64,000 nt of DNA from Moheibacter sediminis (GTDB taxonomy: Bacteria; Bacteroidota; Bacteroidia; Flavobacteriales; Weeksellaceae): contig NZ_FWXS01000001.1 of the NCBI RefSeq assembly GCF_900176425.1, forward strand, positions 248,001-312,000, read 5' to 3'. Positions 1 to 64,000 of this stretch are shown piece after piece. Numbering within the stretch: position 1 is the stretch's first letter; each line of letters begins with the position of its first letter. The notes below the pieces were generated by a model. It worked only from the letters and a program-made list of their open reading frames with translations, was not told the DNA's origin and made no database searches. A program made the position numbers and the translations under genes.

Positions 1-16
1 ATTTTATAATGGAAAA

Positions 17-859
17 ATGGCCTTTCGCAATGATTTTGTGGGAGTTACAGCATTTTTGCTGGTTGTTGTATTGACATACCTGTTTTTTCTCACTTCCAAG
101 CTCTTCAAGAGCGCCGGATTACCATTATGGTTCTTTATAATCTGGTTTTTTGTGTTTTCGGGAATATCAACTGATAGTAGAATTTCTATTTCTCTTTTTG
201 TTTGCACTATTCTTTTTTGGAGAATGATCCATGCCGAAGAGAAATCGGACAGTAAAAACTACGCCTTTGACGTAGGAATTTGTCTGAGTATTTCCAGCTT
301 TTTTTATCCGCCGAGCATCTTTCTCATTGTGTTGATTCTCTTCAATTACCTCTACATGCAATCGCTCAATTTCAGAGTGATGCTTTTGTTCACTTTAGGT
401 TTTGTGTTGCCGCTAGCAGTTGGTTTGCAAATTGTTTACCTGACAGACAATCAACATTGGCTAACTGAAATAAGAGAATATTTTTACATTGATTTTTGGG
501 GTAATTGGGATATCATTTCATTGATTCCGGTTGGATTATTGCTGATTATAACTTGGTTCGACCATGTTTCTCATTCCGGAACACAGGACATCAACAAAAG
601 ACACATTTACTTTTTGTTCTTTCTTTATTTTATCAATTGGTTAATCATACTGGTTATTTTCGGAGGAAAAAATATAAATCTTTTAGCCGTTTTAGGGCTT
701 CCCGTAAGCGTTTTCCTTGCTAGATATGTTCAATATATGAATTCAAAAGTTTGGAAAGAAGTAATTCTTTGGGGATTTCTGGCAGTAATGGCAGGATTTT
801 ATTTCAGAATAGAAATTATAAAAATTTATAATGATTTACTCGGAAATGTGGCGTTTTAA
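17..859 (+). CDS. DUF6427-like integral membrane protein (5' end uncertain)
   Basis: Polytopic membrane protein of about 280 visible residues with roughly eight hydrophobic segments and almost no soluble domain. The layout resembles the flavobacterial DUF6427 family, whose function is unknown; this assignment is by overall look only. The ATG at 17 is the first in frame, but the frame stays open to the window edge and family members usually start with a further short hydrophobic N-terminus, so the gene may begin outside the window. Its last 24 bases overlap the 3' end of the convergent lpxH gene. Confidence 0.5.
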   Translation: MAFRNDFVGVTAFLLVVVLTYLFFLTSKLFKSAGLPLWFFIIWFFVFSGISTDSRISISLFVCTILFWRMIHAEEKSDSKNYAFDVGICLSISSFFYPPSIFLIVLILFNYLYMQSLNFRVMLLFTLGFVLPLAVGLQIVYLTDNQHWLTEIREYFYIDFWGNWDIISLIPVGLLLIITWFDHVSHSGTQDINKRHIYFLFFLYFINWLIILVIFGGKNINLLAVLGLPVSVFLARYVQYMNSKVWKEVILWGFLAVMAGFYFRIEIIKIYNDLLGNVAF

Positions 860-1621
860 AGTCAATTGATTTCCGTCAAAAACCGCATATGTAAAATAAC
901 TTACCCAATCACCTAGATTTATGTAAACTGAATTTCCAATGGGGATTTCCATCGGTAAATGCCTGTGTCCAAAGATGAAATAATCGTGGCTTTCCTTTTC
1001 CAATTTCCTTTTTACATACTGCACCAGCCATTCATTTTCTTCGCCCAAAAATTTGACATCTTCTGCACCGGAAATCATCTTATTTTTCCGGGAAGTATTA
1101 ATTCCCAGCCAAACCGCAAAATCAGGATGTAAAAGATAAAAGAAAAACTGCGCCACTTTATTAGTGAACAGCTTTTTCATTCTTTTGTAACCTTTGTCGC
1201 CCGGACCTAATCCGTCACCATGCGCAATGAAAAATTTCTTTTGGTTAATTACAAAGTGCTGCCTGTCGCGGAAAACAGTTATGCCGATTTCTTTTTCCAG
1301 GTAATCGCGCATCCACAAATCATGGTTTCCGGTAAAGAAATAAATTTGAATTCCGCTGTCTGAAAGCTCAGCCAATTTACCCAAAACCCTAACGAATCCG
1401 CGCGGAACGACTTGTTTGTATTCAAACCAAAAATCAAACAAATCTCCCAACAAAAACAAAACCTGACAATCGGGTTTGATTTCGTCGAGCCATTTTACAA
1501 AACGTTTTTCACGGATTAAGCTTTCTCCATCATTGGGCGCACCCAAATGTTGGTCTGAAGCGAAATAGACTTTTTTACCTACTGAAATTGAGATATTTAT
1601 AGATTGTCCTCCGCTAACCAT
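836..1621 (-). CDS. lpxH: UDP-2,3-diacylglucosamine diphosphatase (LpxH-like)
   Basis: Calcineurin-type metallophosphoesterase of 261 residues that removes UMP from UDP-2,3-diacylglucosamine to give lipid X in lipid A synthesis, at the inner face of the cytoplasmic membrane. Metal-binding motifs are visible in order: SDQHLG near the N-terminus, GDLFDFW, GNHD, a later AHGD, and FGHRH close to the C-terminus. The ATG at 1621 is preferred: a longer open frame exists upstream, but those residues lie within queD in another frame and do not look like the family. The start overlaps the end of queD by 25 bp, which suggests translational coupling. Conservation with family members begins around GKKVYFASDQ, so a non-ATG start slightly downstream is possible. 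Confidence 0.85.
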   Translation of the reverse strand: MVSGGQSINISISVGKKVYFASDQHLGAPNDGESLIREKRFVKWLDEIKPDCQVLFLLGDLFDFWFEYKQVVPRGFVRVLGKLAELSDSGIQIYFFTGNHDLWMRDYLEKEIGITVFRDRQHFVINQKKFFIAHGDGLGPGDKGYKRMKKLFTNKVAQFFFYLLHPDFAVWLGINTSRKNKMISGAEDVKFLGEENEWLVQYVKRKLEKESHDYFIFGHRHLPMEIPIGNSVYINLGDWVSYFTYAVFDGNQLTLKRHISE

Positions 1622-2049
1622 TCTGCATAAGATGTTTCGGTTTCGTGAAGACGAAGAGATTGAAGCTGAATAAATTCCGGCAATTTCGGGCTGATTCTCG
1701 CCACCATATCCAACAGCATGTTTTCGCAAGAAGGTTGATACGAAGTGAAAATCACTTTGTGCCCTTCTTTCATCAAATTGTCTCCCAATTGTTTGTGCGG
1801 CGAATTCTCATTTAGCAAAATTGCATGGTCAAATTCATCAATCACTTCAGATTTTACAATGCTTTTGATGTCTCCAAAATCGATAACCATCCCAAACTTT
1901 GGATCATCTTGATTTTGATTGGGGATTCCTTTTACAGTCACGAAAAGCTTGTAGGAATGACCGTGAATGTTTTTACATTTCCCGTCATAACCATACAATG
2001 CATGAGCCGTTTCGAAATTAAAAGATTTTGTAACGCGAACTTTATTCAT
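1597..2049 (-). CDS. queD: 6-carboxy-5,6,7,8-tetrahydropterin synthase (QueD)
   Basis: Small enzyme of the 6-pyruvoyl-tetrahydropterin synthase fold (150 residues) that converts dihydroneopterin triphosphate to 6-carboxytetrahydropterin, the second step of queuosine/7-deazaguanine synthesis. Visible signatures are FETAHAL with the first zinc His, NIHGHSY with two further zinc His residues, the VIDFGD segment, and the DHAILL motif. The length is normal, with the extra loop of the longer bacterial forms. It is the first gene of a two-gene minus-strand unit with lpxH, whose start overlaps its 3' end. It is divergent from comF with about 30 bp between the starts. Confidence 0.9.
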   Translation of the reverse strand: MNKVRVTKSFNFETAHALYGYDGKCKNIHGHSYKLFVTVKGIPNQNQDDPKFGMVIDFGDIKSIVKSEVIDEFDHAILLNENSPHKQLGDNLMKEGHKVIFTSYQPSCENMLLDMVARISPKLPEFIQLQSLRLHETETSYAEWLAEDNL

Positions 2050-2082
2050 TAATTTAAAGGTCTAAAAACCAATGCAAATTTA

Positions 2083-2754
2083 ATGGAAATACAATCAATT
2101 GCCCGTTCATTTGTGGATTTATTTTTCCCGAGACGTTGTGTAGGCTGTCAATCTGTGATTCCCGGCAGCTCCATTTTATGTACAGAATGTACCTCTAAAC
2201 TGCCTTTTACCCATTTGAAATTTGACCAGGAAAACGAATCTTACCAAAAACTGAGAAATCAATGTAATATTGAATCTGCGTGTAGTTTGTTGTATTTTGA
2301 GCATGACAATATTACCCAAAAATTGATGCATCATCTTAAATATGAAAACCATCCTGAAATTGGGATTTTGTTGGCTGACAAAATTTTCTCAATGGTTAAA
2401 TTTGAATCTTATGATGGAATCATTCCCGTTCCAATTCATAAAAATAAACTAAAAAAACGCGGTTACAACCAAGTTATGCCTTTTGCAGATAGAATTTCTG
2501 AATTGGGAAATATTCCTTTGATTGACAATTATTTATTCCGAAAAGAAAACAATTCCTCACAAGTTCATAAATCAAGAATCGAAAGAACGAATTCAATCCA
2601 AAACGCATTTGAAGTACAAGGTCAAATTTCAGGACATTATTTATTGATCGATGATGTGTTGACGACAGGATCTACAATTTCAACCTGCGTTAAATTAATC
2701 CAATCAAAAAATCCTGTCAAAATCAGCGTGTTGACCATGGCTTTTGCCATCTGA
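2083..2754 (+). CDS. comF: ComF family protein (phosphoribosyltransferase fold)
   Basis: Protein of 223 residues with an N-terminal four-cysteine zinc-finger-like segment (CVGC then CTEC) followed by a type I phosphoribosyltransferase domain. The PRPP-binding loop appears as LLIDDVLTTGSTI near residue 190, and the KKRGYNQ segment typical of ComF is around residue 125. ComF proteins take part in DNA uptake or in nucleotide and DNA processing; no enzymatic activity is established for this group. The length fits the family. It is convergent with lepA with only a few bases between the genes. Confidence 0.88.
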   Translation: MEIQSIARSFVDLFFPRRCVGCQSVIPGSSILCTECTSKLPFTHLKFDQENESYQKLRNQCNIESACSLLYFEHDNITQKLMHHLKYENHPEIGILLADKIFSMVKFESYDGIIPVPIHKNKLKKRGYNQVMPFADRISELGNIPLIDNYLFRKENNSSQVHKSRIERTNSIQNAFEVQGQISGHYLLIDDVLTTGSTISTCVKLIQSKNPVKISVLTMAFAI

Positions 2755-2761
2755 TCAAAAA

Positions 2762-4558
2762 TTAATCATTCAACTTCAAAACTGCTAAGAAGGCTGACTG
2801 CGGAACTTCAACTCTACCGATTTGTCGCATTTTCTTCTTACCCGCTTTTTGTTTTTCCAAAAGTTTACGCTTACGCGAAATATCTCCACCATAACATTTT
2901 GCAGTTACGTCTTTACGAAGTGCTTTGATGGTTTCACGCGCGATGATTTTTGCACCGATTGCCGCCTGAATTGGAATGTCAAATTGTTGTCTTGGGATTA
3001 ATTCTCTCAATTTCTCGCACATTTTCTTTCCGATTCCATAGGCATTGTCCACATGAATCAAAGCTGAAAGCGCATCCACCGGCTCTGCATTGATTAAAAT
3101 ATCAACCTTTACCAATTTCGAAGCACGCATGTCTAAAGGTGCATAATCAAACGAGGCATAACCTTTTGAAATGGATTTTAACCTATCGTAAAAATCAAAA
3201 ACAACTTCGGCCAAAGGCAATTCAAAGATCAATTCCACTCTGTGTTGTGTCAGATAATTCTGATTTTTCAAAATTCCTCTCTTTTCGATACAAAGCGTCA
3301 TTACTTGCCCAACGAAATCAGCTTTTGTAATGATAGATGCCCGGATATAAGGTTCTTCCACGCGGTTCAGACCTGATGGATCTGGCAATTCGGAAGGATT
3401 GTTAACCAACATTGCTTTGTCCGGATCTTTTTCTGTAAAAGCATGGTAAGATACGTTGGGAACAGTCGTGATCACGTTCATGTTAAATTCACGCTCCAAC
3501 CTTTCCTGGATGATTTCCAAGTGCAGCATTCCCAAAAATCCGCAGCGGAATCCAAATCCCAAAGCGGCAGAAGATTCAGGTTCAAAAGTCAAAGAAGCAT
3601 CATTTAGAATTAATTTTTCAATTGAATAACGCAACTCTTCATATTCTTCTGTATCAACCGGATAAAGTCCCGCGAAAACCATCGGTTTTACTTCTTCAAA
3701 ACCATCTATGGCTTCTTTTGCCGGATTTTCTACTGACGTAATTGTATCACCTACTTTTACCTCAACCGCTTCTTTTATTCCTGAAATGATGTATCCAACA
3801 TCACCTGTTTTAACTACTTTTTTTGCAACTTGTTTCAGTTTCAAAGTTCCAACTTCATCGGCTCCATATTTTTTTCCTGTTGCCATGAATTTCACTTCTT
3901 GTCCTTTTTTGATTTCGCCATTTACCACTTTGTAAAAAGCTTCTACGCCACGAAAAGGATTGTAAACAGAATCAAAAATCAATGCCTGAAGCGGTGCTTC
4001 AGGATCGCCTGTTGGCGGTGGAACTTTTTCTATAATTGTATGAAGCAAGTGCTCAACGCCTTCTCCCGTTTTTCCGCTCACGCGTAAAACGTCTTCGGGA
4101 TCACAGCCTAATAAATCAACGATATCATCCGTAACCTCCTCAGGGTTAGCGCTTGGCAAATCAATTTTATTTAAAACAGGAATGATTTCCAAATCGTTTT
4201 CCAATGCCAAATATAAATTTGAAATTGTCTGTGCCTGAATGCTTTGAGCAGCATCCACAATCAACAATGCGCCTTCACATGCAGCGATAGAGCGGGAAAC
4301 TTCGTAAGAAAAATCAACGTGGCCCGGCGTATCAATTAAATTTAAAATATAATTTTCGCCTTTGTATTCATATTCCATTTGGATTGCGTGAGATTTGATG
4401 GTAATCCCTTTTTCTCTTTCCAAATCCATATCGTCCAAAACCTGATTTTGTAATTCACGTTCCGAAATTGTATTTGTGATTTGCAAAAGCCTGTCAGCCA
4501 AGGTGCTTTTCCCGTGGTCAATGTGGGCGATGATGCAAAAATTACGAATGTTCTTCAT
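2762..4558 (-). CDS. lepA: Elongation factor 4 (LepA), back-translocating GTPase
   Basis: Ribosome-associated translational GTPase of 598 residues, full length for LepA. G-domain motifs are visible: AHIDHGKST (G1), DTPGH (G3) and NKIDLP (G4). Next come the EF-G-like domains II, III and V and the LepA-specific C-terminal domain, with the conserved [12 protein letters not shown] and [15 protein letters not shown] segments. It acts on ribosomes stalled or mis-translocated under stress and contributes to ribosome biogenesis. No operon partner is evident. Confidence 0.97.
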
Positions 4559-4632
4559 TGATTTTATTAAGTAGGCAAAAATACGCTAATACTCTTATAC
4601 TACAATACTTTTATAAAATTGTGTGAAGGATT

Positions 4633-5094
4633 TTAATGCATATCTCCAAACCAAATAGAAACAGGAATGGTAATGGTAAAATCAATCGGTTTTCCATCAA
4701 CTTTCGCAGGAATAATTGTTTTTTTCTTTTCCTTATAATACTTCCAAGTTTTTACAATTCTCTTAAGTAAATCCTTTGCGAGAAATTCATCACTTTCTGC
4801 CGTATAGCTCAAATTTGACAAATCACCATTTTTATCAATGGTAAAAACAATTTGAGTCTTCTTTTGCTCATTATTATTTTCGAAATAATTCAATCCCTGA
4901 TTATCTACCAAATTTTTCAAATCGTAACTCAGATTCTTAAAAAAACAATTTTTCAGTTTTTCATTATCTCCTTTGTGTTTTTTACAGGTTGGGTAAACTG
5001 GATGCTCAAAGGTCTCTGAATAAATAATATCAACTACTTCCTGACCATGTAGAGAAAAAGAATTGAAGATTAGTAATAAAAGTAAATATCTCAT
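4633..5094 (-). CDS. Exported protein with a TonB_C-like domain
   Basis: Protein of 153 residues with a cleavable signal peptide (hydrophobic residues 1-16, then GQE). The second half fits the C-terminal domain of energy-transducing TonB proteins: KKTQIVFTIDKNGDL, a following helix, then a beta strand pair ending DFTITIPVSIWF. It has no transmembrane anchor or proline-rich spacer after the signal peptide, so it is a periplasmic TonB_C-like protein rather than a full TonB. Only 3 bp separate it from the amidase gene upstream on the same strand. Partner and function are unknown. Confidence 0.65.
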   Translation of the reverse strand: MRYLLLLLIFNSFSLHGQEVVDIIYSETFEHPVYPTCKKHKGDNEKLKNCFFKNLSYDLKNLVDNQGLNYFENNNEQKKTQIVFTIDKNGDLSNLSYTAESDEFLAKDLLKRIVKTWKYYKEKKKTIIPAKVDGKPIDFTITIPVSIWFGDMH

Positions 5095-5097
5095 TTC

Positions 5098-5865
5098 TTA
5101 TTCTATTTTAAATGAATCCCTATCATTCAAAAACCCAAAATTTTCTCTGGAATTTTTCAAAGATTTTGCAGAAATTTCGGTTTGGTGAATGAATTTCTTT
5201 TTGGTATTTAATTTTATTTCTTCGCCGATGGCATCGAAAACTTTTGAATTTCCGTTGTACTTCAAATCATATTCATCGATTCCAATTCTGTTTACACCGA
5301 TGGTATAAGCCATGTTTTCGATTGCGCGTGCTTTTAAAAGTGCTTTCCAAGGTTCCACGCGAACTGCAGGCCAATTTGCAGGGCAAATCAAAATGTCATA
5401 ATCATCTGAATTCCTGCACCAAACCGGAAAACGCAGATCATAACACACTATAGGACGGATTTTCCAGCCTAAATAATCAAAAGAAATAATTTCATTTCCG
5501 GGTGAATAGGCTTCCGTTTCTTTTCCGTATCCGAACAAATGTTTTTTGTCGTAAGTGAATGTTTCTGTAGGTGTTACGAAATAAAATCGATTGTAGAATT
5601 TATCATTTTCTTTTGTAGAAATGCTTCCACAAACCGCAGCGTTTAATTGAGTGGAAATTGATTTCATCCAGTTGAAAGTTTTGCCAAAAGGTGGTTCGGC
5701 AATTTCATTGACGTTCATGGAAAATCCGGTCGAAAACATTTCCGGAAGGACAATTAAATCCGTCTTCAAACCATTGAGCAAACTGTTCAGAAATTCCTTA
5801 TTGGCTTGTGGATTTTCCCATTCGATGTCAAATTCGACGAGACTTATATGGAGTTTTTCGGTCAT
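5098..5865 (-). CDS. Omega-amidase / nitrilase-family amidohydrolase (YafV-like)
   Basis: Carbon-nitrogen hydrolase of 255 residues. The Glu-Lys-Cys triad is visible: LPEMFSTGFSM (Glu near 42), DKKHLFGYG (Lys near 106) and RPIVCYDLRFP (Cys near 139). The sequence fits the YafV/Nit2 branch, which hydrolyses alpha-ketoglutaramate or alpha-ketosuccinamate as metabolite repair after glutamine transamination. The start codon overlaps the stop of the upstream PAP2 gene by 4 bp, and the TonB_C-like gene follows at 3 bp, so the three are probably co-transcribed. Confidence 0.87.
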   Translation of the reverse strand: MTEKLHISLVEFDIEWENPQANKEFLNSLLNGLKTDLIVLPEMFSTGFSMNVNEIAEPPFGKTFNWMKSISTQLNAAVCGSISTKENDKFYNRFYFVTPTETFTYDKKHLFGYGKETEAYSPGNEIISFDYLGWKIRPIVCYDLRFPVWCRNSDDYDILICPANWPAVRVEPWKALLKARAIENMAYTIGVNRIGIDEYDLKYNGNSKVFDAIGEEIKLNTKKKFIHQTEISAKSLKNSRENFGFLNDRDSFKIE

Positions 5866-6524
5866 TTTCTTGCTGGAATTATCTTTCGGTTCAATTTTTC
5901 ATTGGAACAATTCCAAATCAAATAATACCCTAAGATAGCAAAAAATAATCCTAACATGCTGCCGCCAATTGTGTCAATCACAAAATGTTTGGAAAGATAA
6001 ACCCTTCCGATAGCAACCAATCCCATTAATAGACAGATGATTACCTGCACGATTCTGTTTGTGGTTTGGGTGCATAAATAAAAGCAAATGATGACTGCCA
6101 AAACCGTATGTCCCGAGGGAAATGTATATGGAATCTGTGACTGAACACCCTCGACCAATCTTAACTTGATTTCTTTCAATTCAAAATAATGGGTCGGTCT
6201 GTGTCCGTGTACGAAAAAAGTTCGTTTGACGAATGAACTCACAATGCTTGAAACCACTGCGGTGGAACCTAAAAAAATGAAATGTTTCCAGGTTCCTTTC
6301 CACAAAATATAAAGTAATGTGATGATGAGCACGTAAGTCGTGGCAACATCGGTGTAATATTTAAAGAAATAATCGCCAATGGTATTGTGGTAAATTTCAT
6401 TGAAGTGGAGGTGAAGCTCATCTTTTCCATAGTAAGCAGTCGCCATCAATCCTGCGAAATTAATCACAAAAAAAATTAAAAAAAACGGCCACTGCCACTT
6501 CAACAAATCTCTCTTTTGCTCCAT
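5862..6524 (-). CDS. PAP2-superfamily membrane phosphatase
   Basis: Integral membrane phosphatase of 220 residues with about five to six transmembrane segments. The three PAP2 motifs are present: KRTFFVHGHRP (motif 1), FPSGHT (motif 2) and GRVYLSKHFVIDTIGG (motif 3, with the catalytic His and the Asp; the usual Ser before Arg is Gly). Such enzymes dephosphorylate lipid phosphates such as undecaprenyl diphosphate or phosphatidate derivatives; the substrate cannot be told from sequence. It overlaps the downstream amidase gene by 4 bp. Confidence 0.85.
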   Translation of the reverse strand: MEQKRDLLKWQWPFFLIFFVINFAGLMATAYYGKDELHLHFNEIYHNTIGDYFFKYYTDVATTYVLIITLLYILWKGTWKHFIFLGSTAVVSSIVSSFVKRTFFVHGHRPTHYFELKEIKLRLVEGVQSQIPYTFPSGHTVLAVIICFYLCTQTTNRIVQVIICLLMGLVAIGRVYLSKHFVIDTIGGSMLGLFFAILGYYLIWNCSNEKLNRKIIPARK

Positions 6525-6666
6525 TCTAAATTTGTCACAAAATAAATAAAAAATAATCTGACTGAAAATTAAAATCTAAAAATAAGGTAAATTACCTTTG
6601 AATTAATCTGTTAAATTATTATATACCAGCGCATTGAAATTCGTTGATGTCTTATTGATTTTACTG

Positions 6667-8235
6667 TCAATTCGATTCATTGTGCAATGTATTATTTTTA
6701 TTTAAAAAATTAAACTGCAAATACTTATACGATTCTCTCGGTACGATTTTGATCCACCTTTTGTATTTCATATACCATTTCTGGCGGATGCTCGGAAAGC
6801 CTTTTGTAAGGTAAGCTCCGACAAACGGATGGACATGCAGCGAAATTTCCTTGACGTTTTTCCCTTTGTTTTCAATGATATTTTTAAGTACCTGCTCAAT
6901 CCTTTCAATAATCAAAATCGGTGCTTCCACTTCTTTCTGCAATGCATTCGGATTTTCCTCAACCGTTTTGATATTCAATTCCGGACGCACTCTCTGACGT
7001 GTGATTTGAATCAATCCAAATTTACTCGGCGGCAAAATTTTATGTTTTGCGCGGTCTTTCTGCATTTCTTCTTTGAAATGTTCGTATAGCTTCCTTTTAT
7101 TATCATTGTTGGTCATGTCTATAAAATCGACAACGATGATACCGCCCATATCGCGCAGGCGCAATTGGCGCGCAATTTCCGTTGCAGCGACTTTATTTAC
7201 GTTGAGTGCACTTTCTTCTTGATTGTTAGAATTTCGGGTAATGTTTCCGGAATTCACATCGATGACGTGCAATGCTTCGGTATGCTCGATGACCAAATAG
7301 GCACCTTTGGATTGTGGAATCGTGACGTTTTTACCAAATGATTGTTTGATTTGGCGTTCGATTCCAACTTTTTCGAACAAAGGAATATCGCTATCTGGAA
7401 CAACTTTGATCAAATTTGATTTTTCAGGTGCGATTACATCCAGATATTCTTTCATTTCACGCGCAAAAACTTCATCATCAACAGAAATTTTCACAAAATC
7501 TTCATTGAAATTATCTCTTAGAATCGATGAAGCTCTGTCCATCTCACTTAACAGCTTTGCGGGCGCTTTTCTTTTCTGAATATTTTTAAACACCTGCTGC
7601 CATTTGTTCATCAAATAATTCATGTCAGCATGGAGTTCAGCCACTTTTTTACCTTCCGCAACGGTTCTGATGATGATTCCGAAACCTTCAGGTTTTATGC
7701 TTTCGACCAAAGCGACCAGACGGTCTCTTTCGGCTTTGTTTTTTATCTTTTGAGAAACAGAAACTTTGTCTGAAAAAGGTGCTAAAATCAAAAATCTTCC
7801 GGCGATGGAAATTTCTGAAGTGATGCGTGGTCCTTTGCTATGAATAGGTTCTTTGGTAATTTGGATGACAATAGGGTCTCCGGGTTTCAGGACTTCACTC
7901 ATCGTTCCGTCCTTCTGGATCATTTCTTCTTTTCTGAAAGATTTAAGATTTGCAGATTTGAATTTTTCTGAGCTTACCAAGTTAGTGTAACTGATAAGTG
8001 ACCGCACATGCGGGCCCAAATCGTGGTAATGCAAAAAGGCATCTTTGGAATAACCGATATCTACAAATGCTGCATTTAAACTGGGGGCAAGTTTTTTCAC
8101 TTTGCCCAAATACATATCTCCTACTGCGAAATTCAAATCGACACTTTGCTGATGGAGTTCCATCAACTTGCCGTCTTCCAGCAAGGCTATCTGAACATTA
8201 TCTTCGACAGTAGATACTACTAATTCTTTATTCAT
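6667..8235 (-). CDS. rng: Ribonuclease E/G family protein (RNase G-like)
   Basis: Single-strand-specific endoribonuclease of 522 residues, the usual length of Bacteroidota RNase G and without the long RNase E scaffold tail. An S1-like RNA-binding domain lies near residues 35-130 (DMYLGKVKKLAPSLNAAFVDIGY), followed by the catalytic DNase I-like region. The magnesium-binding aspartates are in HVIDVNSGN and IIVVDFIDM. The zinc-link CPxCxG motif of RNase E is not seen. It acts in rRNA maturation and mRNA turnover. The HU and 30-residue basic-protein genes lie upstream on the same strand, separated by a hairpin. Confidence 0.93.
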   Translation of the reverse strand: MNKELVVSTVEDNVQIALLEDGKLMELHQQSVDLNFAVGDMYLGKVKKLAPSLNAAFVDIGYSKDAFLHYHDLGPHVRSLISYTNLVSSEKFKSANLKSFRKEEMIQKDGTMSEVLKPGDPIVIQITKEPIHSKGPRITSEISIAGRFLILAPFSDKVSVSQKIKNKAERDRLVALVESIKPEGFGIIIRTVAEGKKVAELHADMNYLMNKWQQVFKNIQKRKAPAKLLSEMDRASSILRDNFNEDFVKISVDDEVFAREMKEYLDVIAPEKSNLIKVVPDSDIPLFEKVGIERQIKQSFGKNVTIPQSKGAYLVIEHTEALHVIDVNSGNITRNSNNQEESALNVNKVAATEIARQLRLRDMGGIIVVDFIDMTNNDNKRKLYEHFKEEMQKDRAKHKILPPSKFGLIQITRQRVRPELNIKTVEENPNALQKEVEAPILIIERIEQVLKNIIENKGKNVKEISLHVHPFVGAYLTKGFPSIRQKWYMKYKRWIKIVPRESYKYLQFNFLNKNNTLHNESN

Positions 8236-8270
8236 CTGCTATGAGATTGAATGTATATAAATTAAACGAC

Positions 8271-8303
8271 AAAAGCACTTCCCAAATGGTTGTTGGAAAG
8301 TGC
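8271..8303 (-). terminator. Hairpin downstream of the small basic-protein gene
   Basis: On the minus strand GCACTTTCC and GGAAGTGC pair with one bulged base, followed by TTTT. It lies between the small basic-protein gene and the rng start, so it probably ends the HU/basic-protein transcript. Confidence 0.55.
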
Positions 8304-8330
8304 AATTTTTTAAAAGGTAAAAAAGAAAGA

Positions 8331-8423
8331 TTATTTTTTCTTTTTGTGTCTGTTTAATCTACGTCTTTTTTTGCGTTTGTGGGTAGCTACCTTATGTCTT
8401 TTTCTCTTTTTTCCGCTTGGCAT
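8331..8423 (-). CDS. AURKAIP1/COX24-domain small basic protein (30 aa), ribosome-associated
   Basis: Thirty-residue, extremely basic protein (MPSGKKRKRHKVATHKRK, then more Lys/Arg and a KKKK end). It matches the very short Bacteroidota proteins annotated with the AURKAIP1/COX24 domain, related to mitochondrial ribosomal protein mS38, so it is presumably a small-subunit ribosomal protein. ATG at 8421-8423 and TAA at 8331-8333 were read directly from the minus strand. It lies 7 bp downstream of the HU gene stop and is probably co-transcribed with it. Automated gene callers easily miss it because of its size. Confidence 0.85.
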   Translation of the reverse strand: MPSGKKRKRHKVATHKRKKRRRLNRHKKKK

Positions 8424-8430
8424 ATCTTAA

Positions 8431-8721
8431 TTATTTTACTTTTACTTTTGATTTTACACTTTCTGTAAATGTTTTTGCAGGTTTAAATGCTGGCACATTG
8501 TGAGCCGGGATTACGATTGACGTTCCTTTAGAGATATTTCTCCCTGTTTTTGATGCTCTTGTTTTGATTGTAAAAGATCCGAATCCTCTCAAATAAACAT
8601 TTTCTCCTGTTTCCAATGAATTCTTTACTTCTTCCATGAAATGTTCTACTACTTTCTGAGTTTCATTTTTCTCAAGTCCTAACTTACTTGAAATGTTACT
8701 CACTATTTCTGCTTTCGTCAT
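8431..8721 (-). CDS. HU-family DNA-binding protein
   Basis: Histone-like nucleoid protein of 96 residues with the HU/IHF fold: N-terminal helices (MTKAEIVSNISSKLGLEKNE), then the beta-arm signature LRGFGSFTIKTRASKTGRN, which includes the GFGSF core. It bends and compacts DNA as a dimer. The start is the ATG at 8721; it is divergent from mutY across a short AT-rich promoter region. The position next to mutY and ssb is the usual flavobacterial arrangement. Confidence 0.95.
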   Translation of the reverse strand: MTKAEIVSNISSKLGLEKNETQKVVEHFMEEVKNSLETGENVYLRGFGSFTIKTRASKTGRNISKGTSIVIPAHNVPAFKPAKTFTESVKSKVKVK

Positions 8722-8817
8722 GATGATATATAATTTTGTTGCTAAATTTGCTTGTTAAACAAACGGGTGCAAATATAACATTTGTACCAAAACAAAAAAA
8801 GAATTCTGCGCATATTT

Positions 8818-9849
8818 ATGACTTTTAACTCCCTGATATTGATTTGGTTTGACAAAAACAAACGAAATCTGCCCTGGAGACAACACAAAGATCCTTATAA
8901 AATCTGGCTCTCGGAAATCATTCTGCAACAGACTCGTGTGGCTCAGGGAACGGCATATTACCTGCGTTTTGCAGATACTTTCCCTACTGTCAGAGACTTA
9001 GCAAAAGCAGACGAAACAGAAGTTTTAAAACTTTGGCAAGGGCTCGGATATTATTCACGTGCGAGAAATTTACATTTTACCGCAAAACACATTGTCAATG
9101 AATTAAATGGAATTTTTCCTGAAAATTTTAAAGATTTGATGAAATTGAAGGGCGTGGGCGAATATACTGCTGCCGCAATTGCTTCTATTGCGTTTGATGA
9201 AGCCTTACCAGCGATCGACGGAAATGCGTTTCGTTTGTATGCGAGGTATTTCAACATACATGTAGATATTTCTTCTCCACAGGCAAAAAAATATTTTTTT
9301 GAATTAGGGAAGCAGGTTATTGATCCCAATCGTCCAGGAGATTTCAACCAAGCCGTTATGGAAATGGGCGCGACGATTTGCGTTCCCGTCAATCCAAAAT
9401 GTGGCATCTGCCCTGTAAATAATTCCTGTGAAGCAATTGCACAAAAAACAGTTGAACTTCTACCCATAAAATCCAAAAAAGTCAAAGTCAAACAACGCAA
9501 TTTTCATTTTCTGGATATTACGGCCGGAGAAAAATTTCTGATTAAAAAAAGAATTGAAAATGATGTTTGGAAGAATCTCTACAATTTCCCTTTGTTTGAA
9601 ACGGATTCGATTGATCAGCAATTAGAAGAATTAAATTTAAATCTTTCTTTAATTAAAGAGCACGAAGAAAAACACATCCTTACGCACCAGCGTTTGCAAA
9701 TTGTTTTTTGGAAAGCAAATGTGGATGAAGCTGAATTGAAAAATTTAGCTGAAAAATTAGATTCAGAAATAATTTCCCAAAAAGAACTCGAAAAATATCC
9801 GCTTCCGCGACCGATGGAAAAATATTTTTCTAAAAAATATAAGGTTTAA
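8818..9849 (+). CDS. mutY: A/G-specific adenine glycosylase (MutY)
   Basis: Base-excision repair glycosylase that removes adenine opposite 8-oxoguanine; 343 residues. Helix-hairpin-helix LKGVGEYTAAAIASIAF is followed by the catalytic Asp in PAIDGNAFR, and the 4Fe-4S ligands are in the CGICPVNNSCEA region. The C-terminal MutT-like domain that recognises 8-oxoG follows. ATG 8818 is chosen because the conserved start (LIWFDKNKRNLPWR) follows within about 20 residues; the upstream codons of the longer frame fall in the divergent promoter region. ssb follows on the same strand. Confidence 0.95.
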   Translation: MTFNSLILIWFDKNKRNLPWRQHKDPYKIWLSEIILQQTRVAQGTAYYLRFADTFPTVRDLAKADETEVLKLWQGLGYYSRARNLHFTAKHIVNELNGIFPENFKDLMKLKGVGEYTAAAIASIAFDEALPAIDGNAFRLYARYFNIHVDISSPQAKKYFFELGKQVIDPNRPGDFNQAVMEMGATICVPVNPKCGICPVNNSCEAIAQKTVELLPIKSKKVKVKQRNFHFLDITAGEKFLIKKRIENDVWKNLYNFPLFETDSIDQQLEELNLNLSLIKEHEEKHILTHQRLQIVFWKANVDEAELKNLAEKLDSEIISQKELEKYPLPRPMEKYFSKKYKV

Positions 9850-9901
9850 ATTTATTATATTTACAATTGTTAATTATATCATTTTTGATAAAATTTGAGT
9901 T

Positions 9902-10339
9902 ATGAACGGAACAATGAACAAAGTCATATTGATAGGGAATCTGGGTGATGAAGTGAAAATGCACCAGTTTGATGATGCCAATAGCATAGGAAGATTTCCC
10001 GTTGCCACAACCGAATCTTTCACTTCTAAAGAATCAGGAGAAAAGGTTTCACAAACCGAATGGCACAACATTGTCGTGAGAAATAAATTGGCTGAAATCT
10101 GCTCTAAATATGTAAAAAAAGGCGATAAAGTATATATAGAAGGAAGGCTGAAAACCAGAAAATGGCAGGACAATAATAACCAAGACCGTTACACAACTGA
10201 AGTCATCGCAAGTGAAGTTATATTTTTAACGACTAAAGGAAATTCCGGAGGAGAAAATTCTTCTTATTCGCCGCCGTCACAACCTTCGCAGGACATTTCG
10301 CACAGTACGGAAGAACCGAATGATGATTTACCTTTTTAA
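9902..10339 (+). CDS. ssb: Single-stranded DNA-binding protein
   Basis: Homotetrameric SSB of 145 residues. The OB fold covers about residues 1-110 (MNKVILIGNLGDEVKM, then WHNIVVRNKLAEICSKYVKKGDKVYIEGRLKTRKW). It is followed by a short Ser/Pro-rich linker and the acidic tip DDLPF that recruits partner proteins. The ATG at 9902 gives the usual Bacteroidota N-terminus. It protects ssDNA in replication, repair and recombination. gldD follows after 15 bp; the gldE gene that often lies between ssb and gldD is absent. Confidence 0.97.
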   Translation: MNGTMNKVILIGNLGDEVKMHQFDDANSIGRFPVATTESFTSKESGEKVSQTEWHNIVVRNKLAEICSKYVKKGDKVYIEGRLKTRKWQDNNNQDRYTTEVIASEVIFLTTKGNSGGENSSYSPPSQPSQDISHSTEEPNDDLPF

Positions 10340-10354
10340 TTTTTGACAAAACAA

Positions 10355-10915
10355 ATGAAATATTTTTCGGGGTTAATTCTCCTTATAGTTTTAATTGCCT
10401 GTAAAGAAGATTATGGACTGAAACCTGTTGGCCACGTTCGTCTGGAATATCCGGAAGCGATTTATCAAAATTTTGATTCGGATTGTAATTATACTTTTGA
10501 ATTTTCAAATCAAAGCAAACCGATGCAAAAAGGAAAAGAGGCTTGTTGGTATGTTTTGCATTATCCGGGAATGAAAGCCAATATTTATATCACTTATTTT
10601 CCCGTCAACGGCAAAGAAGATTTGGCAATGAAAATCAAAGACAGCGAAAAAGTGGTGCATGAGCAAACTGTAAAAGCGAGTTACATTTCTCCAAGAGAAT
10701 TCATATTTGATGAGAAAAAAGTTTACGGAACTTTGTTTGAACTGGGCGGAGAATCTGCAATCAATATGCAGTTTCATGCTACGGACAGCACGAAAAATCT
10801 GATTTCAGGATCGGTTTATTTTTCTACTCCACCGAAGTATGATTCGTTGCAGCCTGCCATCAATCACATCAAAAAAGACGTTATCCACCTCATCGAAACT
10901 TTGAAGTGGAAATAA
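10355..10915 (+). CDS. gldD: Gliding motility lipoprotein GldD
   Basis: Lipoprotein of 186 residues with a type II signal peptide ending at the lipobox LIAC (Cys about residue 16), then the GldD-type start KPVGHVRLEYPEAIYQNF. GldD is required for gliding and T9SS function in Flavobacterium. ATG 10355 is preferred to a TTG 12 bp upstream because it gives a compact signal peptide. It sits directly downstream of ssb. A GldE homologue (CBS/hemolysin-type membrane protein) is expected next to it in many relatives but is not present here. Confidence 0.88.
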   Translation: MKYFSGLILLIVLIACKEDYGLKPVGHVRLEYPEAIYQNFDSDCNYTFEFSNQSKPMQKGKEACWYVLHYPGMKANIYITYFPVNGKEDLAMKIKDSEKVVHEQTVKASYISPREFIFDEKKVYGTLFELGGESAINMQFHATDSTKNLISGSVYFSTPPKYDSLQPAINHIKKDVIHLIETLKWK

Positions 10916-10985
10916 TCAAAGCATAATGCTAAACTGCCGAAATAACGTATTTTTGCAAATTAATTCTAAGAAAGACATTATATAA

Positions 10986-12323
10986 ATGGACATTTTAATT
11001 CGCTTAGGCCAATTCATCCTGATGATTTCCCTTTTGGTTACACTTCATGAATTAGGTCACTTCATACCTGCAAAATTATTTAAAACCAAAGTTGAAAAAT
11101 TCTACCTTTTCTTCGATCCTTGGTTTTCCTTATTTAAAGTAAAACTCGGAGAAACTGTTTACGGAATTGGTTGGCTGCCGATGGGTGGTTATGTAAAAAT
11201 AGCCGGAATGATCGACGAGAGCATGGATAAGGAACAAATGAAATTGCCGCCTCAACCATGGGAATTTCGCAGTAAACCGGCTTGGCAAAGGCTGGTCATT
11301 ATGTTAGGTGGAGTTACGGTAAACGTGCTTTTGGCTTGGACGATTTTAACTTTTATGTTTACAATTAATGGTCAGAAATACCAATCTGTAACCAAAATTC
11401 AAGAAAATGGATTGATGTTCAGCGAAGTTGGTAAAGAAATCGGATTTCAAGATGGTGATAAAATCATCAGCGTTGACGGAAAACCGCAGGAACAATTCAA
11501 TCGTTTGCTTTTGGACATCATGTTAAGTGATGAAATTTTGGTGGACAGAAAAGGCAAACAAATTAAATTGCACATCCAAGACGAACAAATCAAAAAAATC
11601 ATATCAACTGGGGGTCGCGAAAGTTTCATTTTCTCAAGAATCAGCGGCGTAACGGTTGATTCGGTCGCAACGGCATCAGCCCAAAAAGCAGGTCTTACAA
11701 AAGGAGATAAAATTGTTTCCGTCAATGGAATTGCAATTAATTATTTTGATGAATTAGCTCCGCAATTACAATTGTTAAAAGGAGATACCGTGAGCCTTCA
11801 GGTTAACCGGAACAATAGCATTGCAGATTTGAGGATTCATGTTTCTGATAGTGCAACACTTGGGTTTAGACCTGTAAATCAAGTAAAGGATGATTTTACG
11901 GTCTATAACAAACACGATTTCTTTTCTGCTGTTCCGTTGGCAATCAAAGAATCTTTCATCGGATTAGGTTACAATATCAAGCAATTTAAAATATTAATCA
12001 AGCCCAAAACAGAAGCTTACAAGCAAGCGTCTGGACCTTTGGGTATCGCAAGAAAATTACCGAAAGAATGGGATTGGAATTTCTTCTGGTCATTTTCAGC
12101 GATGTTTTCAATGTGGCTGGCATTCCTAAATGTACTTCCGATTCCGGGCTTAGATGGCGGTCATGCATTGATTACAATCGGAGAAATGATCACCGGAAGA
12201 AAATTAGGAGAAAAATCTATGGGAATTATTCAAACCATCGGGATGATTATCTTATTGAGCATCATGGCTTTAATTTTTGGGAAAGATATTTATGATTTAA
12301 TTATCGATAAATTTGCATTTTAA
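10986..12323 (+). CDS. rseP: RIP metalloprotease RseP (site-2 protease)
   Basis: Membrane-embedded zinc protease of 445 residues that cleaves transmembrane anti-sigma factors and leftover signal peptides. The zinc-binding HELGH is in the first transmembrane helix and the LDGGH motif supplies the third ligand near the C-terminus. Two PDZ domains lie between them (around residues 125-200 and 210-290). The length fits the family. It ends 54 bp before the tRNA-Asn gene. Confidence 0.95.
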   Translation: MDILIRLGQFILMISLLVTLHELGHFIPAKLFKTKVEKFYLFFDPWFSLFKVKLGETVYGIGWLPMGGYVKIAGMIDESMDKEQMKLPPQPWEFRSKPAWQRLVIMLGGVTVNVLLAWTILTFMFTINGQKYQSVTKIQENGLMFSEVGKEIGFQDGDKIISVDGKPQEQFNRLLLDIMLSDEILVDRKGKQIKLHIQDEQIKKIISTGGRESFIFSRISGVTVDSVATASAQKAGLTKGDKIVSVNGIAINYFDELAPQLQLLKGDTVSLQVNRNNSIADLRIHVSDSATLGFRPVNQVKDDFTVYNKHDFFSAVPLAIKESFIGLGYNIKQFKILIKPKTEAYKQASGPLGIARKLPKEWDWNFFWSFSAMFSMWLAFLNVLPIPGLDGGHALITIGEMITGRKLGEKSMGIIQTIGMIILLSIMALIFGKDIYDLIIDKFAF

Positions 12324-12325
12324 AA

Positions 12326-12358
12326 TTTGGTAAATAAGAAAAAAAGTTTCTATATTTG
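12326..12358 (+). promoter_or_regulatory. Bacteroidota-type promoter of tRNA-Asn
   Basis: A TTTG at 12326-12329 and a TATATTTG at 12351-12358, 21 bp apart, fit the Bacteroidota primary sigma consensus (TTTG, about 19-21 bp, TAnnTTTG). The tRNA starts 19 bp downstream. Confidence 0.7.
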
Positions 12359-12377
12359 CCGTCCAATTAAGGAAGAT

Positions 12378-12451
12378 TCCTCCTTAGCTCAGCTGGTTAG
12401 AGCATCTGACTGTTAATCAGAGGGTCCTTGGTTCGAGCCCAAGAGGGGGAG
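12378..12451 (+). tRNA. tRNA-Asn (anticodon GTT), integration target
   Basis: Seventy-four nucleotides with a full cloverleaf: acceptor TCCTCCT pairing with AGGGGGA (one G-T pair), D-arm GCTC..GAGC, anticodon stem TCTGA/TCAGA with loop CTGTTAA (anticodon GTT at 12412-12414), and T-arm CTTGG/CCAAG. The discriminator base is G. The genome continues CAC, so only part of the CCA end is encoded. The 3' part from 12424 onward belongs to the 76-bp repeat shared with 28765-28840, so the present gene is chromosomal in its 5' half and restored by the element in its 3' half. Confidence 0.96.
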
Positions 12452-12499
12452 CACTTAATCAAAGCACTTGCAGAAATGTAGGTGCTTTTTTTGTGGGGT
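12424..12499 (+). repeat. attL: left 76-bp direct repeat
   Basis: Identical base for base to 28765-28840. It starts in the tRNA variable region, covers the T-arm, acceptor 3' strand and the rho-independent terminator, and ends just before the copies diverge (A on the left, T on the right). Confidence 0.95.
12461..12492 (+). terminator. Terminator of tRNA-Asn
   Basis: AAAGCACTT pairs with AGGTGCTTT (one G-T pair, 10-nt loop) followed by a run of T. It lies within the att repeat, so insertion preserved the terminator. Confidence 0.8.
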
Positions 12500-12602
12500 A
12501 AACTCTTTGTGGGAGTCGGTTTGTGAATCATTAACCATAATTCTGTAAATTTCTTCTTATCTCTTTTAAACTTGAATATACTTACTCAAAAGGCATCCTT
12601 TT

Positions 12603-12636
12603 AGGTGTACCATTCCACTCACTCAGGTGTACCATT
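12603..12636 (+). repeat. Two direct copies of a 12-bp site upstream of the integrase
   Basis: AGGTGTACCATT occurs at 12603-12614 and 12625-12636, 22 bp apart (about two helical turns) and ending 17 bp before the integrase ATG. The placement suggests recombinase arm sites or an operator controlling the integrase. Confidence 0.5.
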
Positions 12637-12653
12637 TTCTAAAAACTAAAACA

Positions 12654-13868
12654 ATGAACTTTAATAAAATAATAATACTATTTCTTCTACAGAAGAATAG
12701 AGTAAACAAACAAGGCAATTGTCCTATTAGGTGTAGAATTACACACAATCAAGATAGGAAGGAATTCTCCATAGGATTATTCATCAATCCTAAACATTGG
12801 CACAGTAAGCTACAAAAAGCAAAGCCACCTAACGATGAAAACGATTTTATAAATAATGAACTCAGCCTGATTAAAAATAAAATTAATCAGGCTTTTTTGT
12901 TTCTACAAGTTCAAGAGAATGAGTTTACAGTTGATGATGTTTATGCTCAATATATAGGAAAGCCTATTACCAGGAGGGTTGGAATCATATCCCATTACAG
13001 TGATTTTCTTGAAAAGTACAAAAAGTTGATTGGGATAGAAATCAAGCAAGTAACTTGGAATAAATTCAACTACATTTTAAATGATTTAAATGATTTTCTT
13101 CAGTGGAAGTACAAGCAGAAGGATTTTTACCTGAAAGACTTGGATATGGAGTTTATCATTGAATTTGAGTACTATCTGAAAGTAAATAAGCAACAGAAGC
13201 AAATTACTATTAACAAAGCCCTACAGAGGTTTAAAAAGGTGGTTAAAACTTCTGTGGAAGCTAAAATTATCAGCACATTTCCATTTAATGAACATAAGCC
13301 CAAATCAGTAAAGAATCAGATAGTTTATTTGACTGTGGAGGAATTGGCAAAACTTGAACAACATCAATTTTTTCAAATCAGACTACAGCAAGTTGCTGAT
13401 ATGTTCATATTCTGTTGCTATACTGGTTTAGCATACAATGAAATGGCTCATATACAACTTAAACATATTGTGAAAGGATTTGATGGAAATGATTGGATAA
13501 AAATGGTTAGGGAGAAGACCCAGAGAGAAATTTCTATTCCAATCCTACCTAAAAGTGCTAAAATAATAGAGAAATACCAGGATGTTGATAGTCCTTATAT
13601 ATTTGCGAAAATTAGCAATCAGAAATTTAATTCGTATCTGAAGGAGATTGCTACAATTGTAGGAATAAACAAAAACCTAACTCATCATATTGCAAGGAAA
13701 ACTTTTGCTACTACAGTTTTACTTTACAATGATGTTCCTATGGAGATTGTGTCTGAACTTTTAGGTCATTCTAAAATTACAATAACCCAAGAGCACTATG
13801 GTAAGGTTGTTCAGAAGAAAGTCAGTGAACACATTTTGAAACTTGCAGATAAATTAGATAAAAAATGA
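12654..13868 (+). CDS. Tyrosine recombinase/integrase of the element (IntDOT-like)
   Basis: Site-specific recombinase of 404 residues. The N-terminal arm-binding domain begins like other Bacteroidota integrases (LQKNRVNKQGNCPIRCRIT), the SAM-like core-binding domain lies around residues 95-200, and the catalytic domain is C-terminal. Catalytic positions visible: HHIARKTFATT (His and Arg), LGHSKITITQEHYGKV (His and the nucleophile Tyr), and a Lys in the beta hairpin KTQREISIP. The first catalytic Arg is replaced (TGLAYNEMAHI), as in IntDOT-type enzymes. The ATG at 12654 is preferred to an upstream in-frame GTG lying within the direct repeats. It is the gene nearest attL and presumably excises and integrates the element. 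Confidence 0.93.
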   Translation: MNFNKIIILFLLQKNRVNKQGNCPIRCRITHNQDRKEFSIGLFINPKHWHSKLQKAKPPNDENDFINNELSLIKNKINQAFLFLQVQENEFTVDDVYAQYIGKPITRRVGIISHYSDFLEKYKKLIGIEIKQVTWNKFNYILNDLNDFLQWKYKQKDFYLKDLDMEFIIEFEYYLKVNKQQKQITINKALQRFKKVVKTSVEAKIISTFPFNEHKPKSVKNQIVYLTVEELAKLEQHQFFQIRLQQVADMFIFCCYTGLAYNEMAHIQLKHIVKGFDGNDWIKMVREKTQREISIPILPKSAKIIEKYQDVDSPYIFAKISNQKFNSYLKEIATIVGINKNLTHHIARKTFATTVLLYNDVPMEIVSELLGHSKITITQEHYGKVVQKKVSEHILKLADKLDKK

Positions 13869-13891
13869 GAGGCAAAATACCTCTCATTTTT
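13861..13891. terminator. Bidirectional terminator between integrase and polymerase-like gene
   Basis: AAAAATGAGAGG and CCTCTCATTTTT form a perfect 12-bp stem with a 7-nt loop, overlapping the integrase stop codon and placed between two convergent genes. Confidence 0.85.
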
Positions 13892-13901
13892 ACTATTAGA
13901 T

Positions 13902-15293
13902 TTAAGCAGCTTGTTCCCATCTCTCAAATTTTAATGTGGGTGGAATACCAATTGCATTTAATAAAACATCATATAGAACTTGCTTGACAAATTTCTCATT
14001 ACCTTCAGTAGTTATAATAGCATCATGGAGAGTAAATAGGGGGATCTCTGGTCTTTGTTCAGATATTATTTTACAAGCCTTATGAAGTACTAATTCAGCT
14101 TCTAAGTTCTGAAGAACACAAGCCAATGTTCTATGTTTACTTTGCTTAATAACTCTATATATTTCATATACATCAGGAAAAGAATCTTTGAAAACCTTAA
14201 TTGCTTCATTATATGCAATAGATTGATTAGGACTAAAAAAAGAACTAAAAACAATTTTCTTTACTTGTGCCCTTACATTGCCATCATCTACAATAATATC
14301 TTTTTTCAAAAGCAATTCTCCAAATTCTTCATACAATCTACCAGACTTAACTATATCAATAAATTGATTAACATTTTCGAACCTATGACTATTCTCCACT
14401 TTACTACAAAGTTTTTTGCGCACTTCTATTTTGTTATCAAGGTAATTATTATATAATCGAATTTTGGGCAAAATTGTATTATCCCGGAACTTCTGTTTGT
14501 CAAATAGAACACAGGATAAATAGGGCTGAGAATTTACTATATCCACTGCAACCAGTTTTTGATTATTAAATCTTATAAACTGCCTCAAACTTCCCATAAT
14601 TTGTGTTAAAACCGTGTGATATCTACCTGCTGTTCTATCTTTAACATTTAAAAACTGCAGTCTATGAAGTTTAAAAACAGGAAGATAACGACTATTAAAT
14701 CTCTGTATTGGATTTATTAATTTACCTTTTATAAGTAAAATTTTTAGTCTATCTCTCTTGTCTATTTCATATAGTCTCCATAATTCATTGACAGCACCAG
14801 AAAAATCTATTGTTAAATTGCCTGAAAACCATTTCTGTAAATAGTCTAAATTTCTTTCATCTTCAATTAGACATTTTTCATTAGACAAATCAACATTGAT
14901 GTATTTTAAAAGACTTTTTATGAGCGTGTATTTAGTAATGTAAATTTGTCTTATAGGAGTTTGGTACTCATCTGTAAATTTGAAAGATCTTGATTTTTTA
15001 CCTTGTACATATCGTTTATCTTCATCAAATATTCCATTTGCTACCAAATAGTCAAGGTATTTTCTGTAGTCACGTACCCTTCTTTGTAAGAGAACACTAT
15101 ACAAGGGGACATAATAGTACATTCCTTCATCCTCACTTTTATTTCTACTCGGAATATCATTTATTAAATGTACAATGTAAGCCAATTCATCCTTATGAAA
15201 CTTGAATTGTGGAGGATTCGATTTTACTAACTCATCAATATTAAGGTTTTCTGGAATGTAAAGAGGAAATCTCTTTGGAACAACTTCTAACAT
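13902..15293 (-). CDS. Winged-helix plus PolA/single-subunit-RNAP palm-like protein
   Basis: Protein of 463 residues not recognised as a named family. Residues about 35-115 read like a winged helix (YSVLLQRRVRDYRKYLDYL, then GKKSRSFKFTDEY). Polymerase-A-superfamily signatures follow in the right order: TAGRYH at 221-226 (TxxGR-like), AVDIVNSQPYL with Asp251 and Gln256 (motif A), VRAQVKKIVFSSFF with Arg341 and Lys345/346 (motif B/O-helix), and LFTLHDAIITT with His423-Asp424 (motif C). This suggests a nucleotide polymerase or primase used to copy the element; that role is inference. No exonuclease domain is seen. The unknown gene at 15361-16233 lies just upstream on the same strand. Confidence 0.6.
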   Translation of the reverse strand: MLEVVPKRFPLYIPENLNIDELVKSNPPQFKFHKDELAYIVHLINDIPSRNKSEDEGMYYYVPLYSVLLQRRVRDYRKYLDYLVANGIFDEDKRYVQGKKSRSFKFTDEYQTPIRQIYITKYTLIKSLLKYINVDLSNEKCLIEDERNLDYLQKWFSGNLTIDFSGAVNELWRLYEIDKRDRLKILLIKGKLINPIQRFNSRYLPVFKLHRLQFLNVKDRTAGRYHTVLTQIMGSLRQFIRFNNQKLVAVDIVNSQPYLSCVLFDKQKFRDNTILPKIRLYNNYLDNKIEVRKKLCSKVENSHRFENVNQFIDIVKSGRLYEEFGELLLKKDIIVDDGNVRAQVKKIVFSSFFSPNQSIAYNEAIKVFKDSFPDVYEIYRVIKQSKHRTLACVLQNLEAELVLHKACKIISEQRPEIPLFTLHDAIITTEGNEKFVKQVLYDVLLNAIGIPPTLKFERWEQAA

Positions 15294-15360
15294 AATTTAT
15301 TTTTTATAATTATGTCCCAAAGGAATCCGAAGAAAACCCCTACAATGTTTTACGTAAGCC

Positions 15361-16233
15361 TTACACTAAAAATGTAGGGCTATGCAAATTGTCTATTATG
15401 GTTTGAATATCTACTGGTATTATTGCTGTTGAAGAAGATTTTGATTGCCTGATATTTTTAAGAAGTTCTCCATTATATTCTCGAAAGACATATTCAATAG
15501 CATTATTGTATTCTCTTTCTTTAATTTCAATAATGAAGTTTTCCTCTATCAGATAATCTATAAAAGCAAAAAGGGTAGGTTTTGATGAATGTTTTCTATC
15601 TTTTGTTTTGATAAGCCATTTAACACCATTTAGAACCTCTTTACCCATAAATGCATTGATAAAATCTTCTTCTGAACACTCAATGATTGATTTACTACTA
15701 AGTTGTTGAGACAAGCTTCTCAATGTTTCAATTGCACTTTCTTGACACCCATCTAAATAATCCCATTCAAAAGAAGGAAATTTAGTCACTTCAGTATAGC
15801 CATGACTGGATTTTAAATTAAATCTAATTACTAAATGATTCTTCAATTTAAGTAAAGCCTGTTCAATAATTGGATAAGTTAAATAATACTTTTTTGTTTG
15901 GGTCAATAAAAAATCAATAGTTGCTGTCTGCAGTTTTAAAAACTCCTTTGGAGAAACATTTTGTTTCACAATCTCCAAAACATTTTTATCCAAGTTTTGT
16001 TTAGCATTATAATACTCAGTATTTATTAAGTTGTCGAAATACAAATGAAAACTTAAGTCAGTATCCTCATTCTCTATAATTATACCTCTTTCATAATCAA
16101 ATACACCGTTATTATATTTCAAATTTTCATATTTCTCAATGTATCTATCCATGTAATCTTTTTGTAGGATTTTGTATTTATCACTTTCTAACAAATCTTC
16201 AAAAAACAGTAGTGGGTTGTTTTCAATTTCCAT
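15361..16233 (-). CDS. Hypothetical element protein, possible C-terminal winged helix
   Basis: Acidic protein of 290 residues, not recognised. It has no signal peptide or membrane segment. The N-terminal half is helical and rich in Tyr, Glu and Lys. Residues about 190-250 (GVKWLIKTKDRKHSSKPTLF, then FIDYLIEENFIIEIKERE) resemble the DNA-binding-like tail of other Bacteroidota mobile-element proteins. It is transcribed toward the polymerase-like gene 67 bp away and divergently from the Sak4-like ATPase, so it may be a replication accessory factor or regulator. Confidence 0.5.
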   Translation of the reverse strand: MEIENNPLLFFEDLLESDKYKILQKDYMDRYIEKYENLKYNNGVFDYERGIIIENEDTDLSFHLYFDNLINTEYYNAKQNLDKNVLEIVKQNVSPKEFLKLQTATIDFLLTQTKKYYLTYPIIEQALLKLKNHLVIRFNLKSSHGYTEVTKFPSFEWDYLDGCQESAIETLRSLSQQLSSKSIIECSEEDFINAFMGKEVLNGVKWLIKTKDRKHSSKPTLFAFIDYLIEENFIIEIKEREYNNAIEYVFREYNGELLKNIRQSKSSSTAIIPVDIQTIIDNLHSPTFLV

Positions 16234-16300
16234 ATAGATACACTTAGCATTAAAAATTAAACAATTTCATTTCAAAATTAACCATTAAATATTCAGATTT

Positions 16301-17182
16301 ATGCAACTAAGACAATCAGAAAGAAAAAAAGCCAAGATAAAAATGGCTTTGCAAGGTTCTGCTGGAAGCGGAAAGACTTACAGCAGTTTACTCCTTGCTC
16401 AAGGACTTACAAATGGAAACTTATCTCAAGTAGCCATTATTGATTCAGAAAATGGAAGTGCTGACCTATATGCTCATTTGGGCAATTACAATGTGCTTTC
16501 AATGACACCACCATTCACACCAGAGAAATATGCAGAAGCAATTGATGTTTGTGAGAAGGCAGGAATGCAAGTTATCATCATTGACAGTATTTCCCATAGC
16601 TGGGATGAATTACTGGATTTTCATTCTAAACTTGCAGGAAATAGCTTTACCAATTGGGGAAAAGTGACTCCAAGACAAAAAGCATTTACTGACAAAATTT
16701 TGCAGTGCAATGCTCACGTAATTGCTACTATGCGGACAAAGCAGGATTATGTATTGAATCAAAAAGATGGCAAATACATTCCTGAGAAAGTAGGTTTGAA
16801 AGCAGTTCAGAGAGATGGATTGGATTATGAATTTACACTGGTCTTCGATATTGACATCAAACACTTTGCAGTAAGTTCTAAGGACAGAACAGGATTATTC
16901 ATGGGTAAACCTGAATTTGTGATTAATTCTGGTACTGGTAAAAGAATTTTAGATTGGTGCAATACTGGGTCAAAACCAGGAGAAGATAATATCCTATCCG
17001 AAAATGATATACTTGAAAAAATTCAATCTTGTAATACAGTTTCAGATTTGTTGGATTTGTATAAAAAATTCCCCCAATACCAGGAAGGTTTAAAACCTAT
17101 CTACGAAGCCAGAAAATCCTTTCTTATTCAATTAAGTAATCCTAAAAATTTTAGCACAAATGGACACACTCAAAATCATTAA
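16301..17182 (+). CDS. Sak4-like RecA-fold ATPase
   Basis: P-loop ATPase of 293 residues. Walker A is GSAGSGKT (about residues 19-26) and Walker B is VIIIDSIS, followed by a segment on target processing (WGKVTPRQKAF, then HVIATMRTKQDYV). This fits the Sak4/AAA_24 group of phage and plasmid RecA-like proteins, which work with a single-strand-binding or annealing protein in recombination-dependent replication. The 3' end overlaps the DUF3871 gene by 23 bp, so the two are co-transcribed and translationally linked. Confidence 0.75.
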   Translation: MQLRQSERKKAKIKMALQGSAGSGKTYSSLLLAQGLTNGNLSQVAIIDSENGSADLYAHLGNYNVLSMTPPFTPEKYAEAIDVCEKAGMQVIIIDSISHSWDELLDFHSKLAGNSFTNWGKVTPRQKAFTDKILQCNAHVIATMRTKQDYVLNQKDGKYIPEKVGLKAVQRDGLDYEFTLVFDIDIKHFAVSSKDRTGLFMGKPEFVINSGTGKRILDWCNTGSKPGEDNILSENDILEKIQSCNTVSDLLDLYKKFPQYQEGLKPIYEARKSFLIQLSNPKNFSTNGHTQNH

Positions 17183-18224
17183 GCCAGCTTCTGTATATGA
17201 AGCATTTGACCTAAGACCAGCTAAAACTGCTAACATAATAGAGAATACTTTTGTAAGTAATGTGAATTTAGAAAGTAATATAATTATAAGTAATACATCT
17301 GAACCAGCTCCCAAGCCTTTCATTGAAGCTAATACGGAAGAAATCAATTTGTATCATTTGAAGAATGCCTGTATTATACCGGTTTTCAGCAAAGACAACG
17401 AAAAAACCATAGCTCATCAAGAATTCATAGAAATAGTTCAGGATTGTGCTTCAAAAGCATTTCCTTATCAAAGTGTGGAGCTACCTGAAATCAGAGCCAG
17501 TCATCAAATCAAAGGCAGAGTTCCTGAAGCAATTCATAAAAACGTGAAAGACCTCTTAGACCATGAAAAGACAATTTATTATGAAAGGATGGCATTTATT
17601 ATTAGAGTTCCTGGTATTTCGGAAGTCATCAATGGAAATCAACTTTCATTAACAATTGGAGGTGTAAGAGCTTACAATCAGGAAAATTTGTACAATAAAA
17701 AGAGTTTTGAAAAGTTCAAATTTTTCATTGGATTTCAGAATTTGGTATGCTGTAATATGTGTGTAAGTTCAGATGGTTTTGTTTCTGAAATGAGAGTAAG
17801 TTCTTATGAAGAATTACAAGCTAAAGTTTTGGAAGTAATACAAAACTATCAAGCAGAAAGTCATTTGAAAATGATGAAAGATTTTACAAATTATTCTCTG
17901 ACAGAACATCAATTTGCTCAGTTAATTGGAAAAGCAAGATTGTATAATCATTTACCAAAGAAGCTGAAATCAGAGATTCCTGAATTGACTTTTAACGATG
18001 GACATTTTAACTCCATTGCAAAGGATTATTTCCAAGATGATAGTTTCTGTAAAGATGATTCTGGTAATATCAATTTATGGAATGTCTATAATCTCTTTAC
18101 TCAAGCCAACAAATCAAGTTATATTGATACCTTTTTGGAAAGAAACGTAAATGCTTTTGAATTTAATAAGGGTATTTGTGAAGCTATCAGTGGTAATTCT
18201 GATTATCATTGGTTTTTGAGTTGA
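17160..18224 (+). CDS. DUF3871 family protein
   Basis: Protein of 354 residues fitting DUF3871, a Bacteroidota mobile-element family of unknown function. Typical segments are visible: HQIKGRVPEAIHKNVKDLL, EKTIYYERMAFIIRVP, LSLTIGGVRAYNQENLYNKK and FKFFIGFQNLVCCNMCVSSD. The first 70 residues are variable and low in complexity. Because it overlaps the Sak4-like gene, a role in the same recombination or replication module is likely; some relatives have been described loosely as annealing-type proteins, but I cannot show this from the sequence. Confidence 0.75.
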   Translation: MDTLKIIKPASVYEAFDLRPAKTANIIENTFVSNVNLESNIIISNTSEPAPKPFIEANTEEINLYHLKNACIIPVFSKDNEKTIAHQEFIEIVQDCASKAFPYQSVELPEIRASHQIKGRVPEAIHKNVKDLLDHEKTIYYERMAFIIRVPGISEVINGNQLSLTIGGVRAYNQENLYNKKSFEKFKFFIGFQNLVCCNMCVSSDGFVSEMRVSSYEELQAKVLEVIQNYQAESHLKMMKDFTNYSLTEHQFAQLIGKARLYNHLPKKLKSEIPELTFNDGHFNSIAKDYFQDDSFCKDDSGNINLWNVYNLFTQANKSSYIDTFLERNVNAFEFNKGICEAISGNSDYHWFLS

Positions 18225-18230
18225 GTTAGG

Positions 18231-18266
18231 TCACTCTACTCTATATATCCATGTAGAGTGGCTTTT
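18231..18266 (+). terminator. Terminator after the DUF3871 gene
   Basis: CACTCTAC (18232-18239) pairs with GTAGAGTG (18253-18260), followed by GCTTTT. It overlaps the 3' end of the convergent membrane-protein gene and would end the Sak4/DUF3871 transcript. Confidence 0.6.
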
Positions 18267-19420
18267 ATGAAAATTGACATATCCCTGATAGGATTAAAAA
18301 TTTCAAAATTAAATATCCATGTTAAAAAACCATATGACAAAAATAAGACTATCATCATGACAAAGAATTTAGATAGTGTGAATTTTCTTATTACACTTTC
18401 GATGGCAGCATATACAAGTGTGATTACAAGACCAGAGGCTAACAAGCCAAGCGTAAATCTCATATATGAAATTCCTTCAGCGTACTTACACACCATTAAA
18501 AAAAATGCTAAATAAAAAACAAAAACAAGACATCCTCTAACTTTGTCCTCCTTTGAGGTATGTAAAGATTTTTCTGATGATTCTTCACTTAAAACATTTA
18601 CTTTAGATTCTTGGCTATCAAATGGTTTTATTGATACATTAATATTAAGAATTGAAGAATAAGGAATTAAAATAAAATTCCCTGGAATTTCTTCAAATTG
18701 TAAATAATTTAATTTACCATTTTCATCCCTATCCTTGTCATATTTCTTTTTTCTTGGCTCATAAAGAACAATAGAATCTAAATCTTCATTATCATCCTTT
18801 AAGTTATAATCTAATAATATTCCTTTATATAAATATTTTTGATCTCCTTCTATTGTCAAAATATCTAATACGCTTAAATTATTCTGCTTAGAGCGAAAAT
18901 TTATGAGATTTTTATTTATAGCAACATTTTCAATTTTTCGAATTATTTCACCCTTAAAAAAATAGTGCCAATGATTAGAAAATGAAAGAGGTGAAAATTT
19001 TAAGTCAATTTTAAATTTTCTTATAATAACAAATGCAAATCTTCCAATAAGAAATGGCAAAAGAAATAAGTTAAAAATAAATAGACTTAAAAATAAAAAT
19101 AATTTATTGTAAGGAACCTCATAAATAACCAATGATTCTTTAGTGAAATCAAAAGTTAATATTTTATATATCCAAAATTGAGCATCGCAAAATATACAGG
19201 TAGGCTTGAAATAAACCTTAAGGATAAAAAAACATAATATAGTGGCAATAATTAAATTTATAATTCCCCAAAAAAGAGTTGTGAGAAGTCTTTCAGAAAA
19301 TTGCCCCCTATAAAATTGCTTAGAAAATTTATTTGAGTAAAATGCCCTCCTAATAATTATTCCAGGAAATAGTATTATAAAAATAACTATAATAGTATTA
19401 ACTGAAAATATATTATCCAA
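18236..19420 (-). CDS. Membrane protein, DUF6338-like (tentative)
   Basis: Protein of 394 residues with two hydrophobic segments near the N-terminus (first at about 8-25), two more around 60-150, a soluble middle (about 150-290) and three hydrophobic segments at the C-terminus. The middle contains KYLYKGILLDYNL and ILIPYSSILNINVSI, resembling the beta-rich domain of DUF6338-type membrane proteins; that link is a guess. The start appears to be TTG at 19420, since no ATG is available nearby in frame. The start lies 2 bp after the stop of the 63-residue gene, pointing to translational coupling. It lies between replication genes and the phosphorelay and is very A/T-rich. Confidence 0.6.
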   Translation of the reverse strand: MDNIFSVNTIIVIFIILFPGIIIRRAFYSNKFSKQFYRGQFSERLLTTLFWGIINLIIATILCFFILKVYFKPTCIFCDAQFWIYKILTFDFTKESLVIYEVPYNKLFLFLSLFIFNLFLLPFLIGRFAFVIIRKFKIDLKFSPLSFSNHWHYFFKGEIIRKIENVAINKNLINFRSKQNNLSVLDILTIEGDQKYLYKGILLDYNLKDDNEDLDSIVLYEPRKKKYDKDRDENGKLNYLQFEEIPGNFILIPYSSILNINVSIKPFDSQESKVNVLSEESSEKSLHTSKEDKVRGCLVFVFYLAFFLMVCKYAEGISYMRFTLGLLASGLVITLVYAAIESVIRKFTLSKFFVMMIVLFLSYGFLTWIFNFEIFNPIRDMSIFIKATLHGYIE

Positions 19421-19422
19421 GA

Positions 19423-19614
19423 CTATTTAATATCGTATAAGTTATTTAAAATCCTTTCTTTTTCAGTTTTTGAAGCGGATTCTAATTGAGAAATAATATC
19501 TGTACTAACAAATGTTTCTCCTGTAGAATTATCCCTATAGCCCTTGTAAAAATTAATTATAGGTAAATACAAAAAAGAAAATAAAGAAATAAATGTCAAA
19601 AAAATATTTTTCAT
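19423..19614 (-). CDS. Small exported or membrane-anchored hypothetical protein (63 aa)
   Basis: The ATG at 19614 gives MKNIFLTFISLFSFLYLPII, a single hydrophobic segment, followed by a short charged tail rich in Ser, Thr and Glu. An open frame continues ten codons upstream but adds nothing sensible. The stop is 2 bp before the TTG start of the larger membrane-protein gene, so this is the first gene of a two-gene unit. It is divergent from the phosphorelay sensor gene. Function unknown. Confidence 0.5.
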   Translation of the reverse strand: MKNIFLTFISLFSFLYLPIINFYKGYRDNSTGETFVSTDIISQLESASKTEKERILNNLYDIK

Positions 19615-19719
19615 TTTGCCAGTATTTAATATACAAATGTACATAGTATTTATAAATTATCAACAATTTAAATTAGTGGGTTAACAAAAAGAATTATTAT
19701 TTATAAATTTTTAAATGTT

Positions 19720-19758
19720 ATTTCACACTTATTAGTAGGTACTTAATAAGTGTGAAAT
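19720..19758. promoter_or_regulatory. Perfect 15-bp inverted repeat upstream of the phosphorelay operon
   Basis: ATTTCACACTTATTA (19720-19734) and its exact complement (19744-19758) flank a 9-nt spacer. It ends 10 bp before a TATATTTG element and would cover the -33 region, so it fits an operator. Neither side has a U-tract typical of a strong terminator. Confidence 0.6.
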
Positions 19759-19767
19759 TCTTTTTGA

Positions 19768-19775
19768 TATATTTG
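19768..19775 (+). promoter_or_regulatory. TATATTTG -7 element of the phosphorelay operon
   Basis: An exact match to TAnnTTTG, 17 bp upstream of the sensor ATG at 19793. No good TTTG -33 element is seen; the inverted repeat occupies that position, which suggests regulated transcription. Confidence 0.55.
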
Positions 19776-19792
19776 AAAATAATAACATAAAA

Positions 19793-22700
19793 ATGAAACC
19801 AGATAATTTCATTAGAGATTTATTTAAAGCAAGAGACACACTTAACTTTTTAATGAGTATAAAAGTTTCTTCTTATAGAGATGTTTCAAAAAAAATTGAT
19901 TTATCAATGAAACATCCTCTTGCAAAAAAGTTAATTAAGGAAGGTGGATTACCAAAAAGCTATCAAGATATAATTACAGGAGATAAACTTAAATTTACTG
20001 GTAATCTTGATGGAGAATTAGCTTGGCTTGTTAAAAGCATATTACCCTTTTCAGAAGAAATAAATAAGTTTTTTATTTATGAGAATGAGGTAGAAAAAAG
20101 CATTCTCATGTCTGATTTTGATAAAGCAAAAAAAATCATTGATGATATAAATGTAAATGTATGTTATTCATTTTGGAGCATGGAAATTCTATTTTCATTA
20201 GTTGGTAGTAAAGGAGATGAGAAAAACTGGACTTTATTAAAGGAACTAAACTCCAATTTAAAACATCCTATTTCGCAAATTTTTTTAGAATTTTATTCAA
20301 AAAAAGCTGAAAAAGAAGTTACAGCCTTTCAGTATATGAAAGATTTAGAAAATCTAATTAGTGGTTTAGACCAAGAAACTTCGGAATATTTTTTATTAAA
20401 TCTTGGAGATGTTTTTAATAATTCTTACAAAAGTTTTTCTCTCATTCTTTTTCTAAGCTGTAAACTCTCTGTTATTGACAAATATCTTTTGCTGATTGAA
20501 GTGTTATATCATTTATCAAATGATATACAATATCACTCATTGATAGAAAATGTCTTAATTGATTTAGATAAAGCTAAAATAACTGACTTCAGAATAAATA
20601 GATTAAGAGAAATTATAGTTAATAAAATTGTTGAAGACTTCAATGAAGAAATCTTATCTCTTTTTGACATATATTCTAAAGGTCAATATTCAGAAAGCAA
20701 AATCAAATCTATTGAATTAATAAAAAAATATCCTACCGCTATAGAGTTATATGAAACTTATACTAAATGTATTATAGAATTAAAAGAAGGATATTCCAGC
20801 CCCAATATAAGTTCAGAAATAGATGCTATTTTAAAGTCTCTATATGAATTATACTCTAAAGGAGAACGTTTTTATGAAGCAAGAGAAAATTTAATAAAAT
20901 ACTATTTAAGCTTTTCTAAAATTGGTTTCTTTAAACAATTAATATCGTTAGTTGTAGGTGTATCTGGATATGAATTAACTAATAATTTAATAGAAAAAAG
21001 ATACTTCTTTTACTCATTCTACTCTAATCCTAACATAATTACATGGGATGGATTTAGACAAACCTTAAAATTTGGAGATGTAGATGTAGAAAAACATATT
21101 TCCCTTAAAATAAATTATGCATTAGGTAAAGATAATTATGAAATAATCGATAAAATAGAAATTCCAGAAGTAAAAAAAGATCTATACAAAAGCAGAATAG
21201 GAGATATGTTTGAAAAACAAGACATATCTTTTTTATTAAAATTAATTTCTAATGAGAACTTAAGCATATTTTTTTATGACGAGGTACTTATTTATACTTG
21301 TAAGGTTCACTTAAAAGAACATAATTTTTCTCAATTATTAACATTACTTGTAAATAGTTATTTTAAAAATACATATTTATTAAAAAAACTTGATTTAAAT
21401 TCAATTGTAGAAATAATTATTAATGAAAATTACAATATTGAAAATCTAACATTAGACTTGCCTATATTTTTTCATATTGTAGATACTTCCACTTATTTCT
21501 TATTTGCATCACTGGATGAATATTTAACTTCTATTTCAATTGAAAAACCTTCTGAAATTGTAATATCAGAAAATAATGAATTAAAAGAAAAACAGATTTT
21601 CTTACTTGAAAATGTATGTTCTTTAGCTGTTTTGAATAATTTCTATGCAATTTTTGAAAATGATGATGATGTTATTAATGAAAGAATAAAAATATTAAGA
21701 AAATTAATTTCTATAAATCAAGCTTCGATTGATAAATATTATGAGGAAATTGCATTTTTACTAAGAAAAAAAAGTATTGACAGTACATTACAAAATTATA
21801 ATGACGGAAAAATAAGTTTAAATTTCAATAGAATTAAAGAAGATAAAAATAATAATTTAGAGATTAGTTTTAATAGATTTATTAAATTAAAAAACTATTC
21901 TCAAAAAAATAATTTAGAGTTAGTTGAACCCGATGTATTACTTAATATGTATTTGTCGGAATTGGAGACCTCACCGAGTAATAAGCTTCAAGATGCTTCA
22001 TATTTAGCTTTTAAATCAATAGTTTTTGAGGCTACTAATTTATTCTTATTTAGTAAAGAACATGGATTGGATGGTGACTTAAGCACAAGAATTAGACATG
22101 GAGTTCTTGAAAATCAATTAAGACGCGTTTTCTCAAGTAACATGCTGGTTTCAATAAAAAATAATGATATTTATAATGATATTCAATATTGGAAAACATT
22201 ATGTGAGGAAAATGAGTATAGAGATGAAATTTCAAATGGAATTCAAGCAGAACTAAAAATATTTTCAGAAAAAATTGATGATTTAATTTTAAATATTAAA
22301 AACGAGTATTTGCAAATTCAATCATACAAGCATACTAAAAAGGCTAAGGGTTTATTTAATTATAATTTTTCAGAGGAATTCTTATGGGTAGCATTTAACG
22401 AGGTTAAAAATACAATTGATGATTACAGTGAGTTTCAAAATTATTGGTTTTCAATGTTAAAAACCCACACAGAAAATATTTTAAAGAAAATCGCATCATT
22501 TATCCGAGAAGAAGTAAATAATGAATTTAATAAAATTATTGATGAATTGGATAAGATGATAAGTGATATACCATTTATTGGAGGCTCTGTTCACTCTGAA
22601 TTGAAGCAAAAAATTAATTATTCCAAAACACAAGTTGGAAATGAACTTTTTGAAGTATCAAAATGGTTTAAATTAACTTCCTATTTTGATGATTCTACAT

Positions 22701-23200
22701 TAGATATTGAAACAATTATTCATACTGCATTAGAAATAATTAATTACAATTCTTCAATTAAAATAGAACCAAAAATTGAAATCCCTGAAAACTTATTAGT
22801 TGAGAATGGATACTCATATATTGAAATTTTTAAAATACTGCTGGAAAACACTATAAAGCATTCGAAATTAAGTAATGATTTAGTCAATTTAGTAATTTGT
22901 ACATCAGAATTTTCTCTTTTGAATAATAATTCTATACTTGCTTTCAATATTGAAGTCAGTAATAATACACAAGAAAGAAAAGAAGATGTAATTCCAAAGG
23001 TTAATTATGTAGTAAATAATTGGAATTCATCATTCATTAATGTTAACAGGGAAGGCGGAAGTGGGTATCAAAAAATTAATAGAATATTAAAATATGACAT
23101 TAAGGCGAATGATAGTAATATTAAATTTAATATACTTGAAGATAGCTTTAAAGTAATATTGGAAATTAAGCTTATTTACAAACCTGTCAATTTACAATGA
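19793..23200 (+). CDS. dtcA: Detocs-like sensor histidine kinase (DtcA)
   Basis: Protein of 1135 residues. The first 700 or so are helical and TPR-like with no signal peptide or membrane segment, so it is a cytoplasmic sensor. A DHp-like helix carries a candidate phospho-acceptor His769 (RIRHGVLENQLRR). The C-terminal GHKL ATPase region has an N-box LLENTIKHS (Asn1019) and a glycine box REGGSGYQ (Gly1088 onward); the D-box is degenerate. This architecture, together with the following receiver and receiver-effector genes joined by 4-bp overlaps, matches DtcA of the Detocs anti-phage phosphorelay. The infection cue sensed is unknown. Confidence 0.78.
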   Translation: MKPDNFIRDLFKARDTLNFLMSIKVSSYRDVSKKIDLSMKHPLAKKLIKEGGLPKSYQDIITGDKLKFTGNLDGELAWLVKSILPFSEEINKFFIYENEVEKSILMSDFDKAKKIIDDINVNVCYSFWSMEILFSLVGSKGDEKNWTLLKELNSNLKHPISQIFLEFYSKKAEKEVTAFQYMKDLENLISGLDQETSEYFLLNLGDVFNNSYKSFSLILFLSCKLSVIDKYLLLIEVLYHLSNDIQYHSLIENVLIDLDKAKITDFRINRLREIIVNKIVEDFNEEILSLFDIYSKGQYSESKIKSIELIKKYPTAIELYETYTKCIIELKEGYSSPNISSEIDAILKSLYELYSKGERFYEARENLIKYYLSFSKIGFFKQLISLVVGVSGYELTNNLIEKRYFFYSFYSNPNIITWDGFRQTLKFGDVDVEKHISLKINYALGKDNYEIIDKIEIPEVKKDLYKSRIGDMFEKQDISFLLKLISNENLSIFFYDEVLIYTCKVHLKEHNFSQLLTLLVNSYFKNTYLLKKLDLNSIVEIIINENYNIENLTLDLPIFFHIVDTSTYFLFASLDEYLTSISIEKPSEIVISENNELKEKQIFLLENVCSLAVLNNFYAIFENDDDVINERIKILRKLISINQASIDKYYEEIAFLLRKKSIDSTLQNYNDGKISLNFNRIKEDKNNNLEISFNRFIKLKNYSQKNNLELVEPDVLLNMYLSELETSPSNKLQDASYLAFKSIVFEATNLFLFSKEHGLDGDLSTRIRHGVLENQLRRVFSSNMLVSIKNNDIYNDIQYWKTLCEENEYRDEISNGIQAELKIFSEKIDDLILNIKNEYLQIQSYKHTKKAKGLFNYNFSEEFLWVAFNEVKNTIDDYSEFQNYWFSMLKTHTENILKKIASFIREEVNNEFNKIIDELDKMISDIPFIGGSVHSELKQKINYSKTQVGNELFEVSKWFKLTSYFDDSTLDIETIIHTALEIINYNSSIKIEPKIEIPENLLVENGYSYIEIFKILLENTIKHSKLSNDLVNLVICTSEFSLLNNNSILAFNIEVSNNTQERKEDVIPKVNYVVNNWNSSFINVNREGGSGYQKINRILKYDIKANDSNIKFNILEDSFKVILEIKLIYKPVNLQ

Positions 23201-23646
23201 AAAATATATTATTAATAGAGGATAACAGAACTAAAGCAAACGATATAAAGAAGTTTCTTGAAGAATATTCGCCATTTAATATTATCATAAAAGAATCTTT
23301 AACATCGGGCTTAAGAGAGTTATTTTCTAAAGAATATGATCTACTATTATTGGATATGAGTTTGCCTACTCGTGAAGGAGCATTAAATAATACAATAAAT
23401 AACTTTGAGCAATTAGGAGGTCATAGAATTTTAAGTGAAATGAAAAGAAAGAATAAGCAAATTCCGACGGCTTTAATTACAATGTTTTCTGAGTTCGGGA
23501 TAGGTGAATCTTTTTTAAATATTGAAGATTTGGATGAAAAATTAAATAAAAATTTCCCATCTTTTTATAAAGGTTATATATTTTATTCTTCTCAAGAAGA
23601 TAATTGGAAAAACAATTTAAAATTAATTATTGATGATTGTTTATGA
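23197..23646 (+). CDS. dtcB: Stand-alone receiver protein (DtcB-like)
   Basis: Single receiver domain of 149 residues without an output domain. The acidic pair is Glu8-Asp9 and the phospho-acceptor is Asp53 in LLLLDMSLP; the Thr/Ser switch (ALITMFSE) is visible, while the usual late Lys is not clear. ATGA overlaps link it to dtcA upstream and dtcC downstream. In Detocs, DtcB acts as a phosphate sink that prevents accidental activation of the effector; the same role is inferred here from architecture and order. Confidence 0.75.
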   Translation: MKNILLIEDNRTKANDIKKFLEEYSPFNIIIKESLTSGLRELFSKEYDLLLLDMSLPTREGALNNTINNFEQLGGHRILSEMKRKNKQIPTALITMFSEFGIGESFLNIEDLDEKLNKNFPSFYKGYIFYSSQEDNWKNNLKLIIDDCL

Positions 23647-24731
23647 AAATTTTAATTGTTGATGACAGCATAGAGAAAATCTCGGAACTAACTTTTCTAA
23701 TTTATAAAGCTATTCCCAATGCAATAATTGAAACTGCTGAGAATATCCTAAACGCAATAGATTTAGTTAAACTTAAAAATTACAATTTAGCAGTAGTTGA
23801 TTTAGTATTGCCACTTCGACAAGATGGAGAACTCCGACAAGATGGAGGGAATTTTTTTATAAATGAAATTTATAGAAAAAAAGAACTTCAAATACCAAAT
23901 TATATTGTAGGAATTACTCAACATGAAAACGAATCTTTGACATTTTCATCAATTTGGAAGGTTATTCAGTTCAGATATGATTGTGAAAATTGGAAAAATG
24001 AATTTAATTTATTACTGAACCATATTGTAAATACCAATTTTGAATCAAATTCAATCGAAGCTACATCTGTTAAACCATCAATTTTTACTGAAGGCTTAAC
24101 AGATAAAACTTATATAGAAGAGGCAATTGATTTGTTCTATCCTGAGAAAAAGGATTTCTTGCATATTATTTCACAAAAAAATGCAGGGGCAAATTGGGTT
24201 GCTAATCAGGTTCCTATTTGGGCAATGAAACTTCAGATGTTAGATGGAGTTTACATTAAAGCGATTGGTTTATTAGATTCTGATGAAGCTGGTAATATAG
24301 CGAGAAAAAAAATCGAGGAGAGGAATCTTACTGATAATGAAAAAAGATGTTGTAGTATTTATCAATTAAAGCCTTCTTACAGCGAAGAAATTTTGAAATA
24401 TTATAAATTAGGATGTAAAATTGAAATAGAAATTGAGTCTTTATTTCCAACTAAAATATTAAAATTAGCTGATGATAAAGGATGGCTTGAATATAGGGTT
24501 CCTACATTTGTTGAAGCCCCGAAAGATTGGATACAACATGAAGAAACTACCTTGCAATATATTGAAAGGAAGAATAATGCAGACTTAAATCCCCTTTACT
24601 TAAAAAAGGTTAAAATTTCAAATAAAGATGATTTCCGTAAGCTTATCCAAGCTTTTGATTGCAAGCATGAAGTTTATTCAAATTTTAAGATTCTACTTGA
24701 TGATCTTTTTAAAGAATTGGCTATTTTTTAA
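23643..24731 (+). CDS. dtcC: Receiver-TOPRIM effector (DtcC-like)
   Basis: Protein of 362 residues: receiver domain at about 1-130 (acidic pair Asp7-Asp8, phospho-acceptor Asp53 in AVVDLVLP) and a TOPRIM-like domain from about 145 (FTEGLTDKTYIEEA with Glu150; GLLDSDEAG with Asp212 and Asp214). Classic Detocs has a nucleoside-phosphorylase-like ATP-cleaving domain here; TOPRIM replaces it, suggesting a nuclease-type effector switched on by phosphorylation. ATG 23643 overlaps the dtcB stop by 4 bp; an upstream TTG is less likely. The receiver loop after Asp53 contains a small tandem duplication (LRQDGE then LRQDGG). Confidence 0.75.
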   Translation: MKILIVDDSIEKISELTFLIYKAIPNAIIETAENILNAIDLVKLKNYNLAVVDLVLPLRQDGELRQDGGNFFINEIYRKKELQIPNYIVGITQHENESLTFSSIWKVIQFRYDCENWKNEFNLLLNHIVNTNFESNSIEATSVKPSIFTEGLTDKTYIEEAIDLFYPEKKDFLHIISQKNAGANWVANQVPIWAMKLQMLDGVYIKAIGLLDSDEAGNIARKKIEERNLTDNEKRCCSIYQLKPSYSEEILKYYKLGCKIEIEIESLFPTKILKLADDKGWLEYRVPTFVEAPKDWIQHEETTLQYIERKNNADLNPLYLKKVKISNKDDFRKLIQAFDCKHEVYSNFKILLDDLFKELAIF

Positions 24732-24758
24732 ATCTTTCAAAAAAATTTTGAAAGATTT
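24730..24758 (+). terminator. Hairpin at the end of the phosphorelay operon
   Basis: AAATCTTTCAAAA and TTTTGAAAGATTT form a 13-bp perfect stem starting at the dtcC stop codon. No long T-run follows, so termination strength is uncertain. Confidence 0.5.
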
Positions 24759-24943
24759 GTGAATTCATAACCTCACGTATATAAAACACCCCCACTTGTT
24801 CTCGGGGGCAAACTCCCCCTACCGTTCTAATAGGAAAAAACATTTTCAGGCTGACTTATAAATTCAAGATGATAGCTGTAGTTTATTTCAGTAGAAATAC
24901 TTTGTTCCTGATGGTAAAATTTTTCAACTCAAATTCAAAATCA

Positions 24944-25327
24944 ATGGTAACAATTATCAATTTTAAAGAAAGAAACAAAGATGATGGAAGTTCATTCTTT
25001 GTATTGGAAGTGCAAGGAGGTATTGAACTTGTACAAAGCCAAAAGACAGGGCAGTTCTATGCTACTGCAAAGAAAGCCTATATTCCCTCTACATTTGATG
25101 GGATTACTTGTACAGCTCTTATTGGAACTCAGATGCCAGGAGAAATAGAGAAAGTGGATTGTGACCCTTATGAGTACACGGTACAGGAAACAGGAGAAGT
25201 GATTATGCTTACCTACAGATACCAATATGTTCAAGAGCAGAAACCTAAACAAGAGAAAGCTCCATGGATGAGTGGAAATCCAGATGCATTCTCTAAGAAT
25301 GGTAAAGCAGAATTGGCAGTTGCGTAA
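24944..25327 (+). CDS. Small mobile-element hypothetical, possible ssDNA-binding partner
   Basis: Protein of 127 residues starting MVTIINFKERNKDDGSSFFV, a beta-rich sequence with a Pro/Lys-rich tail. It resembles short proteins seen in flavobacterial elements beside DUF3871 and Sak4-like genes. A small OB-like ssDNA-binding role is possible but only inferred from context. ATG 24944 is preferred to 24869 or 24911, because the residues added upstream look random. A hairpin with a T-tract follows. Confidence 0.55.
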   Translation: MVTIINFKERNKDDGSSFFVLEVQGGIELVQSQKTGQFYATAKKAYIPSTFDGITCTALIGTQMPGEIEKVDCDPYEYTVQETGEVIMLTYRYQYVQEQKPKQEKAPWMSGNPDAFSKNGKAELAVA

Positions 25328-25351
25328 TACCAGGAGTGTCTTGTAACATAC

Positions 25352-25410
25352 AATATCCGAATTTCATTGTTTCTTATATAATATAGAACAGTAGAATTCG
25401 GATATTTTTT
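25352..25410 (+). terminator. Terminator after the small hypothetical
   Basis: AATATCCGAATT and AATTCGGATATT form a 12-bp stem with a 31-nt loop, followed by TTTTT. The rest of the gene-free stretch to 25627 is A/T-rich, with nothing further recognised. Confidence 0.55.
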
Positions 25411-25627
25411 CAAATCTCAGATTTTCTATCTTTTATAGTAGGATTGAGAAAAAGTGAGTACTCTTCATAATTAATCAAATAATGCTATGTGACTAAATAT
25501 GTTTTGTATATAATATAAGAACTTCCTGGTAATAAATAATTGTAAACACAAATTCATCTAAAACCTGTGAATTTCAATGTAAATCTGAAAATTTCAAATA
25601 TTAGAGATTATAATAAATAGCGTTTTT

Positions 25628-25861
25628 TTATTTGAAATCTATTAAATCTTTTAGTTCAATTTCTAAAGCATTAGCTATTCTATACAATGTGAAAATTGTA
25701 GGGTTAGTTCTACCTGATTCTATTCTGGAAATATTGGTTGTATCAATTTCCCCTTGAATTTTGCCAACCAAATCTACTTGTGTTAAGCCTTTGCCTATTC
25801 TAATTTCCTGAATTTTCTTCCCAACATTTTTTAACAATTCAACCTTTTCCATACTTGACAT
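25628..25861 (-). CDS. Cro/CI-type helix-turn-helix regulator
   Basis: Protein of 77 residues with a single XRE-type HTH: KKIQEIRIGKGLTQVDLVGK, then TTNISRIESGRTNPTIFTLYRIANAL. The length is typical of small plasmid and element repressors. Start choice is between ATG 25861 and ATG 25852; an upstream in-frame TTG is also possible. A palindrome TTGACaaGTCAA (25864-25875) lies at the start region and is a likely autoregulatory operator. It is divergent from the exported-protein pair. Confidence 0.85.
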   Translation of the reverse strand: MSSMEKVELLKNVGKKIQEIRIGKGLTQVDLVGKIQGEIDTTNISRIESGRTNPTIFTLYRIANALEIELKDLIDFK

Positions 25862-25877
25862 ATTTGACAAGTCAAGT
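25853..25877. promoter_or_regulatory. Candidate operator of the HTH regulator
   Basis: ACTTGAC (25853-25859) is an inverted match to GTCAAGT (25871-25877), and inside it TTGAC-AA-GTCAA (25864-25875) is a tighter palindrome. It overlaps the regulator's start, as expected for autorepression. Confidence 0.5.
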
Positions 25878-26012
25878 AATGTTTTATATTTGCTGAATCA
25901 AATGCCATATATGGCAAGTTTAAAATTTATAATAGAATTGCGGAAACCCGTAATTGATACTTTTAGAACTATAATATATTTATCAACTTTCATTAACAAA
26001 AACTTATATACT

Positions 26013-26462
26013 ATGAAGAAAAAAATGATTTACTTTTTAATCTTATTAATATGTGGATTAATTAATTCTTATTCTCAAGAAACATTTCACATTACACATA
26101 TTTCTATAGATAATGGAACTCTTGTAAAAGAAAAATATTCTTTAGGCTATGACTTAGATTTTAGTTCAATTGGAATTCTTGACTTTAATCAAGGAGGTGT
26201 AAAGATTTATGAATATGGGCCTGTTGAGTTAACTAATACAACTTATGAGCAAGGATTATATATTGAAGAATATGCTCCAACTAAAGAAAAATTACTCAAT
26301 ACTCCAAAAGACGAAAAACTACATCTATTTAAATTTGCTTATGATAAAAAAGGAGGTAAACCTGTTATGATAGTGGAAGCTTCAGGCTTAAGCAAATCAA
26401 AAAACTTTCAAAGAAAATACTATTATACAGATTATTATTTTGAGTTAAAAGACAAAAGATAG
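26013..26462 (+). CDS. Exported hypothetical protein (149 aa)
   Basis: ATG 26013 gives a signal peptide (MKKKMIYFLILLICGLINSYSQ) and a beta-rich mature part with no lipobox. The open frame continues about 41 codons upstream, but that region lacks protein character and runs into the HTH regulator's promoter. No family recognised. It is followed 6 bp later by a second exported protein with a similar signal peptide, so the two probably form one unit carried as cargo. Confidence 0.6.
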   Translation: MKKKMIYFLILLICGLINSYSQETFHITHISIDNGTLVKEKYSLGYDLDFSSIGILDFNQGGVKIYEYGPVELTNTTYEQGLYIEEYAPTKEKLLNTPKDEKLHLFKFAYDKKGGKPVMIVEASGLSKSKNFQRKYYYTDYYFELKDKR

Positions 26463-26468
26463 AGTACA

Positions 26469-26888
26469 ATGAAAAATTTAATTATCAAAGTAATAATTCT
26501 GCTTTTAAACTTACTTTCAATCAATATTTATTCTCAAACAAAGGAATATGGAGCAGGTGTATTATTATTTATGACTTTTGATGCTGAAAACGCAACTCAA
26601 ATGGAAAATTCTGAAGAGAAATATGGTGATGTCGAGAAGTTAATTAAAACAGATAATTCCTATGAAATTTATTACAGAAAATCAGAAGGGAAGTTCAAAA
26701 TAATATTAAAGAAACTTGAAGGTTTGGGAGTTGAGGATTATGAATATGTTGATGTGGATAGTGGGCACATATTTGTGGTCAAGGATTTATTAGATTCTTC
26801 GGCAAAGGCTTTAGATGCAATAAATACGAAAGATTTGCCTAATGTGTCAAATAGATATAAAATGATGCTTCGGGTTCTGTTAAAGTAA
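26469..26888 (+). CDS. Exported hypothetical protein (139 aa)
   Basis: Signal peptide MKNLIIKVIILLLNLLSINI ending YSQ, then an acidic mature region of about 115 residues with mixed strands and helices. Not recognised. It lies 6 bp downstream of the other exported protein gene. No toxin or immunity motif is apparent, and the pair could equally be periplasmic stress proteins. Confidence 0.55.
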   Translation: MKNLIIKVIILLLNLLSINIYSQTKEYGAGVLLFMTFDAENATQMENSEEKYGDVEKLIKTDNSYEIYYRKSEGKFKIILKKLEGLGVEDYEYVDVDSGHIFVVKDLLDSSAKALDAINTKDLPNVSNRYKMMLRVLLK

Positions 26889-26994
26889 TTTTGTTAACCA
26901 AAAAATTAAACCCTAAAAACAATTTAAGATGAAAAATGATGCTTGGAGAGGAACTTATTAGAGGGAGTTTATTCCCTGTCTATTTATAACTTAC

Positions 26995-27021
26995 AACCAC
27001 TCTTATAGGGTGGTTTTTTTT
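26995..27021 (+). terminator. Terminator after the exported-protein pair
   Basis: AACCACTC pairs with GGGTGGTT (one G-T pair) around a TTATA loop, followed by a run of T. The stretch 26889-26994 holds no gene I can support. Confidence 0.65.
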
Positions 27022-27040
27022 AACCCTAAATTCAAAATTT

Positions 27041-27361
27041 ATGAAGAAACCTTTTTTGCCATTTGAATTGGGTATGGAATATGAAAACTGGGAATTTGAA
27101 TTAGAACCAATCAACCAAAGAATTAATGGGTGTGATAGCTATAATTATTTTGGAAAAATTGAAATCTTCGGAATTAAACCAGTCCGTATTGAATTAATCT
27201 TTTACTGGGATATTTTAGTTGCTGTAATAGTTCAAATCAACAAAAGAGACTTAGAGAAAACAGAAAAACTTATTGAGTTTAAATTCATACAAGTAAAATA
27301 TTACTTCTATTTATCTATTAAGAAAATCAATTCCCAGATTTATCATTCTCTATTATGTTAG
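27041..27361 (+). CDS. Hypothetical protein (106 aa)
   Basis: Protein of 106 residues with aromatic-rich beta strands (MKKPFLPFELGMEYENWEFE). No signal peptide and no recognised family; similar short proteins are common in flavobacterial elements. Its 3' end overlaps the convergent RepA-like ATPase gene by 9 bp, and its last codons fall in a 20-bp sequence repeated at 28634. The true C-terminus may therefore have changed when that repeat arrived. Confidence 0.5.
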   Translation: MKKPFLPFELGMEYENWEFELEPINQRINGCDSYNYFGKIEIFGIKPVRIELIFYWDILVAVIVQINKRDLEKTEKLIEFKFIQVKYYFYLSIKKINSQIYHSLLC

Positions 27362-27364
27362 CAT
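27345..27364. repeat. 20-bp direct repeat, left copy (3' end of RepA-like gene)
   Basis: ATTCTCTATTATGTTAGCAT, identical to 28634-28653. The two copies bracket the RepA-like ATPase gene; this one contains its stop codon. Confidence 0.7.
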
Positions 27365-28495
27365 TTTTAGTTCTTTGATATAATTACCAACAGTAGATTT
27401 TCCAATTTTATATCCAGACTTTTTAAGCTCTGCTTCAATCTGCCTTATTGATTTCTTTTCCTTATGCAGGTTCTCGATAATAGGAAGCATATCATCCTTT
27501 TTGGGATTAGTGTAAGCTAAGGATGCCAGAGAATCACTATGCAGATTCTTACCAGTATCTTGAAACAGTAGAGTTTCCTCATCAAAGGAAAGCACCTTCG
27601 AGAACTTCTTGACTTTGGAAGATATATAGTTGCCTTTGGTTACAGTCAAAGTCCTTAGGTTTTCATCATTTGGATACTGCTTCAATTCCAATACTACCCT
27701 CATCTTGGCTTCAAATGCTTGAGAACCCAAGATATTATCTTTAGACGCTGTGAATTTGTGTGTCTTTTTTCCTGTGTGATGTAGAAATAAAATAAGGCAG
27801 TTATGAGCTTTGGCTAATTTGCTAAATTGATTAAGGAATTCTCTGACTTTAGTACTGGAATTTATATCTCCGCTGAAAATATCAGTAAATGCATCTACAA
27901 CTACTAAATCTACTGGAGTTTTCAGTAAATCTTTTTCCAAGACTTTTATTATATTATTAGAACTGTCTGCATTAGTATCGACTTCAAAAATAAATTTCAA
28001 ATGATTAAGTAACTGAATATCTTTCTTAGTTTCCTTTAATATTCTTGATACTGGTTTTTTGATTGATATACTTGTAGATACAGGATCATCTTCTGTGCTT
28101 ATAAAAATTACATTTCTATGAATTGGATTTAATTTATAACCAACAAATTTATCTAAACCCATAGCAATAGATACTGCAAGTTGTCTTAAAAATGTGCTTT
28201 TACCAGTATCAGATGAACCTACCAATGATGCTAAGCCTATTTGTGGGAAAATAGGGTCTATAAGTTTAGGTAGTTCCTGGTAATCAAAATTGAATAATTT
28301 GAGCGCTGAGTAATCATCTGAATTAAAACTTACTGTTGGTTCTGCTTTAATAGTCATTGAATTAGTTGAAAACTCTTGTGTATCATCAGAAAATAAATCC
28401 TCAAAGCTAAGAATGCTATTAGGTTCTATCTCATCAGCAGAATATATTTCTCTTGGTAAATTATCTTCAAAATCTAAATTATCATTTATCATCAA
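27353..28495 (-). CDS. RepA-like AAA ATPase with C-terminal HTH
   Basis: Protein of 380 residues in the AAA_25/RepA hexameric helicase-like group. Walker A is VGSSDTGKST (about residues 90-99), Walker B is DLVVVDAFTD, and the sensor strand is CLILFLHHTGKK. The C-terminal 35 residues form an HTH (KEKKSIRQIEAELKKSGYKI then GKSTVGNYIKEL). The first 65 residues are acidic and variable. Likely role: replication initiation or helicase loading for the element when excised, acting with the polymerase-like protein. Short direct and inverted repeats lie upstream (28535-28568), as expected for an origin or operator. Confidence 0.75.
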   Translation of the reverse strand: MMINDNLDFEDNLPREIYSADEIEPNSILSFEDLFSDDTQEFSTNSMTIKAEPTVSFNSDDYSALKLFNFDYQELPKLIDPIFPQIGLASLVGSSDTGKSTFLRQLAVSIAMGLDKFVGYKLNPIHRNVIFISTEDDPVSTSISIKKPVSRILKETKKDIQLLNHLKFIFEVDTNADSSNNIIKVLEKDLLKTPVDLVVVDAFTDIFSGDINSSTKVREFLNQFSKLAKAHNCLILFLHHTGKKTHKFTASKDNILGSQAFEAKMRVVLELKQYPNDENLRTLTVTKGNYISSKVKKFSKVLSFDEETLLFQDTGKNLHSDSLASLAYTNPKKDDMLPIIENLHKEKKSIRQIEAELKKSGYKIGKSTVGNYIKELKMLT

Positions 28496-28534
28496 TTTTT
28501 GATATTAAATCTTAAAATAACATAAGACACAAAC

Positions 28535-28568
28535 ATGTCCAATGTCCATTTTATTATATGGTTGGACA
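28535..28568. repeat. Small repeat cluster upstream of the RepA-like gene
   Basis: ATGTCCA occurs twice in tandem (28535-28541, 28542-28548), and TTGGACA at 28562-28568 is an inverted copy of TGTCCAA. The position 40-73 bp before the ATPase start suggests an operator or iteron-like site. Confidence 0.4.
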
Positions 28569-28633
28569 AATATAAATGTAGTTTAGTGATATTCCATTAT
28601 CTCTTAAATTAAGAAATATACACTGTCAAAACA

Positions 28634-28653
28634 ATTCTCTATTATGTTAGCAT
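28634..28653. repeat. 20-bp direct repeat, right copy
   Basis: Identical to 27345-27364. The gene-free stretch 28496-28953 otherwise holds the small repeat cluster, the tRNA-like sequence and the right att repeat; no coding region was recognised in it. Confidence 0.7.
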
Positions 28654-28727
28654 AATTAGTAAAAAGGCAAACAATTAGGCATACTCATAAATACATACAT
28701 TATCAATGTAAGGAATAATACAATAAT

Positions 28728-28792
28728 GCTCAGCTGGTTAGAGGCAGAGATTATTAATCTCAGCGTCCTTGGTTCGAGCCCAAGAGGGGGAG
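28728..28792 (+). pseudogene. tRNA-like sequence at the right end (no acceptor 5' strand)
   Basis: Aligns without gaps to tRNA-Asn from the D-arm onward. GCTCAGCTGGTTAGAG (28728-28743) is identical, the anticodon arm is altered (loop TTATTAA, stem changed by paired substitutions), and the T-arm and acceptor 3' strand are identical because they lie in the att repeat. No 5' strand that could pair with AGGGGGA precedes it, so it should not fold as a full tRNA. Confidence 0.7.
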
Positions 28793-28840
28793 CACTTAAT
28801 CAAAGCACTTGCAGAAATGTAGGTGCTTTTTTTGTGGGGT
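28765..28840 (+). repeat. attR: right 76-bp direct repeat
   Basis: Exact copy of 12424-12499, including the terminator hairpin at 28802-28833. This is the original chromosomal tRNA-Asn 3' end displaced by the insertion. Confidence 0.95.
28802..28833 (+). terminator. Displaced tRNA-Asn terminator
   Basis: Same hairpin and T-tract as at 12461-12492. It would stop transcription leaving the right end of the element. Confidence 0.7.
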
Positions 28841-28953
28841 TTTGCTATGCTGAGAGAAACTTCTAAATCCAATCACACAATAAACGAGACAATCCAGTAA
28901 TGCCTCGTTCATCTGTTTAATTATTCATTAACTATATTCAAAATATTCTAATT

Positions 28954-29451
28954 CTAATATATTTTATGAAATACCCTTACACCACTTTCTGAAATTACGA
29001 TATGAAAGAAATTACCATAATCATCCTCGGAAACTTCAGAAATAGGTCTTTCACCTCCAAATGCTTCCAGAATTTCTAGGATGGTATTGGAATGTCCTGC
29101 TATTATAACTCTTTTATTAGTATAATTAGTCAGTACATCATTTACCAAACTACTATTGTTGCTGGGGTCGTAATTAATTATGTCTAATCTATTGCGTTCA
29201 GCAGTAGGTTCCAGAGTTTGTTGAGTTCTTGTGAAGGGGGTCGAGTATGCTGCTGATATTTTAATTTTCTTTAATTCATCAGCCAATTTTATAGCCCTTA
29301 AGAGACCCTCTACACTTAAACTGGGATTAGGGTCTTGCGGATTAGATATGTCCTTTTCTGCGTGTCGCACAATGTAAATATGCGTTTTTTGAGCATAAAT
29401 CGTAATTGATAAGAGCAACAACAAAAGGAAGCTAAGTAATTTGTTTTTCAT
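28954..29451 (-). CDS. Exported histidine-phosphatase family protein
   Basis: Protein of 165 residues with a signal peptide (hydrophobic 4-18, then IYAQ) and a phosphoglycerate-mutase fold. The catalytic motif is IVRHAEK (phospho-His about residue 30), the second Arg is in STPFTRTQQT, and the second His is in VIIAGHSNTI. Substrate unknown; periplasmic members act on phosphorylated sugars or other small phosphate esters. First chromosomal gene beyond the right end of the element. Confidence 0.85.
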   Translation of the reverse strand: MKNKLLSFLLLLLLSITIYAQKTHIYIVRHAEKDISNPQDPNPSLSVEGLLRAIKLADELKKIKISAAYSTPFTRTQQTLEPTAERNRLDIINYDPSNNSSLVNDVLTNYTNKRVIIAGHSNTILEILEAFGGERPISEVSEDDYGNFFHIVISESGVRVFHKIY

Positions 29452-29649
29452 AGGTTAAAGGTTTAAATTAAAAATAAGTCATATAGACTAATTTATTTAA
29501 AAACAACATTACGATTTTTTTTTATAAGGGGCGATTTTTTTTGCAGAATTACATCATCGTTAGATATTATATATTGATAACCAATTATTTAAAAAGATTT
29601 ATTCAATTCTAAAAAAAATCTCATATTTGTAAACTAATCAATTTAAATT

Positions 29650-30546
29650 ATGAGAAAAAAACTAAGTGTTTATTCAATCATTTTGTTTTCCGGACTTGTT
29701 ACCGGACAAGAAGCTAAGATATCTTTTGAAAGTGAGGAAGGTTATACGCTTGCTGCATTAGGAGGACAATTTAATTGGCAAACTTGGGGAGAAACTTCCG
29801 GCGACCAGACAGTTGTCACTGCTTTAAAAGCTTCTGACGGACTCCAATCTGTGAAAATCAACAGTAATGAATCTGTTAAAGATGATTATGGAGTTGAATC
29901 TACAATTCCATTTTATGAAAAATCTGAAATTACTTTTGATATTAATGTTGAGGAAATCGGTGGGTCTGATAATTGGGTGGTTATTTATAATTCTGATTAT
30001 GAAATGATTGCAGGCGTTGATTTTAATGCAATAGGAAATGTAGAAATTTATGATCAAGGAGATTTTGACTTTGTATCAACTTCAAGCATATTTGTAAATG
30101 ATCAATGGTACAAAGTAAAAATTGAATTGGATTTTACCAGCCATACAGTTAATTATTATTTAGATAATTCATTGATCCATAGTGCTGCAATTGATTCATC
30201 AATAACTCGGTACGATATTTTGGATTTTAGGACAGATGATTTCGGGACAAGTTTTTATGTCGATAATATCAATATTAAAAATTTGGAATCAATGACAGCA
30301 TCAGATATTACTAAACAAAATAATATTAAAATTTATCCCAACCCCGTAGCTGATATTCTATACGTAGAAAGTGACAAATCTATTAAATCATTTAAATTAT
30401 ATGATACTGCCGGAGGATTAATAAAATCCCAGTCTGCAAATAGAAAATTAACTAAATTGGATATTAGAAGTCTGAATAAAGGAATTTATATTTTAAAGCT
30501 TGAGACAGCCAATGGTATAGAGTCAAAAGAAATTATTAAAAAATAG
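29650..30546 (+). CDS. T9SS-secreted protein with LamG-like domain
   Basis: Protein of 298 residues: signal peptide (MRKKLSVYSIILFSGLVTGQ), a jelly-roll or concanavalin-like region (about 25-215, including WYKVKIELDFTSHTVNYYLD), and a type A T9SS sorting tail from about 225 (IKIYPNPVADILYVES, then LNKGIYILKLET and a KEIIKK end). It should cross the outer membrane through the type IX system and be anchored or released. Ligand or substrate unknown. Single gene, convergent with the LysM protein gene. Confidence 0.85.
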   Translation: MRKKLSVYSIILFSGLVTGQEAKISFESEEGYTLAALGGQFNWQTWGETSGDQTVVTALKASDGLQSVKINSNESVKDDYGVESTIPFYEKSEITFDINVEEIGGSDNWVVIYNSDYEMIAGVDFNAIGNVEIYDQGDFDFVSTSSIFVNDQWYKVKIELDFTSHTVNYYLDNSLIHSAAIDSSITRYDILDFRTDDFGTSFYVDNINIKNLESMTASDITKQNNIKIYPNPVADILYVESDKSIKSFKLYDTAGGLIKSQSANRKLTKLDIRSLNKGIYILKLETANGIESKEIIKK

Positions 30547-30569
30547 AAATTTAATTTCTATTTTTTAAT
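30536..30569. terminator. Hairpin between convergent genes
   Basis: AAATAGAAATT and AATTTCTATTT flank a minimal loop, with A-run and T-run on the two sides, so it may act in both directions. Confidence 0.45.
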
Positions 30570-30602
30570 AATCAATATCAGTCAGCGAAAAGAATTAAAA
30601 AA

Positions 30603-32540
30603 CTAGTCTTTAATATCCTCCACATCATCCGGAGATTCTTCTTCTTTCACAAATAAGCGTACTACACGCACAGCTTCGTTGAGGTAAGCTTTTCCGGATT
30701 TTTGATAATCAAATTTTGTTGCCAGCCGAGTTTTATCACCATTCAATGAATTAAGAACATCACCTTTCTTATTCATTCTGTCGACTAGGTCATACATAAT
30801 GTCAAACCCGATTTGCTGATACTCATTTGGTGTAACGCAATAGATATCCATGAATTTGTTTAGCGTATTTCTTTCTCCTGTACCATAGATATTAACCAAT
30901 CTAACTGCTCCAAAAGTAAATCCAATGTTTTTCAGCGCGGCGATATTTTTAGAGTTCTTATCGTTGTAAATGTCATAAGCCGAAACATATTTGATACCAT
31001 AAGCGGTAACGTTTTCCGCGTTGAATTTTTTCAACCTTTCAACATAAGCATTCCCCAAAGTGTTGTTGTCCGAAACCAAAACAGCAATTGTGGGCGTGAA
31101 ATATTCTTGTTTCACAGTAGTTCCGTCACTTAATTTTTCATCAACAGTTTGAGATTTTTGCTGAAGCTGATTAGCATCTTTTACGATGATAATTCCAGGT
31201 TTTGACAATGATTTATTCAATTGATCAGAAACATAATTTGCAAGATCAGCATGTTTGTCATCCGTTAATATTTGTATATTTTCGCCTTTGTAATTCGCTT
31301 TGATTTCCTCTATAATTTTATCTGAAATCGCTTTGTCACTAGGTGTGGCGATGATTACATTTTCGATTCCCAACAAATCTTCAGAATTACTCAACGGGGA
31401 AACGACCGGAATTCCCGAACCTTCCATCATGGTTGCAAATGATTTGAAATTCGTAGCAAATAAAGGTCCTACCACTGCATCAAATTTTGAGAAATCAGTT
31501 GTCGCCAACAAACCTTCTATAGTAGCGGATTTGTTCTCAGAGTCCATCACTTTCAGGTTGATTTTTTTACCTTGTTGCGCTAATGAATCTAAAGCCATTT
31601 TTGCGCCAATCAATATGTCAGTGGAAATCGTTTTTTCCTGCGCACTTCCGCCTTTCAAATGAAATGGAAGAATCAATCCGATATTTATTTCATTGTCGTC
31701 AATTCTCTTGATTTTTCCAGGCGCTTTGATGATATTTGCACCGTCTTGCAAAGGAATCTTCAAAACCATTCCCGTTTTCAAACCTTCTGATAATGCAGGA
31801 TTTTCTTTCAGCAAATCAGCAAATTTGATTTTGTACAATTTCGTAATCGAATAAATCGTTTCACCAGCTTTTACAGTATGTTCGATAAATCCATCCTGAA
31901 TCACGGCTTTAGAAGCTCCTTTTTTAGGAATGTTGATGAATGAACCGACTTTCACACCCTCAGTTTGTAAGCTTGGATTGGCGATATATAATTCATCTTC
32001 CGTCACACCAAATAATTTTGATAAAGAATAAATCGTTTCACCTCTTTGGATTAAATGCATTCCGTCAGGAACAACCACCGTTTCTGTCGGAGCATCTTGT
32101 TTTTTCTTAGGGATTCTGATGACGTCACCCGCTTTTAATCCTTGATTTAACTGCGGATTTAAGCTTTTCAAAGCTTCTTCAGTAATATTATATTCTTTGG
32201 TCAACGAGTACAAAGTTTGTTTGGCTTTTACTTCATAATAGATGAAATTCTCGTCTTCTTTCGGGATGAAAACATCCTCAGGCTGCGTAACATTTGTTTT
32301 GATTTGTCCGTCAGATGAAGGAATATTTTCTCCTTTTGCACCCGGAATTGTCAAAACATCCCCGATTTTCAACTCTCTGTCATTTAGAAAAGGATTAGCT
32401 TTTTTCAAGTCATCCTGTTTGATTCCGTATTGTTTAGAAATCCCGTAAATGGTTTCTTTGGGCTGAACTGTGTGCTTCTGCTGCTGTGCAAAAATGCTGA
32501 AACCCATCAGGAAAAATATAGCTAAAAAGAGATTTTTCAT
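30603..32540 (-). CDS. LysM-repeat protein with periplasmic-binding-like domain
   Basis: Protein of 645 residues: signal peptide (MKNLFLAIFFLMGFSIFAQ), four LysM repeats in the first 270 residues (each with a YSITKLY- or YGISKQYG-like core, a DDLKKANP-like helix and a LKIGDVLTIP-like end), then a type 1 periplasmic-binding fold (INIGLILPFHL, about 285-610). LysM binds peptidoglycan; the second domain resembles amino-acid-binding receptors but its ligand is unknown. It lies downstream of bshC on the same strand, an arrangement I recall from related genomes. A role at the cell wall is inferred. Confidence 0.85.
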   Translation of the reverse strand: MKNLFLAIFFLMGFSIFAQQQKHTVQPKETIYGISKQYGIKQDDLKKANPFLNDRELKIGDVLTIPGAKGENIPSSDGQIKTNVTQPEDVFIPKEDENFIYYEVKAKQTLYSLTKEYNITEEALKSLNPQLNQGLKAGDVIRIPKKKQDAPTETVVVPDGMHLIQRGETIYSLSKLFGVTEDELYIANPSLQTEGVKVGSFINIPKKGASKAVIQDGFIEHTVKAGETIYSITKLYKIKFADLLKENPALSEGLKTGMVLKIPLQDGANIIKAPGKIKRIDDNEINIGLILPFHLKGGSAQEKTISTDILIGAKMALDSLAQQGKKINLKVMDSENKSATIEGLLATTDFSKFDAVVGPLFATNFKSFATMMEGSGIPVVSPLSNSEDLLGIENVIIATPSDKAISDKIIEEIKANYKGENIQILTDDKHADLANYVSDQLNKSLSKPGIIIVKDANQLQQKSQTVDEKLSDGTTVKQEYFTPTIAVLVSDNNTLGNAYVERLKKFNAENVTAYGIKYVSAYDIYNDKNSKNIAALKNIGFTFGAVRLVNIYGTGERNTLNKFMDIYCVTPNEYQQIGFDIMYDLVDRMNKKGDVLNSLNGDKTRLATKFDYQKSGKAYLNEAVRVVRLFVKEEESPDDVEDIKD

Positions 32541-32633
32541 CTGTATATTTTAAATTTTTAATCGTGTTGTTTAAACTCAAATGGAATGCCATTGTCTCAT
32601 TTAAAATGAGAAACAAAAGTACAATTCTTTCTG

Positions 32634-34238
32634 TTAAGGTAAAGTTTTTATGATAAAACGAAATTCGAAAGGATGTATTTCCTCATAAATTTCTTTGACA
32701 AATCCGCTCCCGTATTCAATCCAGAAATCAGAAAAATTCATCACGCGTTCCTGCAAATTTCCTTTTGGAAAAAGTTCAGAATAAATATTTTCGATGCGTT
32801 CTACTCGCTCAGAATTCTTTTTCTTTTCTGCTTTCACGAGCCTTTGCTCCATTTTAGTCATGCCCTTCAACTGTTTTACGCGTTGGGCATTGATCATATT
32901 TGCAAATGTAATGTCGGTTTGTGCTGATTTTTCTGACAGCTCATTGAAAATGTGCTGAATCTGAGATTTGTAATAAGCAAAATCAATTTTGGTATCAGTA
33001 TGTTCCATCACATTTCCTGAAACCAATTCAAACAATGGCCGGAACAGATCTTTGTAATCCAAATCCAGTTTTTCCAGTTTTGATTTTTGTTTTTGATTTA
33101 AAATTAAAACTGAATTTCTGACGATTAATAATGGGAAAATAATGTCTTGTGTATCAAAATAATTCTTCAACTGAAGCCAATAAGCAATTTCTCCGCTTCC
33201 TCCGATGTAAGCGATGTTCGGTAAAATCGTTTCCTGATAAAACGGACGCAGTAAAGCATTTGGACTGAATTTTTCGGGATTTGAATTTAATTCTGAAATG
33301 ATTTCTTCTTGAGTGAATTTAAATTCAGAATCCAACACATAAAAATGTTCATTTTCAAAAACAATTCGTTCGCGAATGTTTCCATTTCCTAAATAAAATA
33401 AATTGATTTCGCGTGGATTAACCTGAATGGAATAATTATTTTCAATTAAAAACTGATTCGACTCCGAAACTTTTTTAAACGCACTATTATTGATTAATTC
33501 ATCCTGAAAAGCAGGGATCATCAGTTTTTTCAATTCTCTGTCATCACCGTCAATTATCAACAATCCAAATTCTCCAAACAAAGAATGCACAAGTTTTTGC
33601 GCTGCTTCAGCAAGTGTTTTGGAATTCAAATAAGAATTTTGAATTAATTCTTTTAAAGTCTGAGCGTTTGAAATGTTTGGAAGTTGATTTGAAAATACGT
33701 TGAACACCCCTTCAATTCCGTCAAGATTTAATCTTCCAACCGCACCGGAAGCATCTTTTTCCCAATGAACGGTTTGGTTTTTATGGTAAAAATGGTTGAT
33801 TTCTGCAAAATCATGATCTTCCGTTGCCATCCAAAAAACAGGAACATAATTGAATTCCGGATGTTTTGCGTTCATTTCCTCACAACATCGAATGACCTGC
33901 AAAATTTTATAGAAAAAATAAAGCGGTCCCGTTAGCAGATTGAGCTGGTGTCCTGTAGTAACCGTTGCTGTATTAGAAAGTTTAAATTTATTGAGATTTT
34001 GAATTTGTTTTTCTGATAAATTCAAACCGCTCATTTGTTCGCTCAAAACTTTGTGAACAATTTCTCTGTGTTTGTATTGACTCAGTTTCTCTTTGGTATG
34101 ATTTACAAAAGAATCATCCGAAGGAAATGCAGAATAAAGCTGCCGTACATTGTCTTTCTGTAGAAGATAGTCTGTGATAAGCGGGGAGAACTTCCCATAT
34201 TGTTCAGAGTTCAGATAAGTATTTTTTGCTAAGTCCAA
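32634..34238 (-). CDS. bshC: Putative cysteine ligase BshC (bacillithiol synthesis)
   Basis: Protein of 534 residues, full length for BshC, which adds cysteine to glucosaminyl-malate in the last step of bacillithiol synthesis. Recognisable segments: TVTTGHQLNLLTGPLYFFYK (about 92-111), VFWMATEDHDFAEINHF, LLIIDGDDRELKKL, and YIGGSGEIAYWLQLK, followed by a C-terminal coiled coil. It is cytoplasmic and metal-independent. The other bacillithiol genes are not in this window. Confidence 0.93.
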   Translation of the reverse strand: MDLAKNTYLNSEQYGKFSPLITDYLLQKDNVRQLYSAFPSDDSFVNHTKEKLSQYKHREIVHKVLSEQMSGLNLSEKQIQNLNKFKLSNTATVTTGHQLNLLTGPLYFFYKILQVIRCCEEMNAKHPEFNYVPVFWMATEDHDFAEINHFYHKNQTVHWEKDASGAVGRLNLDGIEGVFNVFSNQLPNISNAQTLKELIQNSYLNSKTLAEAAQKLVHSLFGEFGLLIIDGDDRELKKLMIPAFQDELINNSAFKKVSESNQFLIENNYSIQVNPREINLFYLGNGNIRERIVFENEHFYVLDSEFKFTQEEIISELNSNPEKFSPNALLRPFYQETILPNIAYIGGSGEIAYWLQLKNYFDTQDIIFPLLIVRNSVLILNQKQKSKLEKLDLDYKDLFRPLFELVSGNVMEHTDTKIDFAYYKSQIQHIFNELSEKSAQTDITFANMINAQRVKQLKGMTKMEQRLVKAEKKKNSERVERIENIYSELFPKGNLQERVMNFSDFWIEYGSGFVKEIYEEIHPFEFRFIIKTLP

Positions 34239-34372
34239 AGACAGAAAATTAAAAATAAAACGTGAACAAATTTACAAATACAACGCCAAATCTGAGGTTT
34301 AAATTTAGAAAGTTTGAAATCATATTTACTTTCTTATTAACTTAGTGAATTATAAACATTTAAATTACACAT

Positions 34373-34816
34373 ATGGGATTAGGTTCATTTTTTAAAAATC
34401 TGTTTGGAGGCGCACAAGAAACTGCTTCTGAAACAAAAGAAAAAGCAGTAGAAACTGGCGAAAAAGTTGTTGAAACTGCTAAAGAATACGCCCACAAAGC
34501 GGGAGATTCGATTGAAAAAGCAGTGGATTCTACAAAAGAAGCTTTGTCCAAAGCTGCGGACAAAGCGGAAGAAGTCGCTAAAGATACCTGGGAAAGTACA
34601 AAAGACACAGCAGAAAATGTTTCTGGAAAAGCGCAGGATGTATGGGAAGACACAAAGAACGCAGCCGAAGATTTAGTTGAGAAAGGAAAAGATGCCGTTC
34701 AAAACGTGGAAAATAAAATCTCTGATACGATTTCCAGAGTCGAAGAAGAGGAAGATGTTGTAACTGAAAAGGCAAAAGAAGCAAAAAGAGACATAGAAGA
34801 GGATTTGAATGATTAA
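34373..34816 (+). CDS. LEA-like/YtxH-like amphipathic repeat protein
   Basis: Protein of 147 residues, nearly all Ala, Lys, Glu, Asp, Thr and Val, in imperfect 11-residue units (such as EKAVETGEKVV, KAADKAEEVAK and TWESTKDTAEN). It begins with a short hydrophobic segment (MGLGSFFKNLFGGAQE). The pattern is that of late-embryogenesis-abundant or YtxH-type stress proteins, which form amphipathic helices on drying or at membranes. No catalytic motif. Divergent from bshC with its own promoter region. Confidence 0.7.
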   Translation: MGLGSFFKNLFGGAQETASETKEKAVETGEKVVETAKEYAHKAGDSIEKAVDSTKEALSKAADKAEEVAKDTWESTKDTAENVSGKAQDVWEDTKNAAEDLVEKGKDAVQNVENKISDTISRVEEEEDVVTEKAKEAKRDIEEDLND

Positions 34817-34890
34817 AATTTAAATTTTTCCTGCTAAATTTGTCTCCAGTCGGTCTGTTTTTTACAGCCCTTTAACCAAACCATATCAAA

Positions 34891-36648
34891 TTGTCGCAAG
34901 TAGTCTTTGTCAAAACAAAACTGCTTAAACCTATATTTTTTTTAATTTTTCTAAATTTCATTTGCTTAAAAGCATTTGGACAAAATGAAGATTATGAATC
35001 TATTGTCGGTAAAAGTTACGGAGACAGACATATGTTTTTATTCCATAACTTCCATACCCAATATAAAATAGAAGTCGATTCTGCTGCATATTTTAAAAAA
35101 GTCAAAAAACTTTCAGAGGTCGCGCGAAAAGCCAATGATAAGGAATTGGAATTGGAAGCAGAATTTCTGAAATATATATTTCTGTCCTCTCGAAATTATT
35201 CTAAATATTTGCCTGAAATGAATTCTTTGTTGAAAAAGGTAGATAGTGAACAAGCTACACAGCTGCAAGCCAGAGTGAGACAGGCAATAGGTTTTCATTA
35301 TTTGTATGAAAAAAATAATTATGGTGAAGCGTATATTTATCTCAACGAATCTTATCCTTATTTGCAACAACTATCAGCGAAAGAATTGCCTGATAAACAA
35401 GAGCTTTTGTACAATATAGGCTACATCAATTATATGATTGGTTATGATGCTAAAGCATTAAAATTTTTGGAGGAGGCACAAAGATTGGATAATAATTATT
35501 ATTCAACACTTGAGTGCAATATCATCAATACTCAGGGTTTAATTTACGAACAAAGTGAACATTTCGACCAAGCGATTAAGAGTTTTAACCAATTATTGAA
35601 AGTTTCAAGCGATAACAAAAAAGACATTTGGGTTCGAGTAGCCAAAAACAATATTGCAAATGTGCTTATCACCCAAAAGAAGTATGACCAGGCTTTAACT
35701 TTTTTAAATGGAAACCCGCAACTGAATGCAAATGATTCTGAAGAAATAGGCATTGTAATCGCTCGAAAACTAATGCTTCTAGGAAAAGTTTACAATGCTC
35801 AGGAAAAATGGATTCAACTTTCTGAAGTAACTCCTGAATTGGAAGAATTATTAAAAAAATATAATATCCCTCTCAAGATCAGAAAAGAAATTTACCGTTT
35901 ACTTGCTGTAGATAAACAGAAAAAAGAAAATTTCAGAGAAGCTTATTTTTACAAAGACAGTGCACTGATTCTAGCCACTGATTATTTCAAAATAAAAAAT
36001 GATCAAGGTCTGAAACAAACTTTGGAGAAAGAAAGAATCCAGGAGCTGCTCAAAGAACAGCTAAAAACAGAACACCAACAAAGAGTAACGCTTATCACAC
36101 GTGTATCTTTAATCGTAATCTTGCTGCTGATAATTACATTATCTATTGTACTTTTTATAAGACAAAAAGAAAAATTTAAAAAGAAAAGACTAGAAGTAGA
36201 ATTTGAATTAAGCGAATCCAAGGCAAAATTGGCAGACTTATTAGGCGAGCTGAAATCAAAAGACAGAGAAGTGCAGGCGTATGAAGATGAGCTCGAACAA
36301 CTGTACCAAAATATAGACAAGGACGAAATTCAAATCAACGAAACTCAAAAAACACTTGAAGCACTTTTGTCCAAGCCCATTATGACGGAAAATAAATGGT
36401 TGGTTTTTAAACGATCATTTGACAGAGTAAATCCGGGTTATTTTGAAAAGCTTCAACAGGAAATTCCCAACATTTCTCCGGCGGAAATTCGTTTTATGTA
36501 TTTGCGGAAATTAAATCTGACACCAAAGGAAATTGCATATGTTTTGGGTATTTCTCAGGGTTCGATACGTCAATATAAACATAGAATAAGAACTAAAATT
36601 AATGCCGATTCACAAGATAAACTAGATAAATTCCTCGACAGCATTTAA
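34891..36648 (+). CDS. TPR sensor with transmembrane segment and LuxR-like HTH
   Basis: Protein of 585 residues: signal or anchor (LLKPIFFLIFLNFICLKAFG), TPR-like helices in the periplasm (about 60-360), a transmembrane helix near 405-425 (LIVILLLIITLSIVLFI), a coiled coil (about 430-500), and a C-terminal HTH (NLTPKEIAYVLGISQGSIRQ). This is the Bacteroidota one-component regulator layout in which periplasmic TPRs control a cytoplasmic DNA-binding end. The start is probably TTG 34891, since no ATG lies before the signal sequence. The signal sensed and the targets are unknown. Confidence 0.75.
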   Translation: MSQVVFVKTKLLKPIFFLIFLNFICLKAFGQNEDYESIVGKSYGDRHMFLFHNFHTQYKIEVDSAAYFKKVKKLSEVARKANDKELELEAEFLKYIFLSSRNYSKYLPEMNSLLKKVDSEQATQLQARVRQAIGFHYLYEKNNYGEAYIYLNESYPYLQQLSAKELPDKQELLYNIGYINYMIGYDAKALKFLEEAQRLDNNYYSTLECNIINTQGLIYEQSEHFDQAIKSFNQLLKVSSDNKKDIWVRVAKNNIANVLITQKKYDQALTFLNGNPQLNANDSEEIGIVIARKLMLLGKVYNAQEKWIQLSEVTPELEELLKKYNIPLKIRKEIYRLLAVDKQKKENFREAYFYKDSALILATDYFKIKNDQGLKQTLEKERIQELLKEQLKTEHQQRVTLITRVSLIVILLLIITLSIVLFIRQKEKFKKKRLEVEFELSESKAKLADLLGELKSKDREVQAYEDELEQLYQNIDKDEIQINETQKTLEALLSKPIMTENKWLVFKRSFDRVNPGYFEKLQQEIPNISPAEIRFMYLRKLNLTPKEIAYVLGISQGSIRQYKHRIRTKINADSQDKLDKFLDSI

Positions 36649-36811
36649 TATATTTCGCAAATAATATAAATTTAAAATGCTGTTTTATAGCGTTTTAATG
36701 TTAATTTAATTTACGGCACATAATTTGTAACGCTTTTGTAACGCTTTTTTTAGGGTGTTATCCAAAAAAAATGACGTGGTTTGTACAACCTCTTCAAAAA
36801 AAATTTTAATT

Positions 36812-37045
36812 ATGAAAGCAAAGCACATTGTAACCGCCTTTACCTTTCTTTCATTACTCTTGGTCGCATCCAGTCTTATCGCTGGAAATTTCGAGGTGAA
36901 ATTGAAAGAAGAGACTTACACGTATCTGCTGATTTTATTTTTAGCATTTGACGTATTGTTAGGATGTATTTTAGTTTTCGGGAAAGTCAAATGGATCCGA
37001 AAAAAGCACAGAAATTACGATTATTTAAAAACTCATTATTTGTAA
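36812..37045 (+). CDS. Small two-helix membrane protein (77 aa)
   Basis: ATG 36812 gives MKAKHIVTAFTFLSLLLVAS and a second hydrophobic segment (YLLILFLAFDVLLGCILVFG), with a basic tail. The longer open frame upstream lies in a promoter-like region that holds an 11-bp tandem repeat (TTTGTAACGC at 36724 and 36735), so it is not used here. Family not recognised. It follows the HTH regulator gene by about 160 bp. Confidence 0.55.
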   Translation: MKAKHIVTAFTFLSLLLVASSLIAGNFEVKLKEETYTYLLILFLAFDVLLGCILVFGKVKWIRKKHRNYDYLKTHYL

Positions 37046-37069
37046 TTAAGTAGAGGTAATCAGAAAATG

Positions 37070-37104
37070 AAAAGAGTCCCATAAAAACAGGACTCTTTTT
37101 TTTA
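37070..37104. terminator. Bidirectional terminator
   Basis: AAAAGAGTCC and GGACTCTTTT form a 10-bp stem with a 10-nt loop followed by T-rich sequence, between the convergent small-membrane-protein and M16 peptidase genes. Confidence 0.85.
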
Positions 37105-37124
37105 TATCAAATTATTTGTGACAA

Positions 37125-40037
37125 TTAGTATCCGAATAATTCTTCCAGAGTCAATTCCTTCACTTCACCTAATTTCTGTACAGCTTCCCAATCCAAATTC
37201 TCTTTTTTACCAATCAAACCAACATTTGATTGTTTTCCTTTGATGTGCTGTGTGAAAAAATTCTCCAAATCACTCATCTGCATTTTTTGCGTTTGTGCAT
37301 AAATGTCTTTGTTAAAATCATAATCAATTCCTTTGTCCTGAAGATTTAACCAGTAAAAGAAAATATTCGTTTTCGTATAACGCTGCGTTGCAATTTGTTT
37401 CAATGATGCATTTCTAGAATTCATAAATTGATTTTCAGCCTTTGGCATATTTGTCATCAATTCTTTCATCGCATTTACTGCTTGTGGCAATTTGTTGGCC
37501 TGCGTTCCGATGTACGCATTTACGTAATTGTATTTATCGGTCTGGCTTGCATTTGAATAAAAACAATAAGCCGAATAAGCCAATGATTTAGATTCTCTGA
37601 TTTCCTGAAATACAATCGAAGACAATCCCGAGCCGAAATATTCATTAAAAATCCCTGAAGACGGCAATAAATTTTTATCGAATTTTCCTTCTCTCGAACG
37701 AAGTGAAATCTCTGCCTGAACCATATCATAAGGAGCAAAGTAAACTTTTCCGTCCGTTGCAGGCTGTGGATATTCTTTCTTAGTAGGAATTGCTTTGTTT
37801 TTACCAAAATTATGAGATTTCGTCAAAGCCTTTTTGGTTCCCGCCAAATCATTTCCATAATAGAAAATCTGGTGTTTGTAGTTCAGGAAATCTTTGATGA
37901 TTGAAACCAATTCTTCAGGATTTATTGCACGCAATTCTTGTTCACTCAAAATATCTCTGAAACGGCTTTCCTTTCCATACATCACATATTGATTCAGCGC
38001 ATTTTGGATGCTGTTTTTGTTCGTTTTGGCATCTCTCCGTCCTTTCAATATTTGTTCTACATAATTGTCATAAGCCGTTTTATCCGCTTTTGCATTGGCC
38101 AGCAAATGTTCAAACAATTCAATTCCTTTTGCTAAATTTTCCTGCAAACCATTGATATAAACATACGAACGGTGACCTCCGGTACCTACACCATATTCAA
38201 TCCCTAATTTGTAAAATTCCTTTTTAATGTCTTCTGCACTGTATTTTGAAGTTCCTAAATAATCCAGATAATTGATTGCCAAAGACAATTTTTTATTGTG
38301 GTCAGAACCCATTTCAGTGATGTAGTAGACCTGAGAAAGATTGTTCGTTTTGTTTTCGATGAATGAAAGCGGAGCGTTTTTCAAAGTCTCTCTTTTGATA
38401 GATTTTTCGAAATCAACAAATTCAGGCTGAATATCTTTTACCGATAGTTTCTGGAAATCTTTGTAGAATTTTGATTCGTTTTCACGATTCAAATTAATAG
38501 GAGTGATGCCCGGGTTTTCAACACGCACCAAATCCTTGTTTTCGCCTTGACGTTTGTAAACGATTACGTAATTGTCTTTGTAATTGTCGTTGGCAAATTT
38601 CACGATGTCCGCTTTTGTATATTTTGATAGTTCATCCAGATCCGCAACAATTTCAGACCAATTTTGTTCTTGTATAAATGAATCATACATCATCGTAGCC
38701 AAAGCATCTGCATTTTCCACCACTTGTTCCTGTTGCTTTTTCAAATCGTTGATGACAGCTTTTATCATCCACTCGTCAAATTCTCCTTTTTTGATTTTAT
38801 CGATTTGAGCGATGATCAGATCTTTTACCTGATCAAGTGACTGACCTTCTTTAGGCATTCCCGTAAAGATATGAGCTGTATAATCCTTCATGATTTGCGG
38901 ATTTGCACCTGCATATTGAACGGTTTGTTTTTGGTTAATGTTGAGGTCAATCAAACCTGCAGTGCTGTTGCTCAAAAGCATGTCCATCAATCTTACCAAC
39001 TGTGCATCTTTCGTTTTAGAGCCGCCCACACGATAAGCAAATTGCAATCTTTCCGCTGATGGGCTGAAAACTTCTATCTTTTTAATTCCTTTTAGCGGCA
39101 TTTCTTTCGCTGTATATTTCTTCGATTCCGTTCCTTTTTTGTAATTTCCGAAATATTTGTCAACCATTTTAATAGTAGCGTCAAAATCTAAATCTCCCAC
39201 TAAAACAACTGCCATGTTGCTAGGAATATAATATTCATGGAAATATTTCTCAATAGCAACCAATGACGGACTTTTCAAGTGTTCAGAAGTCCCGATAGTA
39301 GTTTGTTGTCCGTAATTGCTTTCAGGAAATAAATTTTTCATCAATGCATAATGAATCAATCTGAAATCATTATCCTGCGCCCGGTTAAACTCCTCATAAA
39401 CCGCTTCCAGTTCCGTATGAAACAACCTCAAAACCAATTCAGAAAAACGTTCGGATTCGATCATCATCCATTTTTCCAATTCATTTGAAGGAATATTGTT
39501 TTTATAAACTGTTTCATCAAACCAAGTGTGTGCATTCGTTCCTGTTGCACCCAAAGATGAAATCAATTTGTCATATTCGTTCGCAACTGCGTATTGCGAT
39601 GCAATATTTGAAATTGAATCAATTTGCTTGTAAAGCACCTTTTTCTTTTCAGCATTCGGCTCCGCTTTATGTTTTTCATACAAATCAGAAATTTGTTTCA
39701 GGTAAACTTTTTCCGTTTCCCAGTTGTGCGAACCGATTTTCGAAGTTCCTTTGAAAAGCATATGCTCCAGGTAGTGAGCTAACCCCGTATTGTCAGCAGG
39801 GTCATTGTTAGAGCCGGTCCTTACCGGGATATAAGTCTGGATTCTCGGCTCATCTTTGTTTTGCGCAAGATAAATTTTAAGTCCGTTGGGTAACGTGTAA
39901 ACCCTTGTTTTAGAAGGGTCATTGTCTACAGTTTCATAGCTATAGCCGTTTTTGTCTGTGTGCGTAGTCGTTTTAAATTGCGCAAATGAAGAGAGCGACA
40001 ATAAAAAACAACCAATCAACGTAAGTTTTTTGATCAT
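37125..40037 (-). CDS. M16-family zinc metallopeptidase (insulinase-like)
   Basis: Protein of 970 residues with a signal peptide (MIKKLTLIGCFLLSLSSFAQ). The inverted zinc motif HYLEH is in GLAHYLEHMLFKGTS (about residues 85-99), and the downstream Glu ligand region (ELEAVYEEFNRAQDND) is present. The second, inactive M16 half follows from about residue 540. It should be a periplasmic or surface peptidase that degrades peptides. Single gene; its start faces the ECF sigma gene across a 301-bp gap. Confidence 0.92.
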   Translation of the reverse strand: MIKKLTLIGCFLLSLSSFAQFKTTTHTDKNGYSYETVDNDPSKTRVYTLPNGLKIYLAQNKDEPRIQTYIPVRTGSNNDPADNTGLAHYLEHMLFKGTSKIGSHNWETEKVYLKQISDLYEKHKAEPNAEKKKVLYKQIDSISNIASQYAVANEYDKLISSLGATGTNAHTWFDETVYKNNIPSNELEKWMMIESERFSELVLRLFHTELEAVYEEFNRAQDNDFRLIHYALMKNLFPESNYGQQTTIGTSEHLKSPSLVAIEKYFHEYYIPSNMAVVLVGDLDFDATIKMVDKYFGNYKKGTESKKYTAKEMPLKGIKKIEVFSPSAERLQFAYRVGGSKTKDAQLVRLMDMLLSNSTAGLIDLNINQKQTVQYAGANPQIMKDYTAHIFTGMPKEGQSLDQVKDLIIAQIDKIKKGEFDEWMIKAVINDLKKQQEQVVENADALATMMYDSFIQEQNWSEIVADLDELSKYTKADIVKFANDNYKDNYVIVYKRQGENKDLVRVENPGITPINLNRENESKFYKDFQKLSVKDIQPEFVDFEKSIKRETLKNAPLSFIENKTNNLSQVYYITEMGSDHNKKLSLAINYLDYLGTSKYSAEDIKKEFYKLGIEYGVGTGGHRSYVYINGLQENLAKGIELFEHLLANAKADKTAYDNYVEQILKGRRDAKTNKNSIQNALNQYVMYGKESRFRDILSEQELRAINPEELVSIIKDFLNYKHQIFYYGNDLAGTKKALTKSHNFGKNKAIPTKKEYPQPATDGKVYFAPYDMVQAEISLRSREGKFDKNLLPSSGIFNEYFGSGLSSIVFQEIRESKSLAYSAYCFYSNASQTDKYNYVNAYIGTQANKLPQAVNAMKELMTNMPKAENQFMNSRNASLKQIATQRYTKTNIFFYWLNLQDKGIDYDFNKDIYAQTQKMQMSDLENFFTQHIKGKQSNVGLIGKKENLDWEAVQKLGEVKELTLEELFGY

Positions 40038-40338
40038 TTTTACTAATTGTATTAATTCTCAAATATAAATTTTTCTAGTATCATTTCAATCTTCGGAATT
40101 GATTAAATAAAAATAATTTGAGTTAAGTAATTGAAAATTAGGAATTAATGATTTTATTTAATTCTAATTAGGATAATTTCTTCTAATTTTATTTCACTCG
40201 ATGCAACCTTTTCTTAAATCTTGTAGTCTTATAAACAGAAAGCAATCTATTTTGAAATGGCGACAAATAAATTTTATTTAGGATCAGAAATGGTAATTTT
40301 GTTAACACATCTGGATTTTAAAAGATAAAAACCACCAG
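40038..40338. other. 301-bp gene-free promoter region
   Basis: Divergent spacer between the M16 peptidase and the ECF sigma factor. A TAATTTTG at 40294-40301 matches the TAnnTTTG -7 element and lies 38 bp before the sigma ATG. No -33 match, RNA or ORF was recognised; the rest is A/T-rich. Confidence 0.4.
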
Positions 40339-40899
40339 ATGAAAACAATTTTTATACATAGAAAATCAGACGTGGAAAAACTTCTACCCAAATTGAAGAA
40401 ACAGGACAGGATTGCCCAAAAGGAATTGTACGATAACTACGCACCCAAAATGCTCAACGTATGCCGCAATTATATACCAGATGTTCACTATGCCGAAGAT
40501 GTAATGATCAAAGCATTTTTCAAAGTCTTCAAAAGTATTGACTCATATAAGTCGGAGGGGAGTTTCGAAGGTTGGATACGTAGAATTATGGTTAACGAAA
40601 GTCTTACTTTTCTTCGATTAAACAAAGGATTAATTTATCTCGAAGAAGATAAAATTGCAGATGAACCTGCAGAATATGAAGAAGATATGACAGGCATCGA
40701 CGCCCAGGAATTACTCGACGCATTACCCGAAAGTTACAGAGCAGTTTTTAACCTGTATGTATTAGAAGATTGCTCACACAAAGAGATTGCTCAGATGCTC
40801 AACATTACCGAAACAACTTCCAAAACGCAGTTGTTCAGAGCAAAAAATAAATTAAAAGAAATCGTTCTCAAGAAAAAAATGATTCAAAATGAAAACTAA
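40339..40899 (+). CDS. ECF RNA polymerase sigma factor
   Basis: Sigma-70 family protein of 186 residues with only regions 2 and 4: YAEDVMIKAFFKVFKSIDSY and GSFEGWIRRIMVNESLTFLR (region 2), then LPESYRAVFNLYVLEDCSHK with EIAQMLNITETTSKTQLFRA (region 4). It directs RNA polymerase to envelope-type regulons. The stop overlaps the start of the next gene by 11 bp; that gene has the layout of a single-pass anti-sigma factor. It heads a three-gene operon ending in an outer-membrane protein gene. Confidence 0.93.
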   Translation: MKTIFIHRKSDVEKLLPKLKKQDRIAQKELYDNYAPKMLNVCRNYIPDVHYAEDVMIKAFFKVFKSIDSYKSEGSFEGWIRRIMVNESLTFLRLNKGLIYLEEDKIADEPAEYEEDMTGIDAQELLDALPESYRAVFNLYVLEDCSHKEIAQMLNITETTSKTQLFRAKNKLKEIVLKKKMIQNEN

Positions 40900-41554
40900 T
40901 ATAGAACAACATATAAAATCCCGGCTTGACGAAAGAAAGCTGAACCCGTCTGAAATTTCATGGGATAAACTTTCGCAAATGCTGGATGAGGAAAAGCCTC
41001 AGACAAAAACCATCCGTTTCCCAAAATGGTGGACGATTTCCATCGCTGCTTCGATTGTTGTTTGTGTTTCGGTTTTTGTAGTGAACTCATTTGAACAGAC
41101 AGAAGAAATTCCGGTTCAGATTACAGATACGAAAAAGGTTAAATCTGAAATTTCTACAGAGAAAAACGAAATTATTTCAGAAGAAATTCAACCTGAAAAC
41201 ATTCAAACAAATGAAAAATCAATTTCAAACAAAACAGAATTAGTTCAATCAAATTCAAAACCTGAAGTAAAAATTAAATCCAAACAAAATTCAGAAATAA
41301 TTCAAACACAGACAGTTCAAGAGAAAATTGCCGAGACAAATTTAATTCAACAGGAATTGAAACTTCCTGAAGTAAAAAAACAAGAAGAAATTGCTGTGAA
41401 TTCCGAACCGGAAAAGAAATCAAAACCCGAAGCTAAAAAGAAAACAAACTATACCAATCCGGATATGCTGTTGTATTCTGTGGAAAACAACCAAGCCATT
41501 TCAGAGACAAATAATGATAATTCAAGACTCGTAATTATCGACTTCAACAAATAA
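40889..41554 (+). CDS. Probable anti-sigma-like single-pass membrane protein
   Basis: Protein of 221 residues: a cytoplasmic N-terminus of about 45 residues with a helical segment (LNPSEISWDKLSQMLDEEK), one transmembrane helix (WWTISIAASIVVCVSVFVV), and a long, low-complexity periplasmic tail rich in Glu, Lys, Gln and Ser. It does not match the FecR or zinc-anti-sigma motifs, but the topology and the 11-bp overlap with the ECF sigma gene make an anti-sigma role likely. Confidence 0.65.
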   Translation: MKTNIEQHIKSRLDERKLNPSEISWDKLSQMLDEEKPQTKTIRFPKWWTISIAASIVVCVSVFVVNSFEQTEEIPVQITDTKKVKSEISTEKNEIISEEIQPENIQTNEKSISNKTELVQSNSKPEVKIKSKQNSEIIQTQTVQEKIAETNLIQQELKLPEVKKQEEIAVNSEPEKKSKPEAKKKTNYTNPDMLLYSVENNQAISETNNDNSRLVIIDFNK

Positions 41555-41582
41555 ATTTTAAAACAATTAAAAACTAAATAAT

Positions 41583-42641
41583 ATGATGAGAATATTTATC
41601 GTAGTAGGAATGTTATGCATGATGAGCATCGCTTCCTTTGGGCAGAGAATCAGCTTTGATTTCAACAAAGACAGTTATGCAAATGAACCTGTAAGCCCCG
41701 TTGTAAAAGAGAGAGTTGAATCTTATGCTTTGGAAATAAGCAAAATTGTAATCGACGAAAAGATATTGATGAACGAAGAAATTTCTTCTGTAAATGGAGA
41801 AATCACAGCCGGAACAATTTCAGGTTCTGAAGGCGATGCGAGGAAAGCGGAAATTTCACAAAAGTATTCAGAAAAAATTAACGAAAGAATTGAATTGCTT
41901 GAATTTGATTTGGATGAAATCACCAAAAAACAAGTGGAATACACAATTTTAAATACCGATGTGGACAAATTGACCAAAGAGAAAAATTTCAAAGATTTAG
42001 AAACAAAATACAAAGCCAAAAATGAAATCGTAGGTTTCCTTTCTTACGGAGTAATGCACTTCGAAGATGGTGATGACGAATCATTGAACAGACATTTGGG
42101 TTTTGGAAGCGGAATTGATTTCGGATTTCTTTACCACAAACAATTCAACAGAACAAGTCCGTTCACATTCATTACGGGGGCTTATTTCTCTTGGAGAACG
42201 ATGCGTTTTGACGATGATTATATGATCAACCGCGCAGAAGATGGAAATGTAAGCTTGGTTCAGTATGATAAAAATTTAGAGAAAAGTAAATTGCGTTCGA
42301 CGTATATCATGGTTCCAGTCGGGATTAAATACAGTTTTTCTTCTTTGAAAAAAGTAAATGATGAAATTTCTTACAGAAATGTGGACAAAGGAATCGGAAT
42401 CGGCGTAAATGTATACGGTGGATTTCGAATCAACCAAAATAACATCGTAAAAGGCGAAGACATCAGCATGCGTGAAAAAGGAACGAATTACAATTTGAAT
42501 AATTTCGTTTACGGAGCACAAGCGACTTTGAGCATTGACAATATCAACTTCTTTGTTCGTCAGGATTTGAGCTCATATTTCAAAGACAATACTTTTGACG
42601 ACCGTAAAATGCTACAATTCGGAATCAATTTCGGATTCTAA
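41583..42641 (+). CDS. Outer-membrane beta-barrel-like protein
   Basis: Protein of 352 residues: signal peptide (IFIVVGMLCMMSIASFGQ), a helical Glu/Lys-rich coiled-coil-like region (about 40-145), then alternating beta strands (about 155-352) ending in aromatic FGINFGF, typical of a small outer-membrane barrel (PorT/OmpW style). It is the last gene of the sigma operon and a natural reporter or target of the sigma factor. The ATG at 41586 is equally possible. Confidence 0.7.
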   Translation: MMRIFIVVGMLCMMSIASFGQRISFDFNKDSYANEPVSPVVKERVESYALEISKIVIDEKILMNEEISSVNGEITAGTISGSEGDARKAEISQKYSEKINERIELLEFDLDEITKKQVEYTILNTDVDKLTKEKNFKDLETKYKAKNEIVGFLSYGVMHFEDGDDESLNRHLGFGSGIDFGFLYHKQFNRTSPFTFITGAYFSWRTMRFDDDYMINRAEDGNVSLVQYDKNLEKSKLRSTYIMVPVGIKYSFSSLKKVNDEISYRNVDKGIGIGVNVYGGFRINQNNIVKGEDISMREKGTNYNLNNFVYGAQATLSIDNINFFVRQDLSSYFKDNTFDDRKMLQFGINFGF

Positions 42642-42676
42642 AAACAGAGATTAAATTTTTTTAACATTATCAAATC

Positions 42677-42712
42677 AATCCTCACATATTTTCAAATATC
42701 TGTGAGGATTTT
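42677..42712. terminator. Terminator between convergent genes
   Basis: AATCCTCACA pairs with TGTGAGGATT followed by TT; it lies between the barrel-protein gene and the T9SS cargo gene and could serve both strands. Confidence 0.7.
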
Positions 42713-42715
42713 GAA

Positions 42716-43969
42716 TTATTTCTTAATAATTTTTTTTGATTGATAGCCCACATCATTGTGGAAAAGCAAATGATAAACTCCCGTAGAATAAGGGAAATCA
42801 AAACTATAATTTCTCTTTCCTTTGGAAGGAATGGTTTCTCTTGAAAGTTGTTTTATTTTTCTACCGGTTTCATCAAAAAGCGTAATGAGCATGTGGTCAT
42901 TTCTTGTGTAATCGATGGTTATATTCAATTTATCCGAAACAGGATTTTGAGCAATTACAATGTCTAAATCTTTTGGTTTTGAAGAAGCAATTTCATTTAT
43001 AGAAAGACCCTCAGTGTATTTGTAAATGCTGTTTCCTGAACAATAAACAAGATTTTCATCAAAGACCTGAAATCGATTCAGATTCCCTCCAAATCCCGTA
43101 TTTATCCAGGTTTCTCCCGCATTAAATGTCTCCAGGAATCCGCTATTGTGCCCGCCCATCCAGCCATGATTTTCGGTAATGAATCCAACACCTTGGATAA
43201 ATGGATCTGCAACATCTCTCGAAACCCAGTTTTGTCCTCCATCGGTTGATTTAATTAATTTTCCCGGAAGCGGATCAAATGACTCAACCGCTCCAAACAT
43301 AACGTTTGTGTTGGAAAACAAACGCTGCATTTTCCAAACCAATTCACCCGGAATTCCGGAATTGTAAATCTCTGTCCAACTTTGCCCGCCATCGGTTGTT
43401 TTTAAAATATTTCCGCCTTGGTCATTCCCACCTGAAACAAAACCGGTTTGTTCATCTACAAATAGAACTTCCACCAAAGCAGTTGCATAAGCACTCATAT
43501 CCATGAATTCCCAATTTTCGCCCGCGTCAGTAGATTTTATAACATAAGCCGGCTGAAAATAAGCACCACAACCATACACAGTTGATGTGCCAACCGCATC
43601 CAATCCGCAAATGGCTTGTATGCCTGGGATATTTATTGTATTCCAAGTCTCGCCACCGTCAGTTGATTTATAGAAATTTGTAGAAAGTGCACCTAGAAAA
43701 CCAACATCTTCATTTAGAAATTCTATATTTCTTAAATACTCACCATTGTTGTATGTAGATTGAGTCCAGTTTTGTCCGCCATCTATGGTTTTATAAACGG
43801 CTGAACCCCATCCATCGGCTGCCCAGCCTAGATTTTCATTTAGGAAAAACACATCGTCGTATCGTGAAGGAGATTCTGGAATTGACAATTGTTCCCAGTT
43901 TTGTGCAGTAATTTGCACAGAAGATAGTCCAATCAAAATGATTGAAAGAAATTGAGTAAAGGTTTTCAT
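42716..43969 (-). CDS. T9SS-secreted YCF48/sialidase-like propeller protein
   Basis: Protein of 417 residues: signal peptide (residues 1-22, ending ITAQ), repeated blades with the Asp-box-like motif TDGGQNW or close variants (at least six copies, also TDGGETW and TDAGENW) as in YCF48/BNR beta-propellers, and a type A T9SS sorting tail from about 335 (VIAQNPVSDKLNITIDY, then YSTGVYHLLFHN and a KKIIKK end). It is exported across the outer membrane; the ligand is unknown. Single gene. Confidence 0.87.
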   Translation of the reverse strand: MKTFTQFLSIILIGLSSVQITAQNWEQLSIPESPSRYDDVFFLNENLGWAADGWGSAVYKTIDGGQNWTQSTYNNGEYLRNIEFLNEDVGFLGALSTNFYKSTDGGETWNTINIPGIQAICGLDAVGTSTVYGCGAYFQPAYVIKSTDAGENWEFMDMSAYATALVEVLFVDEQTGFVSGGNDQGGNILKTTDGGQSWTEIYNSGIPGELVWKMQRLFSNTNVMFGAVESFDPLPGKLIKSTDGGQNWVSRDVADPFIQGVGFITENHGWMGGHNSGFLETFNAGETWINTGFGGNLNRFQVFDENLVYCSGNSIYKYTEGLSINEIASSKPKDLDIVIAQNPVSDKLNITIDYTRNDHMLITLFDETGRKIKQLSRETIPSKGKRNYSFDFPYSTGVYHLLFHNDVGYQSKKIIKK

Positions 43970-44021
43970 TTAAATTAATTAAGGACTCAAATGTAATTAA
44001 TACTTTGATTCAAAAAAATAA

Positions 44022-44507
44022 TTATTTAAATTTCTTAATCATTTCTTCCACAACTTCATAAGTTGCCGGACAGATCAAAGTGTTTTGAATCGTTAAATGA
44101 TTGATTTGGTAGAATTTTTTGCGGTCAGTGTGCGGGAATTCGCGGCAAGCCTTCGGGCGGTGTTCATAAACCGAACAGTAATTATCCGCACCCAAAAAAG
44201 GGCAGGGAACCGACTGTAAAACATAATCATTGTCTTCATCAATCCTCAAATATTTATCGATGAATTGTGAAGGTTTTAATCGAAATACACCAGATAATCT
44301 TTCTATATCTTTTTGGGTAAAAAGCGGCCCTGTCGTTTTGCAGCAATTTGCACAAGACAAACAATCAATTCTGTCGAAAACTTCATCGTGGATGGATTGC
44401 ATTTTCTGGTCTAAATCCTTGGGTGGTTTGTTTTTAATTTTCCCTAAGAATTTTTTGTGTTCAGCCTGGCGTTGTGCAGCTTTTTGGTGGTAATCTTTTA
44501 GATTCAT
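44022..44507 (-). CDS. YkgJ-family cysteine cluster protein
   Basis: Cytoplasmic protein of 161 residues with the YkgJ/FliB-like cysteine pattern: CLSCANCCKTTGP (about 48-60), then CPFLGADNYCSVYEHRPKAC with REFPH. The spaced cysteines suggest a metal or iron-sulphur site; function is not established for most members. Located 34 bp downstream of the HMG-CoA reductase gene on the same strand, so they may be co-transcribed. Confidence 0.85.
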   Translation of the reverse strand: MNLKDYHQKAAQRQAEHKKFLGKIKNKPPKDLDQKMQSIHDEVFDRIDCLSCANCCKTTGPLFTQKDIERLSGVFRLKPSQFIDKYLRIDEDNDYVLQSVPCPFLGADNYCSVYEHRPKACREFPHTDRKKFYQINHLTIQNTLICPATYEVVEEMIKKFK

Positions 44508-44540
44508 CTTTCAAATATTCGAATTACCACATTTTTCAAA

Positions 44541-45890
44541 TTATTTCTTCAGCTCCTCCACGCTTTTCACGCCACGAAGATTACAGAATTCTGAAATCAC
44601 ACCATGATGAGATACGGTTTTGTCTTTGAAATAATTTACGAAATACTCTTTTTCTTCTTCCGTTGCTTCGAGTTGATTCAAGATATTGAGCAAGTGCATT
44701 TTCATATGTCCTTGCTGAATTCCGGTTGTAACGAGTGAGCGAAGCGCCGCAAAATTTTGTGCCAATCCACCGACAGCAACGATTCCCATCAGTTTTTCAG
44801 CATTTGGATTTCCTAGAACTTCCAAAGCCAATTTAACCAAAGGATGCAAAGATGTCAAACCGCCCACAGTTCCCAATGAAATTGGCAAATCTAACCAAAA
44901 ACGAAACACGCCGTCTTTCACTTCGCAATGTGTCAAACTGCTGTATTTTCCATCTTTCGAAGCATAGGTATGCGCGCAGGCTTCCACCGCACGGAAATCA
45001 TTTCCGGTAGCGATAACCACGGCATCAATTCCGTTCATAATTCCTTTGTTATGTGTTGTAGCACGATATGGTTCAACTTCCGCAATACGAACTGCACGCG
45101 TAAATTTCTCAACAAACATTTCAGAAGAAACATTTCCTTCCGCCAAATCCTCAACGGGACAACTTACTTCTGCACGGACGAGACAATCAGGCGTATAATT
45201 AGTTAAAATACACATCACAATTTGTAGTGAATCCTTTTCTTCAGACGTAAAAACATCGCTTTCGTAAACTTCTCTTTTCAATGTTTGTGCAAATTGTTCC
45301 AAACATGAATTGATAAAATTTGCACCCATGGAATCCACAGTGTCAAATTCTGCATGGATTTGGTAATAATCAGGAATGTCTTCAGTTTTGTCAACCAATT
45401 TCAAATTCAAAATTCCGCCCCCGCGCGCCTGCATATTTTTGGTAATCGGTTCTGTATCGATGAATAATTTCGCCAAAACCGTTTCCAAAAAGAATCTGTC
45501 CAATTTTTCTTTGTCACCGCCGAACATGAAATGAACGTGTCCCAATTTCACTTTGGAAAGGATTTTTGTTTTGAATCCGCCACGGTTAATCCAAAATTTT
45601 GCTGCTTTAGATGCCGCTGCCACAACTGAACTTTCCTCAATCGCCATCGGTAAACATTGCAATTCACCGTCAATTAAAAAATTGGGAGCGAAACCAAAAG
45701 GCATGTAAAAATTAGAAAGTGTATTTTCCGAAAATTCATCGTGTAATCGCTGCAAATCTGCATCATCGTTCCAGTATTGTTTCAGGGTTTGAATGGATTT
45801 TTCTGAACCATTTAAATATTCGTTGACCAACCATTCTATCTTTCCTTCTTTTGATAATTTGGAAAAACCTTCAACCGGAGTGTGATTCAT
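44541..45890 (-). CDS. mvaA: Class II HMG-CoA reductase (degradative-type)
   Basis: NAD(P)H-dependent HMG-CoA reductase of 449 residues in the class II (Pseudomonas mvaA) group. Catalytic and binding motifs: MAIEESSVVAAASKAAKFW (catalytic Glu), TTHNKGIMNGIDAVVIATGN (catalytic Lys and Asp), and VSHHGVISEF near the C-terminus (catalytic His). Class II enzymes were first described in mevalonate breakdown. In Flavobacteriia the enzyme is usually taken to supply mevalonate for isoprenoids; the direction cannot be told here. Confidence 0.93.
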   Translation of the reverse strand: MNHTPVEGFSKLSKEGKIEWLVNEYLNGSEKSIQTLKQYWNDDADLQRLHDEFSENTLSNFYMPFGFAPNFLIDGELQCLPMAIEESSVVAAASKAAKFWINRGGFKTKILSKVKLGHVHFMFGGDKEKLDRFFLETVLAKLFIDTEPITKNMQARGGGILNLKLVDKTEDIPDYYQIHAEFDTVDSMGANFINSCLEQFAQTLKREVYESDVFTSEEKDSLQIVMCILTNYTPDCLVRAEVSCPVEDLAEGNVSSEMFVEKFTRAVRIAEVEPYRATTHNKGIMNGIDAVVIATGNDFRAVEACAHTYASKDGKYSSLTHCEVKDGVFRFWLDLPISLGTVGGLTSLHPLVKLALEVLGNPNAEKLMGIVAVGGLAQNFAALRSLVTTGIQQGHMKMHLLNILNQLEATEEEKEYFVNYFKDKTVSHHGVISEFCNLRGVKSVEELKK

Positions 45891-46028
45891 AATTTGTGAA
45901 TTTTGACAAATGTAGGCAATACTGAAATTTTAAGTTCAAAGAGGACGCTAATTTTATGTTAAAGCAGAATTTTTTCTAAATTTTTATTGTCAGTTTCAAA
46001 TATTCGTATTTAATTTGTGCTTTCAAAA

Positions 46029-46101
46029 GCGGGAATAGCTCAATTGGTAGAGCATCAGCCTTCCAAGCTGAATGTTGCGAGTTCGAGTCTCGTTTCCCGC
46101 T
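46029..46101 (+). tRNA. tRNA-Gly (anticodon TCC)
   Basis: Seventy-three nucleotides with a full cloverleaf: acceptor GCGGGAA pairing with TTCCCGC, D-arm GCTC..GAGC, anticodon stem CAGCC/AGCTG region with loop CTTCCAA (TCC at 46062-46064), and T-arm GCGAG/CTCGT. CCA is not fully encoded. A strong terminator follows directly. Confidence 0.95.
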
Positions 46102-46103
46102 CA

Positions 46104-46134
46104 AAATCCTTTCAATCTTGAAAGGATTTTTTTA
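46104..46134 (+). terminator. Terminator of tRNA-Gly
   Basis: AAATCCTTTCAA and TTGAAAGGATTT form a 12-bp stem followed by a T-run. Confidence 0.88.
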
Positions 46135-46144
46135 TTCGTAAAAT

Positions 46145-47191
46145 TTAAACCTTGTTTAGAAAAAACGAGAATTCCGTTCCTTCGTTGTAAACACTTTTTA
46201 CGTAGATTTTTTCACCGTGGGCTTCTAGGATGTGTTTCACGATGGAAAGTCCAAGTCCCGAGCCTCCATGTGTACGGCTGCGGCTTTTGTCGGCGCGGTA
46301 AAAACGTTCAAAAATGCGTTCGATGTGTTCGGGTTTGATACCGATTCCGGTGTCTTTGATGGTAGTTTTGATTTTGTTGTTTACAGTTTGAAATGAAACT
46401 GTGACCGTCGCTTTTCGCGCAGAATGGTTGATGGCGTTTACAATTAAATTTGTAAGCACTTGTTCAATTCTTTCAATATCACCCCTGACGCGAACGGGAA
46501 TGTCAATCTGGTTTTCGATTTCGACTTTTACGTCGTTGTTGGATGCTTTGATTTCCAACAAATCAAAAACTTCTTTGGTCAGTGCAACGATGTTGAAAGA
46601 TTTCTGTTCGAGCTTTAAATTTCCGGTTTCGAGTTCTGTAATTAAATCCAAATCTTTGACGATGTAAGTCAATCTTTCCACCGATTTATTGATTCGATTT
46701 AAATATTTATCGCGAATGGATTCATCTTCCACACCACCTTCAATCAAAGTCAAAAGATAACCCTGGATGGAAAACAAGGGTGTTTTTAATTCATGCGAAA
46801 CATTTCCCAAAAATTCTCTGCGGTAATTTTCCCTTTCGGTCAAACTATCGATTTCTTTGGATTTATCGTCTGTCAGATTTGAAATTTGTGCAGAAAGCGT
46901 TTCCACATTGGTAGCAGTTTTCTGCGTATTTAAATCGGGCAATAAACTGTAAAGTTGAGAAATGTTGATTTTAAAGAATTTCTGAAAAATGATGCTTAAA
47001 ATTCCAAAAATAATCAAGGATGGAATGATAAAAGCAAGTAAAATTCCCTGCCCTAGAAATTTGGTCGAAAACCAATAATTCAATGGAAAATCGAGTAAAA
47101 TGGAACCGATGAACCCAATGATTACCCAAATGAGGAATCCACCCAAAAGCGAATACAAAATCGTATTGAACCAGCGATTGGGTGTTGCCAT
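46145..47191 (-). CDS. PhoR-like sensor histidine kinase
   Basis: Membrane kinase of 348 residues: two transmembrane helices (about 10-30 and 45-70) with almost no periplasmic loop, a short linker, then a DHp domain with the H-box NVSHELKTPLFSIQGYL, an N-box NLIVNAINHS, a DTGIGIKPEHIERIFERFY segment and the G-box GGSGLGLSIVKHIL. It lies 4 bp downstream of the response-regulator gene and must pair with it. The short loop and PhoR-like core suggest sensing through a membrane complex, for example phosphate status, but this is not proven. Confidence 0.9.
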   Translation of the reverse strand: MATPNRWFNTILYSLLGGFLIWVIIGFIGSILLDFPLNYWFSTKFLGQGILLAFIIPSLIIFGILSIIFQKFFKINISQLYSLLPDLNTQKTATNVETLSAQISNLTDDKSKEIDSLTERENYRREFLGNVSHELKTPLFSIQGYLLTLIEGGVEDESIRDKYLNRINKSVERLTYIVKDLDLITELETGNLKLEQKSFNIVALTKEVFDLLEIKASNNDVKVEIENQIDIPVRVRGDIERIEQVLTNLIVNAINHSARKATVTVSFQTVNNKIKTTIKDTGIGIKPEHIERIFERFYRADKSRSRTHGGSGLGLSIVKHILEAHGEKIYVKSVYNEGTEFSFFLNKV

Positions 47192-47195
47192 AATT

Positions 47196-47870
47196 TTATG
47201 CGTTTAGTTTGTAACCTACACCTTTGATGGTAGAAAGACGATCGTTCCCAAATTTTTCGCGCAGTTTTCTAATGTGAACATCGATGGTGCGTCCGCCGAC
47301 CACGACTTCATTTCCCCAAACTTTTTCAAGAATTTCTTCTCTTTTGAAAACGCGTTTTGGATTGGAAGCCAACAATGCCAGCAATTCAAATTCTTTGCGT
47401 GGAAGCATGAATTCATCATTGAGGAAAGTTACTTTGTACGTTTCACGGTCAATTACAAATTCATCTAATTCGATGAATTGTTGTTTGTCGTCAGTTGATT
47501 TCAAACGAAGTAAAGCTTTAATTTTGCTCATCAAAACCTTTGGCTTTACCGGTTTCGTGATGTAATCATCGGCTCCGGCATCATAACCTGCAAGCTGAGA
47601 AAATTCCTCAGTGCGTGCAGTTAAAAATACGATCAATGTTTTTTTGAGGGAATCGATTTTACGAATTTCCGAACATGCTTCGATGCCGTCCATTTCAGGC
47701 ATCATCACGTCCAAAAGAATCAAATCCGGTTTTTCTACTTTTGCTTTTTTAACGGCTTCTGCACCGTTTGAAGCAGTGGAAACTTCGTATCCTTCTTTGA
47801 TTAAATTATAAGAAAGAAATTCCAGAATATCCGGCTCGTCATCAACAAGTAACAATTTGATTTTTTTCAT
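47196..47870 (-). CDS. OmpR/PhoB-type response regulator
   Basis: Protein of 224 residues: receiver domain (acidic pair in LLVDDEPDI, phospho-acceptor in DLILLDVMMPEMDG, Lys in YITKPVKPKVL) and a winged-helix output (ELLALLASNPKRVFKREEIL, then VVGGRTIDVHIRKLREKFG and a VGYKLNA end). It is transcribed with the kinase gene that starts 4 bp later. Divergent from the TonB-dependent receptor gene, which is a plausible regulatory target. Confidence 0.93.
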   Translation of the reverse strand: MKKIKLLLVDDEPDILEFLSYNLIKEGYEVSTASNGAEAVKKAKVEKPDLILLDVMMPEMDGIEACSEIRKIDSLKKTLIVFLTARTEEFSQLAGYDAGADDYITKPVKPKVLMSKIKALLRLKSTDDKQQFIELDEFVIDRETYKVTFLNDEFMLPRKEFELLALLASNPKRVFKREEILEKVWGNEVVVGGRTIDVHIRKLREKFGNDRLSTIKGVGYKLNA

Positions 47871-48056
47871 CTGAATGTTTAAAATTCAGTGTGTAAAGTT
47901 AGAGTAAAATTCTCAAAATTAACGCCAAAGTGAATGATTAACATAGATTTAAAATTGATTTAAACTTGGTAACATTGAATTAATGAAAACTTAAAACTAG
48001 GGAAAATAGAAATTTACAGATGATGCTGTTCTTTGCAGAGAAATTTGAAAAGAAAA

Positions 48057-50813
48057 ATGTATAAATCAATTTGTTTGTTTTTGTTTTTGACAGCGTTCAC
48101 TATGTTGAGTGCTCAATCGGAAGGAATTATCTTCGGAAATGTCAAGGACGATACGGGTGCGCCGGTCGAAAATGCCGATGTATTTATAGATGGTACGATG
48201 TATTCTGTGTTTACAGATGCAAGCGGTAATTATGAATTGGAAGTTGAGCCAAGTGCTTATGTCTTAATTATCACAGGAATTGGGTTCGACGAATTTTCTC
48301 AGGAAGTTACAGTAAACGCAGGAGAAAGAGTTGAGGTTTCTACACAATTGATTAGTTCATCTACTTCTACAACTCAGTTGGGTGAAGCGGTAGTTGTTGG
48401 TCAGGTGAGCAAAGAAACTGAATCAGCATTGCTGAATGAACAAAGAAAATCGGTGGTTATCACTGAAAGCATTGGAGTAAAGGAACTAGAAAGAAAGGGT
48501 GTTAGTGATGTTTCATCAGCTGTCACAAAGGTTTCGGGGATTTCAAAGCAAGAAGGTTCAAGTGTGGTTTATGTAAGAGGTTTAGGAGACCGTTACAATT
48601 CAACAACCATGAACGGATTGCCAATACCTTCGAATGATCCTGAATGGAAAAATATAGATTTAAGTATCTTATCGACTGATATTTTAAGTTATATAGGGAT
48701 TGATAAAGTTTACAGTGGAACTTTCTTTGGTGATTTTGCCGGAGGAAATGTAAACGTAAATTCTAAAAAACAAACCGGGAAAGGATTTTTCTCTTTCGGA
48801 ATGACTTCAAGAATAAATACAAATGCGATTAAAGATAATACTTTCAGATTGCAGCAAGGGATTAACTGGATGGGATTTGATAAAGTTTCCAATCCAAATT
48901 CTCTTACCCAGTATGGATTTGAGAATAGTTTAAATCCAAAAAAATCAGGTGCATTGGGAGCAGGCTTTTCATTAGCAGCAGGTGAAAGATTCAATGTGGG
49001 AGAAAACGGAAAATTCAGTTTTTTTGTTACAGGAACACATGACAATGACTATTCAAGTATAGAAGATGGTTTCTTAAGAACAGGAATTAATACGGAAGGG
49101 CTTTCACAAGGAAGAGATTTTCCAATCTATAGAAGATATGATTATACTACAAATACAACAGGATATTTAAACTTATCTTATCAGTTAAACCGTAAAAACA
49201 CCATTAACTTCAACAGTTTATTTGTGAATTCATCTAACCAAAAATTGGAAGAAGGTGAGGGTTGGATCAGAGATGTGGCTATTGACGGTGGTCAGCAAAG
49301 ACGTGGAACTTATGTTCAAAACATATTGTGGGTGAATCAATTATTGGGAGAACACAAATTAGGAGAACGTTCTAACTTGAATTGGGCATTTGGTTACAAC
49401 AAAGTAACAAGCGATTTGCCGGATCGTTTCCAAAATACTTTGAAATTTCAAAATGGAAATTATGTAATGGCAAACAATGCGGCTTCTGATAACCACAGAT
49501 ATTACCATGATTTGTCAGAAGATGAATACGTAGGAAACATCGCTGTGGATTACAAATTTGCAAAATCAGAAGATGGCTACAAAGGTAAAATCACTTTAGG
49601 ATACAACGGTCGTTACAAAGAAAGAGATTTGAATGCTTTACAATATAACTTCAGAGTAAATGCAGAAGGAGCAAATGTTCCGGTAGATTTTGCAAACATA
49701 GATGCTTTTTACAATCAGGAGAACTTCAACAACAACTGGTTTGACATGGTAACCTTCTCAGGTGATAATTTGAGCCGTCAGTATTATAATGGTGAACAAA
49801 ACATACAAGGAGGTTATGCAAACATAGAATACAAATTGACTCCAAAATTTACTGCAGTAATAGGATTAAGAGGCGAAATGGTAAATCAATTGGTAGGTTG
49901 GAACACATCTTTAGATCCAGTTGGAAGAGAAAATGAATTGGAAGAATTCATGTTTTTACCAAGTTTGAACTTAAAATATGAAGTAACCGACAGGCAAAAC
50001 ATACGTTTTGCGGCAAGTAAAACTTACACGCTTCCTCAGTTCAAAGAAAGAGCATTGTTTATGTATGAAGAATTTGACGGAACTACTGTAGGTAATCCTT
50101 CCACTTATGCTTCTACCGATTACAACGCAGATTTGAAATGGGAAATTTTTCCAAATGCGGGTGAATTAATTTCCGTAGCAGCATTTGGTAAATATATTTT
50201 AGACCCGATCAACAAATTTACAATGGCATCTTCTTCAAATGATTTGACTTACGGTAACACCGGAGATTGGGGATATGTTTTTGGAGGTGAATTGGAGGTT
50301 AGAAAATCAATTTTCAAAATAGAATCCAATAATCCGCTTCAATTAACTGCTGGTGCAAATGTTTCTTATGCTTACTCTAATCAGGAACTTAATCCAGAAA
50401 AATTATATGATGAAACTCTATTGGCAAACGGTTACAGAATTACAGCCAATTTCACAGATGAAGAAGCTGCATTCCAAGGTGCTTCAGATCTTTTGTTGAA
50501 CGGTGATATTTCCATTAACAAAGAATGGGAAGGCGGTGAAATGTTCATGGCAACTCTTGCTTACAACTATTTTTCAGACAGAATTTTTGCATTAGGGGTT
50601 GAGGAAAGAGGAAACATCATTGAAAAAGGAATCGGAACACTTGATTTTATCATCAGAACTAAAGTTTCCAAAAACATAGGAATCAATTTAAATGCGAGAA
50701 ATCTTCTGAATCCAACTTTTGAAAGATTTCAGGAAAACAAGGCTGGAGATGTAACCAATCTTAGCTATAAAAAAGGAATGAACTTTAGCTTAAACGTAAA
50801 TTATCAATTTTAA
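48057..50813 (+). CDS. TonB-dependent outer-membrane receptor
   Basis: Protein of 918 residues: signal peptide (MYKSICLFLFLTAFTMLSAQ), a carboxypeptidase-regulatory-like beta-sandwich (about 22-105, GIIFGNVKDDTGAPVENADV), a plug domain (SDVSSAVTKVSGISKQEGS, then VYVRGLGDRYNSTTMNGLPI), and a barrel ending in aromatic SLNVNYQF. It imports an unknown ligand with TonB energy. ATG 48057 is preferred to an upstream TTG because it gives a clean signal peptide. No SusD is present; a beta-helix lipoprotein follows 23 bp later, apparently in one operon. Confidence 0.9.
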   Translation: MYKSICLFLFLTAFTMLSAQSEGIIFGNVKDDTGAPVENADVFIDGTMYSVFTDASGNYELEVEPSAYVLIITGIGFDEFSQEVTVNAGERVEVSTQLISSSTSTTQLGEAVVVGQVSKETESALLNEQRKSVVITESIGVKELERKGVSDVSSAVTKVSGISKQEGSSVVYVRGLGDRYNSTTMNGLPIPSNDPEWKNIDLSILSTDILSYIGIDKVYSGTFFGDFAGGNVNVNSKKQTGKGFFSFGMTSRINTNAIKDNTFRLQQGINWMGFDKVSNPNSLTQYGFENSLNPKKSGALGAGFSLAAGERFNVGENGKFSFFVTGTHDNDYSSIEDGFLRTGINTEGLSQGRDFPIYRRYDYTTNTTGYLNLSYQLNRKNTINFNSLFVNSSNQKLEEGEGWIRDVAIDGGQQRRGTYVQNILWVNQLLGEHKLGERSNLNWAFGYNKVTSDLPDRFQNTLKFQNGNYVMANNAASDNHRYYHDLSEDEYVGNIAVDYKFAKSEDGYKGKITLGYNGRYKERDLNALQYNFRVNAEGANVPVDFANIDAFYNQENFNNNWFDMVTFSGDNLSRQYYNGEQNIQGGYANIEYKLTPKFTAVIGLRGEMVNQLVGWNTSLDPVGRENELEEFMFLPSLNLKYEVTDRQNIRFAASKTYTLPQFKERALFMYEEFDGTTVGNPSTYASTDYNADLKWEIFPNAGELISVAAFGKYILDPINKFTMASSSNDLTYGNTGDWGYVFGGELEVRKSIFKIESNNPLQLTAGANVSYAYSNQELNPEKLYDETLLANGYRITANFTDEEAAFQGASDLLLNGDISINKEWEGGEMFMATLAYNYFSDRIFALGVEERGNIIEKGIGTLDFIIRTKVSKNIGINLNARNLLNPTFERFQENKAGDVTNLSYKKGMNFSLNVNYQF

Positions 50814-50836
50814 AATAACACAATAAATAAATAAAA

Positions 50837-51997
50837 ATGAAAAAATCAGTTTTAAAAGTATTAGGAGTATTTGTAATGTCCTCTTCATTATTCTTAGCTA
50901 GCTGTAGCAGTGATGATGACAAAGGAGGAGATCCTCAACCAAGTTTGATCAACCCGGAAAACATGCAGGGAGAATTCTCAGCGGGTGAAAACATCGTTTT
51001 GGATGCCAATGTAGTTTACAAATTAAAAGGACCTTTGGTAATGTTGAACGGAAGTAAATTGACTATCCCGGCAGGTACCAAAATCGAAGCAACAGGAGGA
51101 ACAAGTTCTTACATCGCTATCGGACAAAATGCACAGATTTTCGTAAACGGTACAGCTACAAATCCTGTAGTTATTACCAACCCAACACAAACTCCAGGTT
51201 CATGGGGTGGAATAGTTATCTGTGGTAATGCGCCAATCAACAAAGCTGCTACTGCATCTGCAGAGGTTTCTGGTTTGACTTACGGTGGTACAGTTACAGG
51301 TGATAACTCAGGTTCAATCAAATATTTGAGAATTGAATATTCAGGAGCAATTTTCTCTAATGAAAAAGAATTCAACGGTTTAAGCTTGTTCGGAGTAGGT
51401 TCTGGAACAGTAATCGATTATGTTCAGGTTTACCACGGAACGGATGATGGTTTCGAATGGTTTGGAGGAACTGTAAATACTAGCAACTTGGTTGCTGTAG
51501 GTAACGAAGATGATCAATTTGACTGGACTGAAGGCTGGATCGGAACAAACACTAATTGGTATGGAAAAGAAGGTTTTGCAAAAGGAAACAGAGGTATAGA
51601 AGCTGATAATTTAGGTGGAAACAACTCAATGTCTCCATTCTCTAATCCTACAATCACAAACTTAACTCTGATAGGTATTGCAGAAAGTGGAGAACCTCAA
51701 GGTATTAAATTGAGAGAAGGTACAAAAGGAACTTTGAACAACGTAGTTTTGGCTAACTGGGCTACGGGTATCGATATCCAACATGATGTAACATTAAGCT
51801 GGATTCCAGGTGGAGAACTTAAAATCAACGGAGTTAGGTTCGAAAACGTAGGAACTGAATCTAAAGGTTCAAACAGTGCTGGTACTGCAGTTGATGTAAC
51901 TGCTGCTTATACGGTAAATAACAATGCAACTGGTGCAGGTAATGGTGTTAATTTGCCAACTTGGGCACAAGGCTGGACAAATATGACAGGATTATAA
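50837..51997 (+). CDS. Surface lipoprotein with right-handed beta-helix-like domain
   Basis: Lipoprotein of 386 residues with lipobox LASC (Cys23) followed by SSDDDKGG, an acidic stretch of the kind that marks Bacteroidota surface export. The mature part is rich in Gly, Asn and Thr with repeated strands (LTIPAGTKIEATGG, then SWGGIVICGNAPIN, GSIKYLRIEYSG and TVIDYVQVYHGTDDGFEWFG), which suggests a beta-helix. It is partner to the TonB-dependent receptor upstream and takes the place a SusD protein would hold. Ligand unknown. Confidence 0.7.
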   Translation: MKKSVLKVLGVFVMSSSLFLASCSSDDDKGGDPQPSLINPENMQGEFSAGENIVLDANVVYKLKGPLVMLNGSKLTIPAGTKIEATGGTSSYIAIGQNAQIFVNGTATNPVVITNPTQTPGSWGGIVICGNAPINKAATASAEVSGLTYGGTVTGDNSGSIKYLRIEYSGAIFSNEKEFNGLSLFGVGSGTVIDYVQVYHGTDDGFEWFGGTVNTSNLVAVGNEDDQFDWTEGWIGTNTNWYGKEGFAKGNRGIEADNLGGNNSMSPFSNPTITNLTLIGIAESGEPQGIKLREGTKGTLNNVVLANWATGIDIQHDVTLSWIPGGELKINGVRFENVGTESKGSNSAGTAVDVTAAYTVNNNATGAGNGVNLPTWAQGWTNMTGL

Positions 51998-52026
51998 TCT
52001 TCATATTATTTTTATAACACAAATTC

Positions 52027-52060
52027 AAAACCTCTCTACACAGTAGAGAGGTTTTTGTTT
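52027..52060 (+). terminator. Terminator of the receptor-lipoprotein operon
   Basis: AAAACCTCTCTAC pairs with GTAGAGAGGTTTT (13 bp, 3-nt loop) followed by T-rich sequence. Confidence 0.88.
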
Positions 52061-52176
52061 TATTTAAACTATTATCTATAAAATGTTTAGAACTAAATAT
52101 TAAGTTTTCTGCAAGTCCTTCTACACTTTAGAAGATTATCTTTTAAATTAAGAATAATATAGAGGTCTAATTATAA

Positions 52177-52686
52177 TTAATTCCAGTAGTACCATTTGCT
52201 TCCGTCAAAAACAGCCAATGCTTTATTAGTCGTATCATAACACATCATCCCTGGATATGGACTTTTTACATGCAAATGTGGCTCGGCTACTTTGGGTAAA
52301 ATCATTGCCATATTTGGTGATTCTAATACTAAAATACCATCAACTGAACTTACTACATCACCAATTATTACACCTTCACCTGTGTCTGCAGAAGGATTAG
52401 AAATGACATTCCCAGTTCCACCATCTTCAGATAGATTTTTCCAAAGACCATTTTCATATACTTTGACTACATTGTCGTGGGTATCAAACACGAAATTTCC
52501 ATTTGCTGGAGAAACATCATCCGTAGAAGTCACAGCCGGGAGGATAATTCCTCTGGTATTGTCCGGAGCATCTCCAAAATCGAGCAATGTGCTTGCGCCA
52601 TTTAGAGTTTCTTTACCGATTAATAATTGAGCATTTAAACATAGGTTTGAAGCGATTAAGATGCTTGAGAAGATAATTCTTTTCAT
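52177..52686 (-). CDS. Exported protein with C-terminal YNG/W-type module
   Basis: Protein of 169 residues with a signal peptide (MKRIIFSSILIASNLCLNAQ). The mature part begins like other Bacteroidota surface-structure proteins (LLIGKETLNGASTLLDFGD, TRGIILPAVTSTDDVSPANG, then VYENGLWKNLSE). Its last 55 residues (VLESPNMAMILPKV, then GMMCYDTTNKALAVFDGSKW) repeat the same pattern and are shared in outline with the end of the 1425-residue protein upstream. Forty-two bases separate the two genes. Function unknown; a surface-assembly partner is plausible. Confidence 0.6.
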   Translation of the reverse strand: MKRIIFSSILIASNLCLNAQLLIGKETLNGASTLLDFGDAPDNTRGIILPAVTSTDDVSPANGNFVFDTHDNVVKVYENGLWKNLSEDGGTGNVISNPSADTGEGVIIGDVVSSVDGILVLESPNMAMILPKVAEPHLHVKSPYPGMMCYDTTNKALAVFDGSKWYYWN

Positions 52687-52728
52687 CTTTTTTAATTGTT
52701 TGGGTTTGGTTAAAAAATAAAATATGGT

Positions 52729-55700
52729 TTAGTCGCATTTTTTCTGGATGCATTTCCAGACCGCTCCGTTGTGTAGTTTGACACAACCAGCTTGTATATC
52801 ATAAATTAACATTCCTTCTTTGGGTTCGGTTATTGCATTTTCGTTTTGGACACGTGTAATCACAAATCCTTTATTTTTTGATTCCAATGCTAGAAAGCCA
52901 TTTGGAATGCTTTCCGGCCAGCTTTTAGATGGAGCCGAAAGAGAGCTGATTCCCGTAATTGTATTGGCATCCGCCAGCTCTGGGTTGGGATCTTTATAGC
53001 AACCACAATTATTAAATATGACTGCTTCTTCAACCTTCATCTCACATGTTTCACCTGACGGATAAGACGGAAGTGTAGCTGTGTACGATATGATAGTATT
53101 TCCTGTAGAAATCCCTGTTACAACTCCATTGTTGTCGACAGTAGCCACCAAAGGATTGCTGCTTGCCCATACACCACTTATGACTTCATCAGGAGTGTCA
53201 ACAGAATACGTGATGTTGTCGCCGATGCATACAGGATTTTGTCCGTTGTCAATTGTCATATCAGGAAGTTCATCGTGCAGGCTAATGGTAATAGAAGTCC
53301 TTGAGCTTGGCATAATAGGTGGGTTTCCAGACCATTGATTGGCTATTCTGTATTGAGCCTCCAGAGAACCGCTTGTAAATCCGATGTTTGGTGTAAAGCT
53401 TACTACACCTGTCAATGTATTTACTGATAAATTTCCTTTTCCGGGTATAGTAAGATTGGTGGTATTATTTCCTGGGTTATTTACATTGTTTGGGTCAAAT
53501 AGTCGTATTGATGAATTCTGTACTGTAAAAGCATTTCCGTTTACAGGTGCATGCGGTTGAACATAATCATCCAGGTCAAATGTAAGAGCTTTAGGTTCAC
53601 AGAAACTAATTTCAACTTTTTGCGTTATCGGCGGATAGCCGGCAGTTGTAGGTGGAGCAGAACAATCATAAGTTACGTCACTATATGGAGTCATAGAGTC
53701 AGGGCGTATAGTATTGATAGCCGGATTATCTTCTACAAATTCATCAAAAATTTGATCTCCGGTAGGGCTCGCGTCAAAAAATTTAATCGGGCTTCCGGCA
53801 GAATTACCTACAAATGTTCCGGCACTCTCAAAGTTTGTATCTCCTGTGAAATAAAATTCGCCATAACCACTTATATCACCGGAATTTCTGAAGTTTGCTC
53901 CTCGTACAAACCCGGTTGTTGAGTTAATTAAAATAGATAATGTTCCTTCTAATTCAAACATATTAGTTACCCAGATCAAACCATTGTTTTCTGAAGTTCC
54001 GTTTCCTACAAAATAATCATTACTAAGAATAGTACAATTATTTACTATACTTGAACCTGCTACATTGTGAGATACAGATCCTCCTACTACAACTCTTTCA
54101 TTATTGACCATTTGACTGATTGGAGAATTAAGAGACAAATTACCTCCGTCAAATATGGTCAGCAAATTATTATTTTGAAGAAGCGGTCCTTGAAATTCTA
54201 CAGAGGCGGCATTGTGGAATTCCAAAATTCCATCGTTGGTCAGATATGTATCCATCCCAAAAATAATGTTTTGGTAAATCTGCATAGTGCCGTAATTATT
54301 TACTTCTGTGGAAATACCAGTTCCTGAATTGGCTCTGTAAATCTGCGCCGTTCCACTATTGTCAAAAGGACTGGTAATGTTGGTAGCGCCATTCGTTTGA
54401 TTTAGAAGCACATTTCCTCCTAATTTATTATCAAAGTAACCACTTGTACCTAAGAAGAAAAAGTTATTATTGACAGTAAAACTACTGTGATTGATAATAG
54501 TCATATTGTTACCATTGAATTTGTTTAAAGTCATGGTGCCATGGTTTACTATCTCCGATCCATTCAAAAATATAGCGTCTCCAGATGTCATATTTACAAC
54601 ACCATCGACCATATTTTCAATACTTCCGGCAAAATTTTGTAAATTATCGGAATTAAATGTCCCGTAATTAATTATTTCAGGATGATGATTTGCATTATTA
54701 TAAGTAATTAAATTCATAGTCCCCCTGTTGATGATAGTACCTTCATAAACGTTAGGTCCCCATGAAGGGTTGAAAGTGGTTCCTTCTCCTATACAGATAG
54801 TTCCGCCGGTATTTAAAGTAACTGTACCTGTGTATGTACCTGAATGCAGGCAATAAATTTGACCAGCGTTTACGGTAATGTGTCCTGTGCCATTAGGAAT
54901 GATATTAGTGCAATCAGCACATGCATTTAAAGGTGTAATACTTTCGGAGTTGTTGGATGAATTTCCATCTGAGCCATTGTGGCTAACAGAAGCTGTTACG
55001 GTGTAAGGTCCCGTAGCCTGCTTTTGAGCGGTAATTTCCAATGAATTACTAGTGCCGTTGGCTAAGTTCCCAATCGTCCAAATTCCTGTTGAAGAATTAT
55101 AAGTTCCACCTGAGTTGTTGCTTATGTGTGAAAAACCTGCGGGTAACAAACTTGCCACAGTTACACCAGATGCGTTATTCGGTCCATTATTTTCAACTTC
55201 TATAGTAAAGGTTACATTATCACCAGTTTCTGGCTCATTTGGAGTCATAGAAATATTTATTCCTACATCGGTAGGTTCGTCTGTAATTACGTGCGAAACC
55301 ACTCCACTAATAATCGGACCTTGATATAAGTTCGGATTGTTAAGGTCTGTTCGTGGATTCCTAATAAGGAAGTCAGTATAAGAAACGTCAGTATGGCCAA
55401 ATAAGTAAATCCTTAAATATAATGTTTGTTCAGTTTCATATCCTCCAGGAAAGTTTAATACTAAATTTTGCTCTGATCCTCTAATCAAATTTTGCTCAGA
55501 GTCTAAAATTGTTCCATTTGAAGGAAAAGATGGGTCTGTTGAATAGCGTATTTGTAATTTACTGGGTCCATTAGCTACTGGAGAAAAGTATTGAAATTTA
55601 AATTGAGACAATAATATCTTATATGCATCATTTGGGGTAATGCTAAATTCCAAATATTTACTATAATTTATAGTATTGTTGACACCATTATGAAAATTAT

Positions 55701-57006
55701 TAACTCTAAAACCTGTCCAATCAAAATTTTGTATTGTAACTCCTCCACCAGTGCCGATAGAATTAGCACTGACATTAGTTCCTACTAAAGTTGGAGTAAG
55801 GTTAGCATTATTCCATTTTACTAAATCCACCGGATTGCTATATATACTAATAGTTACTGAAACTGTATTAGAAGTCATGTTATGTATGTTGGTAACATTG
55901 TATTGAAAACTATCTGTACCTATATAATCAAGACTAGGAATATAATTAATGGTATTATCAGGATTTACTGTTGCATTTCCATGAGCTGCATTGGTAATTA
56001 TTGTTACTTGATTAAATGCTCCACTTCCCGGACTGTCATTAGCAAGCACATTGATATTTGTGGTCTGATTTGCAACAACTGATACTGCATCAGCAACCGC
56101 CGTAGGAGCGACAGGAACATTTACTGTAACATTTACTGTAGCTTCATTTGAAGTTCCATTTCCGTCTGTAATAGTATATTTGAAGCTGTCTGAACCTGTG
56201 TAGTTGGTATTGGGTGTATAGGTGACATTTGTAACTCCGTTTACAGTTATATTCTGCCCATTTGTAGGTTGTTGCGTAATGTTTATAGATGTTAGCGTAC
56301 TGTGCGTATCATTGGCTAAAATATTTACAGGGACAGCTATATTTCTCGCTGTGGTAATGTTGTCATTTGCTGCTACAGGAGGTGAAGCGGCGGAAACAGT
56401 TCCTGTAATTGTAGGGGGATAGTTAATTCCTCCCGAGCGCAGAATATGAAAATTTTGATTTGTATTATACGCATATATCCTAATTCTAACAGTTTGTCCG
56501 GGCAGAACAGGATTTACGGAAGATAAACTGTTAGAAGCACTTGTCCAACCAGTAGGAACACTTGTATTTCCAATCATAGTGGAATACGTTGCAAAATTAT
56601 CTTTAGAATAACGAACCTGAAAATTTTGACCGGATGATTGTGCTCTATAGTAAAAATTGAAATTAGCCAAATTTATCTGATAACCTGTGTTGGCAGAAAT
56701 AGAAAACTCGACATATTTTGAAACATCAATACTTCCACCATTTTGTGCAGGAGTGGGCCAACCGGCTGTATGAAAAAAGTTTTCACTCCAAGTTTGATGA
56801 GTTAAGGTAACACCATTTTGGGTAATGTTAGAAGCAGTAATTGTAGTATTGCTTGCAACATAAGTTGGAGCATAGTTGTCATTATTCCATCTAACCAAAT
56901 CCGTCTGAGCAAAAGAAACAAGAGGAGTAATAAACAATAATAAAATAAGAAAAAATTGAAAATAGGTTTTGATTGGAAGTTCGGGTAGTTTAGGTAATTT
57001 GAACAT
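52729..57006 (-). CDS. Giant adhesin-like surface protein with Ig-like repeats
   Basis: Protein of 1425 residues with a signal peptide ending LVSFAQ (about residue 34). Domains in order: a beta-sandwich opening TDLVRWNNDNYAPTYV; two cadherin/VCBS-type repeats (NILANDTHSTLTS and YTPNTNYTGSDSFKYT, then NVLANDSPGSG); a second copy of the opening domain (VDLVKWNNANLTPTLV); a DUF11 repeat (GDNVTFTIEVENNGPNNASG); a long Asn/Gly-rich parallel-beta region (about 690-1070); a gap with a hallmark SFCEPKALTF; and a Big_2 repeat (ASSNPLVATVDNNGVVTGIS). It ends in a module (EGMLIYDIQAGCVKLHNGAVW) like that of the small companion gene. No type A T9SS tail is seen. Confidence 0.8.
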   Translation of the reverse strand: MFKLPKLPELPIKTYFQFFLILLLFITPLVSFAQTDLVRWNNDNYAPTYVASNTTITASNITQNGVTLTHQTWSENFFHTAGWPTPAQNGGSIDVSKYVEFSISANTGYQINLANFNFYYRAQSSGQNFQVRYSKDNFATYSTMIGNTSVPTGWTSASNSLSSVNPVLPGQTVRIRIYAYNTNQNFHILRSGGINYPPTITGTVSAASPPVAANDNITTARNIAVPVNILANDTHSTLTSINITQQPTNGQNITVNGVTNVTYTPNTNYTGSDSFKYTITDGNGTSNEATVNVTVNVPVAPTAVADAVSVVANQTTNINVLANDSPGSGAFNQVTIITNAAHGNATVNPDNTINYIPSLDYIGTDSFQYNVTNIHNMTSNTVSVTISIYSNPVDLVKWNNANLTPTLVGTNVSANSIGTGGGVTIQNFDWTGFRVNNFHNGVNNTINYSKYLEFSITPNDAYKILLSQFKFQYFSPVANGPSKLQIRYSTDPSFPSNGTILDSEQNLIRGSEQNLVLNFPGGYETEQTLYLRIYLFGHTDVSYTDFLIRNPRTDLNNPNLYQGPIISGVVSHVITDEPTDVGINISMTPNEPETGDNVTFTIEVENNGPNNASGVTVASLLPAGFSHISNNSGGTYNSSTGIWTIGNLANGTSNSLEITAQKQATGPYTVTASVSHNGSDGNSSNNSESITPLNACADCTNIIPNGTGHITVNAGQIYCLHSGTYTGTVTLNTGGTICIGEGTTFNPSWGPNVYEGTIINRGTMNLITYNNANHHPEIINYGTFNSDNLQNFAGSIENMVDGVVNMTSGDAIFLNGSEIVNHGTMTLNKFNGNNMTIINHSSFTVNNNFFFLGTSGYFDNKLGGNVLLNQTNGATNITSPFDNSGTAQIYRANSGTGISTEVNNYGTMQIYQNIIFGMDTYLTNDGILEFHNAASVEFQGPLLQNNNLLTIFDGGNLSLNSPISQMVNNERVVVGGSVSHNVAGSSIVNNCTILSNDYFVGNGTSENNGLIWVTNMFELEGTLSILINSTTGFVRGANFRNSGDISGYGEFYFTGDTNFESAGTFVGNSAGSPIKFFDASPTGDQIFDEFVEDNPAINTIRPDSMTPYSDVTYDCSAPPTTAGYPPITQKVEISFCEPKALTFDLDDYVQPHAPVNGNAFTVQNSSIRLFDPNNVNNPGNNTTNLTIPGKGNLSVNTLTGVVSFTPNIGFTSGSLEAQYRIANQWSGNPPIMPSSRTSITISLHDELPDMTIDNGQNPVCIGDNITYSVDTPDEVISGVWASSNPLVATVDNNGVVTGISTGNTIISYTATLPSYPSGETCEMKVEEAVIFNNCGCYKDPNPELADANTITGISSLSAPSKSWPESIPNGFLALESKNKGFVITRVQNENAITEPKEGMLIYDIQAGCVKLHNGAVWKCIQKKCD

Positions 57007-57413
57007 TTTGGCGGTTTAGTTTTTTAATTCATCTAATTAAATATGATATTTGAAGTGAGTTCTTTCAACTAATTATATAACAAATTCACAAGGAGTAAAT
57101 AAAAACTCTTTGTGTATAAGGATTACATAAAATTCGTATATAAAAGAAAAAACACGAAAGTGTTGTTTCTGTATAATCAGCAAAGTTTGAACAGATATTT
57201 GTTCGGTTCTCTTCTACAATAACATCGTTCAAGATTGAAAACGACGCTTGGGCTTGGTTGTTTTGTCTCATCCTGTGTTTTTAGGTCGGTTTCAGGATAA
57301 GCCGGAATAGGACGCAAACCTACAATAAATTTTTTAAATCACTAAAAAAAATATTGATAACTAAGGTTTTACCTTAAATTTCTTAACATACATCAAGATT
57401 CTTCATTTTGTCA
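57007..57413. other. 407-bp gene-free region between thiL and the giant surface gene
   Basis: Upstream region of the adhesin-like gene (minus strand) and downstream of thiL. Only short spurious frames occur; one minus-strand frame starting at a TTG near 57320 would give about 46 residues but has no family likeness. No RNA structure or terminator was recognised with confidence. Confidence 0.4.
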
Positions 57414-58466
57414 TTATTCATCATCAAATGAATTCCAGCCCTGCGCGGTCAAAGGAACTGCCGATTCACTTCCTTGTAGTATCAAGTAGTTTTCAGCATT
57501 TTGTTCAGTGGTATGACCAATAACTGTAAAGTTTGGATTTCCTTTGATTTTTGGAAAATCAGCTTGTGAGATAGTGAATAGCAATTCGTAATCTTCACCA
57601 CCGTTCAGTGCACAAGTAATTGGATTGATTCCAAATTCCTCTGCTGTTTTAATGACCATAGGATCTAAAGGAATTTTTTCCTCATAAATTTTAAATCCAT
57701 AGCCGCTTTGTTCAGAAAGATGCAGGATTTCAGAAGAAAGTCCATCCGAAATATCAATCATTGAAGTGGGTTTTACTTCTAGTTTTTCCAAAAGTTCAAC
57801 GATGTGTTTTCCTGCTTCCGGTTTCAATTGACGCCCAACGATGTAATCGTATTCCGCCAAATCCGGTTGTGTGTTTGGATTTACTTTGAAAACTTCATTT
57901 TCGCGTTCCAATACTTGAAGCCCTAAAAACGCACCACCCAAATCTCCGCTTACAACCAATAAATCATTTTCTCCTGCTCCGTTTCTGTAAGTTAAATTTT
58001 CTTTTTTTGCTGAGCCGATTGCAGTAATGCTTAGGATTAATCCTGATGTGGAAGAAGTCGTGTCACCACCAATTAAATCGACATTGTATTTTTTGCAGGC
58101 AATTTTAATTCCTTCATACAATTCATCCAAAGCTTCCACCGGAAAACGATTGGAAACCGCAACAGAAACCAAAATCTGCGAAGGAACTGCATTCATCGCA
58201 TAGATGTCGCTGAGGTTGACCATCACCGATTTGTATCCCAAATGTTTCAAAGGAACATAAGCCAAATTGAAATGTACACCTTCCACCAACATATCGGTTG
58301 AAACAACAGTTTCATTTCCTTCTAAATTTAAAACTGCAGCATCGTCTCCGATTCCTTTCACGGTTGATTCGTTATGAATTTCAATTGATTCGGTTAAGTG
58401 TTTGATCAATCCGAATTCGCCTAATTTATCTAAAGGAGTTAAATTTTGTTCTTTGTTGTCAAGCAT
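57414..58466 (-). CDS. thiL: Thiamine-monophosphate kinase
   Basis: ATP-dependent kinase of 350 residues in the PurM-like fold that makes thiamine diphosphate from the monophosphate. Recognisable segments: GEFGLIKHLTESIE, GIGDDAAVL, VVSTDMLVEGVHFNLAY, VNLSDIYAMNAVPSQILVSV, LIGGDTTSSTSGL and SMIDISDGLSSE. The ATG at 58466 lies 1 bp after the stop of the thioesterase gene, so coupling is likely; a longer frame starting at 58487 overlaps that gene and adds no conserved sequence. Confidence 0.95.
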   Translation of the reverse strand: MLDNKEQNLTPLDKLGEFGLIKHLTESIEIHNESTVKGIGDDAAVLNLEGNETVVSTDMLVEGVHFNLAYVPLKHLGYKSVMVNLSDIYAMNAVPSQILVSVAVSNRFPVEALDELYEGIKIACKKYNVDLIGGDTTSSTSGLILSITAIGSAKKENLTYRNGAGENDLLVVSGDLGGAFLGLQVLERENEVFKVNPNTQPDLAEYDYIVGRQLKPEAGKHIVELLEKLEVKPTSMIDISDGLSSEILHLSEQSGYGFKIYEEKIPLDPMVIKTAEEFGINPITCALNGGEDYELLFTISQADFPKIKGNPNFTVIGHTTEQNAENYLILQGSESAVPLTAQGWNSFDDE

Positions 58467-58467
58467 T

Positions 58468-58965
58468 TTAAAATGTTTTTGGGTCAATGTTTTCAGGTGA
58501 AACGGGCAATGATTTCAAATCAGCCAAAGATAATTTCCTGACTGAATGGGTGTCGATATTCGCATTTAATTTTTCAAGCATTTCTACTGGAGGCGGAGTT
58601 TTTTTGCGTTCTTTCATAGAAAACCAAACACCGAAAACGCGCGAATAAGCGATGTGCATCCCGGTATTTTTATCGTATAAATTGTGTTCAAATTCAAAAA
58701 TTTCTCCGTTTTCAGAATTTCCTGTAACAGCTACGGAAATCATGATTTCCTGTCCTTCGTGTGCTTCACGGAAAAATGAAAATTCTTCGCGCAATACTGC
58801 GGGTCCGATTCCGTATTTTGCTAAATCTGAAAGTTTTATGCCGCAATGTCTCAAAAATGAAATCCGGGCATGGCTTGTGAAGTTCATGTAAGAAGCATTT
58901 GCAAGGTGCATGTTGGCATCTAAATCTGACCAGCGGATGAGAGTTTCTGCGAAAAATGGTTTCAT
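58468..58965 (-). CDS. Acyl-CoA thioesterase (4HBT hot-dog fold)
   Basis: Protein of 165 residues with a single hot-dog domain. The catalytic Asp region is RWSDLDANMHLANASYMNF (near residues 11-29), and the strands that follow fit YbgC/FadM-type thioesterases. ATG 58965 gives the usual MKPFFAETLIRWSD start; the extra ten codons upstream are not conserved in type. Substrate unknown; likely acyl-CoA or acyl-ACP. Upstream of thiL with a 1-bp gap. Confidence 0.85.
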   Translation of the reverse strand: MKPFFAETLIRWSDLDANMHLANASYMNFTSHARISFLRHCGIKLSDLAKYGIGPAVLREEFSFFREAHEGQEIMISVAVTGNSENGEIFEFEHNLYDKNTGMHIAYSRVFGVWFSMKERKKTPPPVEMLEKLNANIDTHSVRKLSLADLKSLPVSPENIDPKTF

Positions 58966-58998
58966 TGTTTGAATTTGTGCAAAGGTACAAAGCATAAA

Positions 58999-59035
58999 TA
59001 GAAAAGCCGCTTGTTTTGATGAGAAGCGGCTTTTC
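58999..59035 (-). terminator. Terminator of the lipocalin-like gene
   Basis: AAAAGCCGCTT pairs with AAGCGGCTTTT (11 bp). It lies between the lipocalin-like gene and the thioesterase gene on the minus strand. Confidence 0.85.
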
Positions 59036-59052
59036 GATATTTCTAATTTATA

Positions 59053-59586
59053 TTATTGTTTTGTGAAAACAAATGTGATGTCCTGCAAAATTTCAAATCC
59101 CCCTTCGCCATTTGGTCCAGTCATGAATCCTTCAGGAATGGTATAAGTTAATTTATTACCTGACAAAACAGCAGTAACTGTTTGTCCGTCAATCACAACG
59201 GTAATATCATTTTGAGTTTGTGACCAAGTGAAATTCGTTTCTTCTGTTTCTTCCACACACTCAACGGTATAATTTTCTCCATCAATCGTGATTTGTGCAT
59301 ACGAGTTGGAAGTGCTGATTCCAGTATTGTTGGGTAGAAAAGACATTAATTCATTTTGATAACAGTTTGTTTCTGCCATCAAACTTGTATTTGCAGTTCC
59401 ATCTTGATTGAAATCAAATGGTTCTTCCAGATTTAACTCTGTTAATTTCCAGACTCCTGGAATGGTTACATCTTCGCCATTATTGGTATCTCCGGGATGA
59501 TAACTTTCGTCCTCCCAAGCTTCACAAGAAGTAAAAAGGGAAATACTGATTATTAAATAAATACTTGATTGAAGTAGTTTTCTCAT
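59053..59586 (-). CDS. Lipocalin-like lipoprotein
   Basis: Lipoprotein of 177 residues with lipobox FTSC (Cys near 21) followed by acidic residues, then VTIPGVWKLTELNLEEPFDF and a beta-rich body (TFVFTKQ end) that fits the Bacteroidota lipocalin-like (Lipocalin_4/5) families. ATG 59586 is used because it directly starts the signal peptide. Ligand unknown; such proteins are usually periplasmic or surface-exposed. Its own terminator follows. Confidence 0.7.
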   Translation of the reverse strand: MRKLLQSSIYLIISISLFTSCEAWEDESYHPGDTNNGEDVTIPGVWKLTELNLEEPFDFNQDGTANTSLMAETNCYQNELMSFLPNNTGISTSNSYAQITIDGENYTVECVEETEETNFTWSQTQNDITVVIDGQTVTAVLSGNKLTYTIPEGFMTGPNGEGGFEILQDITFVFTKQ

Positions 59587-59627
59587 GTGTTTCAATTATT
59601 TGGGTAAATGTAATATTTTTTATAAAA

Positions 59628-60155
59628 TTAATCTGAATTTAACATTTGGATTAAATCAGATTCATAACCTTTTTGCAGAAGGTAATTTCTTATTTTAGCT
59701 TTCTTCTTAAAACTTTCGCGTTCAGATTTCAGGGATTCTTTTTTCTTTTGAAATAATTCTTCCAATCGGGAAAAATAATCATCAGCATTGATTTCTTTCA
59801 AAGCAGAATCAATCATTTTTGAAGGAACTCTTTTCTTTTTTAATTCAGATTTAATTTTAATTCTTCCCCAATTTTTTTGGTTGAATTTTCCACGCACAAA
59901 ACTCTTAGCGAAACGTTCTTCGTTCAGAAAATTGTATTGAATCAAATAAATTATGATTTCATCTCGGGCTTCGGGAATGATAAAAAATTCGTGTAATTTA
60001 TTCTCCACTTCCCACTGACAGCGGTCTTGGTAAGCGCAGTATTTTGCGAGTTTGTCTCTGATTTCTGTAACGGTAAAACTTTCTGTTTTGTTGTTATTTT
60101 TTATATCCAATTCTGTTGCGTTCTTTTTGTTCTTCCGTTTGATTGTCTTTTTCAA
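59628..60155 (-). CDS. recX: Regulatory protein RecX
   Basis: RecA modulator of 175 residues with the RecX helical repeats: YCAYQDRCQWEVENKLHEFF, LIQYNFLNEERFAKSFVRGKF, then WGRIKIKSELKKKRVPSKMI. It caps RecA filaments and limits recombination. The first 26 residues are a low-complexity basic stretch not typical of the family. The start overlaps the preceding ORF6N gene by 62 bp, so the true start may lie further in, perhaps at a non-ATG codon near FTVTEIRD. Confidence 0.9.
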   Translation of the reverse strand: MKKTIKRKNKKNATELDIKNNNKTESFTVTEIRDKLAKYCAYQDRCQWEVENKLHEFFIIPEARDEIIIYLIQYNFLNEERFAKSFVRGKFNQKNWGRIKIKSELKKKRVPSKMIDSALKEINADDYFSRLEELFQKKKESLKSERESFKKKAKIRNYLLQKGYESDLIQMLNSD

Positions 60156-60597
60156 GTAAATAATTAATTACCTGAAAAATATCTTTGAAATTCTTATCGT
60201 ATTTAGATTCCATCTCTTTCAATTTGTCGGAAAGTTCTTTATAACTCATCACAAATTCCTTCAAAGAAATGAAAGCATCAACAATTGCAATGTTGGTTTG
60301 AATCGCTTTACACTTGCTAACATTGTAACTCCGTGTTCTGTGAATGCGAATGGAGTTGTGGTTACGTTTCTTTTGGATTGATTGATCCGATGCGGTCACA
60401 ATTTGTGACCGCATCATTTCCCATTCGTCTTGAGTTAGCCTGAACATAAATCTTTCAGGGAATCTTTCAATATTTCTTTTAACTGCCTGATTGAGAACTT
60501 TAGTCTCAACTTCATAAAGTTCGGCTAAGTCGAAATCCAACATGACACTTTGCCCTCGGACTTCATAGATTTTGTTTTGGATGGTTGTAAGTTGCAT
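60094..60597 (-). pseudogene. ORF6N-domain protein with two compensating frameshifts
   Basis: The open frame (167 residues) starts as a normal ORF6N protein (SVMLDFDLAELYEVETKVLNQ then AVKRNIERFPERFMFRLT) and resumes at KAIQTNIAIVDAFISLKEFV. The residues between (about 18, NHNSIRIHRTRSYNVSKC) do not match the family. In the neighbouring frame the same DNA (about 60305-60367, minus strand) reads VTTTPFAFTEHGVTMLASV, exactly the missing ORF6N core. Two indels thus shift out of frame and back. The protein is probably inactive. Such genes are common in phage and mobile DNA of Bacteroidota. Its 3' end overlaps recX. Confidence 0.85.
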
Positions 60598-60616
60598 AGA
60601 TTCAAATTTAATGAAT

Positions 60617-63079
60617 TTATTCCTTATAATAAACCCGTTTTACCCTTGCCGAAATCGAAGTTAGAATCTCATAAGGAATCGTTCCAACCTTTTCTGCAAC
60701 AGATTTTATAGATGGATTTTGACCAAACAAAATCACTTCGTCTCCCTCTTTGCAATTGATTTCAGAAACGTCCACCATCAACATATCCATGCAAATTGTA
60801 CCGACAATCGGCGCAACTTGATTTTGAATCAAAACATTTCCTATCCCATAACCGAGCGAACGGCGAATCCCATCTGCATAACCTACCGGAAGTGTCGCAA
60901 TTTTTGTTTGCTTTTCAGCTTTGAACCTTCGTCCGTAACTTACTGTTTCGCCAGCTTCAATTTCTGAAATTCTGGAAATGACAGTTTTGAAAGTAATTAC
61001 ATTTTTGAGCTGTTTCTGAACTGAATCATCATCTGAAATCCCATACATTCCGATTCCCAATCGAACCATATCGTATTGATTTTTATTGAAATGAATAATT
61101 CCTGGAGAATTTAACGCGTGTTTTAAAGGTTGTATGTTTAATTCAGATGAAATTTTGGAATAACTTTCATCAAATATTTTCAATTGCTGCAGCGCAAATT
61201 CTTTTTCTTCAGGAACATCAGCCGTTGCCAAATGTGTAAAAACGGATTGGACTTTTACTGATTTTTCAGTTTTTAAATATTGAATTAATTCATCTAATTG
61301 TTCAGGTCTGAAGCCGAGACGGTTCATTCCTGTATCGATTTTCAAATGAACCGGATACGCTTCCGTAATCGATTTTTCTTTCAAAGTCTGGATGAACAAT
61401 TCCAAAACGCGCAAACTGTAAATTTCCGGTTCCAATTGAAATTCAATAATCGTCGAATAACTGCTTTGTTCGGGATTCATGACCATAATCGGCAACGTAA
61501 TCCCGGCCTTTCTAAGTTCAGCTCCTTCGTCCGCATAAGCCGCGCCGAGATAATCAATGTTTAGATGTTCAAGTGTTTGTGCGATTTCAAAACTTCCTGC
61601 GCCGTAACTATTGGCTTTGATCATCGCCATCAGTTTTGTTTTTGGATTTAATTTATTTCGGAAAAATTTAACATTGTCCGTCAACGCTTGTAGATTGATT
61701 TCCAGAACGGTGTCGTGCGATTTTTTTTCTAAAAATGCTGAAATTTTTTCCAGTTTAAACGGACGTGCTCCTTTCAATAAAATCGCTTCGTTGTGGACAT
61801 TTTGGACGCTCAATGTTTTCAAAAATTCATCTGTGGTAGCAAAAGTGCGGGCTTTGGATTTGAACAAATTTTTGTATTTTGGAATGAATTCCCCAATCAA
61901 AATCAAATCATCAATTTTATAAGAATTGACCAAATCTGAAACTTTTCGGTACAATTCATCTTTGTTCAGATTGCTTTGCAAAACGTCTGTCAAAACCAAA
62001 CTTTTTCGAGGAAATGGCTGTTGTGCCAAAACATCCAAAGCGACTTTTACGGAATGTAAATCGGAATTGAAAGTATCGTTGATGACCACGCTTTCACGGA
62101 TGCCTTCCTTAATTTCCAGACGCATTTCGATCGGTAAAAGATGTTCAGTTTCGGGTAAATATTTTTCTAATTCTAATTCCAAAGCATGAATAGTAGTCAA
62201 AACAGTCAAAATATTTTCCACCGAAGCTTCGTCATGAAATGGAATTTTGAAACTCAATTCGTTGGAATCCAATCGGATTTTGATTTCTTTTCCGGTTGGA
62301 ATTTCATTTATGGAAATCAGTTGAATCGTATCGTTTTCATTTTTCCCGAAAGTGTAAAATTCTTTATTTTTATCTGCATAAACTTCTTCAATTAATTTTT
62401 TAATCAATTCATTATCAGAGTTGTAAATAATTTTATTTGAATTTTGAAATAATTTTATTTTCTCACGAATTAAATTCTCTTTCGAATCAAAATTCTCCAA
62501 ATGCGCCGAACTCATGTGCGTCAAAACACCAATTTCAGGCTGGATGATTTCTTCCAAAGTTTGCATTTCGTTTGGCAATGAAATTCCGGCTTCAAAAATT
62601 CCCAGATTATTTTCCGCTGTGATTTGTAAAACGGAAAGCGGCGCGCCGATTTGAGAATTGTAACTTTTTGGGCTCCGCACAATAGAAAAATCTTTCCATA
62701 GAAGTTGATTCAGCCATTCTTTTACAATGGTTTTTCCGTTGCTTCCCGTAATTCCAACGATTGGAATTTGAAATTGATTTCGGTGAAATCCAGCCCATTT
62801 TTGCAAAGCTTTTATGGGAGAATTTACTTTTAAATAAGCCGCATCTTCTTTTAAATCAATATCTTTTGAAATCACAAACTGTCGGATTCCTTTTCTGTAT
62901 GCGTCTTCAATGTAGGAATGGCCATCATTTCCAAATTCGGAAAAAGCAAAGAAAACTGCATTTTTCGGTTGATAAATCGCACGCGAATCGAAATAGATTT
63001 GCTCGATATTTCCGTCGGGATTTCCAATGATTTCTGCAGAAATGATTGCTGTGAGTTCTTTTATTTTATAAGGTTTCAA
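60617..63079 (-). CDS. MurF-alanine racemase fusion
   Basis: Bifunctional enzyme of 820 residues for peptidoglycan precursor synthesis. The N-terminal half is UDP-MurNAc-tripeptide:D-Ala-D-Ala ligase (P-loop VGITGSNGKTIVKEWL near residue 108). The C-terminal half from about residue 455 is a PLP-dependent alanine racemase (PLP Lys in MAMIKANSYGAGS, the RLGIGMYGI strand, and VSYGRRFKAEKQT). This fusion is typical of Bacteroidota. The start appears to be TTG at 63079, as no ATG is near; the upstream region holds a dispersed repeat copy. Confidence 0.93.
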   Translation of the reverse strand: MKPYKIKELTAIISAEIIGNPDGNIEQIYFDSRAIYQPKNAVFFAFSEFGNDGHSYIEDAYRKGIRQFVISKDIDLKEDAAYLKVNSPIKALQKWAGFHRNQFQIPIVGITGSNGKTIVKEWLNQLLWKDFSIVRSPKSYNSQIGAPLSVLQITAENNLGIFEAGISLPNEMQTLEEIIQPEIGVLTHMSSAHLENFDSKENLIREKIKLFQNSNKIIYNSDNELIKKLIEEVYADKNKEFYTFGKNENDTIQLISINEIPTGKEIKIRLDSNELSFKIPFHDEASVENILTVLTTIHALELELEKYLPETEHLLPIEMRLEIKEGIRESVVINDTFNSDLHSVKVALDVLAQQPFPRKSLVLTDVLQSNLNKDELYRKVSDLVNSYKIDDLILIGEFIPKYKNLFKSKARTFATTDEFLKTLSVQNVHNEAILLKGARPFKLEKISAFLEKKSHDTVLEINLQALTDNVKFFRNKLNPKTKLMAMIKANSYGAGSFEIAQTLEHLNIDYLGAAYADEGAELRKAGITLPIMVMNPEQSSYSTIIEFQLEPEIYSLRVLELFIQTLKEKSITEAYPVHLKIDTGMNRLGFRPEQLDELIQYLKTEKSVKVQSVFTHLATADVPEEKEFALQQLKIFDESYSKISSELNIQPLKHALNSPGIIHFNKNQYDMVRLGIGMYGISDDDSVQKQLKNVITFKTVISRISEIEAGETVSYGRRFKAEKQTKIATLPVGYADGIRRSLGYGIGNVLIQNQVAPIVGTICMDMLMVDVSEINCKEGDEVILFGQNPSIKSVAEKVGTIPYEILTSISARVKRVYYKE

Positions 63080-63090
63080 TGCTTTCTATT

Positions 63091-63159
63091 TTTTTAACCA
63101 CATAGTTTCATAGTCTTTCATCGCAAATAAGTTGGGATAGCCTACCTTTGGCGATATGG
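63091..63159 (+). repeat. Dispersed repeat copy 1
   Basis: TTTTTAACCACATAGTTTCA opening, then a GTTGGGATAG..CCTTTGGCG-like end; related to 63589-63657 and 63703-63763. It is between the murF-alr start and the GxxExxY pseudogene. Confidence 0.75.
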
Positions 63160-63169
63160 ATTGATTACG

Positions 63170-63576
63170 TTAGCTTAAATTATTAAAATATTCATTTACA
63201 AACGCTTTTTGTCCTTCGTAAAAAATATTTGAGCTGTTAAAGTTAATGAGAATTCCTTTTGGCGCTTTTAGTATTTTCATGTAAGTCAATAACTGAGCTT
63301 CAAATATATTTGTAAAATCATTAACGGCTTTTAATTCGATAACAAACAATTTTCTACAAACAAATCACATCTTAAATCAATATCTAAATCTTTTTCTTTG
63401 TAAGAAACGGGGATTTTCATTTCTGAGCAAAAATTTATATTGCGATTACTCAATTCTATTTTCAAGCAATTTAAATAAATGCTTTCTAATAATCCTCTTC
63501 CCATAATTTTTTGAACTTCAATTGCGGAACCGATTATTTCGTAGGTAAGTTCATCTAAGTATTTTTTTGTGATCAT
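63170..63576 (-). pseudogene. GxxExxY-family protein, frameshifted
   Basis: ATG 63576 starts a GxxExxY protein (ITKKYLDELTYEIIGSAIEV, then GRGLLESIYLNCLKIEL) that runs to a stop after CDLFVENCLLSN near 63331. In the next frame the DNA continues as KLFVIELKAVNDFTNIFEAQ, then LLTYMKILKAPKGIL and NEYFNNLS to a stop at 63170-63172, the normal family ending. A single 1-bp loss in the GAAAATT run near 63347 explains this. The family is of unknown function and is often found among repeats in Bacteroidota. Confidence 0.9.
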
Positions 63577-63588
63577 CGGATGTTTATG

Positions 63589-63657
63589 TTTTTTAACCAC
63601 ATAGTTTCATAGTTTTCAGTGCGTATAAGTTGAGATAGTCGCCTTTGGCGGTATAGG
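63589..63657 (+). repeat. Dispersed repeat copy 2
   Basis: TTTTTTAACCACATAGTTTC then TTTTCAGTGCGTATAAGTTG and GCCTTTGGCGGTATAGG; shares most positions with the copies at 63091 and 63703. It covers the start region of the GxxExxY pseudogene. Confidence 0.75.
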
Positions 63658-63702
63658 TTAAAGAAATCATTTTTAAAATTTTGCATTTCATTAAAATAAT
63701 TT

Positions 63703-63763
63703 TTTTTAACCACATAGTTTTCAGTGCGTATAAGTTAGGATAGTACGCCTTTGGCGGTTATAG
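63703..63763 (+). repeat. Dispersed repeat copy 3
   Basis: TTTTTAACCACATAGTTTTC then AGTGCGTATAAGTTAGGATA and CGCCTTTGGCGGTTATAG; closest to copy 2. The following sequence up to about 63880 holds no gene I can support. Confidence 0.75.
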
Positions 63764-63880
63764 TTTTGATTATGTTAACTTAAATTTCATTTGACATATC
63801 ATTTAAGTTTCAAGTCCAATTGAAGCGAAGCTTCAAACTGATGTTTCTTTATGTTTACCCATGCAGCATTTGAACTATTG

Positions 63881-63893
63881 TAACTATGTGGTT
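63881..63893 (-). repeat. Inverted fragment of the dispersed repeat
   Basis: TAACTATGTGGTT is the reverse complement of the repeat's AACCACATAGTTA start. It overlaps the end of the kinase gene to its right. Confidence 0.6.
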
Positions 63894-64000
63894 GAATTGT
63901 TTTTCATTTCATCCCAAAAAGCGCTTCTGCTAAGTGGTTCGTATTCGTCTTTTTCACCCAATTCTACCAGTTTGTCACTTTTCGATTTTCGATGTGAATA
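63884..64000 (-). CDS. tdk: Thymidine kinase C-terminus (partial, runs off the window)
   Basis: The last 38 residues of a minus-strand gene, read from 64000: YSHRKSKSDKLVELGEKDEY, then EPLSRSAFWDEM and an end at KNNSTT. The LVELGEKDEYEPLSRS segment matches the end of type II thymidine kinases, which close with a CxxH/CxxC-type zinc region and LGE..YEPLCR; the Cys is Ser here. The stop TAG (63884-63886) and the last Thr-Thr codons come from the dispersed repeat. Confidence 0.6.
   Translation of the reverse strand, partial: YSHRKSKSDKLVELGEKDEYEPLSRSAFWDEMKNNSTT

What the first reader, a model, noticed from the sequence alone, without database searches (positions are those of the whole stretch)
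52177..57006. Giant surface protein and small companion share a C-terminal module
Both minus-strand proteins end in a module with an LxSxNxG/A-type start, a GMxxYD segment and a final GxxW (EGMLIYDIQAGCVKLHNGAVW versus GMMCYDTTNKALAVFDGSKW), and the companion holds two such units. Neither has the type A T9SS tail. The module may be an alternative anchor or assembly signal for a surface fibre made of a long and a short subunit.
Basis: partly seen in the sequence, partly recalled or inferred. Interest (0 to 1): 0.5.

Follow-up and report, generated by a model that had tools for sequence, protein, structure and literature searches.

The report
Adhesin tail module with dedicated partner
Many Bacteroidota put the same small cysteine-bearing module at the tail of very different large surface proteins, keep beside each a small secreted partner made of two more copies, and in some genera house the pair in one operon with a type IX secretion adaptor, which points to an unrecognised plug-in way of displaying adhesins.

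Summary
In detail: the giant ends in one module, the companion is a signal peptide plus two, and profile comparison joins all three (hhalign 90-98%, shuffled at most 12%). It is a conserved unit: 77 of 79 testable named loci and 120 of 138 companions in 20 genomes (the sets overlap) pair a companion with a module protein. In 36 giants only the tail is common to all. Within genomes module and companion diverge together (r 0.86; 0.56 for the stretch upstream). Phage-contig relatives carry the module at the C-terminus (66 of 78), and weak fold matches point to trimerisation units. Outside the window's family the pair heads an operon: 15 of 16 loci have an adaptor gene after the companion (one weak, one cut short), mostly with a type B sorting tail, then PorP/SprF in 12. 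In seven such loci module, companion and adaptor stay alike while 17 of 21 giant comparisons show no ectodomain similarity. Best reading: tail plus companion plug tail-less giants into a type IX adaptor. In the window's family the pair stands alone; contact and export are untested.

The parts
52729..57006 (-). giant protein, 1425 aa: signal peptide, Ig/cadherin-like repeats, DUF11, beta-solenoid-like stretch, Big_2, one C-terminal module
   Evidence: signal peptide and solenoid by eye
56908..57006 (-). signal peptide of the giant (residues 1-33)
   Evidence: sequence, by eye
56125..56382 (-). Big_9 Ig-like domain (residues 209-294), best of two stretches
54934..55269 (-). DUF11 domain (residues 580-691)
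52735..53001 (-). C-terminal module of the giant (C1336-C1424) with four invariant cysteines
52687..52728 (.). 42-bp gap between giant and companion genes, same strand
52177..52686 (-). companion protein, 169 aa: signal peptide plus two modules
52630..52686 (-). signal peptide of the companion (residues 1-19)
   Evidence: sequence, by eye; Q20 conserved in all 40 rows
52423..52629 (-). companion module unit 1 (residues 20-88)
52180..52380 (-). companion module unit 2 (residues 103-169), holds the single mature cysteine C149
52027..52055 (.). terminator-like hairpin (13 pairs) between the companion gene and the convergent plus-strand gene
   Evidence: such sites are no more frequent here than in shuffles

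Best explanation
A split surface-display system. The giant carries adhesin-like ectodomains but no known sorting tail; its tail is a small trimerisation-type module related to the tip module of phage fibres. The companion, two such modules behind a signal peptide, is its dedicated assembly partner and closes or locks that tail after both cross the inner membrane. In the full operon form (Pedobacter, Aequorivita, Paenimyroides, a Flavobacteriales genome) the giant-companion tail is coupled to a separate adaptor that carries a type B sorting tail and is handled by its own PorP/SprF and a PorE-like protein, so different giants can be plugged into one constant type IX docking set. In the window's family the pair has become independent and multiplied; it presumably uses an unlinked adaptor or its own tail for type IX export. 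Shown: homology of the units, 1:2 module number, adjacency, co-divergence, exchange of ectodomains, the operon context outside the family. Inferred: physical contact, trimer-type geometry, docking on the adaptor, export route.
For: Units homologous with each other and with the viral module, P 96-98 against at most 4.8 in shuffles. Pairing: 77 of 79 testable named loci, 120 of 138 companions in 20 genomes (partly the same loci). One module in 36 of 36 giants, two in all 161 companion rows (151 distinct) (companions chosen by full-length score). Co-divergence r 0.864 (500 permutations max 0.376) against 0.562 (max 0.270) for the 105 aa before the module; of 411 comparisons over all 80 pairs with companion similarity above 0.5, 328 have upstream similarity under 0.2. 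Operon: of 16 loci outside the family, 13 have a type-B-tail ORF next to the companion, one a weak hit at a contig end (L307), one the first part of an adaptor homologue cut by the contig end (L309), one none (L114, Belliella); PorP/SprF in 12, PorE/OmpA-like in 11 (four loci supplied the profiles). NCBIfam finds the type B tail in 13 of 14 adaptor ORFs and PorP/SprF in 8 of 8 further plus 4 of 4 earlier ORFs. In seven of these loci module (54-90% identity), companion (65-85%) and adaptor front part (56-95%) are alike in all 21 comparisons, ectodomains in 4. Trimer theme: module C-terminal in 66 of 78 complete viral ORFs, a viral relative with eight YadA head repeats, same fold matches for the giant's module and both companion units.
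Against: L114 has the pair without the operon. Fold matches are weak (best Z 4.8, best Foldseek E 0.076), lists also hold unrelated folds at lower Z, and the companion model is poor (pLDDT 65.5, pTM 0.35). No complex could be modelled. Companion Cys149 (104 of 151 distinct) shows no clear covariation with a giant cysteine. Linkage alone gives co-divergence, and the upstream stretch correlates too. Solitary companions exist (L097, L099).
Confidence: 0.6

Rival explanations
1. The module itself, with the companion, is a further kind of T9SS sorting signal in cis; the adaptor of the operon form is a separate cargo.
For: The module ends 0-11 aa from the C-terminus in 149 of 151 distinct pairs; no type A, B or C family in 36 giants (models present); in the family draw 0 of 7 high-quality SprA-negative genomes have a companion against 244 of 279 SprA-positive ones; in this family the pair occurs without a linked adaptor.
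Against: Module is internal in L084 and L121; the same module type caps phage-contig proteins, which do not use T9SS; adjacency to a type B adaptor set would then need another reason.
Confidence: 0.25
2. The giant forms a homotrimer through its own module, and the companion forms a separate homotrimer that stacks on it as cap or chaperone (3:3 or transient).
For: Phage-contig relatives are C-terminal caps of fibre-like proteins, presumably homotrimers; each unit alone gives the same fold matches.
Against: Does not explain why the giant has one and the companion two modules. Nothing measured here excludes it.
Confidence: 0.25
3. Two ordinary secreted proteins that share a common module; the order is only operon inertia.
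For: The broader module is common: at least 556 viral-contig relatives and a tandem array in the same genome. Some solitary companions and modules exist.
Against: Adjacency persists in many places of one genome, with changed order (G036, inferred from frame length) or opposite orientation (G120), and with exchanged ectodomains.
Confidence: 0.05

Closest known systems
[quoted passage not shown] SprB-SprF)
   Same: Large surface proteins with a dedicated neighbouring partner gene, several pairs per genome; outside the window's family the locus itself holds a type B tail protein, PorP/SprF and a PorE-like protein. Papers: PMC12618676 (passages), PMC9143113 (abstract and outline).
   Different: The giant carries no type B tail; tail and sorting signal lie on different proteins, with a two-module companion between them. 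In the window's family no such set is nearby.
T9SS type A and type C C-terminal domains
   Same: Conserved tail on otherwise unrelated secreted Bacteroidota proteins (PMC10202324, passages).
   Different: No match to either; a dedicated partner gene is present; the module can be internal.
C-terminal tip module of phage fibre-like proteins (unnamed; weak Pfam DUF2793 neighbour)
   Same: Homologous by profile comparison with all three units; also C-terminal.
   Different: The listed viral copies lack the four-cysteine pattern and no companion relative was confirmed in viral contigs.
Collagen XV/XVIII trimerisation domain and phage trimer units (MTD, TSP3)
   Same: Similar predicted small beta arrangement in the giant's module and both companion units.
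   Different: No sequence relation found; matches are weak; trimerisation is not shown here.

Membership tests
T9SS type A CTD (PF18962/TIGR04183) | profile match at the C-terminus of the giant | tested here: not met
   no match in giant or companion nor in 36 giants; model rings on a control protein
T9SS type B CTD (TIGR04131) | profile match at the C-terminus of the giant | tested here: not met
   no match in 36 giants; model rings on the adaptors
T9SS type C CTD (NF033708) | profile match at the C-terminus of the giant | tested here: not met
   no match in 36 giants at E<=0.01; model is in the library
T9SS type B display operon | type B tail protein with neighbouring PorP/SprF gene | tested here: met
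   for 12 of 16 loci outside the window's family; carried by the adaptor, not by the giant
T9SS type B display operon (the window's own locus) | type B tail protein with neighbouring PorP/SprF gene | tested here: not met
   no such ORF in the window
T9SS substrate in general | export depends on the T9SS | not testable with these tools
   only gene neighbourhood and co-occurrence with SprA
DUF2793 (PF10983) | score over the curated cut-off of 27 bits | tested here: not met
   21.1 bits for the companion; 22 of 35 modules match weakly, best E 5.4e-4
phage fibre C-terminal module superfamily | profile-profile homology | tested here: met
   P 96.4, 97.8, 98.2 for unit 1, unit 2, giant module
collagen XV/XVIII-type trimerisation domain | same fold | tested here: inconclusive
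   Z 3.0-4.2 only; moderate to low-confidence models
collagen XV/XVIII-type trimerisation domain | forms a trimer | not testable with these tools

The most novel reading that the evidence does not exclude
A sorting signal in trans: one giant chain supplies one module and one companion two, so a 1:1 complex builds a single pseudo-threefold trimer-type tail; this closed tail is what docks on an adaptor bearing the type B sorting tail, so that giants without any sorting signal of their own are exported or displayed through the adaptor and can be exchanged freely on a constant type IX docking set.
Probability: 0.33. Interest if true: 0.85.

Novelty: new variant of a known kind. Interest (0 to 1): 0.67.

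Why it matters
A large class of Bacteroidota adhesins without a known sorting tail gets a recognisable tail, a partner gene and, in some genera, a complete type IX docking operon in which only the ectodomain changes. That makes three questions directly testable: does a two-module partner complete a one-module tail, can a type B tail on one protein display another, and can ectodomains be exchanged on it. Up to 13 companion matches in one genome allow specificity tests like those done for type B pairs.

Tried and rejected
Companion on phages or plasmids: tblastn found none, no confirmed relative in viral contigs. PDB sequence relatives: none for the companion (E<=1), only a chance-like hit for the module (E 0.19), none for the viral module (E<=10). 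NCBIfam BamM matches (11 of 36 giants): in the five located they lie mid-protein and score 26-53 bits against a cut-off of 315; the strongest (E 6e-53) was not located. Interchain disulfide: no clear covariation. Promoter-like sites: no more than in shuffles. Co-occurrence with SprA as the main T9SS argument: kept only as support, because SprA is nearly universal where the pair occurs (287 of 296 family genomes, 142 of 145 in the genus of L115; the 3 without it there have no companion), the 7 high-quality SprA-negative family genomes fall in two genera (hypergeometric 9e-7 if independent), and two incomplete genomes (76% and 73%) have a companion but no SprA match. Literature: listings for type C tails, fibre trimer modules, the module's letters, Chryseobacterium secretomes, adhesin partner genes and BamM showed no description of this pair; the library lacks most subscription papers and preprints.

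Counts that need care; 252 of 296 includes 8 genomes whose best match is weaker than 1e-10. One search scored only nine candidates per genome. Of the 120 linked pairs 80 were fetched. The 161 pairs hold duplicates between named and unnamed records: 151 distinct. Of the 66 viral C-terminal modules 24 differ by more than 25%. In one search, 10 loci were asked, 9 searched, all with SprA; by matching hit coordinates or lengths at least 4 of them are also in the family draw, and 2 are in the genus. Signal-peptide and lipobox counts use simple patterns. Three of the seven SprA-negative genomes have no row because only 20 of 44 genomes without a match are listed.

Full report
What is there. On the minus strand the window holds a 1425-aa protein (52729-57006) and, 42 bp downstream, a 169-aa protein (52177-52686). 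Both begin with what looks like a cleavable signal peptide. The giant carries two Big_9 Ig-like domains, a DUF11 and a Big_2 domain, and no Pfam or NCBIfam match covers its last 100 residues. The companion matches DUF2793 below the curated cut-off and phage families mostly of unknown function.

Is the shared module real? Alignments of 40 companions and 35 giant tails were cut into companion unit 1, unit 2 and the giant module and compared by hhalign: 98.0% (unit 2 with giant module), 92.9% (unit 1 with giant module), 89.6% (units 1 and 2); 30 column-shuffled controls each reached at most 4.0, 2.4 and 12.3. The motif is a homologous module, once in the giant, twice in the companion.

A conserved pair. 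Relatives of the companion occur in all 6 genomes held of the genus, own included, and in 252 of 296 of the family (eight only weakly), up to 13 matches per genome. In a phylum-wide draw 28 of 392 genomes had any match; clear full-length companions were seen in eight family members and one other genome of the order (nine candidates scored per genome). Named records add Pedobacter, Belliella, Aequorivita and Paenimyroides, and 12 of 145 genomes of the genus of L115, a Pedobacter record, carry one. Of 80 named loci one companion lies at a contig edge; 77 of the other 79 are directly preceded by an ORF with the module. The two exceptions (L097, L099) sit behind an unrelated gene. In 20 genomes, partly the same as the named records, 120 of 138 companions have a module protein within 300 bp upstream and 120 of 142 module proteins a companion within 300 bp downstream. 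Several exceptions still keep the genes adjacent: reversed order in G036, convergent orientation in G120, split hits in four cases.

A cassette. Open frames with the module range from 148 to 3039 aa. In 36 compared, all 630 pairs of tails are similar but only 110 of 630 pairs of the remaining parts, and the invariant columns lie in the tail, including four cysteines. Ectodomain matches are typical of adhesins, each in at most 5 of 36: DUF11, DUF6923, CshA repeats, L-type lectin, Ig, fibronectin type III, F5/8 type C. In 11 genomes with four or more fetched pairs (172 comparisons) module and companion similarity correlate at 0.864 (permutations at most 0.376), against 0.562 (at most 0.270) for the 105 residues before the module. 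Over all 80 pairs, 411 comparisons have companion similarity above 0.5, and 328 of these have upstream similarity under 0.2; within genomes 19 of 30. Adjacent genes co-diverge by linkage too, so this shows a unit, not contact.

Number of modules. Each of 36 giants has one module region and each of 161 companion rows (151 distinct) one unit of each type (companions had been selected as full-length), with a linker of about 16 residues. Mature distinct companions hold one cysteine (106 of 151) or none (45).

What kind of module. A looser form stands next to the signal peptide in a tandem array of this same genome and gave no Pfam match in four proteins scanned. It is common in viral contigs, at least 556 relatives. 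Of the 80 best viral loci 78 have a complete ORF end, and in 66 of these the module is the C-terminus (24 distinct types). Another viral relative places copies among eight YadA head repeats, which belong to trimeric adhesins (established knowledge). Each of the three units here matches the viral module at 96-98%. AlphaFold models are moderate for the giant tail (pLDDT 72; about 91 over residues 71-100) and poor for the companion. The giant's module, unit 1 and unit 2 each return phage Major Tropism Determinant residues 5-49, the end of tailspike TSP3 and collagen XV/XVIII trimerisation domains. Every score is weak (Z at most 4.8) and the lists also hold SH2 domains and other unrelated folds lower down; the tool warns that Z under 8 may mean only a common arrangement. 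I take this as moderate evidence for a trimerisation-type unit.

The operon outside the family. In Pedobacter L115 and L123, Aequorivita L116 and Paenimyroides L125 the companion is followed by a 413-782 aa protein whose tail matches the NCBIfam type B sorting domain (39-51 bits against a cut-off of 35; L116 30.8, below it), then a PorP/SprF protein (over 260 bits, cut-off 90.55), then an OmpA-type protein; the one scanned (L116) matches the PorE model at 344 bits, below its cut-off of 600. Fetching the other ten Pedobacter-genus carriers and G645 and searching with profiles from these four gave, over 16 loci with Belliella L114: 13 with a type-B-tail ORF beside the companion, one weak hit at a contig end (L307), one adaptor homologue cut by a contig end (L309), none in L114; PorP/SprF in 12, the OmpA/PorE-like gene in 11. 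NCBIfam confirms the type B tail in 13 of 14 adaptor ORFs and PorP/SprF in 8 of 8 further ORFs. In seven Pedobacter-genus loci all 21 comparisons keep module (54-90%), companion (65-85%) and adaptor front part (56-95%) alike, but giant ectodomains are similar in only 4. Over 13 loci the giants' front parts are similar in 28 of 78 comparisons, adaptors in 48, modules and companions in 78. So a constant set (tail module, companion, adaptor, PorP/SprF, PorE-like) carries exchangeable giants. A PorE-PorP-type B complex is known in Porphyromonas gingivalis (PMC9143113, abstract). None of this set lies in the window or in the flanks of the other 75 named loci.

Export. None of 36 giants matches a type A, B or C sorting family (models present). 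Among 286 high-quality family genomes, 279 have SprA and 244 of them a companion; the 7 without SprA have none, but they fall in two genera. In one of these genera the only SprA-positive genome also has companion matches (G092, 5% contamination). Two incomplete genomes have a companion and no SprA match. All 9 further genomes searched and all 12 carriers in the genus of L115 have SprA, as do 142 of 145 genomes there. Against a simple C-terminal signal, L084 and L121 have about 235 residues after the module and still a companion.

Interpretation. The most economical account is a dedicated assembly partner, the companion's two modules completing the giant's one, with the closed tail docking on a type B adaptor where one is encoded beside it. 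The bold form, one plus two modules making one pseudo-threefold unit and a sorting signal supplied in trans by the adaptor, fits the 1:2 number and the operon but no tool here could test it. Stacked homotrimers and a signal in cis remain possible, the latter above all for the window's family, where no adaptor is linked. The locus works like a type B display system, but the giant is not a type B substrate: it fails that tail test.

Noticed in passing
L137:3787-14734 (own genome, G000:C11): Tandem array of about nine secreted paralogues, most with a looser copy of the module right after the signal peptide and different C-terminal parts (one weak Fib_succ_major match).
   Followed up: partly
L115:4667-6820 (Pedobacter): Between two module-companion units lies a 717-aa secreted protein with a generic module near its start and, by eye, a coiled C-terminus like that of chaperone-type fibre proteins.
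   Followed up: no
L084:7227-9995 and L121:8268-9989: The module is followed by about 235 aa without a significant Pfam match, yet the companion gene still follows.
   Followed up: partly
L097 and L099, around 9995-10531: Solitary companions with no module protein upstream, both behind the same kind of gene (IMP dehydrogenase/GMP reductase-like by eye).
   Followed up: no
G120:C1:2006329-2007149 and G036:C1:1347319-1350969: Pairs with changed arrangement (convergent; companion first) that stay adjacent.
   Followed up: no
giants of L113, L115, L123, L124 and others: Weak mid-protein matches to the NCBIfam BamM model, far below its cut-off in those located; one giant reached E 6e-53 and was not identified.
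   Followed up: partly
L314:4384-5470: The PorP/SprF-like gene of this operon appears split over two frames, by profile hits.
   Followed up: no
window 48033-51997: Plus-strand TonB-dependent receptor followed by a beta-helix-like lipoprotein, convergent with the pair; looks ordinary by eye.
   Followed up: no
window 59628-60597: RecX-like ORF overlapped at its start by an ORF6N/KilA-N-like ORF on the same strand, by eye.
   Followed up: no
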